A stretch of 64,000 bases of DNA from Clostridium sp. BJN0013 (GTDB lineage: Bacteria; Bacillota; Clostridia; Clostridiales; Clostridiaceae): assembly GCF_040939125.1 (NCBI RefSeq), contig NZ_CP162495.1, forward strand, positions 2,914,001 through 2,978,000. Direction: 5' to 3'. Shown here piece by piece: positions 1-64,000 of the stretch. Within the stretch, counting starts at the first letter, position 1, and every line of letters starts with the position of its first letter. The notes under the pieces were generated by a model. It had not been told where the DNA came from and searched no databases. It was given only the letters and a program-made list of their open reading frames with translations. The translations under genes were made by a program, and so were the position numbers.

Positions 1-558
1 CTGTATACTAAAATTTAGTATTTCATTCCCCCTTTGTACTACAAGATTTACATTAGTACCTTCTTCACCACGTATATATTTCCCTATTTCATTTATATTC
101 AAATCAATAATTGAACTTGAATCCACAGAAGTTATAATGTCTCCTTCTTTTAATCCTGCAATTTCTGCCGGAGAATTCTTGATTACAGAAACCACCTGAG
201 CTCCAGTAGAAACTTTATTCATTTCTATGCCTATTCCACACACTTTGTTATCTATCTGATTTAAAAAATCTTCCTCTTCCTCAGCTGAAAAATATTGGCT
301 ATAAGGATCACCCAATCCAGTCAATATTTCATCTATGCTAGATTTATTTAATACACTATCGGATACATCATTAATATAGTTATCTTTAATTATATTTCTA
401 ACCTCGTTCAAAGTCTGGGAATCTTGAGCATGTACACTAACCGTAAAACCAAATATAAAAAACATTAATGAAAATATTATAAAAATATTTTTCACATTAA
501 AATTTAGTTTTAATTTCTCAGCTGAACCTATACCCCCAAATTTAGATCTGATTTTCAT
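1..558 (-). CDS. CtpA-type S41 carboxy-terminal processing protease, N-terminal part
   Basis: The gene runs off the left edge, so only about 186 residues are visible. An N-terminal hydrophobic segment (about residues 22-44) is a signal anchor. It is followed by a short helical region and a PDZ domain from about residue 105, with GIGIEM, NSPAEIAGLKEGDII and the following substrate-binding loop. This order is that of CtpA/CtpB proteases, which cleave exported or spore-envelope proteins outside the membrane. The Ser-Lys catalytic domain lies outside the window and was not seen. The ATG at 558 is preceded by AGGAGG at good spacing. The family call is firm; the substrate is unknown. Confidence 0.85.
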   Translation of the reverse strand, partial: MKIRSKFGGIGSAEKLKLNFNVKNIFIIFSLMFFIFGFTVSVHAQDSQTLNEVRNIIKDNYINDVSDSVLNKSSIDEILTGLGDPYSQYFSAEEEEDFLNQIDNKVCGIGIEMNKVSTGAQVVSVIKNSPAEIAGLKEGDIITSVDSSSIIDLNINEIGKYIRGEEGTNVNLVVQRGNEILNFSIQ

Positions 559-700
559 ACATATTCCTCCTAATTTTAAATCAATTATACACTTTTTTGA
601 AAAATATATACCGTTTTTGAAAAATATCACATAAAAAGGATATACATTCAATATAAAGTTTAAAATATTGATCTGCACATCCTTTTTTAGTATTTCTAAA

Positions 701-846
701 TTAAGTGATTCTTAAATTCAGGTTAAATTTTCTATAAGGAAGCTTTTTCTTCATCTGAATCTTAGAAGAACTCATAAAGGAGCATATCAGTACTTATCCC
801 ACCCTAAAGAAGCTGAGGTATTAGCTAATTACCGCTTTGGAATAAA
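701..846 (+). repeat. Dispersed structured repeat, copy A (diverged)
   Basis: This copy begins TTAAGTGATTCTTAAATTCAGG and ends with GGAATAAA. It is one of the more diverged members of the family, with several mismatches in both stems. It fills most of the gap between the CtpA-type gene and the CWB2 gene (559-887); the remainder (559-700) is AT-rich and holds only the upstream region of the protease gene. Confidence 0.75.
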
Positions 847-887
847 TATCATATTAAAAACGTCTGTTATTTATCTGAAAATTTTAA

Positions 888-3023
888 TTATTTCTTCTCA
901 CTATTAGTCGCCTCTAAAAGCTTATTATAATCTATAGAATTGGTCTCTGTGACTTCAGGTAAACTTACTTTTACATTTTTATTCATATTATAGCTTTCAA
1001 TTGTAAAATTAAATCCTAATCCTAAAGTATTCTTTATATTGTCTGGTGTGATTTTTTCATTATTTTTACTTGCATTATTTATAACTGACACTAGTTTAGC
1101 AGTATCAATATTTAAATCTATAGTACCATTTTCTGCTATAATATATCCATCGCATATATTATAAGTTATATCTATCCCTTTATCTCCAATTATATTTACA
1201 TATTTTACAGCATCTATAAAAGTTTTTATATTATCTGCAGTTGTTTCCGGATGTAAGTACATAAGAGAAAAAGTCTCCTCCAACTGTTTTTTTTGCATAT
1301 CCTTATCCCCATCTTTGGAAAGATCTATAAATGTAATTAATAGTTGTTTTACAAAACTTATAAAATCTTTATCCTGTATGAAATTTTGTGCTGTATAGTC
1401 CAATATCGATTTAAAAGTAACATCTGTAAGTTTTAAATTATAAGTTTCAGCATACTTGGCCTCCCCTTGAGTATCCATTCTCATTAAACCCTTATAAGTT
1501 ATAAAATCAAATCCTGAATTCCATCCTTCTGAATATCTTTTTAAAAAGCTTTCAAACTGAGGTTGAAAATTGTTTTCAAAATCCACCATGTCTTTAAAAT
1601 CCAAACTGCTGTTATCTGTATTTTTTATTATTGCTAAAGGATCCATAATTATATATTGTTTTTCTTGAAATTCCTTTGGAAGGTAAGGTCGCAATACATC
1701 CGGTATTTTCACAACTTCCTTAATCCCTGTATTATTTTCATTGATATCTACGGCTAACCAGCCCGTAGTCTGTATATCCATACCCGCAACTTGTATTGTA
1801 ACATCTTTTTCAATGTTACTGAGAATTTTCTCCTTGCTACTATTAATCTTAGTGCTTAAACCTATTTTAGGATTATTTATAATTGAAATGGTATATTTAC
1901 CCTCTTCCTGATTTTCTTCAGGTAGTCCACCTCCTAACTCGGTATAAGCTGAAAGGTCACTATCCCTTCCTATGGAATTTATTTCTTGTTCATTTGTAGA
2001 AGTATTCACTATACCATTATCTATAATTTGATTTTTAGATATAGGCAATATGCTTTCCAGAGTAGAGTCACTTATAACCCCTTGTCCACCTAAAATATTT
2101 ATTTTGCTTATTAAATTCAGTTTATTTCTCAGATAATCTTGAATTCTACTATCATATTTATCCTTTATCAATATTATAGGAGATGAGGTCAAAGCTGCCA
2201 TTGCAGAACCTGACAACCCATCTGCTAAATCATCTTCATTCGCCAGATAAACTGTATCATAATTTACATCGTCTTGAAACTTTTCAAGTATATTTATACT
2301 CCTCTCGTATTCATCTTTTCCTAGAATTCTATCTACATTATTAAATTTACTCATGATATCATAACTTGTTAAGCTACTGTCTCCAACTAAATAAGCCTTG
2401 GATACGTATTTGCTAATATTTTCAATACTTTTTTCATAAGCATCGTCAATAATTTTAGGTACTAATATTAAAGGCATTCCCTTGGAGGCCGCAATGGAAC
2501 AAATCGTAATAGAATCCGAATAATTTTCCTCATTTACCATTACTATTCCATTTTCCATACCTACCATTTCAGCTATTTTAAAGGAAGTATCATATTTATC
2601 TTTTCCATCTATTCTTGTAATTTGAATTCCTTTATCTATAAATTCACGTTCTATGTCAGATGATATAAAATTTTCTCCTCCTATTAAGAATATCTTTTTT
2701 ACCTTCAATCTATAAAGTTCTCTATTTAAATTAATCCATTGCATGGGATTATCCAATTTATCTTTTGAGGTTAGTAAAATAGGTGCATTATATTTTTTAG
2801 CAAGAGGTGCTGCACATAGTGCATCTTGAAAATCTTGTCCACTAACTATCACTGCATAATCTGAACTTTCTTTCCATCCATTCTGGCAGATTAAAACAGA
2901 AGTATCATATCTGGTAAAACCACCTATACGTTCTGGTGTAATTGCAGCTTCAGCCTGGTTTAAAACTCCAAAGTTTAAACATAAAATAGCTAAAAGCAAA
3001 CACCCAACCTTCTTTATATTCAC
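888..3023 (-). CDS. Secreted cell-wall-binding protein with three CWB2 repeats
   Basis: 711 residues. A signal peptide (about 1-26, ending QAEA) is followed by three CWB2 (PF04122) repeats at roughly 30-125, 135-230 and 232-335, each opening with a RIxGxxxYxTS-like motif (RIGGFTRYDTS, RIDGKDKYDTS, RILGKDEYERS). In clostridia CWB2 repeats anchor proteins non-covalently to cell-wall polymers. The C-terminal 370 residues are not recognised; they contain long amphipathic segments and no catalytic motif I can name. Start is GTG with GGGGGA upstream. Likely a surface protein of the S-layer-associated class; its specific role is unknown. Confidence 0.85.
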   Translation of the reverse strand: MNIKKVGCLLLAILCLNFGVLNQAEAAITPERIGGFTRYDTSVLICQNGWKESSDYAVIVSGQDFQDALCAAPLAKKYNAPILLTSKDKLDNPMQWINLNRELYRLKVKKIFLIGGENFISSDIEREFIDKGIQITRIDGKDKYDTSFKIAEMVGMENGIVMVNEENYSDSITICSIAASKGMPLILVPKIIDDAYEKSIENISKYVSKAYLVGDSSLTSYDIMSKFNNVDRILGKDEYERSINILEKFQDDVNYDTVYLANEDDLADGLSGSAMAALTSSPIILIKDKYDSRIQDYLRNKLNLISKINILGGQGVISDSTLESILPISKNQIIDNGIVNTSTNEQEINSIGRDSDLSAYTELGGGLPEENQEEGKYTISIINNPKIGLSTKINSSKEKILSNIEKDVTIQVAGMDIQTTGWLAVDINENNTGIKEVVKIPDVLRPYLPKEFQEKQYIIMDPLAIIKNTDNSSLDFKDMVDFENNFQPQFESFLKRYSEGWNSGFDFITYKGLMRMDTQGEAKYAETYNLKLTDVTFKSILDYTAQNFIQDKDFISFVKQLLITFIDLSKDGDKDMQKKQLEETFSLMYLHPETTADNIKTFIDAVKYVNIIGDKGIDITYNICDGYIIAENGTIDLNIDTAKLVSVINNASKNNEKITPDNIKNTLGLGFNFTIESYNMNKNVKVSLPEVTETNSIDYNKLLEATNSEKK

Positions 3024-3065
3024 TGAGTATCCCCCTTTATTGTTTTAATAGAGCTTATAGTGTCT

Positions 3066-3509
3066 CTAAACAATATCTTTTTCCATTATTTCTTTTAAAA
3101 CCCTTAGTCCTTTTGAAATTATATCTATTTCTTCATCACTGGCAGATTTCAATATCTGTACACAATAGGATAATCCTTTATTATTTAAATCATCCAGTAA
3201 TCTACGTCCTTCTTCTGTTAAATATATTAATATTTTTCTCCTATCATTTCCATCTCTTTTTCTATGTACAAAACCCTTTTGGGATAGTTTATCTATAATT
3301 ACAGAGGCTGTACTATTAGGTAATCCTGACTTTTCAGTTATTTCCTTTAAAGTCTTCGGTACATCCTTTTCAACCTCATTTAATATAATAAGAGATGATA
3401 TTCCTAAATTTGAAATATTTTCCTTGTTTATACAAAATAATTTCTTTTTCATAAGTTTTACTATAACTGTAAAATCCGTTATAATTTTATACTCTTTCTC
3501 TCTACCCAT
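3066..3509 (-). CDS. MarR-family transcriptional regulator
   Basis: 147 residues with the MarR winged-helix layout: helices around 35-60, a recognition region LKEITEKSGLPNSTASVIIDKLSQKGFV (about 55-82, quoted in pieces: SGLPNSTASVIIDKL, QKGFV) and the wing RKRDGNDRRKILIYLTEEG split around residue 85-100, where the D/N-DRR motif is typical. MarR proteins bind as dimers to palindromic operators and respond to small phenolic or oxidative ligands. The gene stands alone between the CWB2 gene and a hydrolase gene, so no target is evident. ATG at 3509 has AAAGGAA at good spacing. Confidence 0.85.
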   Translation of the reverse strand: MGREKEYKIITDFTVIVKLMKKKLFCINKENISNLGISSLIILNEVEKDVPKTLKEITEKSGLPNSTASVIIDKLSQKGFVHRKRDGNDRRKILIYLTEEGRRLLDDLNNKGLSYCVQILKSASDEEIDIISKGLRVLKEIMEKDIV

Positions 3510-3742
3510 AAGCAGTTCCTTTCAAAGCAAAATTATATATGAAATATTAAAATCTTATTAATTAAAATTTAATAATCAATAGTTAAGTTCTTTCTATAGT
3601 ACAATAATTATACCATTATTGGCTATTTTCTTCCACATATTTAACAATAAAATTTAAAATTTTGTTTACAATTATTTACTTATAATAAACAACAAGTCCA
3701 GAAATCTTCTACTTGACTTGTTGTTCATTTAAATACAAATTA

Positions 3743-4393
3743 CTAAATAATTATGCTGTCTACTATTTCTATACCATTCATTTGCATATTGTATAGGGAT
3801 ATAATCTTCATTAAATCTCCGTCATGACTCTCTAAATCATAGGTCTCCACAGAGTCTGCAGGTACTATTATTCTTCTATCCATATTCTTCTGATTAAAAT
3901 AAGTCTTTAGTGTAACTGCAAAATTTATTACACAAATATCCACTTCACAGCCTACTACTATATAATTTTCAATAGTATTTTCATTTTCACTCAACCAATT
4001 TTTAAATAGAGGTGCGTGAAAACCATTAGTGCTATTTTTAGGTATCATAACTATATTATTATGATCTATCAAATTTTCCTTTAGCTCTGGTATAAGTTCA
4101 CATTCTTTAGTTCCCCTTTTGCAGTGAATTCCATGAGTTTTATATTCTATGGAATCCTCTTCATGTTCATCTAAAAAAAATATCTTTTTATACCCCAAGG
4201 TACTATTATTTAAATCTGCTATATTTTTTATTATACCTTTAATTCTAGGTGAAGCTAAAACTCCTTCATGTACAAAGCCATTAACCATGTCTACCACCAC
4301 TAATGCAGTATTTTCTTTTTTTAAATCTCCTAAATTTAAATTTCCTCCTTTAACTTCCTTTTCCATTTCTAATATTTTTTTAACATCTAACAT
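3743..4393 (-). CDS. Isochorismatase/nicotinamidase-family cysteine hydrolase
   Basis: 216 residues of the cysteine-hydrolase fold. The catalytic triad can be placed: Asp35 in VVVDMVNGF, Lys119 in IPKNSTNGF and Cys154 in VGCEVDICVINF. A segment with DEHEEDSIEY and HGIHCKRGTKECELIPEL resembles the metal site and following loop of nicotinamidases (PncA), which convert nicotinamide to nicotinate in NAD salvage. I therefore favour nicotinamidase over isochorismatase, but the substrate cannot be fixed from sequence alone. Monocistronic; ATG at 4393 with GAGG 12 nt upstream. Confidence 0.8.
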   Translation of the reverse strand: MLDVKKILEMEKEVKGGNLNLGDLKKENTALVVVDMVNGFVHEGVLASPRIKGIIKNIADLNNSTLGYKKIFFLDEHEEDSIEYKTHGIHCKRGTKECELIPELKENLIDHNNIVMIPKNSTNGFHAPLFKNWLSENENTIENYIVVGCEVDICVINFAVTLKTYFNQKNMDRRIIVPADSVETYDLESHDGDLMKIISLYNMQMNGIEIVDSIII

Positions 4394-4443
4394 ATTTTCT
4401 TTTTTCCTCCATTCAATCTTTCATAATCTATTTTTATTATATA

Positions 4444-4659
4444 TCAGTTCATAATCACTTTTTCCCAGGCATTTATATATTCCTTTATACTGTTTGTAAC
4501 CATTTCACTTTTACTACATGCTGAAGTATTAGGTATAAATAACATTATAAGTATTAGCCATAAAAATATTTTTAGTATCTTCAACTGCTGTATTTTGTTC
4601 ATTAGCCATACTAATTGCATCTTATATTGATTCCACAGCAGCTTTTGGAAATTCACCAT
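4444..4659 (-). pseudogene. Probable decayed gene fragment of unknown function
   Basis: A 71-codon frame with one hydrophobic stretch is open here, but the protein-like composition switches frames: the shifted frame reads EFPKAAVESI, then (after a TAA) DAISMANEQNTAVEDTKN, and the listed frame continues with SEMVTNSIKEYINAWEKV. Together these look like one helical protein broken by a stop and a frameshift. I do not recognise the family. It could also be chance coding in AT-rich DNA. Confidence 0.3.
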
Positions 4660-4689
4660 AAATTAAAATTAATTCATAATCTTAATATT

Positions 4690-4717
4690 AAAAGGCTGTA
4701 AAAATTTACAGCCTTTT
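4690..4717 (-). terminator. Intrinsic terminator after threonine aldolase gene
   Basis: AAAAGGCTGTAAA and TTTACAGCCTTTT form a near-perfect hairpin with a 2-nt loop immediately after the aldolase stop codon; T tracts on both sides would let it work in either direction. Confidence 0.8.
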
Positions 4718-4721
4718 AATA

Positions 4722-5750
4722 TTATAGAATTATTTCTTTTAAAGTTTTTACCACATAAGGTATATCTTCTTTACTAACCCAGTAATTAGTTACAAATCTC
4801 ATTTTTCCATTTTCTTCAGGATTTATTTTAATTCCTTTTTTATAAAATTCCTCTACTAATTTATTACTATCATATCCTGTTTCAGACATATCAAAAAAAA
4901 CCATATTTATATGTATATCTTCTACATTAACTTTAATACCTGGTATTTTTGAAAGTTCTTTTCCTAAAAATAATGCATTTTCATAGTCTTCCCTTAATCT
5001 CCCAGACATATGCTTTAATGCTACAATACCAGCAGCTGCTAAGAATCCTGCTTGTCTCATTCCTCCCCCCATAAGTTTTCTTCCTTTTCTAGCTCTTTGA
5101 ATGAAATATTCTGATCCTGCCAGTATGGAACCTACTGGAGCACATAATCCTTTAGATAAACAGAACATAACAGAATCACAATATTTAGTTATATCTTTTA
5201 CGTCTACTTCTAAATAAGCTGCTGCATTAAATATTCTTGCACCATCAAGGTGTACTGGTAAATTATATTTTTTTGCTTCATTAAAAATTTCACTCATATT
5301 TTTTAATGAAAGTACTCTCCCATTAGAATAGGCATTTTCCATACATATAAGGCTTGTCTCTGGATAATGTATATCTTCTTTACATCTTATTGTAGACCTC
5401 ACTTCATCAGGATCCATTTCGCCGCCTTTAGTCTTTAATGTTCTAAGCTGTACTCCTGCTATAATAGCTGGAGCCCCTACTTCGTGAACTACAATATGGC
5501 TGTCCTCTCCAAGTATTACTTCTGTTCCTCTTTTACAATGAGTGAATAATGCCAGTTGATTTCCAAAGGTGCCACTTGGTACAAATAGTGCCGCCTCTTT
5601 CCCCATAAGTTTTGCTGCATATTTTTCCAATTTCACTACAGTGGGATCATCTCCATATACGTCATCTCCTACTTCTGCCTTGTACATGGCATCTCTCATG
5701 GCTTGAGTAGGTTCTGTTGCTGTATCACTCCTCAGTTCTATGAACCACAT
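4722..5750 (-). CDS. ltaE: Low-specificity L-threonine aldolase
   Basis: PLP-dependent fold-type I aldolase that cleaves L-threonine or L-allo-threonine to glycine and acetaldehyde. Family landmarks are the start ELRSDTATEPTQAMRDAM, GDDVYGDDPTV, the loop VPSGTFGNQLAL, and the PLP lysine in FCLSKGLCAPVGS. The frame is open further upstream, but I place the start at 5750 because GGAGG lies 7 nt before that ATG and the family begins just there, giving about 342 residues, the usual length. It is a single gene between two terminators. Confidence 0.9.
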   Translation of the reverse strand: MWFIELRSDTATEPTQAMRDAMYKAEVGDDVYGDDPTVVKLEKYAAKLMGKEAALFVPSGTFGNQLALFTHCKRGTEVILGEDSHIVVHEVGAPAIIAGVQLRTLKTKGGEMDPDEVRSTIRCKEDIHYPETSLICMENAYSNGRVLSLKNMSEIFNEAKKYNLPVHLDGARIFNAAAYLEVDVKDITKYCDSVMFCLSKGLCAPVGSILAGSEYFIQRARKGRKLMGGGMRQAGFLAAAGIVALKHMSGRLREDYENALFLGKELSKIPGIKVNVEDIHINMVFFDMSETGYDSNKLVEEFYKKGIKINPEENGKMRFVTNYWVSKEDIPYVVKTLKEIIL

Positions 5751-5896
5751 AAACATACCTCCATATTTAATCATGTATTTATTACAGTTATAAAATAAAT
5801 TATTTAAATATAATGATACACCATAAACCATCATATCATAAATTCTCTGTTAATATATTACTGGTTTAGGTTGAAATCATACAAAAATCACTGGAT

Positions 5897-5940
5897 AAAT
5901 TAAACTTCCATGCAGAAAAACTGCCCCGGAAGTTTAATTT
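5897..5940 (-). terminator. Intrinsic terminator of the pro operon
   Basis: AAATTAAACTTCC and GGAAGTTTAATTT form a 13-bp stem with an 18-nt loop between proA and the threonine aldolase gene; T-rich on both sides. Confidence 0.8.
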
Positions 5941-5958
5941 TTATAAATATTATAATTT

Positions 5959-7215
5959 TTATTCTCTTATCTGTCCTTCGCCATATACTATATATTTTAT
6001 AGTAGTTAATTCATTTAATCCCATAGGTCCTCTAGCATGAAGTTTTTGGGTGCTTATTCCTATTTCTGCACCAAAACCAAATTCCTCACCATCTGTAAAC
6101 CTGGTCGATGCATTTACATACACTACAGCTGCATCCACCTCCTTTAGGAATCTTTGGGATAAAGTATAATTATTAGTTATTATAGCTTCTGAATGTTTTG
6201 TACCGTATTTATAAATATGGTCTAGAGCTTCGTCTATAGAGCTAACTACCTTTACAGCTAAAATTAAATCTAAAAATTCCTGTGCATAATCTTCTGCGGT
6301 AGCCAGACGAATATCCGGAATAAGTTTTTTAGTTTTTAAACATCCTCTTATTTCTACACCCATCTTGTTCAAAGTTTTAGCTACATGAGGTATAAACTCT
6401 GATGCCACAGCTTCATGTACAAGCAATGTTTCCATGGCATTACAAACTCCAGGCCTCTGTGTCTTTGCATTTATCACTATATTTTCTGCCATAGTTAAGT
6501 CTGCACTACTATCTACATAAACATGACAATTTCCTATTCCTGTTTCAATTACAGGCACAGTGGAGTTCTCTACAACAGACTTTATAAGCCCACTTCCTCC
6601 TCTTGGTATTAAAACATCTACATATTTATTTAACTTCATCAATATTTCTATCGCTTTTCTTTCAGTTATATTAATAAACTCTATAGTTCCAGCAGGAAGT
6701 CCTGCTTCAATGGCAGCCTTGTTTATTGTATTATATATGGCTAAATTAGAATTAATAGCTTCTTTTCCTCCCTTTAATATAACTGAATTGCCACTTTTAA
6801 GACACAATGCCGCTGCATCTACTGTAACATTTGGTCTGGCCTCATAAATTATACCTATGGTTCCCAGAGGCACTCTTACTTTTCCAATGTTTAGTCCATT
6901 AGATTTTTTCCACATCCTTGTAACTTCTCCTATAGGATCAGGAAGAGAAGCAACTTTCATGAGCCCTGCAGCCATAGACTTTATTCTATCTTCATTTAGA
7001 GTAAGCCTATCTATAAAAGCATCGGTTTTTCCACTGTTTTTAGCATTTTCTAGGTCCAACATATTAGCCTTTAAAATATTATCTTTATTCTTATTAAGTT
7101 CTTCTGCCATTTTTATAAGAGCTGCATTTTTTATATCTGTACTCATATTGGATAGTGTTCTTGCTGCCCTGTTGGCATTTTTAGCTTTTTCTAAAATACA
7201 ATCATATATATCCAT
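5959..7215 (-). CDS. proA: Gamma-glutamyl phosphate reductase
   Basis: 418 residues, normal length. It reduces gamma-glutamyl phosphate with NADPH to glutamate semialdehyde, the second step of proline synthesis. The aldehyde-dehydrogenase-like catalytic region QRPGVCNAMETLLVH carries the active-site cysteine, and PRGGSGLI and EEFGFGAEIGIS are family landmarks. It is the last gene of a proC-proB-proA operon. The start ATG is directly preceded by an in-frame TAG, so the start is certain, yet the nearest Shine-Dalgarno lies 43 nt upstream behind a hairpin (separate entry). Confidence 0.95.
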   Translation of the reverse strand: MDIYDCILEKAKNANRAARTLSNMSTDIKNAALIKMAEELNKNKDNILKANMLDLENAKNSGKTDAFIDRLTLNEDRIKSMAAGLMKVASLPDPIGEVTRMWKKSNGLNIGKVRVPLGTIGIIYEARPNVTVDAAALCLKSGNSVILKGGKEAINSNLAIYNTINKAAIEAGLPAGTIEFINITERKAIEILMKLNKYVDVLIPRGGSGLIKSVVENSTVPVIETGIGNCHVYVDSSADLTMAENIVINAKTQRPGVCNAMETLLVHEAVASEFIPHVAKTLNKMGVEIRGCLKTKKLIPDIRLATAEDYAQEFLDLILAVKVVSSIDEALDHIYKYGTKHSEAIITNNYTLSQRFLKEVDAAVVYVNASTRFTDGEEFGFGAEIGISTQKLHARGPMGLNELTTIKYIVYGEGQIRE

Positions 7216-7260
7216 CTATTTTTTAATAGAAACAATACCAAGTTTCTATTAAACCTCCTT
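7213..7260 (-). promoter_or_regulatory. Shine-Dalgarno separated from proA start by a perfect hairpin
   Basis: Reading the minus strand: AAGGAGG, then TTTAATAGAAAC, the loop TTGGTATT, the exact complement GTTTCTATTAAA, then AAATAG and the proA ATG. The 12-bp stem would remove 32 nt and leave a normal 6-nt spacing. Without the hairpin no usable SD exists. A folded spacer of this kind is known from phage T4 gene 38; here it could tune ProA relative to ProB. Confidence 0.65.
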
Positions 7261-7288
7261 TCCTTTTCTATACATCACATCATAGTTA

Positions 7289-8107
7289 TTATTTACTCGC
7301 AGCAAATAAAGTTCCCACCTTTTTACAAGATATTATATCTTTTATAATATTATCCTTAGATCCATTTGCTATAACCATGGATACACCTGAAGATACAGCT
7401 ATCTTAGCAGCTTTAATTTTTGTACACATACCACCAGTACCTAGTTCTCCCATGGAATCACTACCACAACTTTCAATATCCTCTGTAATAGTATCCACAT
7501 AACTTATCATCTCAGCATTTTTGTCCATTCTAGGATCAGAACTATAAAGTCCATCAATATCTGAAAGTAATATAAGTAAATCTGCTCCTATAGTTTTTGC
7601 AATTAAAGCAGATAATGTATCGTTGTCTCCAAATTTTATTTCTTCTACCGCCACTGCATCGTTTTCATTTATTATAGGTATTACTCCCCTTCTTAAAAGC
7701 TCATTAAAAGTATTCTGGGCGTGAATACATTTATCCCTGTCATCTAAATCATTTTTAGTAAGCAGGAGCTGGGCAATTATTTTTCCATATACCGCAAATT
7801 CCTTTTCATATATCCTAAGAAGTATTCCCTGACCAATAGCTGCAGCAGCTTGTTTCTCACAGATATTTTTAGGTTTCCTTTCAAGACCCATTTTTAAAAC
7901 CCCCACTCCAATAGCCCCGGAAGTTACTAAAACCATACTTCTGCCCTGATCCTGTAAACGACACATTTCCTTTACAATCTCTCTTATTCTGTGAAAATTT
8001 ACAACCCCATCTTCATCCATAAGTGTAGATGTACCCACTTTTATTACAATTTTTTTTGCATTTAATAAATACTTTTCTCTTCTATCAGCCTTTTCTTTTA
8101 TATTCAT
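7289..8107 (-). CDS. proB: Glutamate 5-kinase (short form without PUA domain)
   Basis: 272 residues: the amino-acid-kinase domain alone, lacking the C-terminal PUA domain found in the E. coli enzyme, as in many clostridia. It phosphorylates glutamate to gamma-glutamyl phosphate, the committed and proline-inhibited step. Motifs: KVGTSTLMD, VTSGAIGVG, NENDAVAVEEIKFGDND and LSDIDGLYSSDPR. It lies between proC and proA in the same orientation with short gaps. ATG 8107 has AGGAG at good spacing. Confidence 0.95.
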   Translation of the reverse strand: MNIKEKADRREKYLLNAKKIVIKVGTSTLMDEDGVVNFHRIREIVKEMCRLQDQGRSMVLVTSGAIGVGVLKMGLERKPKNICEKQAAAAIGQGILLRIYEKEFAVYGKIIAQLLLTKNDLDDRDKCIHAQNTFNELLRRGVIPIINENDAVAVEEIKFGDNDTLSALIAKTIGADLLILLSDIDGLYSSDPRMDKNAEMISYVDTITEDIESCGSDSMGELGTGGMCTKIKAAKIAVSSGVSMVIANGSKDNIIKDIISCKKVGTLFAASK

Positions 8108-8186
8108 TTTAAAGCTCCTATAAATATTATACTATATATTTGATTTCTATTATTTTTATTATACCTTTATATATAATTTTTTAGAA

Positions 8187-9038
8187 TTAATTATTATTTT
8201 CTTCTTCCTTTGCTACCTCTTCCATGCGTACTTTTCCTGCTTCAATGGCCTTCATAATAGTTCCTCTAAAAGCACCCTGCTCCAACGCCCTCACCCCAGC
8301 AATGGTTGATCCTCCTGGAGAGCAAACCTTGTCTTTTAATCTACCTGGATGTTCATCTGTATTTAAAACCATTTTAGCCCCTCCCATAACAGTCTGGGCT
8401 GCTAAAGTCTGAGCCATTTCACGTGGAAGTCCCAATTCTACTCCCCCATCTGCCATGGCTTCAATCATCATATATACATAAGCAGGTCCACATCCACTTA
8501 TAGCTGTTATTGAATCAATATGCTTCTCTTCTACTAAATAACTTACTCCCAAAGCTTCAAACATACCATGTACTAATTTGGCATGTTCTTTAGAAGCACT
8601 TCTTCCTGGTGCCACTCCCGAAGCACCTATGTTAACCAACATAGGAGTATTGGGTATAACCCTAACCACTGGTATTTCAGGTAAATACTTTTCTATAAAT
8701 GAAGTATTTATACCTCCTATAATTGAAATTATCATATGTTTTTCTCTATTCCAGTTACAGTCCTTTATATATTCTAGAACCTCTTTTAAAACCTGTGGCT
8801 TAATACTTAAAACCACAATATCACAATTATCAACTATATAGCTGTAAGCCTTATTCTTATCACTGCTTAAATGAGTTATTTTAAAATTTTCTTTTAAATA
8901 TTGAAGCCTAGAATCTAAAATATCCATAACATATATATCATCTGCTTGAAATAATTCAGCTGCCAGAAACCCTCTAAGTATAGCTTCACCCATTTGCCCC
9001 GTTCCAATAAATCCAATTTTCTTACCTAACTTACTCAT
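8187..9038 (-). CDS. proC: Pyrroline-5-carboxylate reductase
   Basis: 283 residues. N-terminal Rossmann motif GFIGTGQMGEAILRGF binds NAD(P)H; the C-terminal signature around CSPGGSTIAGVRALEQGAFRG identifies ProC, which reduces pyrroline-5-carboxylate to proline. First gene of proCBA; AGGAGG precedes the ATG by 7 nt. No attenuator or T-box was seen in the 9039-9155 leader. Confidence 0.95.
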   Translation of the reverse strand: MSKLGKKIGFIGTGQMGEAILRGFLAAELFQADDIYVMDILDSRLQYLKENFKITHLSSDKNKAYSYIVDNCDIVVLSIKPQVLKEVLEYIKDCNWNREKHMIISIIGGINTSFIEKYLPEIPVVRVIPNTPMLVNIGASGVAPGRSASKEHAKLVHGMFEALGVSYLVEEKHIDSITAISGCGPAYVYMMIEAMADGGVELGLPREMAQTLAAQTVMGGAKMVLNTDEHPGRLKDKVCSPGGSTIAGVRALEQGAFRGTIMKAIEAGKVRMEEVAKEEENNN

Positions 9039-9155
9039 ATTTATCCTCCTAAATATTATGAATTTTTCACTAAAATATATATTATATAGTTGCAGCCTAT
9101 AAGTATAAAGTATATATTATTTGAATAATTAATAAAAGACCTTTATTTTAATATA

Positions 9156-10736
9156 TTAAATTTTCTCCATACTCTGCGACATTCTAGCTAAAATATCACC
9201 TAATTTACCTGCATCCTTTTCATCTGTAAGTACAGTAAGATAATCTCCTGCATAAATAACTGTATTCCCATGGGGTATTATGATTTCACATCCTCTTCTA
9301 ATTTCTGTTATCAAACAAAATTCAGGCCATTTTATATCTTTTACTTGTTTTCCATCTAAATAACATCCCATACAAACTGGAATTTCTAAAATAAACTTAG
9401 ATTTAGTATTTTCAATTTTAAAATTTGTATTATTAATTAAAAATTTTTCAAGCAATGAATCATAAATGGGTTTGGATCCCAATATATCTGCAGTTAAATA
9501 GGCAACTATGGATACAATACTTAATGGAAGAAAATTATTAAATCCTCCTGTCATCTCTGTAATCAATATAATCCCTGTAATTGGAGATCTCACAACTGCA
9601 GTAAAATATCCTGCCATTCCAAGAATCACAAAATTATTTATGTAGTTTGCATTAATATTCAATATATTAATAAGCAAACTTCCATACTCATATCCAATTA
9701 ATGCTCCTATAGTAAGTATTGGAAGAAATATTCCTCCTGGGGTACCAGATCCATAGCATAATATAGTAAATAAGAATTTTACAATAATTAAAATTAGAAC
9801 AAACTTTATGGTAAGAGAGGTACTGGATAAAGACATTATAAGTGAATTACCTCCACCTAAAACTTCTGGTAAAAAGAGAGCAAATATTGCTGAAATCAAA
9901 AGAGGAAAAACCGGATTAAATTCTTTTGGAATCCACTTTTGTCTGGAATATAATTTCTGACCCTCCAAAAGAACAATATTAAAAATTATTCCTGTAATAC
10001 CTATTATAATTCCAAATAATAATAAGTAAAAATAATAATTTAAAGGAATAACATGTATATTTTTAAAATTAAATACAGGATCTATACCCAAAAGTCCACC
10101 ACTTATAAAATCAGCAGATAATGCAGCTGAAAATGTAGAAATTAAAATTAGAGGTGAAAAATTTTTATGTATTTCTTCTAAAGCAAATATTGCTCCAGCC
10201 AAAGGGGCATTAAATGCTGCCGCAAGTCCTGCACTTGCCCCGCTTGTAGTTAGATACTTTTCTTCTATATTTACCCTTTTCAAAATTCTACTTAATCCCT
10301 GCCCTACAGCAGCTCCCAATTGTACTGAAGGTCCTTCCCTTCCAAGAGAAAGTCCAAATCCAATGGCAAAACTTCCTCCTATAAATTTATTTAAAATAAC
10401 CCTTAGCCACCTCATCTCCAGTTTTCTCAGAATAACTCCCTTAACTTGGGGAATGCCACTTCCACTCACCGTGGGATCTTTTTTAACCATATATCCAAGT
10501 ATATATCCCAAAAATACAAGTAATACTATCCATAAGGGTATAACACACCATTTGACCCAAAGTACTTCATAGATTTTTCCTACTTCTTCTCCCAATTTTT
10601 CTATAGTCATTCTGAAAAGTACTATTATAAAACCTGTAATACCCCCTATAATTATACTTTCCCCTACCAATCTTATTTTTAAATTATGCCAATAAAATAA
10701 TACGCTGGGTTTATCTTTTTTATACAAATCATCCAT
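9156..10736 (-). CDS. ClC-family chloride/proton antiporter with TrkA-C domain
   Basis: 526 residues. The ClC core shows the three anion-binding motifs in order: GSGIPQ (about residue 92), GREGPS with the gating glutamate (about 133) and GGIFLP (about 337). FALEEIHKNF places a glutamate where exchangers have the internal proton glutamate, favouring Cl-/H+ exchange over a channel. The last 75 residues form a TrkA-C/RCK-C-like regulatory domain (CLITEIRRG, GDYLTVLTDE). Integral membrane protein; single gene with only a weak SD upstream. Confidence 0.9.
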   Translation of the reverse strand: MDDLYKKDKPSVLFYWHNLKIRLVGESIIIGGITGFIIVLFRMTIEKLGEEVGKIYEVLWVKWCVIPLWIVLLVFLGYILGYMVKKDPTVSGSGIPQVKGVILRKLEMRWLRVILNKFIGGSFAIGFGLSLGREGPSVQLGAAVGQGLSRILKRVNIEEKYLTTSGASAGLAAAFNAPLAGAIFALEEIHKNFSPLILISTFSAALSADFISGGLLGIDPVFNFKNIHVIPLNYYFYLLLFGIIIGITGIIFNIVLLEGQKLYSRQKWIPKEFNPVFPLLISAIFALFLPEVLGGGNSLIMSLSSTSLTIKFVLILIIVKFLFTILCYGSGTPGGIFLPILTIGALIGYEYGSLLINILNINANYINNFVILGMAGYFTAVVRSPITGIILITEMTGGFNNFLPLSIVSIVAYLTADILGSKPIYDSLLEKFLINNTNFKIENTKSKFILEIPVCMGCYLDGKQVKDIKWPEFCLITEIRRGCEIIIPHGNTVIYAGDYLTVLTDEKDAGKLGDILARMSQSMEKI

Positions 10737-10775
10737 ATGAGTTTTCCCGACTTTCTATAACCAATTTAATTAAAA

Positions 10776-10980
10776 TTATCAAGTAATTCTTAGGTTCAGG
10801 TGGAGTTTGCTCGTGAGGAATACTTTCCTCCATCTAAACCTTATTAACAGTATTCTTAGTGTCTTTAGCACTTAGAATGCGTTATCCTTTAGGGGAAGAA
10901 CTTATCCAGAGTCATAACAATACCTATCCCCCACTTTGAAGAAACTTGAGGGTGTTATCAATAGTAGCCTTGGGATAAAT
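10776..10980 (+). repeat. Dispersed structured repeat, copy B (long form)
   Basis: Starts TTATCAAGTAATTCTTAGG, ends TTGGGATAAA. Compared with the common form it carries an extra ~50 nt including the hairpin ATTCTTAGTG-TCTTTAG-CACTTAGAAT (about 10852-10877), shared only with copy H. It occupies the gap between the ClC gene and the livK terminator. Confidence 0.85.
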
Positions 10981-10983
10981 AAA

Positions 10984-11032
10984 GTTGTGAACTTCAAGTC
11001 AAGGAAAGAAACCTTTCTTTAAAGTTCACAAC
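10984..11032 (-). terminator. Intrinsic terminator of the liv operon
   Basis: GTTGTGAACTT and AAGTTCACAAC pair as an 11-bp stem just after the livK stop codon; on the minus strand it runs into TTTATTT. Confidence 0.8.
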
Positions 11033-11040
11033 TCAGTCCA

Positions 11041-12177
11041 TTAATGGCTTACTTTTCTTACAAATATCTGCTTCTGATTTTCTATTTTTATTACGTCGCC
11101 TCCCATAATGGCATTTCTGTTACTGTCATATTTAGTAGTTCCAGCTACTCCTTCAAAACTGATATTCTTTAAGGCATCTTTTATTTTATCTCCTTCTGTA
11201 CTGTTAGCTTCTTTAATAGCAGCTATTAATAAACTACCTGCATTATAGGAACTAGCTGAAATGGCATCTGGCGCTTTATTATATTTCTTTTCATAATTTT
11301 CTTTGAATTTTACATATGCCGGTGTTGTATCTCCAGTAGAAAAGAAATTACTAAAATAGCTTCCATTAACTGTATTTCCTGCAATTTCAAATAAAGCTGG
11401 TGAATCCCATCCATCTCCACCAATAAAAGTAGAGGTTATACCTAAATTTCTTGCTTGTTTTGCTATTAAAGCTACTGTACCATAGTAATCTGGTATAACT
11501 AGTACATCTGGATTAAGCTTTTTTATATTGGTAAGCTGGGCACTAAAATCTTGATCTCCTGCATTAAAGGTAAGTGAAGCCAATACTTTTCCACCTGATT
11601 TTTCAAAATTAGTTGTAAAAAATTCATTAAGTCCCTTATCGTAGTCATTGCCTACATCATAAAGCACAGCTGCTGTTTTAGCCTTTACATCTTGGGTTGC
11701 TATATTTGCAATAATTGTTCCTTGAAAAGTATCATTAAATGTGGATGTAAATACATATTCTCCCCCATTTTTTGTTACTTTAGGGCTTGTACTTACAGAT
11801 ATCATTGGAATTTTATTAGATGTAGCAATAGGTCCCATACTTATAGAACATTTGCTGGCATAGCTTCCAACTACCCCTACCACTTTATCATTATTAATTA
11901 ACTTTTGTATGGCATTGGCAGAGTTAGAAGGTTTGTTTTCATCATCTTCAAAATAAAATTTCACTTTTTTGCCATTGATACCTCCACTAGCATTAGTTTC
12001 CTCTTCCAACATTTCCAGTGCATTCTTACATGCCTGCCCCATGACAGATACATCTCCTGTAAGTGGAAAAACTGCCCCTAATCTTATTTCCTCTGATTCA
12101 GATTGTTTACCACACCCTATCAGTACCACAGACCCTAGCATTAAAGCCATGGATATTGACAAAAATTTCTTTAACAT
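11041..12177 (-). CDS. livK: Branched-chain amino-acid ABC transporter, substrate-binding lipoprotein
   Basis: Periplasmic-binding fold type I of the Leu/Ile/Val family. A lipoprotein signal ends at the lipobox VLIGC, so the protein is tethered outside the membrane. Landmarks: IRLGAVFPLTGDVSVMGQ, EDDENKPSNSANA and VVGVVGSYASKCSISM. I start at 12177, where GGGGGA lies 8 nt upstream and the signal peptide begins; the open frame extends 21 codons further without an SD. It is the last gene of livH-M-G-F-K, separated from livF by a hairpin. Confidence 0.9.
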   Translation of the reverse strand: MLKKFLSISMALMLGSVVLIGCGKQSESEEIRLGAVFPLTGDVSVMGQACKNALEMLEEETNASGGINGKKVKFYFEDDENKPSNSANAIQKLINNDKVVGVVGSYASKCSISMGPIATSNKIPMISVSTSPKVTKNGGEYVFTSTFNDTFQGTIIANIATQDVKAKTAAVLYDVGNDYDKGLNEFFTTNFEKSGGKVLASLTFNAGDQDFSAQLTNIKKLNPDVLVIPDYYGTVALIAKQARNLGITSTFIGGDGWDSPALFEIAGNTVNGSYFSNFFSTGDTTPAYVKFKENYEKKYNKAPDAISASSYNAGSLLIAAIKEANSTEGDKIKDALKNISFEGVAGTTKYDSNRNAIMGGDVIKIENQKQIFVRKVSH

Positions 12178-12231
12178 GTATAAATCCCCCTTAAAAATTT
12201 TATAAATTGTATTTTTAAAATTAAAAAATAA

Positions 12232-12267
12232 GCCTATCACTATAATAAAAAATTATCCAAGATAGGC
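12232..12267 (-). promoter_or_regulatory. Hairpin with T tract between livF and livK
   Basis: GCCTATC (inside the last codons of livF) pairs with GATAGGC, followed by TTATTTTTT. It resembles a weak intercistronic terminator or an mRNA-stabilising stem, placed where the amount of binding protein could be set separately from the ATPases and permeases. Confidence 0.45.
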
Positions 12268-12954
12268 ACTTTTTACTGATTCATTAACTAATAGCTCCCT
12301 GGCATTTCCTTCAAGAACTATTCTTCCAGTTTCTAAGATATAAGCTTTGCTGGCTACAGAAAGCGCCATATTGGCATTTTGTTCAACTAATAAAATAGTA
12401 GTACCTTTTTTATTAATCTCCTTTATTATGTTAAATATCTGCTGAACTATTATAGGTGCAAGCCCCATAGAGGGCTCATCCATAAGAAGCAGCTGAGGTT
12501 TTACCATAAGTGCTCTGGCTATGGCCAGCATTTGCTGCTCTCCTCCGCTTAAAGTACCTGCTGGCTGTTCTTTTCTCTCTTTTAATATTGGAAATATATC
12601 AAAAATAGTCTCATAATCCTTTTTTACACCTGCTTTATCTTTTCTTATATAGGCACCTAACTGCAGATTTTCAAAAACAGTTAAATTTGAAAATACCCTT
12701 CTTCCTTCCAAAACATGAGAAATCCCTCTGGAAACTATCTTATATGCGGGCACCTTATTTAAAGATTTCCCCTTAAATATAACTTCTCCTGATTTACAGG
12801 GGTTCAATCCAGATATAGCTCTTAAAATTGATGTCTTTCCTGCTCCATTAGCCCCTATCAATGTAATTATTTGCCCTTCTTCCACTTCTAAAGATATATC
12901 TTTCAGTGCATGTATTACGCCATAGTATAAATTCACATTATTGAGTTTTAACAT
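12253..12954 (-). CDS. livF: Branched-chain amino-acid ABC transporter ATPase LivF
   Basis: 233 residues. Walker A GANGAGKTS, signature LSGGEQQMLAIARAL, Walker B LLLMDEPSMGL, H-loop replaced by the usual LVEQNA of LivF. Together with LivG it powers uptake of Leu/Ile/Val. It starts directly at the end of livG, so the two are likely translationally coupled. Confidence 0.95.
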   Translation of the reverse strand: MLKLNNVNLYYGVIHALKDISLEVEEGQIITLIGANGAGKTSILRAISGLNPCKSGEVIFKGKSLNKVPAYKIVSRGISHVLEGRRVFSNLTVFENLQLGAYIRKDKAGVKKDYETIFDIFPILKERKEQPAGTLSGGEQQMLAIARALMVKPQLLLMDEPSMGLAPIIVQQIFNIIKEINKKGTTILLVEQNANMALSVASKAYILETGRIVLEGNARELLVNESVKSAYLG

Positions 12955-13728
12955 CTACATTTTAACCTCCTCTCCTAAATAGGCACTTATAACTTTAGGA
13001 TTTTTTCTTATTTCCTGAGGAGATCCTTTTGCAATCATCTGCCCGTGATCAAGCACCACAAGTCTTTCACATATTCCCATAACTAACTTCATATCATGTT
13101 CAATTAAAAGTATTGAGATCTTGAATTCATCCCTTACCCATTTAATAAGTTCCATTAAATTTAAAGTTTCCTGCGGATTCATACCTGCTGCCGGTTCATC
13201 TAAAAGAAGCACTTTAGGCTCTGTGGCAAGGGCTCTTACTATCTCAAGCTTTCTTTGTTGTCCATAGGGCAGATTCATTGCAAGTTCATCTTTTTTATCC
13301 AGCAATCCAAATATTTTCAACAATCTTTCTGCATTTTCATCCATAGATTTTTCTTCTCTGTAGTATTTTGGCATCCTTAAAATGCACTGCCAAAAATTAT
13401 ATTTATCAAGATATGAAAATGAAATTTTTACATTATCAAGCACAGACATATGCTTAAACAACCTTATATTTTGAAAAGTACGTGCTATATGCTTTTTAGC
13501 CAATTCATGAGGTTTTAAATTAATGACTTTCCTTCCCATAATTTCTATATATCCATCTGTAGGTTGGTATACACCTGTAAGCATATTAAAAACAGTAGTC
13601 TTTCCTGCTCCGTTTGGGCCTATCAATCCAACGATCTCATTTTCATCAATATCCAGATTAAAATCGGAAACTGCCGTTAAACCACCAAATTTTATTGTTA
13701 TATCTTTAGCACTAAGCAGGGACATCAT
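12955..13728 (-). CDS. livG: Branched-chain amino-acid ABC transporter ATPase LivG
   Basis: 257 residues. Walker A GPNGAGKTT, the LivG-type signature LPYGQQRKLEIVRAL, Walker B VLLLDEPAAGMNPQET and LLIEHDMKLVMGICERLVVLDHG. It overlaps the end of livM by 17 nt. The start has two adjacent ATG codons behind GGAGGGAGAG. Confidence 0.95.
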   Translation of the reverse strand: MMSLLSAKDITIKFGGLTAVSDFNLDIDENEIVGLIGPNGAGKTTVFNMLTGVYQPTDGYIEIMGRKVINLKPHELAKKHIARTFQNIRLFKHMSVLDNVKISFSYLDKYNFWQCILRMPKYYREEKSMDENAERLLKIFGLLDKKDELAMNLPYGQQRKLEIVRALATEPKVLLLDEPAAGMNPQETLNLMELIKWVRDEFKISILLIEHDMKLVMGICERLVVLDHGQMIAKGSPQEIRKNPKVISAYLGEEVKM

Positions 13729-14686
13729 ACTCTCCCTCCTTTTTATGTAATATTTTTTTCTTTACAAAATTAATAATCTTTTTGAAGGAAATTTCTCTCA
13801 TGCCAAATACACCCTCCGGTCTAAATATCATTAATGCAACAAGTGCCGCCGAATATATAACCATTCTATAATTAGCTACAGGTCTTAAAATTTCTGGAAG
13901 AGAGGTCAGTATAGTTGTAGATAAAATACAACCGGATATGCTGCCCATTCCACCAAATACCACATAAGTAACTATATCAAAAGATTTCAAATAATCAAAA
14001 GATTTAGGATCTAAAAACATAAAATAATGGGCATATAAAACTCCTGCTATACCTGCAAAAAAAGAAGCTGTTACAAAAGCTATCATTTTATATTTAGTAG
14101 TATTTATTCCTATAGAACTAGAAGCCAGTTCATCTTCTCTTATAGACAACATTGCTCGTCCATAAGAAGATCTCTTTATGTTATAAGCAATTACTATAAT
14201 AAACACCGTAATGAAAAATACCATTGCAAAGCTAGTTTTTTTAGGTATTCCCGCCAACCCTTCCGCTCCGCCCAGGGTATTTGAATTTACTATGGCAATT
14301 CTTATTATTTCTCCAAACCCCAGAGTTGTTATAGCTAGATAATCTCCCTTTAATCTTAATGTGGGAATACCTATGATAACTCCAAAAAAAGCTGCCATCA
14401 GTCCTCCAGCTATTAACACCAAGAAAAAGGGTGCATCTAATTTTAAGGTTAAAATAGCCGCAGTATATCCACCTATAGACATAAATCCCGCATGACCTAA
14501 TGCCAGCTGACCTGTATATCCAACTATCATATTTAAACTTACTGCCAATATTATATTTATACCTATAATAATCAATATTTGGACTACGTACTCGTCTATC
14601 ATCTCTAAACTTATGAGAGTTTGTACTACACCAAATACTATTAATACTGCAGCTAATATAAACAATATATTTTTCCTATGCTTCAT
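13712..14686 (-). CDS. livM: Branched-chain amino-acid ABC transporter permease LivM
   Basis: About 324 residues, highly hydrophobic, with the LivM signature VGYTGQLALGHAGFMSIGGY and the family loop GLAGIPKK. Start chosen at 14686 because GGGAG lies 6 nt upstream; a longer frame from 14737 overlaps the end of livH and has no SD. It forms the membrane channel with LivH. Confidence 0.9.
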   Translation of the reverse strand: MKHRKNILFILAAVLIVFGVVQTLISLEMIDEYVVQILIIIGINIILAVSLNMIVGYTGQLALGHAGFMSIGGYTAAILTLKLDAPFFLVLIAGGLMAAFFGVIIGIPTLRLKGDYLAITTLGFGEIIRIAIVNSNTLGGAEGLAGIPKKTSFAMVFFITVFIIVIAYNIKRSSYGRAMLSIREDELASSSIGINTTKYKMIAFVTASFFAGIAGVLYAHYFMFLDPKSFDYLKSFDIVTYVVFGGMGSISGCILSTTILTSLPEILRPVANYRMVIYSAALVALMIFRPEGVFGMREISFKKIINFVKKKILHKKEGEYDVPA

Positions 14687-14699
14687 ATTAAACTCCCAC

Positions 14700-15575
14700 C
14701 TACACTTTCTCATTAACTTTTTTACCAAGTAATCCACTAGGCTTAAATATAAGTATAATTATTAATATAATATAAGCTATACCATCTGAAAGTTTTGTAG
14801 ATATAAAAGCTTTGGTAAATATTTCTGATACACCAAGTACAATTCCTCCCACCATAGCGCCGGGGATAAGTCCTATTCCTCCTACAACTGCAGCTATAAA
14901 AGCTTTAAGTCCCGGTATCATGCCCATATATGGATCTATTTTAGGATATGACATACCTATAAGAACTCCTGCAGCTGCTGCCAGTGCAGAACCTATGGCA
15001 AAAGTTAAAGATATGGTATTATTTACATTTATACCCATGAGTTCTGTAGCTTCCGTGTCAAAAGATGCAGCTCTCATGGCCCTTCCAACTTTTGTTTTAT
15101 ACACAATAACCTGCAGCAAAATAACCAATATAAAACAGACCAATAAAGTGGCAATTTGCAGATTATTTATCTGGAAATCTCCTATTTTATAAAGTTTTAC
15201 CTTTAAAAGTTCAGGAAATGGCCTGGGATTTGGTCCGAATATAACCCTAAAACCGTTCTCAAGCAAAAGTGATATTCCCATAGAAGTAATAAATAAAGTT
15301 ATTCTAGATGAATTTCTAAGGGGCTTATATGCAATTTTTTCAATTATTATTCCCAAAAGTGCACTTCCAACCATAGCAATTATTAAGGTAAGTATAAAAC
15401 CTGTATTTAAATTTTTAACTGCCAGAAACCCAAAAAAAGCCCCTGCCATATATATATCTCCATGTGCAAAATTCATAAGCTTTACTATGCCATACACCAT
15501 GGTATATCCAATTGCTATTAAAGCATAAACACCCCCCAGTGCTAGTCCATTAACTAATTGCTGAGCAAAATTCAT
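14700..15575 (-). CDS. livH: Branched-chain amino-acid ABC transporter permease LivH
   Basis: 291 residues, about eight hydrophobic segments, with the LivH signature GYTMVYGIVKLMNFAHGD and GGIGLIPGAMVGGI. First gene of the importer operon; AGGAGG precedes the ATG. The upstream DNA holds repeat copy C, so the operon promoter must lie between that repeat and 15575 or read through it. Confidence 0.95.
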   Translation of the reverse strand: MNFAQQLVNGLALGGVYALIAIGYTMVYGIVKLMNFAHGDIYMAGAFFGFLAVKNLNTGFILTLIIAMVGSALLGIIIEKIAYKPLRNSSRITLFITSMGISLLLENGFRVIFGPNPRPFPELLKVKLYKIGDFQINNLQIATLLVCFILVILLQVIVYKTKVGRAMRAASFDTEATELMGINVNNTISLTFAIGSALAAAAGVLIGMSYPKIDPYMGMIPGLKAFIAAVVGGIGLIPGAMVGGIVLGVSEIFTKAFISTKLSDGIAYIILIIILIFKPSGLLGKKVNEKV

Positions 15576-15614
15576 AATATGCCTCCTGTATAAAAAGTTA
15601 TATCTATAGTCATT

Positions 15615-15766
15615 AAATCAAGTGATTCTTAGGTTTAGATGGAGCTTACTATAGAGAACTTTTTTCTCCACCTGAACCTTAGAAAAACTTATCCAAGGCG
15701 TATAGCAGTGCTTATCTCCCACTTTGAAGAAGATGGAAATATTAGCAATGATAGCGTTCGAATAAA
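15615..15766 (+). repeat. Dispersed structured repeat, copy C
   Basis: Starts AATCAAGTGATTCTTAGG and ends GCGTTCGAATAAA. Both predicted stems are present, with GTTTAGATGGAG paired to CTCCACCTGAAC-type sequence in the first. It lies between divergent livH and the Mop gene. Confidence 0.85.
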
Positions 15767-16075
15767 TTTTTACATTTTCTATAAATAAACGATTAATTAT
15801 GAACTAATTATATATTATATTTAGGGTATAATCAAGAATACTACTAAACAAAACAATATTCCTTAATAAACTGTCAACTTTCACACTGCTTTTTTGATGA
15901 TAATTCAAAATACTTTCAACCTACTTGTCAGAAAAATCGACTTTTATTGTACAAAATAATAATATTTGCTAGTTTACGGTTATTATATCTAAATTTTATT
16001 TTCTAAAGTTTGTAACTAATATAATCATAATAGAATAGCATAATCTTGTAGATAAATCTTTATGGAGGCATTTTA
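15767..16075. other. Intergenic region upstream of the Mop gene
   Basis: About 300 bp of AT-rich DNA with no open frame worth reporting. It presumably carries the promoter of the Mop gene (TTTATGGAGGC is its SD region) and perhaps of livH. I could not identify an operator. Confidence 0.5.
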
Positions 16076-16756
16076 ATGATTGATAATTGCCGAGCTGGCC
16101 AAAATTATTATGATGGTCTTGAATATTTCTGCCCATGGGTAAGATATCACCCTAATGCATATTATCCCCCAAATGTAACTGCTGAAATGGCTTTAAGTGC
16201 CAGAAATCAATTTAAAGGAAGAGTTGTTAAAATAAATAAGGGAGATGTTGTAGGTCAAGTGTTAATTGACATTGGATGTGGAAACTCAATATCCTCAGTA
16301 ATCACAACAGCTTCAATACGAGATCTAAGATTAAGTGTAGGTTCGCAAGTTAGAGCTATCGTTAAATCAACAAATGTTATGATAATGGATTCTTCCTCTA
16401 ATATGACGCCTAATTCTAATATAATGCCTAATCCTAGTAATAAGATGCCTAATTCCAATAACATAATGCCCAACTCTAATAAACTGATGCCTAACTCTAA
16501 TAAACTGATGCCTAACTCCAATGTGAAATCTGACAAAGAAAAATCTAAAATGGCACTAAGCGCTAGAAATCAGCTAAAAGGAAAAGTTACTAAAATAACT
16601 CAAGGAGATGTTGTAAGTCAGGTATTGATAGATATAGGTTGTAGAAATTCAGTATCTTCTGTAATTACAACAACTTCCTTAAAAGATCTTGGAATTAAAT
16701 TAGGTTCAGAAGTTAAAGCTGTAATTAAGTCAACAGATGTTATGATAATGAAGTAA
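16076..16756 (+). CDS. Tandem-Mop (TOBE) molybdate-binding protein with Pro-Asn-Ser repeat linker
   Basis: 226 residues. Two molbindin (Mop) domains, residues 38-104 and 159-225, both start MALSARNQ(F/L)KG and end STxVMIM and are very similar to each other. Clostridial Mop proteins bind molybdate (or tungstate) oligomerically in the cytoplasm as a store. The domains are joined by a low-complexity linker (about 105-157) built from repeats of the type MPNSNKL. The first 37 residues (with YYDGLEYFCPW and PYYPPN-like stretches) are not part of the domain and are unrecognised. GGAGG precedes the ATG. A role in supplying Mo-enzymes is inference. Confidence 0.85.
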   Translation: MIDNCRAGQNYYDGLEYFCPWVRYHPNAYYPPNVTAEMALSARNQFKGRVVKINKGDVVGQVLIDIGCGNSISSVITTASIRDLRLSVGSQVRAIVKSTNVMIMDSSSNMTPNSNIMPNPSNKMPNSNNIMPNSNKLMPNSNKLMPNSNVKSDKEKSKMALSARNQLKGKVTKITQGDVVSQVLIDIGCRNSVSSVITTTSLKDLGIKLGSEVKAVIKSTDVMIMK

Positions 16757-16830
16757 CTATTCCCATAATAAGTTAAAGCTTTAATCATATCATAAAATTA
16801 TAATATATTCCTTAAATATTTTACACAGTA

Positions 16831-16878
16831 AAAAGCTGTCTTAAAATGATGAATAAGAACATCATAAAAGACAGCTTT
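16831..16878. terminator. Bidirectional terminator between the Mop and def genes
   Basis: AAAAGCTGTCTT and AAGACAGCTTTC pair around an AT-rich loop between two convergent genes, with A/T tracts on both sides. Confidence 0.8.
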
Positions 16879-16911
16879 CTTTATAAGTACATCTCTGTTA
16901 AAATTAATAAT

Positions 16912-17364
16912 TCATTTCATATATTCAGTAACTAAATCAGTAAAAAGTATACCTTCCAGATGATCTATTTCATGACAGAAACATTTCGCTAAATCTCTTG
17001 TACCTTTTAATATAACTTTACTTCCCTCTTCATTTAATGCTTCTATTGTGACTTTTGCAGGTCTTTTTAATTTTCCAAACACATTAGGAATACTTAAGCA
17101 TCCTTCTATAACCTCTTGTTCTCCCGTACACTTAATTATTTTTGGATTGACTAATCTTATGAGTCCTTGTCCCATATCTATTACAACCAATCTCTTCAAT
17201 ATACCAATTTGTGGAGCTGCCAAGCCCCCGCCATTTTCTGTATCATACATGGTATCAGCCATATCATTTAAAATTTGTCTTATTTTATCATCTACTACTT
17301 TCACTTCTCTACTCTTTTTTCTTAATATATCATCACCAAAAAGTCTGATTTGTCTTAATGCCAT
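16912..17364 (-). CDS. def: Peptide deformylase
   Basis: 150 residues. It removes the formyl group from nascent protein N-termini. All three metal-site motifs are visible: GGGLAAPQIG (about 44-53), EGCLSIP (about 87-93) with the metal cysteine, and HEIDHLEG (about 131-138) with the two histidines and catalytic Glu. It begins directly after the stop codon of an XRE regulator gene, so the two are one transcript. An accessory-type deformylase: it is not next to fmt or priA as the housekeeping copy often is. Confidence 0.92.
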   Translation of the reverse strand: MALRQIRLFGDDILRKKSREVKVVDDKIRQILNDMADTMYDTENGGGLAAPQIGILKRLVVIDMGQGLIRLVNPKIIKCTGEQEVIEGCLSIPNVFGKLKRPAKVTIEALNEEGSKVILKGTRDLAKCFCHEIDHLEGILFTDLVTEYMK

Positions 17365-17601
17365 CTAAACAACACCTCTACTTTGCTGTGCTCTTGATTT
17401 TCTTTTACTTTCTTTGAAAAGAAAAACTTCTTCTATGCAGCAATGAAATATATTACTGATATCATAAGCTAACCATATAGATGGTTCAAATTTTTCTGTC
17501 TCAATGGCATTTATTGCTTGTCTTGATACTCCTACAAGTTTTCCTAACTGTTCCTGAGTCAGTCCAAGAGATTCTCGCAATTCTTTTAATCGATTTTTCA
17601 T
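17365..17601 (-). CDS. Small XRE-family HTH regulator coupled to def
   Basis: 78 residues: one helix-turn-helix of the Cro/CI type (LRESLGLTQEQLGKLVGVSRQAINAIE, here given as the segment 8-34) and a basic tail. The fold and length match the YozG/antitoxin-like small XRE group. Its stop codon abuts the def start codon. The promoter upstream is flanked by two copies of a 12-bp sequence, suggesting that it represses its own operon. The start ATG has an AGGAGTG region 8 nt upstream. Confidence 0.9.
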   Translation of the reverse strand: MKNRLKELRESLGLTQEQLGKLVGVSRQAINAIETEKFEPSIWLAYDISNIFHCCIEEVFLFKESKRKSRAQQSRGVV

Positions 17602-17620
17602 AAATTATCACTCCTGTAAT

Positions 17621-17678
17621 GTTAACCTTACACAGGTATTGTAACACTATTTAATTTATATATCAAGTTAACCTTACA
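17621..17678 (-). promoter_or_regulatory. Promoter bracketed by two identical operator-like repeats
   Basis: On the minus strand TTGATA, a 17-nt spacer and TACAAT form a near-consensus sigma-A promoter (17664-17636). TGTAAGGTTAAC occurs twice in the same orientation, immediately before the -35 box (17678-17667) and just after the -10/+1 region (17632-17621), 46 bp apart. The layout is that of an autorepressed operon; the XRE protein encoded first is the obvious candidate. Confidence 0.75.
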
Positions 17679-17732
17679 TTAATAATCTTTATAGAAAATA
17701 GTTTTAAATATTGCCCTTAATTATTGCTGTCT

Positions 17733-17860
17733 ATTAAGTGATTCTTAGATTCAGGTGGAGTTTGCTTATGAGAAATGCTTTTCTCCATCTGAACCTTAGA
17801 AGAACTTATCCAGGCACGCAGCAATGCCTATCTCCCACTTTGAAGAAGCATTCGGATAAA
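17733..17860 (+). repeat. Dispersed structured repeat, copy D (internal deletion)
   Basis: Starts ATTAAGTGATTCTTAG, has the full first stem, but jumps from TTTGAAGAAG directly to CATTCGGATAAA, losing the 3' arm of the inner second stem. Its right end coincides with the broken 3' end of a CD3324-like reading frame. Confidence 0.85.
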
Positions 17861-17861
17861 A

Positions 17862-18080
17862 AATTAATTTTTTGCTGCCAGTTAACTCTCCACAGCTTTT
17901 TCTATTACATCTTTTTCTTGGTGTATAAATATATTCTTCATCAATATACTCTTGAATTGCTAATATGAGTTCTGATGATAATATATCTGCTGCTTTTTTA
18001 TAGCCCAATTCTGTACTTCTTCTAATATGATTTTTAGGATCACGCAGAGGACATTTTATCTCATTGTGAAATAGCCCCTG
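17862..18080 (-). pseudogene. Truncated CD3324-like small protein gene
   Basis: The minus strand reads GYKKAADILSSELILAIQEY, then IDEEYIYTPRKRCNRKSCGE and LTGSKK, which matches the N-terminal half of a common clostridial small HTH-like protein (CD3324 family). The frame then passes into repeat copy D and stops. Upstream there are further in-frame residues (HNEIKCPLRDPKN) but no clear start before a TAG at 18081-18083. Both ends are damaged. The family match is from memory of the conserved motif and is moderately sure. Confidence 0.55.
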
Positions 18081-18306
18081 CTATACACACACAATCAACG
18101 TTAACTCAAAAATTGCACTTCCTTTACTTTTAAATTTTTAGTATTAAATATGTTTGTAATTAAAAATACCAACGAAACAAGCAATAATGACTTTGTGAAG
18201 GATTTTATATTTAGGTTTCTCCCCTAATAAGCAATTTTTACTCTCATCTAAATACAATCCTTGTTAAGGTTCAACAACAGGGGGTATTATCATGTGCTAT
18301 TACATA

Positions 18307-19910
18307 CTATAAAAAAGAATAGCCATCACACTAAAAATATAGTATCCTTTTAGTTGCGAAATCAAAAAGGAGGACACCTTTAGTGGAAAGCTATCTTTGA
18401 ATATTTTACCATACTCTTACACTATTGGCTACACAAAAAATGTGGAAATTACTTGAGGAAGTTTTTATAAATTTAAAAAAATGCTTTAGGAGACATGCAA
18501 CCTTTCATTGGTTTGTTGTAATAGTAATTTGTTGTAATAGTAATTGGATTTATGATTCGTTCAGATTCTTTAGGAGTTACTTCTATCATACAAGATTTAA
18601 GTATTTCAACTAATTTGTATACTATAATGATGCACTTTTTTCGTTCTAATGCATGGAATTTAAACAATTTAATAGCTGTATGGACTAAAACTGTAGCTGC
18701 TACAGCGCCAGTCTACAGACAGGATGGGATGACTGTACTCATAGGTGATGGAGTTAAGCAATCAAAAGAGGCACGCAAAATGCCTGGTGTTAAAAAGCTG
18801 CACCAGGAATCCCAAAATTCTTCAAAAGGTGAATATATATTTGGACATATGTTTGGTGCAGTGGGTGTGTTAATAGGAGACATTTCTAGGATGTTTTACG
18901 TTCCACTTTCAATGAAAATTCATGATGGTGTTAAATCTATTCGTCAGTGGAATGAATCAGATAAAAACACAGGTTCTCATATTGTGCAAATGATTGAAAA
19001 TAGCTTTGATGCAGCTAGAGTTATAGGGAAGTCTCTTTTGCTTTTAGATGCATATTTTCTATCATTGCCAGCACTCAAAAGACTTTCAGAACTTAATAAA
19101 TGTGCAGCTAACGTACTTCATATTGTTACAAAAGCTAAGATGTCTTTTGTAGCCTATACAGAACCATGTGAGTATTCAGGAACAGGCAGACCACGTAAAA
19201 AAGGCAAAATAATTAACCTTAAAGACATATTTAATGAGAAAAAAGATGAATTCATTGAAGGCACAATGATGTTATATGGTAAAGAGGAAAAGGTAAAATA
19301 TCTATGCATTGACCTGCTGTGGGGAAAAACACTTTATCAAAAATTACGTTTTGTATTGGTTACGTGTAATAGTATAAAGTCTATATTGATATCAACAAAT
19401 TTAGAATTGTCACCTGTAACTATAATAAGTTTATACAGCTACCGATTTAAGATAGAGTGTACATTCAGGGCACTTAAGCAAGCTATAGGTGGATTTAAAT
19501 ATCAATTTTGGTCCAAAGTAATGCCAAAGCTAAATAGATATGGAAAGAAAGGAGAAATTCATCCCGCTGAAAAAATAGAATGTAAAAAAACAAAGGAGTT
19601 AATTTTATCTACTTTAAAAGCTATAGAAGGCTATGTTATGTGTAGTTGTATAGCTATTGGATTGCTTCAAATTATATCCATAAAATTCTCAACTGAAATA
19701 AATAAGACTCCTTTTCGTTTCTTAAGAACAAAATCTAAGGGTGTTGTTTCAGAAACAACAGTATCATGTTTTTTGAAAAAAAATATTTTCTCACTTATTA
19801 CGAAAAACAATAAATCTACCATAAGTGAAATAATTAACGAAAAGCAGTCAGAGCCTTGCTTTAGAGATAATCGACAGGCTTGTTAAGCATATAAACTTTT
19901 GACTGTCCAG
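18307..19910 (+). mobile_element. Insertion sequence inside a CRISPR spacer
   Basis: About 1604 bp between two copies of TTACATA (18300-18306 and 19911-19917), which I read as a 7-bp target duplication. Removing the element and one copy restores a 36-bp spacer, matching its neighbours. It carries one DDE-type transposase gene, now broken. Terminal inverted repeats are not obvious: ends read CTATAAAAAAG and, reversed, CTGGACAGTC. Confidence 0.75.
18383..19886 (+). pseudogene. IS4-like DDE transposase, disrupted by a stop and a 16-bp duplication
   Basis: The natural start appears to be GTG 18383 with AAGGAGG 9 nt upstream, but codon 6 is TGA. Downstream, TTTGTTGTAATAGTAA occurs twice in tandem (18512-18527, 18528-18543); this 16-bp duplication shifts the frame. 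Removing one copy joins HWFVVIVI to GFMIRSDSLG in one frame. The 444-residue remainder has a transposase-like core: LIGDGVKQSKEARKMPGV with the first Asp, LLLDAYFLSL with a second Asp, and YRFKIECTFRALKQAIGGF with the Glu-containing YREK-like region. This is the IS4/IS701-type layout. Confidence 0.8.
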
Positions 19911-20215
19911 TTACATATATAGATTTAAATACAATCCTTGTTAAGGTTCAACTTTAAGGGCTTTTAATACTTTACCATCCACATATATTTAAATACAATC
20001 CTTGTTAAGGTTCAACATAAAATTAATAAAGCATAGAAGGGGGATTGCAAAATTTAAATACAATCCTTGTTAAGGTTCAACAATTTATCTCTTGCAAAAG
20101 AGGTCGTCGCGGTTAATTATTTAAATACAATTCTTGTTAAGGTTCAACAATTTATCTCTTGCAAAAGAGGTCGTCGCGGTTAATTATTTAAATACAATTC
20201 TTGTTAAGGTTCAAC

Positions 20216-20401
20216 CAATGTAAAATAACCATTTCTTATTTCTATTATATTACTTAAAGGCGTATAAATAAAGACTTCCATTGAAATTGTTCCAACCATT
20301 TTTTATTTTTTAAAATTAATACAAAAAAACAGCCTGGACCATTGCAAAATGAACGATTCACACTGCTTTTATTTACTTATGAGGTTGGAAAAATAAAAAA
20401 T
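20216..20401. other. Putative CRISPR leader region
   Basis: AT-rich, gene-free DNA next to the unmutated-end repeats; by array polarity this is where a leader and the minus-strand promoter should be. No motif proves it. Confidence 0.35.
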
Positions 20402-21229
20402 TTACATTTTAACTACAGGAAAATATATTTCTGTAATAAAATCTTGTGGATTGTGCCCCTCTTCAGGCCCTTTTATATATTTTTCAAAAGGTGGTCTTGA
20501 GATTTTATATTTATTATGCTTTACCCATTCCATCATGGCTCCATAAGCCTGAGAAATCTCACTATAAGGTCCTATAAAAGTGGTATAGGCATGTAATCCT
20601 CCTTCCAATACTCTGGTGTTGATGCTGTCAGAATTAAATTCTTTATCTACAGGTATACATACTTCTACATCTGCATTATCATGATTAAAGTCTTCCTCTT
20701 CATTTTGTAGATAATAAATAGACATTATATTACCTGTAGGCTTTAATCCATTTTTATATACATTTTCATATACCTTTCCTATTAAACCTCCTATATAATC
20801 CATAGAAATATTATCTCTTATACTTAAAACATTAAGAGGTTCTTGATCCTTTAAAATGATATTAAATTTTCTATTTTCCTCCATAATATCTTCTCCTTTT
20901 ACTAATTTTTCAAATTCATATTTCATTTGATTTAATATAAATTCATTATAATTAAGTTCTTCTGTTAAACTCTTGATTTTAATTTCCATAAGTCTTTTTA
21001 GTTCTTCTAAATCATTTTCAAACAAGATGCTTTTTATTTCTTCAAGAAAAAAACCATAGGATTTTAACTTATTAATAACTATAACATGTTTTATTTGCTT
21101 TAAATCATAATATCTATATCCATTGTCGGCATTTACATACTCCGGTTTTAGCAATCCAATTTTATCATAGTGTCTTAAAACTTTTGATGATAACTTTGCA
21201 ATTTTGGAAAATTGTCCTATTGTGTACAA
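20402..21229 (-). CDS. MerR-family regulator with GyrI-like effector-binding domain
   Basis: 275 residues. N-terminal MerR winged helix (IGQFSKIAKLSSKVLRHYDK, then IGLLKPEYVNADNGYRYYD), a coiled-coil helix at about 75-115, and a C-terminal GyrI-like small-molecule-binding domain (about 125-275), as in BltR/BmrR. Such proteins activate efflux or stress genes on binding a lipophilic ligand. Start is TTG with GGGAGG upstream. No neighbour gene points to a target. Confidence 0.88.
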   Translation of the reverse strand: MYTIGQFSKIAKLSSKVLRHYDKIGLLKPEYVNADNGYRYYDLKQIKHVIVINKLKSYGFFLEEIKSILFENDLEELKRLMEIKIKSLTEELNYNEFILNQMKYEFEKLVKGEDIMEENRKFNIILKDQEPLNVLSIRDNISMDYIGGLIGKVYENVYKNGLKPTGNIMSIYYLQNEEEDFNHDNADVEVCIPVDKEFNSDSINTRVLEGGLHAYTTFIGPYSEISQAYGAMMEWVKHNKYKISRPPFEKYIKGPEEGHNPQDFITEIYFPVVKM

Positions 21230-21374
21230 CTCTCTACCTCCCTGAATATATTCAAGATTTAAATTAGGTTATTTATAAGTACTTTCAATAACTGCTTTAA
21301 TTATAAACTTTTCCATAATGTCAAGGTCAATATATTTTAATAAAAAATATGAAATCATTATTAGGACTTTTTAG

Positions 21375-21522
21375 TTTATCCAAACATAGCAATTAGCTAA
21401 CACTCTCAGCTTCTTTAAAATGGTGGATAAGCACTGATGTGCACCTGAATAAGTTCTTCTAAGATTCAAATAAAAGCATTACTTATGAACAAACTCCACC
21501 TAAGCCTAAAAATTACTTGATT
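21375..21522 (-). repeat. Dispersed structured repeat, copy E
   Basis: Reversed copy. Begins (sense) AATCAAGTAATTTTTAGG, ends TGTTTGGATAAA. More diverged in the second domain. It lies in the 430-bp gap between the divergent MerR and germination genes; the rest of that gap is AT-rich with no motif I can name. Confidence 0.8.
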
Positions 21523-21662
21523 AAGAATTCCATCCTGTAATTAATCCGCATATTCTTTCTAAAAAATAATTATCATAACAACATATATAATTTCAAATTT
21601 TGAGTAATATTTAAATTATTTACACACAATAAATAATAAACACTAAAAAGGGTGATTAAATC

Positions 21663-23141
21663 ATGGAATTAGATAATAAAATTAATTCTATATTAGAATC
21701 ATGTGGAAACAGTCAACAAGTTATTATTAGAAGATTTTCTATTGGAAAAGATACTCCCCTAGATGCTGCCTTAATATATAAAGACGGTTTAGTAAATCAA
21801 GATATTATAAACAGAGATATATTAAATCCCCTAATGCATAAAGTTCATGAAGATTTAAGTAAAGCACAGTCAATTAACCAAGAAATTTGTAACAAATATA
21901 TCTCTATGTCCAAAATTGTTATTCAAACTGATATAAATATGGTTATAAAAGATATAAGAAGAGGTAAAACAGCTGTTCTTGTACATAAGGAAGATACTTT
22001 CATTGTTGCTGATACACAAGGAACAAAACATAGAAATATATCTGAACCTATGGATGAAATCGGAATAAGAGGTGCAAAAGAAGGTTTTATAGAGGATATT
22101 GAAATAAATTTAAGTTTAATAAAAAAGGGGTTAAAAGATAAAAATTTAATTATAGAACCTTTCGTCATAGGAAGACGCTCCCAAAAAGATGTGGCCCTAA
22201 TATATATAAAGGATATTGCAGATAAAGACTTAATTGAAGATATAAGAAATAAGCTATTATCAATAGATGTGGATACTTTTACCTCTGCAGGAATGCTGGA
22301 ACAGTATATTGAAAATCATCCATATTCCGTTTTTCCTCAAGCTCATGCGTCTCAAAGGCCAGATGTTGTGCAACAAAATCTTTCAGAAGGTAGAATTGCT
22401 ATCTTAATTGATGGAACTCCTTTTGCATTAACTATTCCTGCCTTGTTTATGGAATTTTTTCAAGCTGTTGAAGATTACTCTCAAAGAACCCTTTTAAGTA
22501 ATTTTAACAGAATTCTCCGGGTATTTGGTACCTTCATAGTTATTTTATTACCCTCTGTCTATTTAGACTTAATTAGATTTAATTCAGAGCTTATTCCAAT
22601 TAAATTTGTTATACCCATAGTGCAATCTAGAAGAGGCATAGCTCTTCCTCCCCTTCTAGAAATTTTATCCATGTATGTTGTAATAGAACTTTTAAGAGAA
22701 GGAGGGCTGAGACTTCCTTCAAAAATCGGTCAGACATTAAGTGTTGTAGGAGGTTTTATTATAGGTAGTGCTGCACTTGAAGCCAAATTAGTTAGTCCTG
22801 CAACTTTAGTAGTAGGAGTTGCCACCATAGGAACTTTTATTATACCGAACTATGATATGTCAAGTTCAATAAGATTGATAGGATTTCCTTTTCTCTTCCT
22901 AACAAACTTTTTAGGTGCTGTTGGATTAATTGCAGGATGGTATTTTTTATTTATCCACCTCCTTTCTTTAGATAGTTTTGGAGTTCCATATATGCCTCTA
23001 GATAAATATGGTGATTTTAAAGATACCTTCATTAGGGTACCCCTATGGAAAATGAATAATAGACCCGAGAGTATTCCAAACAATAACCCAAAAAGACAAA
23101 CCAACTTTAGAAACAAACTGTGGAGGAAGAAAAATGAATAA
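21663..23141 (+). CDS. Spore germination receptor subunit A (GerA/GerKA family)
   Basis: 492 residues. A cytosolic N-terminal domain (about 1-260) is followed by the membrane domain with the conserved run IPIVQSRRGIALPPLLEIL and GQTLSVVGGFIIGSAAL. GerA-type proteins sit in the spore inner membrane and form, with B and C subunits, a nutrient-gated ion channel that starts germination. First gene of a three-gene operon in A-B-C order; it overlaps the next gene by 8 nt. Confidence 0.92.
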   Translation: MELDNKINSILESCGNSQQVIIRRFSIGKDTPLDAALIYKDGLVNQDIINRDILNPLMHKVHEDLSKAQSINQEICNKYISMSKIVIQTDINMVIKDIRRGKTAVLVHKEDTFIVADTQGTKHRNISEPMDEIGIRGAKEGFIEDIEINLSLIKKGLKDKNLIIEPFVIGRRSQKDVALIYIKDIADKDLIEDIRNKLLSIDVDTFTSAGMLEQYIENHPYSVFPQAHASQRPDVVQQNLSEGRIAILIDGTPFALTIPALFMEFFQAVEDYSQRTLLSNFNRILRVFGTFIVILLPSVYLDLIRFNSELIPIKFVIPIVQSRRGIALPPLLEILSMYVVIELLREGGLRLPSKIGQTLSVVGGFIIGSAALEAKLVSPATLVVGVATIGTFIIPNYDMSSSIRLIGFPFLFLTNFLGAVGLIAGWYFLFIHLLSLDSFGVPYMPLDKYGDFKDTFIRVPLWKMNNRPESIPNNNPKRQTNFRNKLWRKKNE

Positions 23142-24225
23142 ATTAGAAAGTAATAATATAACTCCAGGAGAGTTCACTTGTTTACTTATTGGCTCAATGA
23201 TTGGTATAGGAATATTATCACTGCCTAATGATCTAGTTAATGTGGCAAAACAAGATTCATGGATATCTGTAGCTATTGGTGCTGTATATCCGTTATATAT
23301 GGTTATAGTTGCTTCATTCTTATGGAAAAAGCATCCACATCAAAACATTTTATTCTTAAGCAAAAAATATTTGGGAAAATATTTGGGGAATATCTTGAAT
23401 TTTATTTTTTTATTATATTTTGTTTTATTCACCACTTCTGTGGCCTCTGGAGTATCCCTAATATTAGAAACTTTAATATCTAATTTTTTAAGTACCTTAA
23501 AAATATTACTGATAATATTTTTTTTAGCTGCATATACCTCCATGAAAGGATTGAAACTTTTAGGAAGGCTAAACCAATTAATGTTCTTATATACTATATT
23601 TCTTTCTTTTATTTTAGCTGTAGCACTTCTTAGAGGAACTTATTTGAATATATGTCCTATACTGGGTTCAGGAATTCTAAATACTATAAAAGCCAGTAAA
23701 AATTCAGCTTTTGCCTATGGAGGAATTGAAGTATTATTTTTAATTTATCCCTATGTCATCGATAAGAAAAAGATTATGAAATCATCATTATTAAGTGTTA
23801 TTATAACAGCCTTAATTTATTCCTGGGTTACATTTATCACCATTTATTATTTAGGCATAGATATTGTACCAAAAATCGAATGGTCTGTGAATTCAGTAAC
23901 AAAAACTTTAGAAATACCAGTAATTAATAACTTTAGATTTATATTTACAATTTTATGGGCAACTATTATTTACAAGACAATATCCAATCACTATTTTATA
24001 ACAGCTTTCATTTTGAGAGATTTTTTTAAAAAAGTACCTATTAAAAAAATTATTTATGCACTCTATCCCCTAATGCTTTATCTATCTCTTAGATATAAAA
24101 ATTCTGCAGATAGAATAAATTTCTTGAATTACATTATTCCTAAATATACTTTATTTAATATGGTCTATGTAACACTAATAACATTAATAATTTATTTAAA
24201 GAAGGATAATTTACATGAAAAATAA
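23134..24225 (+). CDS. Spore germination receptor subunit B (GerB/GerKB permease)
   Basis: 363 residues, about ten membrane segments, spore germination permease family (amino-acid/polyamine transporter fold). The start ITPGEFTCLLIGSMIGIGIL is typical. This subunit is thought to bind the germinant. Overlaps the A gene by 8 nt and the C gene by 11 nt, so translation is coupled throughout. Confidence 0.92.
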   Translation: MNKLESNNITPGEFTCLLIGSMIGIGILSLPNDLVNVAKQDSWISVAIGAVYPLYMVIVASFLWKKHPHQNILFLSKKYLGKYLGNILNFIFLLYFVLFTTSVASGVSLILETLISNFLSTLKILLIIFFLAAYTSMKGLKLLGRLNQLMFLYTIFLSFILAVALLRGTYLNICPILGSGILNTIKASKNSAFAYGGIEVLFLIYPYVIDKKKIMKSSLLSVIITALIYSWVTFITIYYLGIDIVPKIEWSVNSVTKTLEIPVINNFRFIFTILWATIIYKTISNHYFITAFILRDFFKKVPIKKIIYALYPLMLYLSLRYKNSADRINFLNYIIPKYTLFNMVYVTLITLIIYLKKDNLHEK

Positions 24226-25336
24226 TAAAACAAAGTATATATCTATAATTTTACTATGTATGATAATCACAATTTTCTTCTTTATAGGATTAGATGATCA
24301 GCAGCCTGTAGAAGAATTAGATATTATTTCAGGATTAGGAGCAGATTTAATAATAAAAAATAATAAAGTAACAGAACATATCGTACCAATGTCAATATAT
24401 TTATTTGAATCTGGAGATAAAATAAACAGCACCTTGAGAATCGGTGCTGCAAAAACCAAAGGAGAAACAAGACAAAATCGACAATTATCAAATGACAAAC
24501 AAAATATATTAGGCCTTGAAAAAGTATTTATCATAAGTGAAGAACAGGCACATTATGGTTTGCAAGATTGGACAGATATTTTATTTAGAAATCCTTATTT
24601 AAACGATACTGCATATGTTGCAGTATGCAAGGGAAAGGCTTCAGATATTTTAAGTACAAATATAAAAGGCTACCCAAGTTCTTCAGATTTTGTAGGGGGT
24701 TTAATTAAAAATTCCATATTTTATAACTTTTTTTCAGATAAATATAGAGTTATGAATTTATTTTTATCCATTGGAAGTGAAGGATATAATCCTGTGCTAC
24801 CTTATATTGAAACAACAGATAAAGGAATTACAATCACTGGAATGGCATTGTTTAATGGTAATAAAATGATTTCAAAAATTAATATTGCCGAATTAAGAGC
24901 TATGAACATAATGAGAGAAAATAATGTAAAAGGTATGCTTACAATACAAAAAAGCACTTGTAAATATACAAACTATTATGCTACATCAAAACGAAAAGTT
25001 CACTGTACTAAAGAAGGTAATAAATATAAATTTACTATAAATATTAGTTTGGAAGGAGATTTAGTAACAGATACCCTGTATAAAAATCTGCAAAACAATT
25101 CTAAAAAAGTTGAGGAATTTAACACGGAGATGTCTGAAGATATAAAAAAAGAATGTATTAGTTTTATAACTAAAATGAAACATACCTATAAAGTAGATTG
25201 TCTGGAACTTGGAAAATTTGCAGCTGCCAAATATGGCAGACATATAGAAAAAGACTGGAATTCCGTAGTATGTAATTCAGAAATTGATGTAAATGTAAAA
25301 GTAAAGATCAATAAAATCGGAAGAGGAGATTACTGA
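24215..25336 (+). CDS. Spore germination receptor subunit C (GerC family) lacking a lipobox cysteine
   Basis: 373 residues with the Ger(x)C domain pattern: ELDIISGLGADLI near the N-terminus and the C-terminal domain with ITGMALFNGNKMI. GerC subunits are normally lipoproteins cleaved at LxGC followed by a tryptophan-aspartate type start. Here the equivalent position reads FFFIGLDDQQPVEEL: leucine replaces cysteine, so the protein should stay anchored by its hydrophobic N-terminus (about 8-25). Confidence 0.85.
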   Translation: MKNNKTKYISIILLCMIITIFFFIGLDDQQPVEELDIISGLGADLIIKNNKVTEHIVPMSIYLFESGDKINSTLRIGAAKTKGETRQNRQLSNDKQNILGLEKVFIISEEQAHYGLQDWTDILFRNPYLNDTAYVAVCKGKASDILSTNIKGYPSSSDFVGGLIKNSIFYNFFSDKYRVMNLFLSIGSEGYNPVLPYIETTDKGITITGMALFNGNKMISKINIAELRAMNIMRENNVKGMLTIQKSTCKYTNYYATSKRKVHCTKEGNKYKFTINISLEGDLVTDTLYKNLQNNSKKVEEFNTEMSEDIKKECISFITKMKHTYKVDCLELGKFAAAKYGRHIEKDWNSVVCNSEIDVNVKVKINKIGRGDY

Positions 25337-25346
25337 TTATAATAAA

Positions 25347-25394
25347 GTATCTGAAAATACATTAAACTTATACAGCTTTTCTATTTTCAGATAC
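25347..25394. terminator. Terminator between convergent ger and RseC-like genes
   Basis: GTATCTGAAAATA and TATTTTCAGATAC, a perfect 13-bp stem with a 22-nt loop. Confidence 0.8.
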
Positions 25395-25408
25395 TAAAAA
25401 TACGTTAA

Positions 25409-25672
25409 CTACATATCTTCCCAATAAAATTTTTCCTGCTCCTTATCCACTACAGTAGTTCTATCAAACAACTTTATAAACACTACAGCTACTATAAAAG
25501 CAATTATACCTCCAATAATTTGATAAGCCCTTATAGATCCTTGCACTAATTTTCCTAAATATCCTCCTAAAAATACACCCAAAAACACCAACATAATAGG
25601 AAAAATAAACAACATAAATGCAGCCATTAGCATATTTGTACTTTTCTTCTTTTCATTATGATTTTTACCCAT
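25409..25672 (-). CDS. Small RseC/MucC-like membrane protein
   Basis: 87 residues with two hydrophobic segments (about 14-42 with FLGVFLGGYLG, and 50-68). The arrangement resembles the membrane half of RseC/MucC-type proteins, which accompany Rnf or SoxR-reducing systems, but the cysteine-bearing N-terminal domain is missing. Single gene behind a GGAGG-like site; function uncertain. Confidence 0.6.
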   Translation of the reverse strand: MGKNHNEKKKSTNMLMAAFMLFIFPIMLVFLGVFLGGYLGKLVQGSIRAYQIIGGIIAFIVAVVFIKLFDRTTVVDKEQEKFYWEDM

Positions 25673-25700
25673 TTAAAATATTAGCCTCCTGCTATAACTT

Positions 25701-25834
25701 TTTATCCGAAGGCGGCAATTAACTTCAAAGTGGGGGAATAAGCAATGCTACGCCTCTGGATAAGCTCTTCTAAGGTTCAGATGAAGAAAAGCATTCCTTA
25801 TATGCAAACTCTACCTGAACCTTAGAATCACTTT
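25701..25834 (-). repeat. Dispersed structured repeat, copy F
   Basis: Reversed copy. Begins (sense) AATAAAGTGATTCTAAGG, has the full first stem, and ends CTTCGGATAAA after a deletion in the second domain. Confidence 0.85.
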
Positions 25835-25956
25835 ATTCTTATATTATAACTCTTAAAATATTTAAAATAAATAATCACTATTTTAAAATTATTTAAACTC
25901 CTTGAAGGAATTTAACATTAAATGTTGAATTTATGGTATTAAAGGAGATGATTATT

Positions 25957-26355
25957 GTGTCTACCAATGTAAAAATAGCATTTATAAATAATAATATTAA
26001 AGAAAGAAATGGAGAATTTCATTTAAATGACGAGTGGATACGCATTGAAAATGTTAGCAATAGAAGAGTCAATATGTTTAATTGGGAAATTTGGCACTGG
26101 AAACCTAGTAAGCAATATTCCCTTATTTACAGATTTCCAAAGCGCATTGACAACCTTTTTTGGACATTGGATCCCGATGAAATTATAATACTGTTTACAG
26201 GTTATGGTTCAAATAAATTTATAGAAGGCACTGGCAGTCATAATTCTGAATTTCATTTCTATTGTGGAAAAAATTCTTTTATATGGAACAATGCAGGAGA
26301 CATTGTCTGTTTATTCGATACTAAGTCCATGACAAGCACTCTTACAGTTCCCTAA
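25957..26355 (+). CDS. Lamin-tail-domain (LTD) small protein
   Basis: About 132 residues, a single immunoglobulin-like lamin-tail domain: LNDEWIRIENVSNRRVNMFNW, quoted as LNDEWIRIENVS and VNMFNWEIW, then FP, the DPDEIIILFTGYGSN strand and FIWNNAGDIVCLFD. Bacterial LTD proteins are mostly secreted or associated with nucleases; this one has no signal peptide and no partner domain. I start at GTG 25957, where AAAGGAG sits 9 nt upstream; the ATG at 25933 has no SD. Confidence 0.75.
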   Translation: MSTNVKIAFINNNIKERNGEFHLNDEWIRIENVSNRRVNMFNWEIWHWKPSKQYSLIYRFPKRIDNLFWTLDPDEIIILFTGYGSNKFIEGTGSHNSEFHFYCGKNSFIWNNAGDIVCLFDTKSMTSTLTVP

Positions 26356-26361
26356 ACAATT

Positions 26362-26424
26362 ATTTATCCAAAGGCAGTAATTAGCTAATAACCTAGCTTC
26401 TTCAAAGTAGGGACTTATAATACG
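26362..26424 (-). repeat. Dispersed structured repeat, partial copy G
   Basis: Reversed and truncated: only the last third of the element (sense ...CCCTACTTTGAAGAAGC to TTTGGATAAA) remains. The other part has been lost or never arrived. Confidence 0.65.
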
Positions 26425-26602
26425 TTTTTCTTTTTAATTCTTAAAATTCATATTGCACATAAAATAAGTTGCTAAACTTATTTATTTAAAATATATATTT
26501 ATTATATTTGTAGTATAATTATCTTATATATAATAAAACTATGTTTATGTTATAGCTAAATATTCAGTGACTGTATACATTTAACATTTTTAGGAGGTAA
26601 AA

Positions 26603-27712
26603 ATGACATACTCAAAAGTAAAATATGAAGGTTTAAAAGAACTATGTGATATAGTTTTTGAGAAATTCGGCTTTAGTCCAGAAGATAGTGGAACTATTAC
26701 AGATGTTTTACTGCTATCAGATTTATTTGGAATTGAATCTCATGGAATTCAAAGACTGGTAAAGTATTACAGTGAAATAAAAAATGGTCTTATAAAAGTA
26801 GCTTCTAAACCAAAAATGATAAAAGAAACACCTGTATCTGCAGTTTTAGACGCCCAGGCTGGTATGGGGCAACTGGCAGGAAAAAAAGCTATGAACATGG
26901 CCATTGAAAAAGCCAAAACTTCAGGCATAGGCATGGTAGTGGTTAGAAACTCAAATCATTACGGTATTGCTGGATATTATGCTAAAATGGCTGAAGAAGA
27001 AGGACTGCTTGGAATATCTATGACTAACTCTCCTGCTGTTATAATACCTACCTTCGGAAAAGATGCCATGCTTGGTACAAATCCCATCGCTATATCTATG
27101 CCTGCAAAACCCTATCCTTTTTTAATGGATATAGCTACTAGTGTAGTTACAAGAGGAAAAATTGAAGTATATAATAAAAGGCACAAACCTCTTCCACTGG
27201 GCCTGGCACTGGATAAAAACGGAAAAGATACAGAAGATCCTTATGATATTTTATATAATCTTCCAAAAAAACTTGGAGGAGGTCTGGTTCCACTGGGAGG
27301 TTCCAAAGAGCTAACTGGAGGACATAAAGGCTATGGACTAGCTCTTTCAGTTGAAATATTTACAGCAATTTTATCTGGAGGCATCACAGGAAATTACGTT
27401 ACATTGCAAGGTTCTTCCGGCTCTGGCACCTGCCATTATTTCTGTGCAATAGACTATGGTATATTTGGAGACAAAGACTCTATAGAAAATAAATTGTCAG
27501 GGTATTTAAATGAACTTAGAAACTCTAAAAAAGCTAAAGGAGCTTTAAGAATATACACCCACGGCGAAAAAGAAATTGAATCCTATAAAGATAAAATGGA
27601 AAATGGCATTCCAATGAATGAAGTCACCCTTGAAGAAATAAATGATATATGTAAATACTTTAATATAAAGACTAGCGATTACATAAAAAAATTTCCTATT
27701 GATAAGATCTAA
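26603..27712 (+). CDS. Ldh_2-family malate/L-lactate-type dehydrogenase
   Basis: 369 residues of the NAD(P)-dependent LDH2/MDH2 fold (not the Rossmann type). The active-site region VVRNSNHYGIAGYYAKMAE holds the catalytic His, and GIESHGIQRL and GGHKGYGLALSVEI are family signatures. Substrates in the family include malate, sulfolactate, ureidoglycolate and keto-gulonate, so the natural 2-hydroxyacid is not decided. TAGGAGG precedes the ATG; a macrodomain gene follows by 40 nt. Confidence 0.88.
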   Translation: MTYSKVKYEGLKELCDIVFEKFGFSPEDSGTITDVLLLSDLFGIESHGIQRLVKYYSEIKNGLIKVASKPKMIKETPVSAVLDAQAGMGQLAGKKAMNMAIEKAKTSGIGMVVVRNSNHYGIAGYYAKMAEEEGLLGISMTNSPAVIIPTFGKDAMLGTNPIAISMPAKPYPFLMDIATSVVTRGKIEVYNKRHKPLPLGLALDKNGKDTEDPYDILYNLPKKLGGGLVPLGGSKELTGGHKGYGLALSVEIFTAILSGGITGNYVTLQGSSGSGTCHYFCAIDYGIFGDKDSIENKLSGYLNELRNSKKAKGALRIYTHGEKEIESYKDKMENGIPMNEVTLEEINDICKYFNIKTSDYIKKFPIDKI

Positions 27713-27752
27713 CTTAAAAATAGATTAACAAAAATTGGAGGTATTAAATTAT

Positions 27753-28289
27753 ATGATTAAAATAGGTAATAAGAAAATATTGATTAAAAAAGGAGATATA
27801 ACAAAAGAAGATAGTGATGCTATAGTAAATCCTGCAAACAGTGCCCTTCAACATGGAGGAGGAGCAGCCCTGGCTATTGCAAGAGCTGGAGGTTCCAAGG
27901 TACAATCAGATAGTAATGAACTTATAAAAAAAATAGGTAGTTTACCTGTGGGAAAAGCAGTTATAACCCATGGTCACAATTTGAACTGCAAATTTGTAAT
28001 ACATACTGTAGGTCCTATAATGGGAGAAGGTAATGAAGATGAAAAACTAAAAAAAGCTATAAAGAGTGTACTTAATCTGGCAGAATCCTATAATCTAAAC
28101 TCCATATCTATACCTGCTATAAGTTCTGGCATATTTGGATTTCCAAAAGAACGATGTGCAAAAATACTTCTTGAAACTTCTGTAGAATTTTTAAAAAGAG
28201 AAGATATAAATTTGAAGACCATTGTTATGTGCAATCATGATCAAAAGACAACAGATCTATTTTTAAAGGAAGAATCAAAATATATTTAA
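27753..28289 (+). CDS. Macrodomain protein (ADP-ribose/O-acetyl-ADP-ribose binding)
   Basis: About 178 residues, a complete macrodomain. The ligand loop IVNPANSALQHGGGAALAIARAGG (split here: IVNPANSALQHGGG, AALAIARAGG) and SIPAISSGIFGFP are present. Such proteins remove ADP-ribose from targets or hydrolyse O-acetyl-ADP-ribose. The start is ATG 27753; an upstream in-frame TTG overlaps the GGAGG site itself. Probably cotranscribed with the dehydrogenase gene. Confidence 0.9.
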   Translation: MIKIGNKKILIKKGDITKEDSDAIVNPANSALQHGGGAALAIARAGGSKVQSDSNELIKKIGSLPVGKAVITHGHNLNCKFVIHTVGPIMGEGNEDEKLKKAIKSVLNLAESYNLNSISIPAISSGIFGFPKERCAKILLETSVEFLKREDINLKTIVMCNHDQKTTDLFLKEESKYI

Positions 28290-28338
28290 CTTTATATTTG
28301 CCTTATTACTTGATTTTAAAATATTTAAATCTAAAAAT

Positions 28339-28371
28339 AATTAAAATATTCTCACTGGGAATATTTTAATT
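28339..28371 (+). terminator. Terminator after the macrodomain gene
   Basis: AATTAAAATATTC and GAATATTTTAATT, a 13-bp stem with a 7-nt loop and T-rich tail. Confidence 0.75.
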
Positions 28372-28434
28372 ATTATACACATTCAGATTTTATTACATAT
28401 TATAAATAATAACATATTTTATAGAGGTGTTTTA

Positions 28435-29085
28435 ATGTATAATATGAAACCTGAAGTTTTTAACTTTAATTCTGTTAAAGGTATTTCTTTAAGACAATTA
28501 AACGAACATTATAAATTATATGTAGGCTATGTAAATACGCTAAATGAAATCTGGAACATTGATTATATCCCCCAAAATTATACTGATAGTAATTCAACCT
28601 ATTCAAAAATGCGCAGTTTAAAACTTGGTGAAACCTATGCACTAAACGGGGTAAAACTTCATAATCTTTACTTTAAAAATATCACAGGCGGCAATACCAC
28701 TCCCCATGGTCCAGTGCTTAATTCTATAATAAATCAATTCTCATCTTATGATAACTTCATTTCTTATTTAACAAATGTAGGTTTATCTATGAGAGGCTGG
28801 GCAGTTCTTTCTATAGATTCACTAGATAATAAATTTCATATAATAGTAAGTGATTTGCATGATAAAGGATCTGTATGGATTTCTTATCCTATATTAGTAA
28901 TGGATGTTTATGAACATGCCTATTTTATGGATTTTGGAACAAATAAAAAAGAATATATTTCTACATTTATTAAAAACATAAATTGGACTGTTTTAAATAA
29001 AAGGTTCCAAAATTATCTTCACATAATGAGAGTTATGAATATTAATTATAATAGATATCTTCCATATAAATTTTTCAACAGATAG
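28435..29085 (+). CDS. Fe/Mn superoxide dismutase-family protein
   Basis: 216 residues. The four metal ligands of Fe/Mn-SOD can be placed: His25 (NEHYKLY), His76 (VKLHNLYF), Asp157 and His161 (VMDVYEHAYFMDF). The GGNTTPHGP loop replaces the usual GGxGxPxG region. Enzymes of this divergent group are found in clostridial spore coats and vegetative cells. Activity as dismutase is likely but untested for this subgroup. SD AGAGGTG before the ATG; terminator follows. Confidence 0.85.
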   Translation: MYNMKPEVFNFNSVKGISLRQLNEHYKLYVGYVNTLNEIWNIDYIPQNYTDSNSTYSKMRSLKLGETYALNGVKLHNLYFKNITGGNTTPHGPVLNSIINQFSSYDNFISYLTNVGLSMRGWAVLSIDSLDNKFHIIVSDLHDKGSVWISYPILVMDVYEHAYFMDFGTNKKEYISTFIKNINWTVLNKRFQNYLHIMRVMNINYNRYLPYKFFNR

Positions 29086-29092
29086 ATTTAAT

Positions 29093-29126
29093 AATGAAAA
29101 GCAGCTCTAAAGGCTGCTATTCATTA
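29093..29126. terminator. Bidirectional terminator after sod-like gene
   Basis: AATGAA-AA-GCAGC and GCTGC-TA-TTCATT pair around a short loop between convergent reading frames. Confidence 0.7.
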
Positions 29127-29255
29127 TTCCCCTGTAAATAAAGTATCGATCATATCGAACAGGAAGCTAAAAGATTCTCTTCTTTTAGATTTTATTCTTT
29201 TTAATATTGTAACTTTATCCTTTGTGTCTTCAACATCTCTTATTTTTTCACTCAC
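29124..29255 (-). CDS. Small basic protein, 43 residues, unknown
   Basis: Starts GTG with GGGGGAG 5 nt upstream: VSEKIRDVEDTKDKVTILKR, then IKSKRRESFSFLFDMIDTLF and TGE. The clear SD, amphipathic composition and a terminator at the stop codon favour a real small gene. Charged N-terminal half and a short hydrophobic C-terminal half; no family recognised. Confidence 0.5.
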   Translation of the reverse strand: MSEKIRDVEDTKDKVTILKRIKSKRRESFSFLFDMIDTLFTGE

Positions 29256-29668
29256 ATAACTCCCCCCATTCAGACAATTAAATTTTATTGTTTTTCGTAT
29301 ACTATAATCATATCTTTATACCCCTTGTAAGATTAAACTAAATCTATTTGTTAATATATTAACATTCTTTACATCTAATTGCAATATATATGTTAAAAAA
29401 ATAACTATATACTCTAAATTTTTTAGTTCTATTATCCTTACGCTAAAAAAATTAAGATATTTTTGATAATTACTGAATAATATTAGCTCGATATTCACCT
29501 AACTATTTTTATTTAATCCAAAACTTTACTTGAAAAATTAAAAATAATTTTATTTATAACATCCTTACGTGAATTAAATATGTTATAAAAAACACTAAGT
29601 AATTGTCATAAGATTATCAATATTATTCTTATTATTTATAATAGAATTCATCTTCATTTAAAAACGAA
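29256..29668. other. AT-rich region with no recognisable gene
   Basis: About 410 bp, very AT-rich. A 60-codon frame exists on the minus strand (29316-29498) but it has no SD and looks like chance. Confidence 0.5.
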
Positions 29669-29709
29669 AGTACTTAGACATATTATTTATTTTAAAATGT
29701 CTAAGTACT
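29669..29709 (-). terminator. Terminator of the pot operon
   Basis: AGTACTTAGACAT and ATGTCTAAGTACT, perfect 13-bp stem, T tract (TTTCGTTTTT) on the minus-strand side. Confidence 0.8.
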
Positions 29710-29722
29710 CTAAATATAATTA

Positions 29723-30499
29723 TCAGATTTCATTTACCTTTGTATTTTTTCCTTTAACAAGCCCTTGTATAAGAAGCATCATTAAAGTAATGCCAATTAG
29801 AATAGTAGATACCGCAGCTATTTCCGGAGTTATACTGGTTTTCATACTTTCCCACATAGCTAAAGGGAGCGTTTTAGTTTTAGAACCTGCCAGAAACATA
29901 GTAACAGTTACTTCATCTATAGATGTGCTAAAAGCAAATACTGCCGCTGAAAACATAGAAGCTTTAATCTGAGGCAGTGTAATGTTAAAAAATACACTAA
30001 TTTGTTTTGAACCCAAACCCATTGCTGCTAACTCAATATTTTTATCTACTCCTTTTAATCCTGTCATTACCGTTACAAATACCATAGGTATAGCTAACAA
30101 TGTATGCCCTAAAACTATTCCAGGTATGGTATTAGTCAACCTTAAAGGTGCAAAGGAATTATATAAAGCTACACTAATTATGATTACAGGTATAACCATA
30201 GGCATAACCATAAAACCCATAAATATATTTTTAAACTTAAAGTCCATCTTGGTAACAGCAGCTGCCGCCATAGTTCCTAGAATAAGAGCAAATATTACTG
30301 TCAAGACCGCTATACCCAAACTTCTTCCAAAACATTGAGTCCACTGGCTATCATTAAAGAAAGCATGGTACCACTGGGTAGAGTAACTTGGTGGTGGAAA
30401 TTTAAAATAACTTAACGAGGTAAAAGATAGTGGTATCAATACAAATACAGGAGCTATAAGAAAAAACAATATAACCATTACTATTATTGGAAGCCACAT
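29723..30499 (-). CDS. potC: Polyamine-type ABC transporter permease PotC
   Basis: About 259 residues, six hydrophobic segments, EAA-like loop ELAAMGLGSKQISVFFNITL in the binding-protein-dependent permease signature. Start set at 30499: GGAGGGAGAATA precedes it, and ATG overlaps the stop of potB (TAATG). The longer open frame upstream lies inside potB. Last gene of potA-D-B-C. Confidence 0.9.
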   Translation of the reverse strand: MWLPIIVMVILFFLIAPVFVLIPLSFTSLSYFKFPPPSYSTQWYHAFFNDSQWTQCFGRSLGIAVLTVIFALILGTMAAAAVTKMDFKFKNIFMGFMVMPMVIPVIIISVALYNSFAPLRLTNTIPGIVLGHTLLAIPMVFVTVMTGLKGVDKNIELAAMGLGSKQISVFFNITLPQIKASMFSAAVFAFSTSIDEVTVTMFLAGSKTKTLPLAMWESMKTSITPEIAAVSTILIGITLMMLLIQGLVKGKNTKVNEI

Positions 30500-31404
30500 T
30501 ATTCTCCCTCCTTTAACATAGGATTTCTTTTTGCCAATACTGCAAGTATAGATAAAAGCACCATGGTAATAATAAATAAAACCAGAGAAAGTGCAGACGC
30601 TAAAGGCCAATTTAAAGTAGCACTTATATTATTTTGTATAAGGGTAGATACAAGCATATTCTTTGAACCACCCAATAGTGCAGGAGTAATAAAATATCCC
30701 AGTGCTAAAACAAATACCAGTATGGATCCCGATAAAATTCCTGGAACAGATAGAGGAAAAAACACTTGCCAAAAAGCTTTTATAGGCCTAGCTCCCATGA
30801 CTTGGGCAACTTCTACTAACTGTATATCAATACTTGACATAACTGAATAAATATTTAAAACCATATAAGGAAATAGCACATGAGTCATACCTATTGTTAC
30901 AGAAGTAGTATTATAAAGTAAGTCCAAAGGCTGATTTATCAGTCCTATATTTTTTAAAAATGTATTTAAAATCCCTTGTTCCTGCAAAATTATAATCCAT
31001 GAGAAGGTGCGAACCAATAAACTAATCCAAAAAGGTATCATAATAAGCATTAGAATAATCTTTTTTGTCCTGGAGGATTTTGTTTTAATAATAAAATAAG
31101 CTACCGGATAAGCAAGTACAATTGATATTACTGTTACAATAAATGAAGTTTTCAAAGTAAGCCATATAACTTGAAGATATATAGGTTCTGTAAAAATCTG
31201 TGCTATATATTTAAAAGTAAATCCATTTTCATCTAAAATACTTAATTTAAACAAACTTATCATAGGTACAAATGTAAATACCATAATAAAAAGTGCAGGC
31301 AATATTACCAGTATCCATTTTACACTAAGTAAATTATTTAATTTATCTTTTGTAGAATTTTTTTCAGACATCATCTCTTCTTTATTAATACTCTCATTTA
31401 CCAT
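30499..31404 (-). CDS. potB: Polyamine-type ABC transporter permease PotB
   Basis: About 301 residues. A charged N-terminal tail precedes six membrane helices; the EAA loop is VEVAQVMGARPIKAFWQVFF. I choose the ATG at 31404 with GGGGG 7 nt upstream. Pairs with PotC to form the channel for a polyamine or similar cation. Confidence 0.9.
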   Translation of the reverse strand: MVNESINKEEMMSEKNSTKDKLNNLLSVKWILVILPALFIMVFTFVPMISLFKLSILDENGFTFKYIAQIFTEPIYLQVIWLTLKTSFIVTVISIVLAYPVAYFIIKTKSSRTKKIILMLIMIPFWISLLVRTFSWIIILQEQGILNTFLKNIGLINQPLDLLYNTTSVTIGMTHVLFPYMVLNIYSVMSSIDIQLVEVAQVMGARPIKAFWQVFFPLSVPGILSGSILVFVLALGYFITPALLGGSKNMLVSTLIQNNISATLNWPLASALSLVLFIITMVLLSILAVLAKRNPMLKEGE

Positions 31405-31481
31405 TTCCATTCCCCCAAAAATCAATAACTATTAATCTAAAGTTCTAGCTGTATAACTAGAACTTTAGATTTAAGAATAAA

Positions 31482-32537
31482 TTATTTAATTAACCACTGT
31501 TGGAATTTAGTATCCACAGCATCATAATTTTCTGCCCACCATTCTTCGTCGCCATGTATAAGTTTATTAGAGGTTTCGTCATCTCCTCTTCCTATTCTTT
31601 CTTTTACTTCTGTAGATAATAAATCTAATGCTTTAGAATTAGTTGGTGCGTAGTCGATATTTTTTGAGAAAGCTGCCTGTTGTTCAGCTTCACACTCAAA
31701 TGCAATAAACTTCATAGCCAATTCTTTATGAGGTGCTCCTTTTGGTACTACCCAAGAATCTCCAAGAACTATAGCCTGGTTATATTCCACATCTACCGGT
31801 GAACCTTCCTTCTTTGCAGTACTTACACGTCCATTCCAAGCTGCTGCCAAAGTAACATCACCACTTGCAAGAGATTGAGGTGCCTGAGCTCCTGCAGTCC
31901 ACCATATTTTTACATTACTTTTTATTTTATCTAGACTTTTAAAAGCTCTATCTACATCTAAAGGATATAACTTATCTGTCTCAACTCCATCTGCAAGAAG
32001 TGCAGCTTCTAAAGTTCCTACAGGATACTTCCACATAGTACGGGCTCCAGGAAACTTTTGTGTATCCCAAAATTCAGCCCAAGTGGTAGGGTGATTGTCT
32101 TTTGAATAACTGCTTGTATTATAGGCTATAGCTACATCAAAAGTATCTGAACCTACTCCATATTCATTGACCAATCCTTTATCAATATCTTCTGTTTTAA
32201 TTACACTGTAATCCAATTTTTCAAGTAATCCCTGTTTACCTCCTCTTGGTGCAAAATCAGAGTCTACATTTACTACATCCCATTCAACGTTCTTTGACTG
32301 AACCATTGCTTTTAACTTACCATAGTCTGTTGGGTTTACTACTGTTATTTTTACGCCATACTTCTTTTCAAAAGCATCGTAATTTACTTGTCTTGCTTTG
32401 GAATAAGCTCCTCCCCAATCCACAACAACCAATTCTTTATCTTCACCGGTACTGCTTTTTTCATTAGATGAACTACCACATCCTGTAAGACCGAAAATCA
32501 ATATTGCACTTAGTAAAAATAATAATTTTTTCTTCAT
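31482..32537 (-). CDS. potD: Polyamine-type ABC transporter substrate-binding lipoprotein
   Basis: 351 residues; lipobox GLTGC at about 20. Binding-protein family of PotD (VVDWGGAYSKARQVNYDAFEKK, quoted as VVDWGGAYSKA and YDAFEKKYGV; WTAGAQAPQSLASGDVTLAAA region). The opening VVDWGGAYSKA is closer to the broader PotD/PotF-like group (which includes binders of other small cations) than to strict spermidine binders, so the substrate is uncertain. Encoded between potA and potB. Confidence 0.88.
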   Translation of the reverse strand: MKKKLLFLLSAILIFGLTGCGSSSNEKSSTGEDKELVVVDWGGAYSKARQVNYDAFEKKYGVKITVVNPTDYGKLKAMVQSKNVEWDVVNVDSDFAPRGGKQGLLEKLDYSVIKTEDIDKGLVNEYGVGSDTFDVAIAYNTSSYSKDNHPTTWAEFWDTQKFPGARTMWKYPVGTLEAALLADGVETDKLYPLDVDRAFKSLDKIKSNVKIWWTAGAQAPQSLASGDVTLAAAWNGRVSTAKKEGSPVDVEYNQAIVLGDSWVVPKGAPHKELAMKFIAFECEAEQQAAFSKNIDYAPTNSKALDLLSTEVKERIGRGDDETSNKLIHGDEEWWAENYDAVDTKFQQWLIK

Positions 32538-32565
32538 GATTTATGCCCCCTTATGTTTTATATAA

Positions 32566-33654
32566 TTAATTTCCTATTAAAGAACTCTTTGTAATTTCCC
32601 AATTTAATATGATCTCTTTACCTGAATTAAGCAAATTTTTATCAGAAGGTGATGCTTTTACCATCATTTCTTCATTATTTTCATTAACTACCTTTACCTT
32701 TAATGAATCTCCCACAAAAATAACTTCTTTAACTATTGCTTTCATGCTATTCTCATATTCAGGTTTCTCCAGTGTAATACATATATTTTCCGGTCTTAAT
32801 GCTATAGAAACAGCTTTTCCCCTCAAATACTGGCCCTCAGTATCCATTTCTGCCTTTAAAATTTGTTTATTAAATATTTCTATGAATGCAATTTTACCTT
32901 CTGTTTGAATTATTTTACCTTTAATAATATTTATCTCCCCTATAAATTCTGCTACAAATATACTTTTAGGCCTTTCATATATGTTTTCTGGAGTATCTAT
33001 TTGTTCTATTCTTCCCTTATTCATAATACATACTTTGTCAGACATAGTAAGAGCCTCTTCCTGATCATGAGTAACACTTATAGTGGTAATTCCAATTCTC
33101 TGTTGTATATGTTTAATTTCTAACTGCATTTTTTGTCTCAACTGCTTGTCTAAAGCTCCTAAAGGTTCATCTAATAATAATAATGGCGGATTAAATACTA
33201 TAGCTCTTGCTAATGCAACTCTCTGTTGCTGCCCTCCGCTTAATTGCTTAGGATATCTATTTTCTACTCCTTCAAGATCCACTAATTTCAGCATCTTTGT
33301 AACTTTTTCTTTAATCTTATCTTTAGAAAATTTTCTGATTTTCAAAGGATACGCAATATTTTGAAAAATATTCATATGAGGAAACAATGCATAATTTTGA
33401 AAAAGCATTCCTATATTTCTTTCATAAGGTTTCTTTTTTTCAATATTTTCTTTATTTAAAAGAATTTCACCTGAATTTATTTTTTCAAATCCGGCAATTA
33501 ACTTTAATAATGAAGTTTTTCCAGAACCACTGGGTCCCAATATAGTTAAAAATTCTCCTTTATCCACTCCAAAACTAACTTCATCCACAGCCTTAAAACT
33601 TTTATAGTATTTTACTACATTATTCATTAATAAGTTAGCTCCAATGGTACTCAT
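32566..33654 (-). CDS. potA: Polyamine-type ABC transporter ATPase PotA
   Basis: About 362 residues: ABC domain with Walker A GPSGSGKTS, signature LSGGQQQRVALARAI and Walker B LLLLDEPLGALD, then a C-terminal TOBE regulatory domain (about 240-360). First gene of the operon; start at 33654 is favoured by GGGG 8 nt upstream. The divergent HTH gene at 34269 may or may not control it. Confidence 0.92.
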   Translation of the reverse strand: MSTIGANLLMNNVVKYYKSFKAVDEVSFGVDKGEFLTILGPSGSGKTSLLKLIAGFEKINSGEILLNKENIEKKKPYERNIGMLFQNYALFPHMNIFQNIAYPLKIRKFSKDKIKEKVTKMLKLVDLEGVENRYPKQLSGGQQQRVALARAIVFNPPLLLLDEPLGALDKQLRQKMQLEIKHIQQRIGITTISVTHDQEEALTMSDKVCIMNKGRIEQIDTPENIYERPKSIFVAEFIGEINIIKGKIIQTEGKIAFIEIFNKQILKAEMDTEGQYLRGKAVSIALRPENICITLEKPEYENSMKAIVKEVIFVGDSLKVKVVNENNEEMMVKASPSDKNLLNSGKEIILNWEITKSSLIGN

Positions 33655-34268
33655 TAACATTTCCCCTTTCTAAAACTATCAACATTTATTTATACTTTAT
33701 TAAATGTGATAAGGTTATAAATTCACCAAACATAATAGATATAATTATTGCAATAAATCTAAATTATTTATTCATAATATAAGAATACATATTTACACTT
33801 TATATATTTTTATTAATTATACTGTCTTAATATTAACATGTCAATCTTAAATAAATGTATTTATTAATAATATGAAAATATAAAGTAACGCACTTTTATA
33901 TTAATATTCATGAATTGAATGCATTATTTTTATATTATTCAATTTATGGTTTATATGTTTGTTTTACCAGTTAAAGTTTATTGAGAATCTTTTACTATAT
34001 ACTAATATATTTTATCATATTATTAATAATAATATGTATAATTTATCATATTATTATTAATATTCATATATATAAAAGAAACAAATATAAGCTGATGAAT
34101 TTGTCTCTTAAGTACATATACTTATTATTTTTCTTACATTTCTTTAATTAATATTTTAATTTTTATAAATAGTCATAAAAAATACTATAAAATATTTTTA
34201 ATAGTATCTTATATAAAAAGGAAATATAAGTATTTTATAGAATATATTAATTGCGAGGTGTTATTAAC
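33655..34268. other. Long AT-rich intergenic region between pot operon and HTH gene
   Basis: About 610 bp of extremely AT-rich DNA with many short palindromes, including tandem TATTATTAATA-type stretches around 34015-34070. No reading frame, RNA motif or recognisable operator. It must hold the pot promoter and the divergent HTH promoter. Confidence 0.5.
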
Positions 34269-34463
34269 ATGAATAATAGGCTTAAGGAAATAAGAATGAG
34301 AGAATATATGATGAATCCAAAAGAATTCTCAAAATTAATAGAAGTTAACCTCAAAACATACTATGCTTGGGAAAACGGAACATCAATTCCTTCCATGAAA
34401 GAAGGATTAAGAATAGCTAAAAAATTAAATAAAAAACTAGACGACATATGGTACTTAAAATAG
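34269..34463 (+). CDS. Small XRE-family HTH protein
   Basis: 64 residues: a single Cro/CI helix-turn-helix (NRLKEIRMREYMMNPKEFSK, LIEVNLKTYYAWENGTSIPS) and nothing else. ATG 34269 follows GAGGTG by 8 nt. Its position divergent from potA invites the idea of a local regulator, unlike the usual cupin-bearing PotR; there is no direct evidence. Confidence 0.8.
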   Translation: MNNRLKEIRMREYMMNPKEFSKLIEVNLKTYYAWENGTSIPSMKEGLRIAKKLNKKLDDIWYLK

Positions 34464-34672
34464 TGCCATATATTTTGAAGACATATTCGACAAATTAAAG
34501 AAAAAGTTTATATATCTAAGAATTTTTTTATAAATTCCATCATTTGTTATGAACAAAGCCTATAAATCAAATTAGATATTTTATTATTTTTATATAATAG
34601 AAAAATCCATATCTATTTAAGAAATGATTACTTAATATTAATATATTTTTATAATACATAGGGGGTTATAAA

Positions 34673-35992
34673 ATGAATAAATTTAAAAATGAACAACAAC
34701 TAATTTGCCGATGGAGAGAATTTATTAGGGATATGAATAATGAACCCTTATTCAATTCCATCATTATAAAACCATGTGCAAAACATTCTCATTTACATAC
34801 GAATAATGAACAATCAACTACATGCTTATTATCTAATGAAACTCTTGAAAAAAAGCTCTTTGAAAATTCAAAATTAATCCAATGTTCCAATCCTTTCTTA
34901 AAGCACATCTCTCTTGCCTTAAAAAAAATACCTCATGCAATTTTTCTCACTGACATTGATGGATGGATTATTAGTTTAGCAGGAATGTCACAGACATTAA
35001 ATATAAAAGAAATGCCAATTTGTATAGGAAGAAATTGGTGCCAAAGAGATATCTATATGGATAATACAGAAGCAAAATTGACCAAAAAAAATTCTGTTTT
35101 TATATATGACATAGATAATTGTAACAAAGCCCATAATTGTTCCTGTATAAATGTACCTATTAGATCAAATAAAAAGATAATTGGATATATAATTCTTATT
35201 ACTGTAACTGACTATGCATACCCTGCTCTGTTTAGCCCCGTTATAATTTCTGCTAATTCCATTGAAACTATACTATCAAGCTCAGAAAATAAACAAAGTG
35301 ACCAACCACTATCACAAATTAACGATTTAATAGCAACTACAGTTCATGACTTAAAAAATCCATTAGCAGTAATTAGAGGTTTAGCTCAGTTAGGAAAAAT
35401 AACTTCAGACAGAAATAAACTTGATGTATACCTAGATAAAATCATAAATCAAGCTGACGAATTAAATGATATTATTATAGAACTATTAAGTATATTTAAA
35501 CCTTCTGAACTTTTTCCAAAGAAAGTTGTTCCAGTAATAGAAAAAGTGGTTAAATCATTTCAATTTGAGTGTAATCTGAAGAAAATTAAATTATCTTTAA
35601 AAAACAATGGAGATAATTTTATATGTATGTCTGAAAATTTATTTAAAAGATCTATACAGAATATTATAATAAATTCCATTCAATTAATGGATAATGGGGG
35701 ACAAATTGAAATTGAAACAACAATAGAAGAAGACTATATTATTATTACAATTAAAGATACTGCTGGCGGAATACCAGAAGATATAAAAGATTCACTATTC
35801 CAAGCATTTACATTTAGAAGAGAACAAGGTACCGGACTTGGTCTATTTATGGTTTACCATACAATTACCAATACACATAAAGGCAAAATCTGGTTCAATA
35901 GCAAACCAGATTCAGGAACTACATTTTTTATAAAGCTTCCAATTGCTAAAAATGTAAAAAATACGCCTCTTTCAAAACATAAATTGATTTAA
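34673..35992 (+). CDS. Sensor histidine kinase with GAF-like N-terminal domain
   Basis: 439 residues, no membrane segment, so cytoplasmic. Residues about 85-205 form a GAF/PAS-like sensor of the type preceding AcoR-like activators (IFLTDIDGWIISLAG, IGRNWCQRDIYMDN). The HisKA motif is TTVHDLKNPLAVIRGL with the phospho-His; the ATPase domain shows N-box IQNIIINSIQLM, G1 DTAGGIPEDIK and G2 GTGLGLFMV. No response-regulator gene is nearby: an orphan kinase, the class that in clostridia often feeds Spo0A. That role is inference. Confidence 0.88.
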   Translation: MNKFKNEQQLICRWREFIRDMNNEPLFNSIIIKPCAKHSHLHTNNEQSTTCLLSNETLEKKLFENSKLIQCSNPFLKHISLALKKIPHAIFLTDIDGWIISLAGMSQTLNIKEMPICIGRNWCQRDIYMDNTEAKLTKKNSVFIYDIDNCNKAHNCSCINVPIRSNKKIIGYIILITVTDYAYPALFSPVIISANSIETILSSSENKQSDQPLSQINDLIATTVHDLKNPLAVIRGLAQLGKITSDRNKLDVYLDKIINQADELNDIIIELLSIFKPSELFPKKVVPVIEKVVKSFQFECNLKKIKLSLKNNGDNFICMSENLFKRSIQNIIINSIQLMDNGGQIEIETTIEEDYIIITIKDTAGGIPEDIKDSLFQAFTFRREQGTGLGLFMVYHTITNTHKGKIWFNSKPDSGTTFFIKLPIAKNVKNTPLSKHKLI

Positions 35993-36012
35993 ATATAAAG
36001 ACACCTATTTAG

Positions 36013-36048
36013 CTAGAGAGCACGATGTGATTTCTCTAGTTATTTTTT
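36013..36048 (+). terminator. Terminator after the kinase gene
   Basis: CTAGAGA and TCTCTAG enclose a 14-nt loop, followed by TTATTTTTTATT; it overlaps the 3' end of convergent deoC. Confidence 0.65.
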
Positions 36049-36696
36049 ATTAATAATTTTAACAGAAGCACTAGCACCTATTCTGGAAGCCCCCGCATTT
36101 ATCATCCTTATGGCATCTTCATAGGTTCTAATTCCACCTGATGCTTTTACCTTTAAATTAGGTGAAACTGTATCATACATTAATGCTACATCCTCCGAAG
36201 TAGCCCCCGCCATGTTAAAACCTGTAGATGTTTTTACAAAATTAGCCCCTGCCTTTTCAGCAAGCTTACAAGCTATAATTTTCTCTTTATCATTGAGGAG
36301 ACAGGTCTCAATAATAACTTTAACAATGGCTCTTCCATTAATCTTATGAACCAAATCTTTTATATCTTCTTCCACATAATCATAATTTCCCGATTTTAAA
36401 TAGCCTACATTTATAACCATGTCAATTTCACAGGCTCCTCTATTTACAGCCTGCACTGCTTCAAAAGCTTTTGTTTCAGATGCAGCAGCACCTAAAGGAA
36501 ATCCTACAACTGTACACACTTTCACATCCGATCCTTTTAATAACTGGTAGGCAGCATTAACATAGCAGGGATTTATACATACCGAAGCAAATCCATATTC
36601 CAAAGCTTCCTTACATAATTTAACTATCTGTTCATAGGTAGCCTCAGGCTTTAAAAGGGTATGATCTATCATTTTAGCCAGTTCTTTTTTATCCAT
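36040..36696 (-). CDS. deoC: Deoxyribose-phosphate aldolase
   Basis: About 218 residues, class I aldolase splitting deoxyribose 5-phosphate into glyceraldehyde 3-phosphate and acetaldehyde in nucleoside catabolism. Landmarks: [28 protein letters not shown], and the Schiff-base lysine in [10 protein letters not shown]. Start at 36696 with GGAG 8 nt upstream; the longer frame reads into repeat copy H and is not credible. No other deo gene is adjacent. Confidence 0.92.
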
Positions 36697-36722
36697 TATC
36701 TTATCTCCTTTTTGCTGATGAA

Positions 36723-36926
36723 TAATCAAGTGATTCTTAGGTTCAGGTGGAGTTTGCTTATGAGGAATGCTCTTCTCCATCTGAATCTTATTAACAGTAT
36801 TCTTAGTGTCTTTAGCACTTAGAATACGTTATCTTTAGGGGAAGAACTTATCCAGACGCGTAGCAGTAGTGCTTATCCCCACTTTGAAGAAGATGGGGGT
36901 GTTATCAATGGTAGCGTTCGGATAAA
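36723..36926 (+). repeat. Dispersed structured repeat, copy H (long form, best preserved)
   Basis: Starts AATCAAGTGATTCTTAGG and ends GCGTTCGGATAAA. Contains the extra hairpin ATTCTTAGTG...CACTTAGAAT also found in copy B. Its inner stem uses ATCCCCA paired with TGGGGGT where other copies have TCTCCCA with TGGGAG(T), a compensatory change. Confidence 0.9.
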
Positions 36927-37047
36927 AAATTATATTTTACTTCCCTATTATCCTTTTCCATATTCTAAGATAGGTAATAGGAAATGAATTTTATAGTTAC
37001 AATTTTATATTACCATAGTTATATTTACTATGGAATAATTTTATATT

Positions 37048-38073
37048 TCATTTCCCAGCATATTGGGGATTAGGACTAAATTTATTCGTGTATATGTCTG
37101 ATGCCTTTATAGCTCCCTTTTTCAATATTCCAGTTTCTTCAGACATATCCACCCATTTTTGAATGTATTGCGGATCTATATAGTCATTTTCATCATACCA
37201 AAATGGCTCCACTTGAGAAATTTTCATATTAAACTTTTTTGCTATAATTTCATTTGCCTGCTGCTGATGAGTATTAATCCATTTATGAGTTTTTACAAGC
37301 ACTTTTACAAAACGCTTAACCGTATCTGGATGCTCTTTTATAAATTCATCACTGAATCCACGGGTAGAAGCTCCTCCTGCAGGTCCTTGCATTACTTCAT
37401 AGCTAGTAAATAGAGAGCTGACTCCTCCATCAATTTGTGCTTTTTTAATATATGGCGGATGAAGAGCGGCTATGTCAACTAAACTCTGGCTCAATGCCTG
37501 TTCCTGCTGACTAGATGGCATAATTACGAATTCTGCATTTGACTTTGGAATATTATATTTCTTAAAATATTCAAGAGCTATTATTTCAGCACAAGAATTT
37601 CTATTTGTTACTGCAATTTTAAATTTTCTATTTTTTAAATCCTCTGGAGATTTTATAGAACTTTTACTATTTACCATATAGTTCATATGAACAAATTTTT
37701 CATTATCAATCATTCCAGTAGCTACCACTTTAATCTTTGCTCCTGCCAACTGAGCAAGGGCTACATCAATTGGATGTCCATCGAATACATCATTACTTCC
37801 TGTTAACACTGCTTGAATTGCTGTACTACCTTTAAGTACTCCAGTATATTCTAGTTGTATTCCCTCTTCTTTAAAAAATCCAAGTTCATCCGCAATATCA
37901 AATTCATTAAATCCGGTCTGAGTTGCTATTTTTATAACATCAAGCTTTTTACCATCACTGGAAGTTATGGTATTTGAATTTGTCTCACTGCTTTTTGATG
38001 AACATCCTACTACACTAAAAATTATAGCTAATGATAAACTTATCATTGTAACTTTCTTTAATAATCTATTCAT
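37048..38073 (-). CDS. NrtA/SsuA/TauA-type ABC substrate-binding lipoprotein
   Basis: About 341 residues. Lipobox VVGCS near residue 25, so extracytoplasmic and lipid-anchored. The fold family binds nitrate, sulfonates, taurine, pyrimidine precursors and similar oxo- or sulfo-compounds; landmarks FNEFDIADELGFFKEEGIQL and GSTAIQAVLTG. It ends an operon that begins with two nitrogenase-like genes, so it likely delivers the substrate (or cofactor anion) of that enzyme. Start 38073 with GAGGTG 7 nt upstream. Confidence 0.85.
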   Translation of the reverse strand: MNRLLKKVTMISLSLAIIFSVVGCSSKSSETNSNTITSSDGKKLDVIKIATQTGFNEFDIADELGFFKEEGIQLEYTGVLKGSTAIQAVLTGSNDVFDGHPIDVALAQLAGAKIKVVATGMIDNEKFVHMNYMVNSKSSIKSPEDLKNRKFKIAVTNRNSCAEIIALEYFKKYNIPKSNAEFVIMPSSQQEQALSQSLVDIAALHPPYIKKAQIDGGVSSLFTSYEVMQGPAGGASTRGFSDEFIKEHPDTVKRFVKVLVKTHKWINTHQQQANEIIAKKFNMKISQVEPFWYDENDYIDPQYIQKWVDMSEETGILKKGAIKASDIYTNKFSPNPQYAGK

Positions 38074-38131
38074 ACTTCTACACCTCATTTTTAAAAATTT
38101 AAATATATATTGTTCAAATCACCAACAAATA

Positions 38132-38147
38132 TAAGAATCACTTGATA
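38132..38147 (-). repeat. Possible terminal scrap of the dispersed repeat, copy I
   Basis: Only the first 16 nt or so (sense ATCAAGTGATTCTTAT) match. It lies in the 165-bp gap between the ATPase and binding-protein genes. Too short to be certain. Confidence 0.3.
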
Positions 38148-38252
38148 ATATTTTAAATTCTATTTATACTTACAATCTTACGTTTAAAATTTCATTAATT
38201 TATTGCACTCTGAGGTATATTGTATAAATCTTTATTGGAGTCCTTTCCATCA

Positions 38253-39092
38253 TCAGCTCTCTCCATTATTCTGACTATCCTTAAGTAATTCCCATATTCT
38301 ATGTTTTAGTGTAGTAAATTCATCAGATGATTTTATGCTTCCACTTTCCCTTGGTCTTGGTATATCAATATCAATTATTTCCTTAACAGTTCCAGGATTT
38401 TTTGTCATAACAACTACTCTGTCTGACAAAAATACAGCTTCCTCTATACTGTGAGTAACAAATAATATAGTTTTATGTGTCTTTTCCCATATATGGAGCA
38501 GCTGTATATGAAGATCCTCTTTTGTTTGCTCATCTATTGCTGCAAAAGGCTCATCCATTAGCAGCACTTCCGGATCATAAGCTAATGCTCTAGCAATAGC
38601 TACCCTTTGTTTCATACCTCCTGATAATTCATAGGGATATCTGTTTTCGAAGCCCTTTAACCCTACCAACTCCAGATATTTTTTACTGATTTTCTTTCTT
38701 TTACGTTTATTGATTCTCTTAATTTCAAGTCCAAATTCTACATTTTTTTCTATACTCCTCCATGGGAAAAGTGCATATCCCTGCATGACTATACCTCTAT
38801 CTAGTGCAGGTCCATGTATTTCCTTATTGTCAATGAATATTTTTCCTGTGTTTCCTTTTATAAGACCTGCTATAATATCCAAAAATGTTGATTTTCCACA
38901 CCCACTAGGTCCAACTATAGATACAAATTCACCATTTTTTATTTTAATATTCATTCCATTTATAGCAAGTAAATCTTCTTTATTTTCTTTTTTTCCATTT
39001 TTGACACCATATTTATATCCAACATCCTCGGATACTATTTTATAATTTAATATATTATTGTTATTTTTTTTATCTATGCCTTCAACAACCAT
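38253..39092 (-). CDS. SsuB/TauB/NrtD-type ABC transporter ATPase
   Basis: 279 residues. Walker [10 protein letters not shown], signature [15 protein letters not shown], Walker [17 protein letters not shown]-loop [14 protein letters not shown]: typical of the nitrate/sulfonate/taurine importer ATPases. The first 35 residues are a charged extension. AGGAGG before the ATG; 26 nt after the permease gene. Confidence 0.92.
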
Positions 39093-39118
39093 GAATAATT
39101 CCTCCTTCTATTTTGTAT

Positions 39119-39970
39119 TTATACATTAGGTTCCTGTTTCCATTTCATAATATTTTTCTGCAGTAAAACAAGTAAATAATTCAACCCGAAGCCTATCAAT
39201 GCTATAGTTACAATTGAAGCATACATGTCGGCAACTTTGTAAGTTTCCTGAGATTGAAATATAAGAAAACCAAGTCCCGCATTAGCTCCTATCATTTCTG
39301 CTGCAACTAAAACAATTATAGCTGTAGTAGCACTTAATCTAATACCTGTAAAAATTGATGGAAATGCTCCAGGGAAAATCACCTTGTAAAAAAGAGTTAA
39401 TGGTGATGCTCCCATGGATTTTGCAGATTTGATTAAAATAGGATCTACATTTTTGACCCCTTCAATAGTACTTATAAGTATAGGCCACTGAACTCCCCAA
39501 AATATAATAGCTATTTTAGATGTTTCTCCAATACCAAATACAAGTATAAACACAGGAAATAGTGCCAGTGCTGAAGTTTGTCTGAAAATTTGCAGAAGAG
39601 GATCTATAAATCTCTCAAATTTTTTAAACCATCCGATAACAAGTCCTAGTGGAATAGCAACCAAAAGTGCCAATGCAAAACCTGCTGCTGATCTTTTAAG
39701 ACTTACAAATACATTTTCAAAAAGGGAACCACTAATTATTAATTGCCACAATGCTGCAAATACTTTGGAAAATGGCGGAAGAAAAACTGGATTAGCAATA
39801 CCGATCCTAGGTGCTGCTTCCCACAGTATTAAAAATATAATAATAGAAAATAAACTATATCCTACTCTACCAATTGTTCCAACAATTCTATCAATTATTT
39901 CTAATCCATACCTATTATCTTTTGATATATCTATTTCTCTTCTACTTTTGGTAGCATTCAATTTTATCAC
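39119..39970 (-). CDS. SsuC/TauC/NrtB-type ABC transporter permease
   Basis: 283 residues, about six membrane segments, with the EAA loop IKSAKSMGASPLTLFYKVIF followed by GAFPSIFTGIRLS, diagnostic of the nitrate/sulfonate/taurine class. Begins 18 nt after the stop of the NifK-like gene, so the importer and the nitrogenase-like enzyme form one transcription unit. Confidence 0.92.
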   Translation of the reverse strand: MIKLNATKSRREIDISKDNRYGLEIIDRIVGTIGRVGYSLFSIIIFLILWEAAPRIGIANPVFLPPFSKVFAALWQLIISGSLFENVFVSLKRSAAGFALALLVAIPLGLVIGWFKKFERFIDPLLQIFRQTSALALFPVFILVFGIGETSKIAIIFWGVQWPILISTIEGVKNVDPILIKSAKSMGASPLTLFYKVIFPGAFPSIFTGIRLSATTAIIVLVAAEMIGANAGLGFLIFQSQETYKVADMYASIVTIALIGFGLNYLLVLLQKNIMKWKQEPNV

Positions 39971-39988
39971 TCTCCATTTAGATTATAT

Positions 39989-41305
39989 CTATTGAAAATC
40001 TTGAAGTATAACAGAATAAATATCTTCTATCAACCTCATTGCCCCTTCATATCCTAGATAAGAACGGCTAAGAATCATCCTGTCACTTATAGGTGTAGAT
40101 GTTGAAAGCTGATATCCCTTTATTTCTTTTGAAATAGCCCTATCCCAACCACTTCCAAGTATTAATGGTTTAGTTCTAAAATTGCTATTTCTCAAATATT
40201 CATTTACTTTTCCTCCATCATCTGTAAATTCGATCTCTGGAACAATATCATTATAGAAACCTTTAAAATGTTGTTTTACTTGTTTTTCATATTCTTTGGG
40301 AACTCCTTCTGTTATAAACTGCTTTTTGGGCAGCAGCCCTAAATCATTTATTAAAAACTTAGATAAAGCTAAACAATAAGCACTGTCTGATATGGTTACG
40401 AAATGCTTTGGAAGTAATCTAGTTTCGAGGAGAACATCGGCAGCTCTTTCTAAATAATAAAAATATCTATCCTCCTGTCTTTCTATCTCACTTTCAACAA
40501 CATTAGCATCTATTCCTAAAAAATTTCCTACTGTTCTTAAAAACTTTCCCGTTTCCTTTGGTCCTATGGGGAGAATAGGATATTGAAAGTATTCCGTTCC
40601 AAACTTTTCTTTTAAATGTATTACATTCTCAAGCCCTAGCCAGGGTGATATAATCAGGTTATATTGTGCCTTGGGTATATTATTTAATGTATTTATTCCC
40701 TTTCCATGTCCAAAAATAATATTAGCTTTTACTCCTATTGAATTTAAAAGTTTCTCAATAACCTCAAAGTTTCCTGCCCAGAATGTATCTTGATATGGTA
40801 CAGTAGCCCACACATTAACTAATCCTTCTTCAATTTCATCCGATGGTTCTAAATATTGATCAATTATTGCATCTATTATAAGTTGGTGACCTAAAAAATT
40901 GCTGCCCTTAAATCCTCCGGTCTCGGCATATACTATAGGCTTGCCCTCTTCTCTAAATTCATCTACTATCTCTCCTACATAATCTCCTACAATATCTGAA
41001 GTACATCCAGTTAATACAACATATAAGTCTGCATCCAATACCTTAAAGGAATTTGAAATAACCTCATGCAATTTATCCGTTCCTCCAAATATCACTTCTT
41101 TTTCTCCTACATTAGTACATGGTATTGAATGACCCCCTATATAGCCGGTGCCCTGGCATCCATTCTGAAGCCCTAAAGTGGACCAGATTTTTGCTGCACA
41201 CCCAGGTCCAGCATGTATTATGGGTACTGCCCTTTCTATAGCAAGTACGGATTCATATCCTCCAAGTGCACAGACATGTCTTAATTCTTCAACCACTCCA
41301 CTCAT
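39989..41305 (-). CDS. Nitrogenase-like component 1, beta-type subunit (NifK/MarK-like)
   Basis: 438 residues, shorter than NifK (about 520) because the N-terminal extension is absent. The three cysteines that in NifK bind the P-cluster align: Cys12 (RHVCALGG), Cys36 (HAGPGCAAKIW) and Cys101 (LTGCTSDIVGDY). The rest follows the oxidoreductase/nitrogenase component 1 fold. Its ATG overlaps the stop of the alpha-type gene (TAATG). Could be NifN-, AnfK- or MarK-like by sequence; the context (SAM riboswitch, sulfonate-type importer) favours an organosulfur reductase, which is inference. Confidence 0.85.
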   Translation of the reverse strand: MSGVVEELRHVCALGGYESVLAIERAVPIIHAGPGCAAKIWSTLGLQNGCQGTGYIGGHSIPCTNVGEKEVIFGGTDKLHEVISNSFKVLDADLYVVLTGCTSDIVGDYVGEIVDEFREEGKPIVYAETGGFKGSNFLGHQLIIDAIIDQYLEPSDEIEEGLVNVWATVPYQDTFWAGNFEVIEKLLNSIGVKANIIFGHGKGINTLNNIPKAQYNLIISPWLGLENVIHLKEKFGTEYFQYPILPIGPKETGKFLRTVGNFLGIDANVVESEIERQEDRYFYYLERAADVLLETRLLPKHFVTISDSAYCLALSKFLINDLGLLPKKQFITEGVPKEYEKQVKQHFKGFYNDIVPEIEFTDDGGKVNEYLRNSNFRTKPLILGSGWDRAISKEIKGYQLSTSTPISDRMILSRSYLGYEGAMRLIEDIYSVILQDFQ

Positions 41306-42774
41306 TATTTCACCTCATTTTCAAGAAATTTAAATGTATCCTGCTTAAACCACCAGGAAGTATATGGAAGCCTTATCCTTTTGGATAAGCTCTCTGCTAA
41401 GCTGTTATTTTCCAAGGTATCTATTATGCTGTGACCAAAATCTATAATTCCCCTATATCCAAAGGCACTGTATTCATCTGATATCATTATAGATGGGATT
41501 CCCATCTTAGTTGGCCATATTGTAGTACCTGGGTGCCTGGCTATATAAAGATCCGGTTTCAATTTGTTCAACAAATTTAATATTTCGAAATTTTGAACAT
41601 CACATATGCTTATTGGGATATCTTCATCTCTCTTGGATAGTGCAATGGATGATTCCGGTATGCCTCCATGATCGTAATGCTGATCGAAATGCCAGGAAAT
41701 TCCCCATATTACCTCAATACCTAATTCACCTAATACTCTTATATAATTGTGAGAAAAACTTGGTCCCATCCCTACTATTGCTCTTTTTCCTTTCAACTTT
41801 TCTCTGATTTTTTCAAGTTCTGGTGCTATTATCTTCTTTTCATTATCTATATAATCTTTTACTTCTTTCTCTTTGCCTACAGCTTTTCCAAGTCCTCTGA
41901 GCCAATTATCCATACCTGCAATACCGTGGGGCTGAATAGACTTTACATAAGGAACACCATATTGCTGTTCTAATCCATTTCCCAAATATCCCCCTAAAGT
42001 ACCACATATGCTAATAGTAGCTGCAGCCTCCGACATTCTAGATATCTGCTCTATAGTAGCAAAAGGTACTACAAATTGAGGAATAAGCCCAAGTTTTGAT
42101 AGTATTTCAGTTATATAATCTCTAGCACTTCCATTAAAATTTATCATATTTACAAGTTTTGGACGTTTCTTTCTAGGTGGTTTCACTATACGTGTCAATA
42201 TGGCATGAAACGCTGCATCAAAACCTGAAGCCCATATTCTTGATCTAAATCCTTCGCAGAAAACAGGTACCACAGGAATCTTTATTTCTTTTTCCATTTC
42301 ATCTGTAATACTCTTAATATCGTCTCCAATAATTGCCGAAGCACAAGAAGTAGTAACAAATATAGCCTTAGGTTTAAACCTCTTATATGCTTCTTTTATA
42401 CCTTCCTTTAACTTATCTCTACCGCCAAATACAGTAGAATCCTCTGTCATATTAGTGTTTATCACATTTACATCTTTCTTTTCCCAATTTCTTATATTCT
42501 GTCCCCATTTGAAAGTAGTATTTTCCCCAATTACATCTGCAGAGCATCCAATGGCACCATGATTTACAATGGCAGCATCCAATACACGTGACAAATACCC
42601 CTGGGCACATCCAGAACTACAGTTACTAGCCTGACTAAAGCACCTTTCCTCATTTTTAAGACATCCACATTGCACTTTTTTAACAAGATCCTTAACTGTT
42701 CCACTATAACCAGTAATAGAATTAAGTCTGTTTTCCCTAGTTGCCGATTCTATTACCTTAATATTAATAGACAT
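41305..42774 (-). CDS. Nitrogenase-like component 1, alpha-type subunit (NifD/MarD-like)
   Basis: 489 residues. P-cluster-type cysteines are present: Cys56 (SSGCAQG), Cys77 (NHGAIGC) and Cys144 (TTSCASAIIGDD). The cofactor-binding cysteine of NifD (Cys275 in Azotobacter) aligns with Cys257 (ISICGTLGGYL, followed by LEQQYGVPYV). The second FeMo-co ligand, His442, does not: the matching stretch SAFGYRGIIDF has Arg441, with a His only 7 residues on. That makes a genuine N2-fixing NifD unlikely. Leads a five-gene operon; AAGGAGA precedes the ATG. Confidence 0.85.
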   Translation of the reverse strand: MSINIKVIESATRENRLNSITGYSGTVKDLVKKVQCGCLKNEERCFSQASNCSSGCAQGYLSRVLDAAIVNHGAIGCSADVIGENTTFKWGQNIRNWEKKDVNVINTNMTEDSTVFGGRDKLKEGIKEAYKRFKPKAIFVTTSCASAIIGDDIKSITDEMEKEIKIPVVPVFCEGFRSRIWASGFDAAFHAILTRIVKPPRKKRPKLVNMINFNGSARDYITEILSKLGLIPQFVVPFATIEQISRMSEAAATISICGTLGGYLGNGLEQQYGVPYVKSIQPHGIAGMDNWLRGLGKAVGKEKEVKDYIDNEKKIIAPELEKIREKLKGKRAIVGMGPSFSHNYIRVLGELGIEVIWGISWHFDQHYDHGGIPESSIALSKRDEDIPISICDVQNFEILNLLNKLKPDLYIARHPGTTIWPTKMGIPSIMISDEYSAFGYRGIIDFGHSIIDTLENNSLAESLSKRIRLPYTSWWFKQDTFKFLENEVK

Positions 42775-42827
42775 GAAAACATCTCCTTTATAAAAATTAA
42801 TTTTTACACCATTATGGAAATATATAC

Positions 42828-43036
42828 CGAAAGATACTAAATATTCAATAATATTTAGTATCCAGTATCTCTGGTAAACCCAGCCGAATTTTCTACTGCC
42901 CTAACTATTGTAGATAATATCTTTCTGTACTAAGTGTTTATTTCTTAATTCCTTAATATAGTTATAGTAAATAATAAAAAACCAGAGGCTATTAAATAAA
43001 ATTAAAATTTTATTTAAAGCCTCTGGTTTTCCAGTC
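42828..43036 (-). other. Leader between SAM riboswitch and nifD-like gene: hairpins and a coding scrap
   Basis: Three things are visible on the minus strand. A strong terminator-like hairpin, AACCAGAGGC paired with GCCTCTGGTT and followed by TTTTTATT (43032-42977). A 24-codon protein-like scrap reading ILSTIVRAVENSAGFTRDTG then Y-stop (about 42930-42858), family not recognised. A 12-bp hairpin ATACTAAATATT/AATATTTAGTAT (about 42859-42832). The scrap suggests that a gene once stood between riboswitch and nifD-like gene. Confidence 0.5.
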
Positions 43037-43043
43037 AACTAAA
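43004..43043 (-). repeat. Short direct repeat flanking the riboswitch, copy 1
   Basis: On the minus strand AGTTGACTGGAAAACCAG then AGGCTTTAAATAAAATTTT. Copy 2 lies at 43608-43647 with a single G/A difference in the first block. CTGG(A/G)AAACCAG is itself a small palindrome. The pair brackets the SAM riboswitch. Confidence 0.7.
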
Positions 43044-43076
43044 AGTTAAGTCATATGATAAGATTTTAAAAAATAA

Positions 43077-43250
43077 AGTCTCCCTCAAATAATGAGGAAG
43101 ACTACTGCTCTAAAATATAATTTTTAGCACGTTACCTTTCCTCATCTTTCAGAATTAAACCTGCAGGATTTAGCACCTTGCATGTAAACAAAACATACTG
43201 GTTGCTGAAACTTCATCGGGCCAGCCCCTCAGTTTCTCTTGATAAGAAAA
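43077..43250 (-). promoter_or_regulatory. SAM-I (S-box) riboswitch with transcription terminator
   Basis: On the minus strand: P1 5' strand TTTTCTTATC, AAGAG, then GAGGGGCTGGCCCGATGAAG, TTTCAGCAACC, GGTGCTAAATCCTGCAGG and the P1 3' strand GATGAGGAAA (43137-43146). These are the conserved SAM-I blocks. P1 can form 10 pairs. Downstream, AGTCTTCCTCA and TGAGGGAGACT form a terminator followed by TTATTTTTT (43103-43070). GATGAGGAA can instead pair with TTCCTCATT, giving the antiterminator. High SAM should therefore switch transcription off. It faces the nitrogenase-like operon, 300 bp away. Confidence 0.93.
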
Positions 43251-43421
43251 TAAATTATTGATATATAATAATTTGATTATATACCACAATAAAATCTCTG
43301 TCAACTTATTTTTACATAATTTTAAAAAATTTCTTAGTTATATATCTTTTATATTATTGATATAAATTTAGTAAAATATTAAAATACTTAGAATATGAGA
43401 ATTATATATAAAGCAGGATAT

Positions 43422-43600
43422 TCAAGTCCAGTAATTGGAACTGAAGCTATGTCTTTTAGCTCCATATATTTTTTTATCAACACCATCTTCTATCTCTAAT
43501 TGTTGTAATGTAACAGGTAATTTTAATTTATTTAATACCTCAATAAGTCCTAATATTTCTCCTTTGGCCTTTCCAGCAAAAATAGAAAAACCAAAAACTT
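43422..43600 (-). pseudogene. Remnant resembling a glycerol-dehydrogenase-type C-terminal segment
   Basis: The minus strand reads AGKAKGEILGLIEVLNKLKL then PVTLQQLEIEDGVDKKIYGA before running to a stop. The KxKLPVTLxxLxIED pattern recalls iron-type glycerol dehydrogenases, but no start and no remainder are present. Family assignment is weak. Confidence 0.3.
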
Positions 43601-43607
43601 TAAATAT

Positions 43608-43647
43608 AAATTTTATTTAAAGCCTCTGGTTTCCCAGTCAACTAAAG
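43608..43647 (-). repeat. Short direct repeat flanking the riboswitch, copy 2
   Basis: AGTTGACTGGGAAACCAG then AGGCTTTAAATAAAATTT on the minus strand, 604 bp upstream of copy 1. Downstream of it the sequence diverges into the dehydrogenase-like remnant. Confidence 0.7.
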
Positions 43648-43700
43648 TTGAATAATGTCAATAAAAAATCCCCTTTCAAAAGAAATTGTATATATAATTT

Positions 43701-44063
43701 CTAATTACATGGTTTATTAATTTTATCTATTCTGGAATAATATTTAATTAACTTTTTTAAAGCCTCATCTATAGATTGGGTTATATCAAAAGCTTCAATT
43801 CCATTTCTATTCAAAAATATAGCAGCTTCTCTACCTATTTGGCTAACCAGAACTATCCTACACCCTGAAAGATGTTTAACAATAGACAAAATTTTATCAT
43901 AGTGACTTTCTTTTCCACAGCTAAGGATGTCATCTATTTTTCTCAACTCTACAAATTCATAATCCCCGTTTTCCACTTTATATATATAAAATTGGCTTGC
44001 TTTTCTAAAATGTTCATTTACAAATTTGCCATCACTACTTGCAACTGCAACTTTATAATTCAT
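43701..44063 (-). CDS. NifX/NifB-C-type dinitrogenase iron-molybdenum cofactor domain protein
   Basis: About 120 residues of the PF02579-type fold: VAVASSDGKFVNEHFRKASQ, quoted as one 20-residue block, and CRIVLVSQIGREAAIFLNRNG, with the DGKxVxxHF motif that binds Fe-Mo cofactor precursors in NifX, NifY and the tail of NifB. ATG 44063 has GGAGGG 5 nt upstream. It directly follows the decayed NifK-like remnant, so it was probably part of a nitrogenase-like gene set and may still serve the adjacent one. Confidence 0.85.
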   Translation of the reverse strand: MNYKVAVASSDGKFVNEHFRKASQFYIYKVENGDYEFVELRKIDDILSCGKESHYDKILSIVKHLSGCRIVLVSQIGREAAIFLNRNGIEAFDITQSIDEALKKLIKYYSRIDKINKPCN

Positions 44064-44080
44064 ATATACCCTCCTATAAA

Positions 44081-44326
44081 TCAATTAAATCTTGTAAGAA
44101 CTACAGAATATATATCTTCTAAGAGTTTAAGTCCACCTGAATATCCTACATAAGGACCATTTATTATAAGACTTTCAAATACAGGCCATGAAATAGTAAT
44201 ATAATGCGCATTTATTTCCTCTGGTATTTTATCTATATTCTCAATTCCTCTTCCATATCCGAATATAGTATTGGCAATTAATCCAAGTTCTGAAACAAGT
44301 TTTTCTAATTGTCTCAAATTACCCAA
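44081..44326 (-). pseudogene. Internally deleted NifK-like gene remnant
   Basis: The 81-codon frame joins a mid-protein segment (LRQLEKLVSELGLIANTIFG, YGRGIENIDKIPEE) directly to a C-terminal segment (GPYVGYSGGLKLLEDIYSVV). Both parts align with the intact NifK-like protein of this window (IIFGHGKGINTLNNIPK and YLGYEGAMRLIEDIYSVI), but about 170 residues between them and the whole N-terminus are gone. It is a separate paralogue, not a duplicate of identical sequence. It stops 18 nt before the NifX-like start. Confidence 0.8.
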
Positions 44327-44380
44327 CCAAAGAAGTATGAGATATCTCTCAAATACCAGATAAAAGCCTTTATAATAAAA

Positions 44381-44464
44381 AGCCCTGGAATCTACCAGGG
44401 CTCAGACTGTAGACAAATGGCACATTTTGAAAAATAAAAATATGCCATTTGTCTACAGTCTGAG
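44381..44464 (-). repeat. Double hairpin with 22-bp perfect stem
   Basis: CTCAGACTGTAGACAAATGG (44401-44420) continues as CA and is exactly complementary to 44443-44464. Directly beside it AGCCCTGG/CCAGGGCT forms a second hairpin followed on the minus strand by TTTTTATT, a terminator. Sits immediately upstream of the broken NifK-like remnant and could mark the deletion junction. Confidence 0.65.
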
Positions 44465-44556
44465 CTGGATAAAAGAATTATTCAGCTTCTACTCCATTGA
44501 TGGGATATTCTGGTTACGTTTTAATTATCCCTAATGCACAATTTTAGTTTAACTCA

Positions 44557-44710
44557 TTATTTCTTCCAATATGCTTTTGCTTCTTCCTCAAGTAATTTTA
44601 ATCTTGTATAGTAATCAGGAAACTCACTGAGGTGGGTCAGTGCAATTTTTCCAGTGGTAATAGGTTCATCTGCAGTAACTAATGGGCATGTACATAAAAA
44701 TACATAAGTT
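44557..44710 (-). pseudogene. C-terminal fragment of an unrecognised small protein
   Basis: Open frame without a start: CTCPLVTADEPITTGKIALT then HLSEFPDYYTRLKLLEEEAK and AYWKK-stop. Composition is clearly protein-like (DUF5661-like pattern HLxExPDYYxRL, from memory). The 5' part is missing; the rest of 44465-44809 shows nothing else. Confidence 0.45.
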
Positions 44711-44809
44711 TATACACGTATTCTGATTTCTATTTTTTTCATGATTTTGACTGTTTTAGATTGGTTTCAATAATATAAGCTCTTTTTACTTAGTAATTTT
44801 TATACTATT

Positions 44810-45811
44810 TTAACATATTCTTGGCAACATCTCTCCATCTAAAATATTTAGAATCCTCATGCCTCCAAAGGAATTTTCCATGTATACCATATGTTCTAAA
44901 TCATCAGTAAAGCTCCCTATGATACTTGCATTACCACACTGCTCTAAATTATGAAGCTTATTTAATATTTCCTCGGCCATTTCACTCTTAACTACAAACA
45001 CAACTCCTCCTTCACAAGCCATATATAGTGGATCCAATCCTAATATTTGATTTACGGCAGATACCTCTCTTTCAATGGGTATACTTTCTTCCAGGAGCTT
45101 TACACTTAAGCCTACTCTGTCTGAAATTTCATTTAATATTGTAACAAGCCCTCCCCTTGTAGGGTCTTTCATTATTTTTATAAAAGGATAGTATTCTTTA
45201 AGTGTGCTTATAATTCTATAAACTGGAGCACAATCACTTTTAATATTGCTTTTTATATCTATATTATACCTTTCAAGGGCTATAGTAGTACCATGTTCTC
45301 CTATATTCCCACTTACAATTATCTTATCTCCAGGTTCAACATTCTTTATTTTATAATTGTTTTCAATAATACCTACTCCGGAAGTATTTATAAACAATCC
45401 ATCTATGCAGCCTTTTTCAACAACTTTAGTATCCCCGGTTACAATTTTAATCTTTGAAACTTCACACTGCAGAGCCATTTCTTTAACTATTAAATCAAGA
45501 GTTTCAATTGGAAAACCTTCTTCTATTATAAATCCTGCACTTAAATATAAGGGCTTTGCCCCTGACACGGCTAAATCATTTACAGTACCACAAACTGCAA
45601 GCTTCCCAATATTCCCTCCAGAAAAAAATAGAGGTTTTACAACAAAAGAATCTGTAGTAAATGCCATTTTGCCTTGACTTACGGGAAATATAGCTGAATC
45701 CGCCCCCAAATCTAAAATAGTGTTGTTAAAATATTTGTAAAAGATACTTTCAATTAATTCATTTGTATGTTTTCCACCATGACCGTGAACTAATTTAATA
45801 GCTTCATTCAT
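44810..45811 (-). CDS. hypE: Hydrogenase maturation factor HypE
   Basis: 333 residues of the PurM/ThiL-like fold. HypE dehydrates the C-terminal S-carbamoyl cysteine delivered by HypF to a thiocyanate, the source of the cyanide ligands of the NiFe site. The required C-terminal cysteine is there: LPRIC-stop. N-terminus HGHGGKHTNELI is the family start. Overlaps hypD by 8 nt; last gene of the hydrogenase operon. Confidence 0.95.
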   Translation of the reverse strand: MNEAIKLVHGHGGKHTNELIESIFYKYFNNTILDLGADSAIFPVSQGKMAFTTDSFVVKPLFFSGGNIGKLAVCGTVNDLAVSGAKPLYLSAGFIIEEGFPIETLDLIVKEMALQCEVSKIKIVTGDTKVVEKGCIDGLFINTSGVGIIENNYKIKNVEPGDKIIVSGNIGEHGTTIALERYNIDIKSNIKSDCAPVYRIISTLKEYYPFIKIMKDPTRGGLVTILNEISDRVGLSVKLLEESIPIEREVSAVNQILGLDPLYMACEGGVVFVVKSEMAEEILNKLHNLEQCGNASIIGSFTDDLEHMVYMENSFGGMRILNILDGEMLPRIC

Positions 45812-46880
45812 TATTTTTTATACCTCCATATTTATAATAGATAGAACAAGACCCTTCTGAAGACACCATACAGGGCCCAACAGGAGACTCTGGAATACAT
45901 TCTCCCCCAAAAAACTTACAATCATAAGGAACCTTTTTCCCTAATATAATTTCACCGCATATACAATCACTTTTATTTTTTTCTTCTATTGTCAATTTGA
46001 ATTTATTTAAAGCATCAAATTCTTCATATTTTCTATTTAAATACAAACCCGATTTTTCAATTTTGCCAATACCTCTCCACATACAGCCACTTTGAAAAAA
46101 ACATTCTTTAATAATCCTCCTGGCAAGTAAATTCCCATTTGACGTTACACAGGTTCTATATAAATTTTCAAACTTTTTTTCCCATCTACAATTTTGTTTG
46201 ATTAAAAAATATATTGAAGATATAATATCTAAGGCCTCAAAGCCAGATACTACAGAAGCAATATTATAATTTTCCTTAATAAATTTGAAGTAGTCAGCAC
46301 CTGTTATAACTGCCACATGCCCCGGACATATAATTCCTTGAATTTTACAATTTTCATCCTTTAATATCTTATGTAAAACTGGTTTCATAACTTTTAAATT
46401 GCTCAAAACAGAAAAATTACTAATATTATTTTCTTTTGCCTTTTTTATAGTGAGTCCAATTAATGGAGCAGTAGTTTCAAAACCAACTGCTAGGAAAACT
46501 ACCTCAAAACTTTTATTTTCTTCTGCGATTTTAAGTGCATCTAAAGGAGAATATACTATATTGATTTTCTTTCCTTTTTCTCTTTGTTCTATCAAATTTT
46601 CTTTTGTTCCCCAAACTTTCATCAGATCGCCAAAGGTTGCCAATATAATATTACCTCTGTTTAAAAGTTCAATGGCCGCATCTATATAACCTTCTGATGT
46701 AACACAAACTGGGCATCCTGGCCCCGATACTAAATTTACCTTTGGATAAAGTAATTTCCTTATGCCCATTTTTACTATACTTTGAGTATGAGTACCACAT
46801 ATCTCCATTATGGTGAAGTGCTCTACATTACTGTTTTTAATTTTATTAATTAAATTAATTAGAATCTCATTTTTATTCAT
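45804..46880 (-). CDS. hypD: Hydrogenase maturation factor HypD
   Basis: About 358 residues. HypD is the Fe-S scaffold where Fe(CN)2CO is assembled with HypC. Motifs: FTIMEICGTHTQ, SGPGCPVCVT and CGEIILGKKVPYDCKFFG, with the C-terminal cysteines for the 4Fe-4S cluster. Start set at 46880, where the ATG overlaps the end of hypC by 8 nt with GAGG upstream; the longer frame lies inside hypC. Confidence 0.95.
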   Translation of the reverse strand: MNKNEILINLINKIKNSNVEHFTIMEICGTHTQSIVKMGIRKLLYPKVNLVSGPGCPVCVTSEGYIDAAIELLNRGNIILATFGDLMKVWGTKENLIEQREKGKKINIVYSPLDALKIAEENKSFEVVFLAVGFETTAPLIGLTIKKAKENNISNFSVLSNLKVMKPVLHKILKDENCKIQGIICPGHVAVITGADYFKFIKENYNIASVVSGFEALDIISSIYFLIKQNCRWEKKFENLYRTCVTSNGNLLARRIIKECFFQSGCMWRGIGKIEKSGLYLNRKYEEFDALNKFKLTIEEKNKSDCICGEIILGKKVPYDCKFFGGECIPESPVGPCMVSSEGSCSIYYKYGGIKNNE

Positions 46881-47091
46881 TATCCAGTTCCTCTTGAAAT
46901 ACTTTTTGTAAGTAACGAAAATATTCCCTATCAATCTTCTCTATTCCAAAACCTGCATGTATTAAAATATAATCTTTTATTTTAGGATTTTCTATAAGTT
47001 CAATATCTACATTTTTTTCTATACCCATAATATCCACTTTAGCTAAATTTCCATGAATAGATTTTATTATGCCTGGAACTGCAAGACACAT
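46873..47091 (-). CDS. hypC: Hydrogenase maturation chaperone HypC
   Basis: 72 residues. Starts MCLAVPG, with the essential Cys2 that holds the iron group during transfer to the large subunit. Overlaps hypD and follows hypF by one base, so dosage with HypD is coupled. Confidence 0.95.
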   Translation of the reverse strand: MCLAVPGIIKSIHGNLAKVDIMGIEKNVDIELIENPKIKDYILIHAGFGIEKIDREYFRYLQKVFQEELDNE

Positions 47092-47092
47092 T

Positions 47093-49339
47093 TTACATCC
47101 CCTCTTTCTTTATAATCTCATCTGCAATTACAATTTGTCCAAATGAAATTCCACCGTCGTTTATAGGTGTTTTGGAATTGAAAAAGACTTCTAATCCTGC
47201 TTTTTTAAGTTCATTGTAAATGGATTTAAGTAAATGTTCATTTTCAAACACTCCTCCACTTAAAACCACCTTATATATTTTATATAGTTTTGATAATTTA
47301 AAGACTAAATCACAGGTAAGTTTTGAAATTGTATTATGAAATTTAGAAGATATTGTACTTTTTTTAACGCTATTATTAATATCAACCAGTACCCCATGAA
47401 TAATATCTTTAATTTGTACTAAAAAAACATTACCCTCATCTTTTATTTTATAGTTATAACATTCATGCACATTCTCATCCATTATATTTTCTAGAGCTAT
47501 AGCAGCTTCTCCATCATATGTAATAGATCTCACAAGACCTATCAAAGCTGAAATACAATCAAAAAACCGTCCAACGCTGGAAGACTTATAACAATTTAAT
47601 GATGCTTTTAAAGCTTGAACAATTATATCTAACTTATCTTTATCTACGCCACTTATAAATTCATTTATAGAATATCCAAAAAAATACAAGTAACTCACAG
47701 CGCATCTCCATGGCTGTTTTATGGATGTATCTCCTCCCTGTATACTTACATATTGAAAATGCCCTACCCTGTTAAAATTATATCCTGTTGCAACAAAAAA
47801 CTCTCCGCCCCATATATTTCCGTCTAATCCAAAGCCTGTTCCATCGTATATGACTCCAATAACTTTTCCCTTAATGTTATATTCTGCCATACAGCTTGCC
47901 ATATGGGCATGATGATGCTGTACTTTTATTATTTTTCGGTCTTTACTATTTCCATACTTGCTTGAAATATAAAATGGATGCATATCTTCTGCCCATATTT
48001 TAGGACTTATATCTAGCAATTCACATAAATGATTCAACACATATTCATAATTTTTATAACAATTAAAGTTCTGTAAATTACCCATATACTGACTGGTATA
48101 TACGTAACCATTTTTAGAAAGTGATATACTGTTTTTTTCTTCAGGTCCTAAAGCAATAATATTATCTCCAATCTTAATATTTTCCATTGCTGGGGCATAT
48201 CCTCTTCCACTTCTTATAACACATTCTTCACCATTAAATACTTTAACAACAGAATCATCAATTGGAATGTAAATTTCCCTATCATGCATTAAGAAATAAT
48301 CCGCCACATCTTTAAGATTTTTAAATGCACTATTATTTTTATATTCAATTGGAGATCCACTTATATTAGCACTGGTCATTATAAGTATGTCTAACTCCTT
48401 TTCTAATATTAAGTATTGTATAGGGGTATAAGGAAGCATAACACCAAGCTTTCTCTGGCCTGGTGCTATATTATCTGGAAGATTTATATTAGATTTTTTT
48501 TTCAATAATACAATTGGCTTTTTTCTGCCAGTTAAAATCTGTTCTTCTTTTTTATTTAGTTCACAGAATTCTTTTACAGTATGAATTTCTTTCATCATAA
48601 CTGCTAATGGTTTACCATGTCTTTTTTTTCTACTTCTAAGTTCACTTATGGCCTTTTTATTTCTGGCATCACATACTAAATGAAAGCCACCAATTCCCTT
48701 TATGGCAACTATTTTTCCTGATTTTATAAGTTCAATAGTTTTACCAATTACATCTCCACATTTTTCAATCTGGCTTTTACTATTTACAAGCACTAATGAA
48801 GGCCCACATTCTCTGCAGCAATTAGTTTCTGAATGAAATCTTCTATCTATGGAATTACTATATTCATCTTCACAACTACCACACATACCAAAAGACTCCA
48901 TAGTAGTATTTTTCCTATCATAAGGCAGTACTTTTATTATGGAATATCTTGGGCCGCACTTAGTACAACTTGTAAAAGCATGCCTATATCGCCTTCCTGT
49001 ATGGTCCATTATATCCCGGGCACAATCTTCACAAGTGTCCATATCCGGCAGTATAAATTTTACTGTATCATTTTCATTAGAACTTTCTCTAATATTAAAA
49101 TCATCATAATATAAATATTCCAGAGTTCTACATTTCACTGAATTTATAACAGCTGGAGATGGAGGATTTTTAATTACTTTAAGTATAAACTTTTTAATGT
49201 TATCTAAAGTTCCAGTTATATCAATAGTAACGCAACCACCAGAATTATTTACCCAACCATAAATTTCATATTCCTTAGCCGCATTATATATAAATGGTCT
49301 AAAACCAATTCCCTGCACCACACCATATACATTTATCAA
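47093..49339 (-). CDS. hypF: Hydrogenase maturation carbamoyltransferase HypF
   Basis: About 748 residues: acylphosphatase domain (VYGVVQGIGFRPF), two zinc fingers (CEDCARDI...CTKCGPR and CGSCEDEY...CRECGP), YrdC-like domain (about 190-370) and Kae1-like domain with HHHAHMASCMAE. Uses carbamoyl phosphate and ATP to make the CN precursor. No ATG fits: the frame opens with TTG at 49339, while the family N-terminus (KKRYLINVYG) reaches further back to a CTG at 49378 with GGTGA upstream. A non-ATG start is therefore likely. Confidence 0.93.
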   Translation of the reverse strand: MINVYGVVQGIGFRPFIYNAAKEYEIYGWVNNSGGCVTIDITGTLDNIKKFILKVIKNPPSPAVINSVKCRTLEYLYYDDFNIRESSNENDTVKFILPDMDTCEDCARDIMDHTGRRYRHAFTSCTKCGPRYSIIKVLPYDRKNTTMESFGMCGSCEDEYSNSIDRRFHSETNCCRECGPSLVLVNSKSQIEKCGDVIGKTIELIKSGKIVAIKGIGGFHLVCDARNKKAISELRSRKKRHGKPLAVMMKEIHTVKEFCELNKKEEQILTGRKKPIVLLKKKSNINLPDNIAPGQRKLGVMLPYTPIQYLILEKELDILIMTSANISGSPIEYKNNSAFKNLKDVADYFLMHDREIYIPIDDSVVKVFNGEECVIRSGRGYAPAMENIKIGDNIIALGPEEKNSISLSKNGYVYTSQYMGNLQNFNCYKNYEYVLNHLCELLDISPKIWAEDMHPFYISSKYGNSKDRKIIKVQHHHAHMASCMAEYNIKGKVIGVIYDGTGFGLDGNIWGGEFFVATGYNFNRVGHFQYVSIQGGDTSIKQPWRCAVSYLYFFGYSINEFISGVDKDKLDIIVQALKASLNCYKSSSVGRFFDCISALIGLVRSITYDGEAAIALENIMDENVHECYNYKIKDEGNVFLVQIKDIIHGVLVDINNSVKKSTISSKFHNTISKLTCDLVFKLSKLYKIYKVVLSGGVFENEHLLKSIYNELKKAGLEVFFNSKTPINDGGISFGQIVIADEIIKKEGM

Positions 49340-49370
49340 ATATCTTTTTTTATAGTTATCTTTCTGCTCG

Positions 49371-49628
49371 TTATTCAGTTAAGTCACCTTCTATGTTCCT
49401 AATGATAGCAGTTTGATCTGGTAAGTCTCCAATTTCAATGCTTATCTGTGTACAAGTATCTATTAAATTTTCATTATAGTTTTTAAGATATTGAAGTAGA
49501 TTATTATCATTAATATGGCTATCTTTATTTACAATAATAGACATTTTATTTATCTTTGAAATTTTTTCCTCCTTACAGATTTTACTTAAATTCTGTGATA
49601 TTTTACTTAACAATATAGTATCATGCAT
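49371..49628 (-). CDS. Truncated HypA-like nickel protein without zinc domain
   Basis: 85 residues. It begins MHDTILLSKISQNLSKICKE, where HypA has MHE(L/M)S and Met-His is the nickel site, and the alpha/beta pattern follows HypA through KINKMSIIVN. The HypA zinc domain (two CxxC pairs) is missing: the protein has a single further Cys and ends at EGDLTE. Sits where hypA is expected, between the cyt-b5 gene and hypF. No hypB is in the window. Assignment to HypA rests on start, size and context. Confidence 0.55.
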   Translation of the reverse strand: MHDTILLSKISQNLSKICKEEKISKINKMSIIVNKDSHINDNNLLQYLKNYNENLIDTCTQISIEIGDLPDQTAIIRNIEGDLTE

Positions 49629-49646
49629 AAAAAACCCTCTCTCTAA

Positions 49647-50066
49647 TTATTTTTTTATAACCCCTATTTTAGGTAAATTTTCTAATATTCTTGTATTTTC
49701 TTTATGGCATGCAGTAAATTGACCTGTCAAGTCTTTTCCTGCATATAAGCCAAAATGGGTTCCTCCGCCCCAAGAGGGAACTAAACTTAAATCATATACT
49801 ATACCATTAACAGCTACATATGCAGGGGCTCCATTGGCCCCATTATATTTTGATAATTCCTCAAGAGTAAATTGCCTTTTATTTTGTCTAAATTTACTGC
49901 TGTTAAAGGCTGTATTTACTAATTCATTTAATTTTTCTGCTTCATTTTTTATTAGACCACCGTAATAATTTTTAATATATGGACAACTTACTGCAATCAT
50001 GCAAAATGCATAGTACTTAATTCTTTTGTTAATGCCATATAACTTTTGAATAGTATGAGAATCCAA
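49647..50066 (-). CDS. Cytochrome-b5-like heme/steroid-binding domain protein
   Basis: 139 residues; the C-terminal part (about 62-139) is a cytochrome b5-type domain: RQFTLEELSKYNGANGAPAY, VAVNGIVYDLSLVPSWGGG, THFGLYAGKDLTGQFTACH. Histidines in GTHFG and TACH are candidate axial ligands. It lies inside the hydrogenase operon where membrane-bound enzymes encode cytochrome b, but has no membrane helix. It may be a soluble electron partner; that is inference. Start is TTG with AGGAGG 8 nt upstream. Confidence 0.8.
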   Translation of the reverse strand: MDSHTIQKLYGINKRIKYYAFCMIAVSCPYIKNYYGGLIKNEAEKLNELVNTAFNSSKFRQNKRQFTLEELSKYNGANGAPAYVAVNGIVYDLSLVPSWGGGTHFGLYAGKDLTGQFTACHKENTRILENLPKIGVIKK

Positions 50067-50078
50067 TTATCTATCCTC

Positions 50079-50531
50079 CTAAATTTCACAGGGTAACCTA
50101 GATATGATTTCTTTAAAAACATTTTTTGAAATTATATTAATATTATCCTCAATCTCTCTGCTAAGACCAAGTTTAAAACTAACCTTACCTACTTCAATAC
50201 CTATAATATATCCATTAACAGTTTTATAATATGATTTTATTAAATCTATTACATTGTAACTATGCTGTGTACAATATTTTTTGTCATACTGGTATTCAGC
50301 CAGCGAATTTATTGTTAGCTCTCCTGGATTTTTACCATAGTAAGCTGCATCTATAAAAAATATGAAGTCACATTCTTCTATTAAAGAAATACAGTACTCA
50401 AAATCTGTTTCTCCAATTATGACTTCTATATTATTTTTCACAAAATTTTCTCTTAGTTTTTCTAAAACTATAATGGCAACGCCATCATCTTCCATTAAAA
50501 TGTTTCCAATCGCCATAACTTTTACCTTCAT
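50079..50531 (-). CDS. Hydrogenase maturation endopeptidase (HyaD/HybD family)
   Basis: 150 residues. It clips the C-terminus of the large subunit once nickel is in. Family start MAIGNILMEDDGVAI with the nickel-sensing Glu/Asp, IFFIDAAYYGKNPGEL with the second Asp and the C-terminal GIEVGKVSFKLGLS. Overlaps the large-subunit gene by 4 nt (ATGA). Confidence 0.93.
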   Translation of the reverse strand: MKVKVMAIGNILMEDDGVAIIVLEKLRENFVKNNIEVIIGETDFEYCISLIEECDFIFFIDAAYYGKNPGELTINSLAEYQYDKKYCTQHSYNVIDLIKSYYKTVNGYIIGIEVGKVSFKLGLSREIEDNINIISKNVFKEIISRLPCEI

Positions 50532-51943
50532 ACCAGCACCTTTACAGAAGCAAGTTCACATTTATTGCTTATTAAATGAGTTGCACAAGAAACACAAGGA
50601 TCAAAAGATCTTAAAATTCTTCCCACTTCTATAGGTTCTTTTATATTTCTTATTTTAGTTCCGACCAATGCTTTTTCTCCAATTCCAAACCTTCCATTTT
50701 CATCTTTAGGACTTATATTCCAAACTGTTGGGGTTATAATATTGTAGTATTTTATAAGTTTATTTTCTATTTTGACCCAGTGTCCCAATGCTCCTCTTGT
50801 AGTATCAGTTAACCCTGCACCAAAACTTTCATCTGGAATACTATATACTTTCTGATTATTAGGAAGTAGTTTGATGTGTCTTGACAAGCCCCCCATAATT
50901 TCTATTATCTTTTTAGTTTCCAGTACCCTTGCAACATTTCTATCCATACAGGAGCTGCCGCCATTATATTCACCTGCCAGTATTAATCTAGCCAAAGGTC
51001 CAACTTCCATAGAGTATCCACCATAATTAGGTGATTTTATAAAACTGTATCCTTCTTTCTTAGCTAAATCAATTTCATCAATATTACCTTCTGATGGATT
51101 CTCATTCTGCTTATCACTGACATACCAACTGTGCAGTATATTTTCTGTAATTTTACTGCTATCAAAGTTTTGTTTCTTTCCATCAATTAACACACCCGGT
51201 TTCACATAACTTATTTCAGGTTCAGCGTAATGATTAAAAATACCATAACTCATAAAATTATTATAAGTTTGCCCCATTTCAAAATAGTCCGGATAATATT
51301 TAGAAATTATTTTTATATCTTCCATCATAACATTACTAATAAATTCTCTTAATTTAGCTATTATAGATTGAATTTTTACCAACTTATATGAGTCTATATT
51401 TACCGTAACCCCACCAACAAAAATACCATGGGAATGAGGTGCTTTGCCACCTAACACAGCTAAACCTTCATGGGCTAATCTACTGTATTTTATGCTCTCA
51501 ATATAGTGAGCACTTAATTTTTTATTCTCAGCTTCTGAAAGTCTGTAATCATCATATTGCTCTGAATATAGTGGACTAATATTAGGCATTTTTACATAAC
51601 TTGGCATAGTCAAATTATAAAATTGTCTCAAATGATTTTGTATGAATTCAAAACCATGCATTAAATCTCGTATATACATATCATTTACATTTACATTAAT
51701 CTTCAATGCATCCTCTAATGCCAGTGTAGAAGCCATGGCATGTGCTGTAGAGCATATGCCGCAAATTCTTTCAGTAAAATATATGGCATCTAAGGGCTGC
51801 CTACTTTTGAGCATCTTCTCAAAACCTCTAAATAAAAGCCCGCTGGTTTCTGCATCAATAATTACATTTTGTTCAACTTCCACTTTAGTTTCTAAAAAGC
51901 CACTAATTCTTGTTATAGGATCAATTGTAATAGTTTTTTTCAT
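50528..51943 (-). CDS. NiFe hydrogenase large subunit
   Basis: 471 residues. Both nickel-binding motifs are intact: RICGICSTAHAM (about 60-71) and the C-terminal DPCVSCATHLI, after which a short tail (SNKCELASVKVLV) remains for removal by the protease gene that follows. Sequence pattern is that of uptake-type groups 1/2 rather than F420- or bidirectional types. Overlaps the protease gene by 4 nt. Confidence 0.95.
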   Translation of the reverse strand: MKKTITIDPITRISGFLETKVEVEQNVIIDAETSGLLFRGFEKMLKSRQPLDAIYFTERICGICSTAHAMASTLALEDALKINVNVNDMYIRDLMHGFEFIQNHLRQFYNLTMPSYVKMPNISPLYSEQYDDYRLSEAENKKLSAHYIESIKYSRLAHEGLAVLGGKAPHSHGIFVGGVTVNIDSYKLVKIQSIIAKLREFISNVMMEDIKIISKYYPDYFEMGQTYNNFMSYGIFNHYAEPEISYVKPGVLIDGKKQNFDSSKITENILHSWYVSDKQNENPSEGNIDEIDLAKKEGYSFIKSPNYGGYSMEVGPLARLILAGEYNGGSSCMDRNVARVLETKKIIEIMGGLSRHIKLLPNNQKVYSIPDESFGAGLTDTTRGALGHWVKIENKLIKYYNIITPTVWNISPKDENGRFGIGEKALVGTKIRNIKEPIEVGRILRSFDPCVSCATHLISNKCELASVKVLV

Positions 51944-51952
51944 AGACTCCTC

Positions 51953-52828
51953 CTAATATCTTACAAAAGGTTCCATTCCATCTGGAAATCTTGAATTGGC
52001 ACATCCAATACATGTAGTATTATCTTCAATAGGCCAGTTTACATATGCATTCCATTTTCTTCTTGGACAATCTGTTTTAGTCACAGGTCCTCTACATCCC
52101 AATTTAAACATACAACCTTCTTCCCCAAATTTTTTTGCAAAAATACCTTTATCAAAATAACCTCTCCTTGTACATCTGTCATGGATAGTCACTCCATAAA
52201 ATAAAATTGGCCTTCCTTCACCATCTAATTGGGGTTTTCCAAAAGCTTCTAAATGCGCAATAGTACCTACAACCCAATCCGGATGACAAGGGCAACCAGG
52301 TAATTTTATAACTTCACGATTTAATATATTAGATACACTTTTACTCAAAGATGGATTAGGCTTTGCAGCAGAAATGCCACCATAAGATGCACAAGTTCCT
52401 ACTGCTAAAACATATTTGGCTTTTTCACCTGCCATCTTTACCGCATCTAAGGCTGTGACAGGCTTTCCCTTGTAATGAGCTATTATATTATACATGCCAT
52501 TTTCTTTAGTAGACACTGCTCCGTCTATTAACAATATGAATTCAGTATTCAAAGTATCTAATAAAGCCTCAAAAGCAAATTCTCCCTCTGATGTCATCAG
52601 TGTGTTATTGTATGTTAAGTTAACTAATTCATTTAAAATATAATTGAGTCCTGGATTTACACTATTTAAAAAAGAAATAATATTCCCCGAACATCCGGTA
52701 ACCTCCAGCCATATAGAATTTAACTTTTTTGCCTGTCTACTTTTAATTAGGTATATTGCTTCCTTAGCCAACCTTTTTGCACTAAGTTCTTTTTCCAAAT
52801 TCATTGGACAGCTATTTTCATTCTCCAT
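51953..52828 (-). CDS. NiFe hydrogenase small subunit, no Tat signal
   Basis: About 291 residues. Cysteines for three Fe-S clusters are visible: proximal in LEVTGCSGN, VGTCASYGG and LPGCPCHPDW; distal in HDRCTRRGYFDKG with GCMFKLGCRG; medial in DCPRRKWNAY with TCIGC. Neither the twin-arginine leader nor the C-terminal membrane helix of membrane-bound group 1 enzymes is present, so it should be cytoplasmic. Start 52828 with GGGAGAGG 8 nt upstream; an upstream TTG has no SD. First gene of the operon. Confidence 0.93.
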   Translation of the reverse strand: MENENSCPMNLEKELSAKRLAKEAIYLIKSRQAKKLNSIWLEVTGCSGNIISFLNSVNPGLNYILNELVNLTYNNTLMTSEGEFAFEALLDTLNTEFILLIDGAVSTKENGMYNIIAHYKGKPVTALDAVKMAGEKAKYVLAVGTCASYGGISAAKPNPSLSKSVSNILNREVIKLPGCPCHPDWVVGTIAHLEAFGKPQLDGEGRPILFYGVTIHDRCTRRGYFDKGIFAKKFGEEGCMFKLGCRGPVTKTDCPRRKWNAYVNWPIEDNTTCIGCANSRFPDGMEPFVRY

Positions 52829-53241
52829 AAATAAAGCCTCTCCCAAGCTAATGATATATATTTAATATTAAAATATATTCAAGTTTATTTTGATTATGAA
52901 TAATAAAGTACGTGTGATGAATATTGTACCTAGGATGCGATAAATTAAAATCTATAAAATTTACCTAGTTTGAGGATATATTCTCATTCGGGAATAAATT
53001 AAGAGCTTATCCACAAACAAATTCTCATATCATACGATAATTAAAAAAATAGAAAAGATACGTGGGATAAAAAAGATGCAAAAACACCGCAAAATTCAAA
53101 AAATTCAATTTGAATAGTACGGTGTTGCAGTGAATTATTCGATTTTTATAGTTAAATCATTAAATAAGAAAATTGCAAGTAGACTTTAGTTTATTTTATA
53201 GTATTAATGGATATTTTACTTGCATTAAACTTAGATACATT
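52829..53241. other. Hydrogenase operon upstream region
   Basis: About 410 bp without a gene. Apart from the terminator at 53083-53126 it is AT-rich; the hydrogenase promoter must lie here, but I could not single out a regulator site. Confidence 0.5.
53083..53126 (-). terminator. Terminator after the first alpha/beta hydrolase gene
   Basis: AACACCG and CGGTGTT with an inner AATTCAATTTGAATT-type palindrome; the minus-strand exit reads GGTGTTTTTG. Confidence 0.65.
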
Positions 53242-54237
53242 CTATATCTGACTTTTTATCAATTTTTTTATTTCATTATTTATAACATCAGGATAAGTAT
53301 GGTGTATAGTATGTGTTGAACCTTTAACAACCATTTGCATACTATCTGTAGACCATTTTTTCAAGGCTTCTTGGCTATTTTCCCATTCTGTATTTAAACT
53401 ATTACTTTCAGAAGTAAATATTCTAAGTGATACATTCCCTAAATGACCGTTTGCTAAAATAATTTTTGAACCAGTGCTTTCCATAATACCTTCATCAATA
53501 ATGTTTTTATTATACATGGTTTTTAGAATCATTCCTAAATATAATTTTTTTAAATTATCAGGCAGAAAGTTAAGATTTTTTGAATAATAATCTGTATGGT
53601 AAAGTACTAACCTTGCTATGCCTATAGACTTTAGTAACTTATACTTAAATACTGTACTATTAGGAATTACTAAACTATTTTTAGCATGAGACTCAGGAGA
53701 AACACCATCTATTAACACTAACCTAGATACTTCATTTTCATAAGTTTGTGCAAATCTTATTACTGATAAAGATGCTAATGAATGGCCTACTAATATATAT
53801 GGAGGTTTTTGTCCTGATTCTATTAATGCAGTGTGCATTTCCTTTACAATAGAATCTATATCTCTTGGCTTATCTGTTATCTCACTCCATCCATGTCCTG
53901 GCCTGTCATAAACAACTGTTTTAGTGTATTTTGAAATTTCGTTATATAGGGGGTACATATCTGCATATGCACTTGGGGTCTTCATGCCTGATAAAAAAAC
54001 TACAGTAACATTACCATTACCTTTGCTGTAAACATTTATTTTATGATTATTTACAGTAACCATTTTTCCCACTGGAGGGTAGTTATTGGTATCATTATAT
54101 TCACCAATCTTTTCGTATGAAAAACCAATTAATAAAATAACAACTATACAAATTAAAGCTTTAAATACATACTTTTTAAATCGTTTTATGCTTATTAGTT
54201 TGATTTTTCTTTTATCTTTTTTTGTTTCTAAGTCCAT
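53242..54237 (-). CDS. Membrane-anchored alpha/beta hydrolase, paralogue 1
   Basis: 331 residues. Basic N-terminus and one membrane helix (about 24-44), then an alpha/beta hydrolase domain: oxyanion region FLSGMKTPSA, VYDRPGHGWSE, nucleophile Ser in LVGHSLASLSV and a C-terminal catalytic His in GSTHTIHHTYP. Closely related to the gene at 54661. Esterase or lactonase activity on the outer face of the membrane is likely; substrate unknown. Confidence 0.85.
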   Translation of the reverse strand: MDLETKKDKRKIKLISIKRFKKYVFKALICIVVILLIGFSYEKIGEYNDTNNYPPVGKMVTVNNHKINVYSKGNGNVTVVFLSGMKTPSAYADMYPLYNEISKYTKTVVYDRPGHGWSEITDKPRDIDSIVKEMHTALIESGQKPPYILVGHSLASLSVIRFAQTYENEVSRLVLIDGVSPESHAKNSLVIPNSTVFKYKLLKSIGIARLVLYHTDYYSKNLNFLPDNLKKLYLGMILKTMYNKNIIDEGIMESTGSKIILANGHLGNVSLRIFTSESNSLNTEWENSQEALKKWSTDSMQMVVKGSTHTIHHTYPDVINNEIKKLIKSQI

Positions 54238-54660
54238 TTATAAACCTCTTTTAAAATATAGCTATTCACAAATTGATATTGTAACTTACCATTTCAACTT
54301 AATTAATTGTAAACATACCATTTACAAAGTTTCTCTTTGATTAAATTACACTTTGTTTAAAACCTACATAAAGTGTAAAGTAATTTCCATAAACTAAACA
54401 AAATGATGTTTTTATTCACTTATGCCTTATCCTATATTAGATTATAGCTTTAAGGCATTATGTAAGTAAATTCATACAGTAAATAGATCAAAGTAAAAAT
54501 ATTTATATAAATAAGCCTTTCATTTATACTATTAACTTTTATTTAAAAACAGTTGTAACTTAGTAGTAAACTCTCTAATATTACATATAATTTGTTCCTA
54601 ATAACCATAGATACTTCTTCTACTCCATATTGACTTAAGTCCAGTTTACTATCACTACTA
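54238..54660. other. Intergenic region between the two hydrolase paralogues
   Basis: About 420 bp, AT-rich, with no open frame, terminator or repeat that I can identify. Confidence 0.5.
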
Positions 54661-55680
54661 TTAGTTGCTTAATAAATCCAATATCTCTTTATTTATCACT
54701 TCTGAATGTCCCCAATGAACGGCATGTCCTGCTCCTTTCACAATAATTTGCTTGCTATCTGCAGACCACTTTTTCAAATTACGTTGATTTTTTCCAGCTT
54801 CTTTATAACTATTTGTTTCTTCAGATGTGATTATTCTGAGAGGTATATCTTTTATATAGCCATTTGAGGCTACTTTACTAGCGTTTACCTCTTTATTCTT
54901 AGCTTCATTAACTTGATTCCTATTATTAAAGGTTTTTAGGAACATAGCAGCATCAAGCTTTTTAAAATTTTCTGGAGCAAATTGAAAATTATTTCTTGCA
55001 GTAACCAATACAGTTGAAGAATAAAAATTTGGTATTAAATTTAATAGTAATCTAGCTATGCCACTTTTATTAAATAAATAAATTGAATTATTAAATATTG
55101 ATGTACGCAGAGTAACGAGTACTGATGGTTTTTCCGCATTTGAATACATATCAGGATTTGATCCATTTATCAAAACAACGCCCTTAACTTCATTTTTATA
55201 TAATTGAGCAAATCTTATAACTTCAAGTGACCCTATGGAGTGTCCAACAAGTATATACGGAGCTCTTTCACCCGATTTTTTAAGCAACTCATGCATTTCC
55301 TTTGCTATAATATCAATATCTCTAGGAGTATTTGCCTCCTCACTCCATCCATATCCTGGTCTATCATACACGGCTATTCTTGTATGTTTTGATATTTCAC
55401 TATATAGTGGATAAAAATCAACATATGGGCATGGTATTTTCCACCCTGATGCAAAAACTACTGTTGTATTACCTTTTCCTTCTGCAAAAATATGCATATT
55501 ATGTCCATTTACATTTATAATTTTTCCTGGTGGTGGAAACCGACTACTATCCAAAAGTTCTCCGATTTGTTCATACACAATTCCAAGTATTAATACTAAT
55601 AATATGCATATTAATATCTTGATTTTTCGTTTTAGAGTTTTCCTTTTGACCACTCCATTGTCCTTTATCTGTGATTTCAT
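54661..55680 (-). CDS. Membrane-anchored alpha/beta hydrolase, paralogue 2
   Basis: About 339 residues with the same layout as paralogue 1: basic tail, membrane helix (about 18-38), VYDRPGYGWSE, nucleophile Ser in LVGHSIGSLEV and catalytic His in GAGHAVHWGHS. Start at 55680 with AAGGAG 7 nt upstream; the longer frame has no SD. The pair arose by duplication, but each has its own upstream region. Confidence 0.85.
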   Translation of the reverse strand: MKSQIKDNGVVKRKTLKRKIKILICILLVLILGIVYEQIGELLDSSRFPPPGKIINVNGHNMHIFAEGKGNTTVVFASGWKIPCPYVDFYPLYSEISKHTRIAVYDRPGYGWSEEANTPRDIDIIAKEMHELLKKSGERAPYILVGHSIGSLEVIRFAQLYKNEVKGVVLINGSNPDMYSNAEKPSVLVTLRTSIFNNSIYLFNKSGIARLLLNLIPNFYSSTVLVTARNNFQFAPENFKKLDAAMFLKTFNNRNQVNEAKNKEVNASKVASNGYIKDIPLRIITSEETNSYKEAGKNQRNLKKWSADSKQIIVKGAGHAVHWGHSEVINKEILDLLSN

Positions 55681-56161
55681 ATTTATTCTCCTTAAAATCA
55701 TACTAAACTCTTTATAGTTACTGCCATCAAATGACACTACATATTTTTATTTCATAATAAGCTCATTTTTATGTTACTAATTATGATGGATTAAGCTGCT
55801 ATCTGATGACACAATCAAGTTTCTCCTTCAAACTGATAAGAACAACCCTCAAAGGAAACAAATGATAGGTTGCAATCTATATTATTAACATAATCCATTG
55901 TTATTGAAACATTTAAAATTAATTATTAAACAAACAATTATTCCAACTGACAAGTAAAATCCATAAGTGCTATTTAAGTTTAATGTTCTAAATATCATGA
56001 CACTGATCTCATAATTGAAATGTCCTTTTATTGCAACAACTGTGAGAATGATTGCATGTTTCCCAAATACTAACCAAATGTAAAACCATAAGCATCGTAC
56101 TCCCTACTATGAGACTTTTATTAAAATTCAGAATGTGCATCTCCTAAATTATTAATACCTT
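55681..56161. other. Intergenic region between divergent hydrolase and PadR genes
   Basis: About 480 bp, no gene. The PadR-type operator palindrome follows at 56162. Confidence 0.5.
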
Positions 56162-56195
56162 GAGTATCTATGTGTTAAATTATACATAGATACTC
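56162..56195 (+). promoter_or_regulatory. Palindromic operator candidate for PadR
   Basis: GAGTATCTATGT and ACATAGATACTC form a perfect 12-bp inverted repeat with a 10-nt centre. TACATAGATA recurs at 56302-56311, closer to the PadR start. The ATGT...ACAT halves resemble known PadR sites, so autoregulation is likely. Confidence 0.6.
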
Positions 56196-56355
56196 GAGGT
56201 ATGTCAATAAAATTTAAACTTAGTTAGAAAATTCCCTAAGCAGGGATAATAAAAATTTATATAATCTATCTTGTATTAAGTAGAAAATAAGTATATATTT
56301 ATACATAGATATCCGATATATATTAAACCTATATATCCCAATTGGAGGTGATAAA

Positions 56356-56697
56356 ATGACAGTCAATAAAGAATTGATGAAAGGAAGCACAGTGATTTTA
56401 ATTTTAACACTTTTAGATCATAAGCCTATGTATGGCTACGAGATGATAAAGGAGATAGAAATAAAGTCAGATGGTGTATTCACTTTCAAGGAAGGAACTT
56501 TATATCCTATACTTCATTCTTTAGAAAGAGATGGAATGGTAGAATGCCATTGGACGAAAACTGAGGATGGAAGAAAAAGAAAGTATTACAGAATCACTAA
56601 ATCTGGAAGAGAGCATATGAAAGAAAAGCAAGAAGAATGGAAGGTATTCCGTTCAGCTGTAGATAAAGTTATCTGGGAGGGAATTGTATGGGGATAA
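56356..56697 (+). CDS. PadR-family transcriptional regulator
   Basis: 113 residues; PadR winged helix with DHKPMYGYEMIKEIE, FKEGTLYPILHSLERDGMV and RKRKYYRITKSGRE. Its stop overlaps the next gene by 10 nt, a common arrangement in which PadR controls a HAAS-domain membrane protein. GGAGG precedes the ATG. Confidence 0.93.
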   Translation: MTVNKELMKGSTVILILTLLDHKPMYGYEMIKEIEIKSDGVFTFKEGTLYPILHSLERDGMVECHWTKTEDGRKRKYYRITKSGREHMKEKQEEWKVFRSAVDKVIWEGIVWG

Positions 56698-57995
56698 GAG
56701 ATTCTAAAATAGATGATTATATCAATAAAATTTGCAGTCATGTCAGATGTAAACAGGCCCATAATGAAATAAGGGAGGAACTATTAGATCATTTCCAAGA
56801 AAAAATTAAAGACATGATAGCAGATGGTATGGAAGAGAAAGAAGCAATAGAAAAATCCATTTTACAAATGGGGGATGCTGAAGTCATAGGAAAGCAATTG
56901 AATGAAAGTCATAAAGTAGCTCAAGAAGTATGGATTATACTTTTGACAATTTTACTATCACTTGTAGGGATGCTTACTATTTATTTCATTGCAACTAAAA
57001 ATATATCCTCAAGCACGAGTATTTTTTATAAAAATATAATATTTAATATGTTGGGATATTGTATAATGGTAGTATTATATTTTTTCAACTATAGCGTGAT
57101 AGAGCGATATACTAAGATTATTTATATTGCAATAACATTAACATTAATTCTTCAATTAGTCATAGGGTCTACTGTAAACGGCACCAAGAAATGGATTAAC
57201 TTAGGAGTCTTTAGAATGGATATTACAGAATTGAGTCTATTTTTATACGCCATTGCCCTTTCTAAAATATTAGAGAAGTTAGATTGGAATAATATAAAAC
57301 AGGCTATCTATGGATTTATAATGGTCTTTCTGCCATTAGTATTGTATATACTTTTAGGGACAATGATATGTTCCATAACTTACTTGGCATTATTTTTAGC
57401 TTTAATGATTTTAGTAAAATCAAAATTAAAACATATTCTAACTATTATTGGTATGGTTTTGGTAAGCAGTGTTTATTTTATTGTTTTAGAGTCATATCCA
57501 GTAAGAAGATCAATAGCCATTTTATTTCCAAATAAGGATATAATTGGAGCGGGATATTTTAATTTTCAAATAGGGAGACTTTTGAAAATAGCAGGCCTTT
57601 ATGGACAGGGATTTACTTTTCCTACTAAAATTCTTCCAGAAGTTCAAAATGATTTCGTGCTTACATATATAGTTTATACCTTTGGATGGATAAGTGGAAT
57701 TACTGTTATAGGATTTGCTTTTATATTTATAATACGTATGTTTTTAGCTTCAAAAAAAGTTAAGGATAGCTTTGGATGTCTCATTATACAAGGGTTTATG
57801 TGTATTTTTTTAGTAAAATTCACATGGAATGTACTTATAATATTAGGCTTTTTACCTATTATGGGAGTAAGTTTTCCATTCATAAGTTTTGGAGGAACAG
57901 CATCAATAACGCAAATGGCAGCAGTTGGGCTTATACTAAGCATTTATAAGAGAAAAAACTTACGTAATATCTCAGTGAACAGCATAAAAAGTTAG
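56688..57995 (+). CDS. HAAS-domain/FtsW-RodA-SpoVE-family membrane protein
   Basis: 435 residues. Residues 1-75 are a cytosolic HAAS-type prefix (IDDYINKICSHV, EEKEAIEKSILQMGDAEVIG), found beside PadR regulators. The rest has about ten helices of the SEDS family (FtsW/RodA), with GSTVNGTKKWINLGVF and a C-terminal GVSFPFISFGGTASITQM. SEDS proteins polymerise peptidoglycan. This regulated, HAAS-linked version is an accessory member, not the cell-division copy; its trigger is unknown. Confidence 0.88.
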   Translation: MGIRDSKIDDYINKICSHVRCKQAHNEIREELLDHFQEKIKDMIADGMEEKEAIEKSILQMGDAEVIGKQLNESHKVAQEVWIILLTILLSLVGMLTIYFIATKNISSSTSIFYKNIIFNMLGYCIMVVLYFFNYSVIERYTKIIYIAITLTLILQLVIGSTVNGTKKWINLGVFRMDITELSLFLYAIALSKILEKLDWNNIKQAIYGFIMVFLPLVLYILLGTMICSITYLALFLALMILVKSKLKHILTIIGMVLVSSVYFIVLESYPVRRSIAILFPNKDIIGAGYFNFQIGRLLKIAGLYGQGFTFPTKILPEVQNDFVLTYIVYTFGWISGITVIGFAFIFIIRMFLASKKVKDSFGCLIIQGFMCIFLVKFTWNVLIILGFLPIMGVSFPFISFGGTASITQMAAVGLILSIYKRKNLRNISVNSIKS

Positions 57996-58031
57996 AACTT
58001 TTATTACTAAATTATTTACTTATTTTTAATT

Positions 58032-58078
58032 AAAACTCCTTTGTACTACTTTAGAGGGATGTAATGCAAGGGAGTTTT
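58032..58078 (+). terminator. Terminator after the FtsW-like gene
   Basis: AAAACTCCTTTG and CAAGGGAGTTTT form a 12-bp stem (one wobble) followed by GATTGAT. Confidence 0.7.
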
Positions 58079-58290
58079 GATTGATAGAGAAATTTATAAA
58101 ATATGTATACTATATCGTATTTTCAAAAAATAGTAATAAAAACATTTTGAATTGAATTTATATTCACATAAGGTTTAAATACTTATTACTTACCGAAAAT
58201 TTACTTTAAACACTAAGAAGTAGATAAAATTTTTAAGTCTAAGGACTGCGGCTAATAAAATTAGCGTTAACTTCTAAGCTATATATAGGT

Positions 58291-58464
58291 ATGAAAAAAG
58301 TTAACTATATAGATTTTAAAGAAATCTCGGAAGTTGATGGAAGTTTAATACAAGAAATTAAGCAAGGCAAGAGTGGGGCAAGTATTAAATTGTATGATAA
58401 GCAGAAAGCATTGGATACCCTTGCTAAATATGAAAATAATTATAGGTTCTCTATGACTCATTAG
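58291..58464 (+). pseudogene. Phage terminase small-subunit C-terminal remnant
   Basis: Reads ATG-initiated VNYIDFKEISEVDGSLIQEI then KQGKSGASIKLYDKQKALDT, matching the end of phage small terminases (KxGKxGxSIKLxDKxKAL). About codon 50 it runs into unrelated sequence shared with a transposase fragment on the other strand. A prophage leftover. Confidence 0.6.
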
Positions 58465-58665
58465 GATTACCTCCGGTTTAACTCTATTGTTACTAAAGAA
58501 TCTATATGTTGCCTGTGTTCCTGCATAGCTTTTACATGTATGAGGTATTGAACTTTCGGGGTTTTCGTAGAAACAATTAGCTATTTTGATTAACCTCTTA
58601 TTTAGTCTATTATCTGCAAAAGGTGCATCATTAAATTCCTCTAGTATCCAATCATTAGTATGCAT
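58445..58665 (-). pseudogene. Tn5/IS4-type transposase, N-terminal fragment
   Basis: MHTNDWILEEFNDAPFADNR then LNKRLIKIANCFYENPESSI and TYRFFSNNRV: the DNA-binding N-terminal domain of Tn5-like transposases, with GGGGG before the ATG. After about residue 73 the sequence is replaced by the terminase remnant, so the catalytic domain is gone. Confidence 0.75.
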
Positions 58666-58789
58666 ATAAACCCCCTAAACTATTCAATCCTATATGCATA
58701 TTAATATATTTATTTATGAATGTTCAAATGTATGTTTTGTCTCTGTATACGTTACTTATCAATTAATTCCCAAACTTATGTGTAATGTA

Positions 58790-58839
58790 TAGCTTTAAAG
58801 AAGATGGGAGTATTAGCACTGGTAGCGTTCGGATAAATT
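58790..58839 (+). repeat. Dispersed structured repeat, partial copy J
   Basis: Only the last 50 nt (from AAGAAGATGGGAGTATTAGC to GCGTTCGGATAAA) are present, next to the transposase fragment. The rest of 58666-59117 is AT-rich apart from the terminator-like hairpin below. Confidence 0.75.
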
Positions 58840-58844
58840 AAAAA

Positions 58845-58874
58845 GGCTAGTTTTATTATAAAGTAAAACTAGCC
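58845..58874. terminator. Hairpin GGCTAGTTTTA/TAAAACTAGCC with CCTCTGGTATCTC tail
   Basis: A strong 11-bp stem; the flank AGAGATACCAGAGGC (reverse strand) resembles the short repeats at 43004 and 43608 and a piece at 42885, so it may belong to a small repeat family. Confidence 0.55.
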
Positions 58875-59117
58875 TCTGGTATCTCTAGTGAACTAACTAA
58901 TATTTTTGACATAATTTAAATTAATCTTACACTTTCTATATATTAGATTCATAATTAACCTAATAGCATAAAAAATGTAAAATCAGATGTACTTATTGTC
59001 AAATATACCACTTTTTATTACTATACTACTTGAAAAATTTTTTGTCAATATAATAATTATATAAATTTAAATTTATGTAAAAAATCACAACCTACATAGA
59101 AAATTTTTAAGCTAAAA

Positions 59118-61094
59118 CTAAACTTTAAACTTTTGAATAATTTCATCAAGCTTTTGTGCCAAATGAGATTGTTCTTCTGCAGTTTTACTAACTTGTACAA
59201 TACCTTGAGTTACATAATTTATAGAACTCCTAATTTCATTAGTACTTTCCGATGATTTTTGTGCAATTTCAGAAACACCATTTATAACATTAGTTATTTC
59301 ATCTACTGTAACTTTTATTTCCTCTGTCATCGAGGCTAAATCTTTAGAAATATTATAAGTGATTTCAGAATCTTTAAAGTATTGATCTCCTGTATTTGAA
59401 TAATTATCTAATTGTATATTCACATTTTTATCAATAAATTTTAATAATTCATTACTCGCATTTGAGAGATTCTTAAAAACTTCTTGAACTTTTATTACGG
59501 TATTTTGTATAGTAGAAACTATTTCAGAAGATTGTTCTGCTAGAACTTTTACTTCTTGTGCAACTACACCAAATCCTCTGCCCTGTTCTCCTGCTCTTGC
59601 AGCTTCAATGGATGCATTTAAAGCTAGTAAATTGGTTTGTTCTGCAATACTTGATATCATATCTGCCATTTCCTTTATTTCTACAACCACTTTTCCATCA
59701 CCAATGGCTTTTAATATTCTTGTTTCTTGCTCTTTATAAATATTTCTACACTCCTCTATTGCACTTTTAACATTCTCTTCTATGGAAAGTGCCCTTGTTT
59801 TAGCCTCATTTGCATTTTTATTTCCATTTTCAGTTTTATTTGATAATTCATTTACATTTGCATCTATTTCCTCTATAGATGCAGTTACCTCTTCCGTAGA
59901 TGATGTAACTTCCTGAGAACAAGCTACCATGTCATTTATTGAACCATCTATAATCTTAAATTTTAATGTTATTTCTTCCACCGAATTAGAAAGCTCTTCA
60001 CTGGAAGAAGCTATATCCCTAGAATTATCCATTATGGTCTTTATCAGTTCTTTAACACTTTTTTGTGCAGTGTTAAGCAATTGAGCGGTTTGTCCAAATT
60101 CATCCCGCCTTCTTAGTTGTATAGGAGTACTAAAATCACAGACAGAAAGACGTTTTGCAAATGCCTGTATTCTCGAAAGAGGTTTAGTTACATATTTTGC
60201 AATAACTATTCCACATATAATAACTACTGCGATTATAATAACTAAAACTATTGAAATCGTCATTATAATTGAATTCAGCTCTCCTATATAATCACTTTCC
60301 GGAAGAACCGCTATGGATATCCACCCTGTTTCTTTAGATTGGTTGAATCCCACTATATTTAAAAGTTTTCCATCATTATATTGTAAATCTCCACTTTTTT
60401 TATCTAAAATTATTTGTGCAGATGGAATTTCTTTTTTTATATTGGTCATTAATTTATTCTTATCCTTATGTGCAATAATTGTACCATCAGACAAAGCTAA
60501 TATGGAATACCCTGTTTCCCCAACTTTAGTAGATGCTATTTTATTACATAAAGTAGATATATCAATATCTATACCTACCACCGTTGTCTTTCCATTACTA
60601 GATTGTACTTTTTTTGCAGCAGTTATAACAATTTTACCTGTGACAGCATCTTTATAAGGTTTAGTTATAAATACCTTATCTGGAAAGGCTATGGCCTGTT
60701 TGTACCAATCTCTAGTGGTGGGATCATATCCAGCAGGTAATTCAGTTAAGGGGTATATTGTAAAGTTTTTTGTTTCATCTCCTACATATGACTGCATTAT
60801 ATCTTTATTGCTATCAGTTATACTTCTAAGTTCATTAATCATGCCATCTTCATTACTATTAATTATAGTCTCATTAATGGCCAAGGCTTGTATTGAATTT
60901 TTTATTGAATTGACATGTAAGTCTATAAATGAGGATTTTTCATTGGATATTTCCATAGTAAGCTGACTTGTTTTATTATATGCCAGCTTTGATGCCATAT
61001 GAAAACTCGTAATAGATATTAATAAAAGCGGTATACAGACAATTAATATTAATATAATAATAAGCTTGTACTCTAATGATATTTTTTTAGACAT
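59118..61094 (-). CDS. Methyl-accepting chemotaxis protein with dCache sensor
   Basis: 658 residues: membrane helix 1 (about 10-32), extracellular dCache-type sensor (about 35-275, with RDWYKQAI and GIDIDISTL), helix 2 (about 280-302), HAMP (about 303-356) and signalling domain with the hairpin tip [20 protein letters not shown]. dCache domains usually bind amino acids or other small organics. The ligand is not predictable. No che gene nearby. GGAGG lies 13 nt before the ATG. Confidence 0.92.
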
Positions 61095-61236
61095 ATACTA
61101 TATTTGACCTCCTTCTTTACATTTATATCTTTATAATTTTTGTTTATTTTTAGATACCCCATTCTTAAATTACATTATCATATGTTACCATATATGTTTT
61201 TTTAGATCTATAAATATGCATAATTCAACACAAAAT

Positions 61237-61390
61237 TTTTATCCAAAAGGGGCGATTAGCTAGCACTTCATCTTCTTCAAAGTGGGGAGATGAGCACTGC
61301 TGCGCCCCTAGATAAATTCTTCTAGGGGTTCAGATAGAAAAAAGTATTCCTTATGAGGAAACTCCACCTGAACCTAAGAATCATTTGATT
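61237..61390 (-). repeat. Dispersed structured repeat, copy K
   Basis: Reversed copy. Begins (sense) AATCAAATGATTCTTAGG, ends CCTTTTGGATAAA. Both stems are present. Upstream of the chemoreceptor gene. Confidence 0.85.
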
Positions 61391-61441
61391 TATTCCGAAA
61401 AATAAAACCACCACTTAGCTAAATGACACTAAATGGTGGCT

Positions 61442-61747
61442 AAAATCCTAGCTCACATAAAAAACTCGGTTCTACTTGAATTTTTATCACCTTTCTTTTT
61501 CGGTTACTCTTTTAGTAATATTAAGCACTTCATAAAAAATTATAGTAATTTAAATATTATAAATCGGATGTCTCATAGGAACACATTCTACTAATAATTA
61601 ATCTCTAACAGACTAACACTTGCATACAACAGTAACTTTTGTAAATATAAAATTCTACTTACAAATAAACTAATTGTATTTCTTACCCTAACTATCTTTT
61701 AAAGTATTTAACAATTCAACTTACATTAAATTATGAGCTAGGATTTT
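61442..61747. repeat. Intergenic segment bounded by a 14-bp perfect inverted repeat
   Basis: AAAATCCTAGCTCA (61442-61455) and TGAGCTAGGATTTT (61734-61747) enclose about 280 bp with no gene. Just left of it a separate hairpin, CCACCACTTAG/CTAAATGGTGG, is seen at 61411-61438. Might be a small non-autonomous element; no target duplication was confirmed. Confidence 0.4.
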
Positions 61748-61847
61748 CAAGAAGAACTTTTTACTTTCTCCTTAGCTATATTATATCTTAAAGATCTCAA
61801 TAAGTCAACTGAATATTAAAAAAATTAATAGAAATAGTAGTATGCAA

Positions 61848-62864
61848 TTATATTTCGAAATTAATAGAATTTTTTAAATATATAGCTTTCTTTAAATCAC
61901 CTATATACTTTTCTCTGTTAAAATACAAACTTTCTGCATCTTTTAAAGAAATTTCTCTAAATATAATTTTTTCACCGGGTTTCATTCTTACAATTTTCCC
62001 AATATCTACAGAAGCTATTTCTCCAATTTTAGGATATCCTCCTGTAGTCTGTCTGTCCGCTAATAGTATAATTGGATTGCCATCTAAAGGAATTTGTACT
62101 GTGCCAAAAGAAACTGCTTCAGAAATCATGTCAAAAGTTTTTCTCAATTTCAATGTAGGCCCTAACAGCCTGTATCCCATTCTATCGGACTGATGGGAAA
62201 TTTTAAAAGGATCGTGAAAAAATCTCTTTAAGCTCCCTTCAGTAAAATCTTTAAAATTCCTTCCTCTAACAATTCTTATAAAACTATGTGCGGAATTTTC
62301 CTCCTTATATCCTCTTACATACCAATTGACTGTAGTAAATATTTGTGATGCGGATTTTTTCCACAACGTATTTATAATATTAACTGACTGTACTTCTGGA
62401 GGATTGAGATTAATTCTATCACCTTCTTTCAAAGCTCTACCACTATAACCCCCTATTTTGGCCTTAATATATGTACTTTTACTTCCCATAATTTCTGGTA
62501 CATCAAATCCTCCTGCAACACATAAATAGCCATAACAGCCTAATCTACAATTACTAAATTTTAATATAGCATCTCTATTTAAATATACAGGTCTCCACAT
62601 AGGTACAGTTTTTTCATCTATGGTTGGTAAAAAATCCCCTCCTGTTATGGAAAAAAGAGTGCCTTTTGGCATACTTAAATAAGGTCCAATTAGCGTAATT
62701 TCCAGTGCTCCTTCTCCTTCCTTATTGCCAATTAAAATATTTCCTACACGCAATGCATAGGTATCCATGGCACCACCCACTATAACTCCATACTTTTGAT
62801 ATCCAACCCTTCCTAAATCTTGAATGGTTGTAAGAAATCCTGATTTTAAAACACTTATGTTCAC
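61848..62864 (-). CDS. pxpC: 5-oxoprolinase subunit PxpC (KipA family)
   Basis: 338 residues, biotin-dependent carboxyltransferase-like fold: TTIQDLGRVGYQKYGV, quoted as TTIQDLGRVGYQ, GGAMDTYALRVGN, and ILLADRQTTGGYPKIGEIAS. With PxpA and PxpB it hydrolyses 5-oxoproline (pyroglutamate) to glutamate using ATP. Overlaps pxpB by 4 nt; last gene of the operon. Confidence 0.92.
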   Translation of the reverse strand: MNISVLKSGFLTTIQDLGRVGYQKYGVIVGGAMDTYALRVGNILIGNKEGEGALEITLIGPYLSMPKGTLFSITGGDFLPTIDEKTVPMWRPVYLNRDAILKFSNCRLGCYGYLCVAGGFDVPEIMGSKSTYIKAKIGGYSGRALKEGDRINLNPPEVQSVNIINTLWKKSASQIFTTVNWYVRGYKEENSAHSFIRIVRGRNFKDFTEGSLKRFFHDPFKISHQSDRMGYRLLGPTLKLRKTFDMISEAVSFGTVQIPLDGNPIILLADRQTTGGYPKIGEIASVDIGKIVRMKPGEKIIFREISLKDAESLYFNREKYIGDLKKAIYLKNSINFEI

Positions 62865-63610
62865 TTCTCACTCTCCCTATATTTATCATATTCATCAGGA
62901 GAAATAGGATAAAATCTCACCACATCACCTGAACGTAGAATACTGGGCGGACATTTAGAAGGAGAAAACAATACTTTCGGTGTATTTCCAATAATTCGCC
63001 ATCCTCCTGGAGTACTAATTGGATAAACACCTGTTTGCATTCCTGCAATTCCAACAGAACCTTTTGAAACTGATTTACGGGGTGACTTACACCTTGGAGC
63101 AGCTATTTCCTTAGACATTCCTCCCAGATAAGGAAACCCAGGGGCAAATCCAATCATATATACAATATAATCATTATTAGAATGAAGTTCTATTACCCTA
63201 TCTACAGAAATTTTATTATATTCAGCAACATAGTGGAGATCTGGTCCAAATTTTCCCCCATAACATACAGGAATTTTCACAATCCTCACTTTTTCATCTA
63301 TATTTTCATTTATACATACATTAAAATTAGCAAGCATATCATTAATCAACAAAGAAACTATTTCATAGGAAGATTTTCTTCTTCCTTTATTGACTTCTCT
63401 AACTCTTACTTTCATTATATCGTAAAATATAGTAACCGTTGAAAAAGCAGGCACATATTCTATCATTCCTTTAAAAGGATGTTTATCAAGGTATTTTCCA
63501 AACATTCTAACTGTTTTGTGAATGTCTTTATTAATCTCCTTTCCAAACTCTATTAAAATTGCAGACTCACCCATAGGGAAAATATTCCACTTAAACTTAT
63601 AATGAACCAT
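62861..63610 (-). CDS. pxpB: 5-oxoprolinase subunit PxpB (KipI family)
   Basis: 249 residues. Cyclophilin-like KipI fold: PMGESAILIEFG at the start, YMIGFAPGFPYLGGM, RKSVSKGSVGIAGMQTGVYP, and TPGGWRIIGNTP. Partner of PxpC. A homologue in Bacillus inhibits KinA, but the pxpA-B-C order here supports the metabolic role. GGAAG-type SD before ATG. Confidence 0.92.
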   Translation of the reverse strand: MVHYKFKWNIFPMGESAILIEFGKEINKDIHKTVRMFGKYLDKHPFKGMIEYVPAFSTVTIFYDIMKVRVREVNKGRRKSSYEIVSLLINDMLANFNVCINENIDEKVRIVKIPVCYGGKFGPDLHYVAEYNKISVDRVIELHSNNDYIVYMIGFAPGFPYLGGMSKEIAAPRCKSPRKSVSKGSVGIAGMQTGVYPISTPGGWRIIGNTPKVLFSPSKCPPSILRSGDVVRFYPISPDEYDKYRESEK

Positions 63611-63675
63611 AAAAATTTCTTCCTATAATAATTTTTATAAATTTATACACATAATCACCCTAACTTAAATTATTT

Positions 63676-64000
63676 CTATGTTACCTTCTCTATATGAATG
63701 CCTGCATTTTTAAGATATTCATTGATTTTACGTGCAAAAATCAATGATTGCGGGCTATCACTATGAATACATAAGGTATCTGCCTTTATTCTAATGTCCT
63801 TTTTCTGTTGACACATAACCAATCCATCTTTTATCATACGACAAGCCCTATTTACTGCCTCATCACTGTCTGTAATTATTGCAGTATTACCTTGGCTTCT
63901 AGGTGTAAGCGAACCATCTAATTGATAAGTCCTATCTGCAAATACTTCACTAGCTGTTTTAAGTCCTATCCTATTTCCTTCAGATACAAGCTCACTTCCT
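63676..64000 (-). CDS. pxpA: 5-oxoprolinase subunit PxpA (LamB/YcsF family), C-terminal part
   Basis: The gene runs off the right edge; the last 107 residues are visible, with [20 protein letters not shown] and the closing [20 protein letters not shown] followed by [13 protein letters not shown]. These are hallmarks of the LamB/YcsF family. It precedes pxpB in the same orientation. Confidence 0.9.

Follow-up and report, generated by a model that had tools for sequence, protein, structure and literature searches.

A SAM-I-preceded operon of Clostridium sp. BJN0013 encoding a candidate nitrogenase-like C-S bond reductase and an importer

Introduction

What does a nitrogenase-like enzyme do when its genes stand behind a SAM-I riboswitch and in front of a sulfonate-type importer? 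The question is raised by an operon in a 64,000-nucleotide stretch of the Clostridium sp. BJN0013 genome (NZ_CP162495.1, positions 2,914,001 to 2,978,000), hereafter the window. One enzyme known to use nitrogenase-type clusters for breaking C-S bonds has been characterised structurally: Mar, the methylthio-alkane reductase (MAR). Isr, which by its sequence is without nitrogenase-type clusters, is likely a second nitrogenase-like C-S cleaver. Literature searches that paired SAM riboswitches with nitrogenase-like genes listed only version 3 of preprint PMC10418091, which contains both 'SAM riboswitch' and 'nitrogenase-like'; version 4 is without the word riboswitch.

Results

Gene order of the operon

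Coordinates are window positions unless marked as genome positions, and the operon and its leader lie entirely on the minus strand. The genes, with a cofactor-related neighbour, are the following:

43701..44084, minus strand: NifX-like protein of 127 amino acids, possible cofactor carrier (TIGR02663, E 5e-16, below cut-off)
41305..42774, minus strand: D gene, MAR-like nitrogenase component 1 alpha subunit of 489 amino acids (sequence search, residues, tree)
39989..41305, minus strand: K gene, MAR-like nitrogenase component 1 beta subunit of 438 amino acids (sequence search, residues)
39119..39970, minus strand: ABC importer permease, SsuC/TauC class (NCBIfam; 98% identical in the relative G127)
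38253..39092, minus strand: ABC importer ATPase, SsuB/TauB class (NCBIfam; 95% identical in G127)
37048..38088, minus strand: substrate-binding lipoprotein of the SsuA/NMT1 class, a member of the MAR-linked subfamily that carries H105, H134-M135, C166 and H210

As the original prediction had it, the two component 1 genes are coupled by a TAATG overlap (direct reading, GAAATAATGAG), and the importer genes, which follow K after 18 nt (39971-39988), are of the nitrate/sulfonate/taurine class, though permease, ATPase and binding protein all score under the curated cut-offs of their best NCBIfam models. Values of dN/dS were 0.07-0.19 across the five operon genes and 0.12 for the NifX-like gene against G127. 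The absence of nifH and nifB, claimed earlier, held within the window, where we found no NifH homologue and no full-length NifB homologue; the NifX-like gene is an addition to that picture and, lying just upstream of the leader, places one cofactor-related gene inside the window.

A complete SAM-I leader precedes the D gene

43276..43304, minus strand: promoter ahead of the riboswitch, TTGACA-17 nt-TATAAT (direct reading)
43139..43248, minus strand: SAM-I (S-box) riboswitch aptamer (RF00162, 85.5 bits)
43062..43138, minus strand: expression platform with intrinsic terminator (stem 43077-43103 and U run)
42976..43027, minus strand: second terminator-like hairpin, lying before D and after the riboswitch and shared with the relatives G127 and G126
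42834..42861, minus strand: third hairpin, which G127 and G126 lack

The aptamer match covers the whole model (positions 1-108) at nearly twice the gathering score of 44.4 bits and, together with the predicted folds, bears out the earlier reading of a complete aptamer with terminator and antiterminator. In these folds the terminator stem (43103-43093 pairing with 43087-43077, then the U run) reaches -16.6 kcal/mol, and an antiterminator built from the P1 3' strand (43139-43146) and the terminator 5' arm, predicted to exclude the terminator, reaches -16.9 kcal/mol. The leader thus resembles other SAM-I riboswitches in its canonical aptamer and transcription-termination platform, but differs from the usual targets in that the downstream gene is a nitrogenase-like reductase. 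Chance placement is unlikely: for a single operon, the expected number of same-strand SAM-I matches in the 400 nt upstream is about 0.001. When the leaders of G127 and G126 were aligned, they did not show the consensus promoter. The second terminator-like hairpin could hold D low despite an open SAM-I riboswitch.

Upstream of this leader lie three remnants:

44081..44326, minus strand: remnant (81 amino acids) of K from a second MAR-like pair, which is whole in G127
43578..43693, minus strand: what is left of an older SAM-I leader, with its terminator hairpins but without the aptamer
43434..43613, minus strand: remnant of a glycerol-dehydrogenase-like (gldA) gene

The K remnant is identical to the upstream K of G127 at 88% over 49 amino acids and at 55% over 75, and the leader remnant is 88% identical to the G127 leader over 122 nt. 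The gldA remnant matched a gene of the relative G148 (49% over 61 amino acids, E 2e-11) and gave no match to the C. tyrobutyricum gene. For the hairpin repeat that surrounds the riboswitch, the best reading from its sequence is that it derives from the older leader; a mobile element was rejected, its core occurring in only two copies in the genome (at most 2 mismatches), as was an unknown riboswitch, Rfam returning only sub-threshold microRNA models there.

The pair is MAR-like, with a changed pocket

In a PDB sequence search D scored 372 bits with MarD against 150 with the best NifD, and K scored 432 bits with MarK against 62 with the best NifK. Compared with MarBHDK of Rhodospirillum rubrum (PDB 9FMG; PMC12552129), to which D and K are 40% and 46% identical, the pair keeps the ligands of the P-cluster and the Fe8S9C cluster, namely all six P-cluster cysteines (MarD 66, 91 and 158; MarK 32, 56 and 121) and Cys270 (MarD numbering), as well as the MAR hallmark Arg428-His429 and Trp195, Phe199 and His375. 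It differs in that Cys73, Gln74 and His194 of MarD are replaced in D by Gly, Tyr and Ile, the last being Ile180 of D, so that the full active-site set is incomplete; among the D homologues compared, His194 is unique to MarD-proper.

The tree agrees with these residues. MAR-like D proteins form a clade of 65 rows (support 100/99), all of which (65/65) carry nine D positions, the three P-cluster cysteines, Cys270, Arg428-His429, His375, Trp195 and Phe199. Window D belongs to a 31-row clade (100/100) apart from MarD-proper (10 rows, 100/98), and window-type D proteins make up a 12-row subclade (100/98). The K tree gave high support only to a six-row set around window K and did not recover the 12-row clade of D. 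Next to the MAR-like clade stands a single long-branched E-like row from the same genome (66 rows, 100/99, with a long-branch flag). The final D tree includes added rows from C. tyrobutyricum, C. acidisoli and Paenibacillus that resemble canonical NifD/NifE by place and residues, not by HMM typing; it leaves out L034_D and the divergent L033_D and has no named NfaD, DPOR/COR or CfbD rows. L033_D, 28-33% identical to MAR-like rows, had no firm tree placement, lay outside the MAR-like clade and failed at three of the nine positions. In an earlier D tree, the rows labelled NifD/NifE were the genome's own VnfD and an E-like protein that has diverged strongly. The placement that had been named as telling against the prediction, inside NifEN or N2-fixing NifDK, did not occur.

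Other nitrogenase-like families were set aside as follows. A nitrogenase (NifDK, VnfDK or AnfDK) was rejected because Gln191 and His195 of NifD are replaced by Trp and Phe, the alignment has no counterpart of the NifD histidine that we take to be His442, and D is not placed with NifD. A NifEN maturase was rejected on a NifE score of 169 bits against a cut-off of 505 and on the position of D outside the NifE-like tree rows, and DPOR, COR and CfbD on similarity only (best BchB 35.2 bits, MarD 372). Isr was discarded since window D, unlike IsrD, has all three D-subunit P-cluster cysteines and the Cys270/275 equivalent; the N2-fixing group IV-A enzyme Nfa was discarded for want of a His442 equivalent in the alignment, the Cys275 equivalent being present.

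Partner genes lie behind another SAM-I riboswitch

The search for marB and marH elsewhere in the genome, suggested with the original prediction, found both 1.9 Mb outside the window (marB at genome position 1080554, marH at 1087601), in another SAM-I-preceded operon and beside a true MarDK orthologue (71/76% identity, all checked pocket residues retained). Apart from the V-nitrogenase cluster, the genome has no strong NifH homologue other than MarH. As for MarBHDK, NifH-like and NifB-like partners are available, and there is a tie to methionine genes; unlike MarBHDK, the window operon is without an H or B gene, has its own importer and has SAM-I in front.

SAM-I precedes 4/4 operons of this genome with MAR-like or related pairs, counting the divergent L033 operon. 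The genome also encodes V- and Fe-nitrogenases, and no SAM-I precedes either cluster. Across seven genomes of the genus (this one and six relatives searched for SAM-I), a same-strand SAM-I lies at most 10 kb upstream of 29 of the 40 listed D homologues, about 1.2 being expected, and 11 have none within 10 kb. Other genes behind SAM-I in this genome serve sulfate import, resemble sulfite reductase or encode a glycyl radical enzyme of the sulfonate type. Because of these, SAM-I alone does not point to methionine salvage, a reading dropped once the regulon had been read, and methanethiol and sulfite are both possible products.

Neighbours of the pair in relatives suggest the same partners. A single same-strand run in G134 holds SAM-I, marH, marB, window-type D, K and binding proteins; D, K, importer genes and marH lie together in C. 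tyrobutyricum, as do binding protein, marH, D and K in Paenibacillus YN15; and metY-like and cysK-like genes adjoin the pair in G147 and G148. The orthologous D of G126 is broken, with no K remaining. Searches of the surrounding stretches found no SAM-I around the window-type pair in C. acidisoli, G147, G148, G185, Paenibacillus YN15 or the second G134 copy, which makes the control lineage-specific. A whole-genome search also gave further pairs in Paenibacillus YN15.

The importer belongs to a MAR-linked subfamily

The binding protein falls short of the SsuA subfamily cut-off (TIGR01728, 101.4 against 163.5 bits) and belongs to a subfamily sharing His, His-Met, Cys and His residues. Strong matches to it (E 1e-80 or less) numbered 39, in 16 of the 206 genomes searched; all 16 genomes carry D homologues, and 26/39 matches lie on the same strand at most 10 kb from one. 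The association has exceptions on both sides: a Treponema MAR-like island has a binding protein without the motif, and locus L117 has a binding protein with the motif and no MAR-like pair nearby. The binding protein beside the genome's sulfonate-type glycyl radical enzyme is 21% identical to the window binding protein and without the motif. Of the genome's other MAR-like or related operons, one carries a MetNIQ-like importer and one is without an importer.

Discussion

These data support a sulfur rather than a nitrogen role, on the basis of sequence, cluster ligands, tree, relatives' neighbours and the position of marB and marH behind SAM-I. Of the prediction that the operon imports and reduces an organosulfur compound when SAM is low, the sulfur role thus stands, while a methylthio-alkane substrate does not follow from these data, since the pair is no MarDK orthologue, its pocket differs and the SAM-I regulon is broader. 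We think it fairly probable that the operon encodes the DK component of a MAR-like C-S bond reductase with a dedicated importer, under SAM-I control and acting on an imported organosulfur substrate.

In S-box riboswitches, low SAM lets the antiterminator form and transcription proceed; the leader would act in this way on the window operon. The importer would take up an organosulfur compound that probably carries a charge and does not diffuse freely. MarB, from its distant operon, would make the Fe8S9C-type cluster, which NifX-like proteins may carry, and MarH would feed electrons with ATP hydrolysis, as relatives with marH or marB beside the pair suggest. DK, with ligands in its sequence for a P-cluster and an Fe8S9C-type cluster, would cleave a C-S bond to give methanethiol or another reduced sulfur species, which MetY or CysK could convert to methionine or cysteine. 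As the pocket is unlike that of MarDK, the substrate is probably other than dimethyl sulfide or methylthioethanol.

Among the alternatives, it is unlikely that the enzyme is a sulfonate reductase releasing sulfite in the manner of isethionate reductase, although the architecture matches that of IsrBHDK and SsuCAB in Rhodobacter capsulatus, a nitrogenase-like DK with an SsuCAB-class importer for sulfur assimilation, in the accessible part of PMC11423573, and a sulfite-reductase-like gene lies behind SAM-I in this genome. However, IsrD has one of the three P-cluster cysteines and no Cys275 equivalent, all of which window D has, and the unlike binding protein by the glycyl radical enzyme also speaks against it. 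Isr differs further in that IsrB is closest to BciD and that the accessible part of the same source mentions no riboswitch. An ordinary methylthio-alkane reductase, using the same volatile methyl sulfides as MarDK beside an importer that is a bystander or serves another purpose, would account for the identity to R. rubrum MarDK, the retained ligands and Trp195, Phe199, His375, Arg428 and His429, and the marH or marB neighbours in relatives. We regard it as unlikely, given that the genome already has a MarDK orthologue with its checked pocket residues intact, that Cys73, Gln74 and His194 are changed in the window clade, and that purifying selection acts on the importer, which is linked to MAR-like genes.

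The ABC system might instead supply the enzyme with a metal or a cofactor precursor rather than the substrate. Such a coupling was suggested for nitrogenase-like loci in PMC3464626, and the three conserved histidines and one cysteine of MAR-linked binding proteins could bind metal. This is nevertheless very improbable, as among the other MAR-like or related operons of this genome one has a MetNIQ-like importer and another has none. The SsuA/NMT1 fold family, moreover, binds small organic anions or heterocycles. Hardly credible is an N2-fixing group IV enzyme of the Nfa type, as proposed for Endomicrobium proavitum: the pair is similar to group IV, whose enzymes share a MarH-like reductase (PMC9147875), but the missing His442 counterpart, the Trp and Phe at Gln191 and His195, the SAM-I control and the genome's V- and Fe-nitrogenases all argue against it. 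The group IV Nfl/Nfa pairs of heliobacteria, Paenibacillus and Endomicrobium are like the present case in their several paralogous DK pairs per genome and MarH-like reductases, whereas E. proavitum NfaDK, unlike window D, is predicted to keep N2 ligands (PMC9147875).

Returning to an imported organosulfur substrate, we tentatively propose, without calling it probable, that the MAR-like scaffold is a modular C-S cleavage platform, in which one SAM-I-controlled MarB and MarH would serve several DKs with different pockets, most with their own importer; the window pair would reduce an imported charged organosulfur compound, and His194 would separate volatile methyl sulfides from other substrates. 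We know of no such reduction of an imported charged organosulfur compound by nitrogenase-like enzymes of the MAR-like clade. With the same ligands, a changed pocket, a private importer and a sulfur-sensing switch, substrate determinants become testable by paired assays in one organism. The subject is relevant to the anaerobic origins of three compounds, methanethiol, methane and ethylene, and MAR-like genes should not be counted as nitrogen fixation genes. If the proposal is true, the range of sulfur foods usable by nitrogenase-like enzymes would be wider.

Structure of the operon and its leader

The operon lies on the minus strand. The original prediction described there (window 37048..43250) a SAM-I leader, two genes of a nitrogenase-like component 1 (here D and K, for the alpha and beta subunits), and a permease, an ATPase and a binding protein, and all its structural statements were borne out when checked, including the coupling of D to K by a TAATG overlap and the permease start 18 nt past K, with the ATPase and the binding protein next. 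The aptamer is the following:

Window 43248-43139, minus strand: SAM-I aptamer (RF00162, 85.5 bits against a gathering score of 44.4)

A consensus promoter lies upstream of the riboswitch, and the predicted energies of terminator (-16.6 kcal/mol) and antiterminator (-16.9 kcal/mol) are nearly equal, with the antiterminator using the 3' strand of P1 in the pairing prediction. Two features had escaped the original prediction: the aptamer has a NifX-like gene immediately upstream, and a second terminator-like hairpin separates it from D. At window 42976-43041, a CTGG-AAAA-CCAG element precedes the second hairpin and an alternative pairing could occur; its counterpart in two related genomes, G127 and G126, is CTGG-GAAA-CCAG.

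G127 carries the same operon behind SAM-I (95-98% identity), and dN/dS between the two ranged from 0.07 to 0.19; G126 has retained SAM-I, with D broken and no K left. In the window, the NifX-like gene is followed by the terminator part of a G127-type leader devoid of its aptamer, then by a gldA-like fragment, and then by the present promoter and SAM-I. Of the K gene in the upstream pair, complete in G127, the window retains an 81-aa remnant. This arrangement likely arose by recombination of two SAM-I leaders. The hydrogenase maturation genes hypE and hypD (window 44810-46934) lie directly upstream of the MAR-like remnant, and CRISPR repeats (six RF01316 matches) are found at window 18246-20215.

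The D/K pair belongs to the methylthio-alkane reductase-like proteins

Among solved structures, window D matched best the MarD of Rhodospirillum rubrum methylthio-alkane reductase (MAR; MarBHDK), with 372 bits (best NifD, 150), and window K the MarK of the same species, with 432 bits (best NifK, 62). Compared with the residues given in PMC12552129 (R. rubrum MarD numbering for D), the window pair retains the six P-cluster cysteines, Cys270, Arg428-His429, His375, Trp195 and Phe199, and D has Cys73 altered to Gly, Gln74 to Tyr and His194 to Ile. Nine retained D positions were identical in 60 of the 65 rows of a first alignment, whose other five rows were VnfD, AnfD, an E-like protein and the D proteins of two further loci, L033 and L034. 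Since five MAR-like rows added later have the same nine residues, these are kept in 65/65 rows of the MAR-like clade. His194 occurs in 10 of these 65, all within the R. rubrum MarD clade.

Tree placement, proposed earlier as a check on the pair, put window D inside the MAR-like clade. In the later D tree (78 rows, omitting L033_D and L034_D), the 65 MAR-like rows formed one clade (100/99). The 10 MarD-proper rows grouped together (100/98), as did the 12 window-type rows (100/98), the latter nested in a clade of 31 rows (100/100). The window clade was also recovered in the earlier D tree (99/99), in which the fork joining its 60 MAR-like rows reached only 89/76. In the K tree, window K and its nearest orthologues grouped together (6 rows, 100/99), and the larger clade of D was not among the well-supported sets. 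The deep part of the trees is limited by long-branched rows and by a row set without named NfaD, IsrD and Bch sequences.

Nitrogenase-family genes in the same genome

The complete 4.10-Mb genome of the strain (window at 2914001-2978000) has 22 PF00148 matches and four MAR-like pairs, the window pair included. Two others lie at 1.0846-1.0915 Mb, the first being the MarDK orthologue (71/76% identity), and one lies at 3.301-3.304 Mb, preceded by a MetNIQ-like importer. The fifth pair, at 3.657-3.660 Mb, is divergent and follows NifX-like and cysK genes; its D retains the cluster cysteines but not Trp195, Phe199 or Arg428. NifB is represented by two matches over the cut-off and NifH by two strong matches, at 424 and 401 bits, with five more at 44 or less, one NifH/NifB set being in the V-nitrogenase cluster and the other in the MAR cluster. 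Homologues of marH and marB, sought outside the window, were thus found in the MAR cluster, marB directly behind SAM-I.

The V-nitrogenase cluster (genome 1822927-1831522) encodes VnfD at 932 bits against a cut-off of 823, VnfG and VnfK slightly below theirs, and an E-like protein far below the NifE cut-off; all components of the Fe-only AnfDGK (genome 542816-546127) are above cut-off. No canonical Mo-NifDK was seen among the 22 PF00148 matches; it is generally stated that organisms with alternative nitrogenases have a Mo-nitrogenase as well. A 194-aa PF00148 fragment (genome 849645-850229) may be what is left of a nitrogenase-family gene that was lost. The nitrogenase-like pair of L034 (genome 2672676-2675343) adjoins an importer named FecBCD-like by eye; its D has the Cys91 equivalent only and its K the full three, as reported for the cysteines of IsrDK.

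SAM-I marks the MAR-like operons and other sulfur genes

SAM-I precedes all four operons holding the five pairs, with approximately 170 to 370 nt separating it from the first listed ORF; none was found before the V-nitrogenase, Fe-nitrogenase and L034 clusters of this genome. Across this and six more genomes of the genus, 29 of the 40 listed D homologues had a same-strand SAM-I within 10 kb upstream, against about 1.2 expected at random places, clustered genes not being independent. Elsewhere in the genome SAM-I precedes metY, metA, a sulfate-binding protein gene, a ThiF-like followed by a sulfite-reductase-like gene, and, named by eye, metK, suf and sulfate-activation genes; a transposase-like ORF separates another SAM-I, about 1 kb upstream, from the gene of a (2S)-3-sulfopropanediol-dehydratase-type glycyl radical enzyme that has an SsuCBA importer to itself. 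Because SAM-I also precedes sulfate, sulfite-reductase-like and glycyl-radical-enzyme genes, it indicates a general need for sulfur and does not discriminate between a thiol and a sulfite product.

In one locus (genome 1742683-1754000), each strand carries a SAM-I. One stands ahead of genes that are ThiF-like, sulfite-reductase-like and, by eye, JAMM-like; the other is upstream of the glycyl radical enzyme, which scores 1575 bits against a cut-off of 1000 and is accompanied by an activase and SsuCBA. The SAM-I at genome 3301088-3301195 precedes suf-like Fe-S assembly genes (by eye; ORF 3299890-3300636) directly behind a MAR-like pair.

Relatives of the window operon

A D homologue at E 1e-60 was present in 41 of the 206 genomes of the family, with up to seven candidates scored per genome and L033-type homologues included, and a scan of named genomes yielded four loci, in C. 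tyrobutyricum, C. acidisoli, Paenibacillus sp. YN15 and a Bacillota MAG. One same-strand run in G134 comprises SAM-I, marH, marB, window-type D, K, two binding proteins, permease, ATPase and more MAR-like pairs. The order is SAM-I, two genes, D, K, importer genes and marH in C. tyrobutyricum, and binding protein, marH, D and K in Paenibacillus YN15; in G147 and G148, metY-like, cysK-like and short NifB-like genes adjoin the pair. Of such neighbours, metY was typed in C. tyrobutyricum and G134, the short NifB in G148, and cysK in the genome of the strain itself. No SAM-I was found near the window-type pair in the stretches examined of C. acidisoli, G147, G148, Paenibacillus YN15 and the second G134 copy, nor in G185, whose contig starts 1 kb upstream. 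Plasmid-borne MAR-like islands occur in other phyla, on Treponema saccharophilum pTS2 and a Ca. Chlorohelix plasmid, with NifX-like, NifH, radical SAM or NifB, cysK or metY, and ABC genes.

A binding protein linked to MAR-like loci

The window binding protein is SsuA/NMT1-like, below cut-off; among solved structures it is closest to a putative exported protein and to a taurine-binding protein. H105, H134-M135, C166 and H210 are common to 15 binding proteins chosen by similarity from MAR-like loci. This motif was absent in four other SsuA-like proteins checked: two from the region of the own-genome glycyl radical enzyme (one of them adjacent to it), a third beside metY genes, and the C. tyrobutyricum counterpart of this third protein, situated about 2 kb from a broken MAR-like pair that is on the opposite strand. 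It was present in the SAM-I-preceded SsuA of L117, with no MAR-like gene nearby; this SsuABC-like importer (genome 1177484-1178815) is followed by a gene that by eye is QueG-like.

With the 15-row alignment as query and up to nine candidates scored per genome, 39 of the matches listed reached E ≤1e-80, in 16 of the 206 genomes. All 16 have D homologues (4e-13 by a hypergeometric calculation that ignores relatedness). Of the 39 matches, 26 lie within 10 kb of a listed D homologue, every one of them on the same strand. Four weaker matches (1e-32 to 1e-36), one of them in G062, a genome without D, were excluded from the count. The link is seen in clostridia and Paenibacillus only, since the binding protein of the Treponema plasmid island is without the motif.

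Proposed working and relation to known systems

Set beside the sequence anatomy, ligands, co-occurrence and selection documented for the window operon, a route can be proposed in which transcription would terminate at the leader in a SAM-dependent manner, MarB and MarH would serve window D/K in trans, D/K would cleave a C-S bond of the imported compound, and the sulfur would pass on via MetY or CysK.

Mar is a characterised enzyme (PMC12552129). Mutants, together with growth upon transfer into another species, support Isr as a nitrogenase-like enzyme that acts with SsuCAB on isethionate (PMC11423573). Several Nfl pairs are carried by heliobacteria (PMC9147875). In 2012, nitrogenase-like genes carrying the Cys275 equivalent were described as neighbours of O-acetylhomoserine sulfhydrylase or cysteine synthase, and others as neighbours of ABC transporters (PMC3464626). 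Version 4 of PMC10418091 reports that mlp clusters have MarHDK-like genes nearby, together with metY and cysK. None of the titles and abstracts found deals with SAM-I control of MAR-like operons, a statement that does not cover version 3 of PMC10418091, which contains both 'SAM riboswitch' and 'nitrogenase-like'. The kind of system is already known; what appears to be new is a subfamily with a changed pocket, a linked importer and SAM-I in front.
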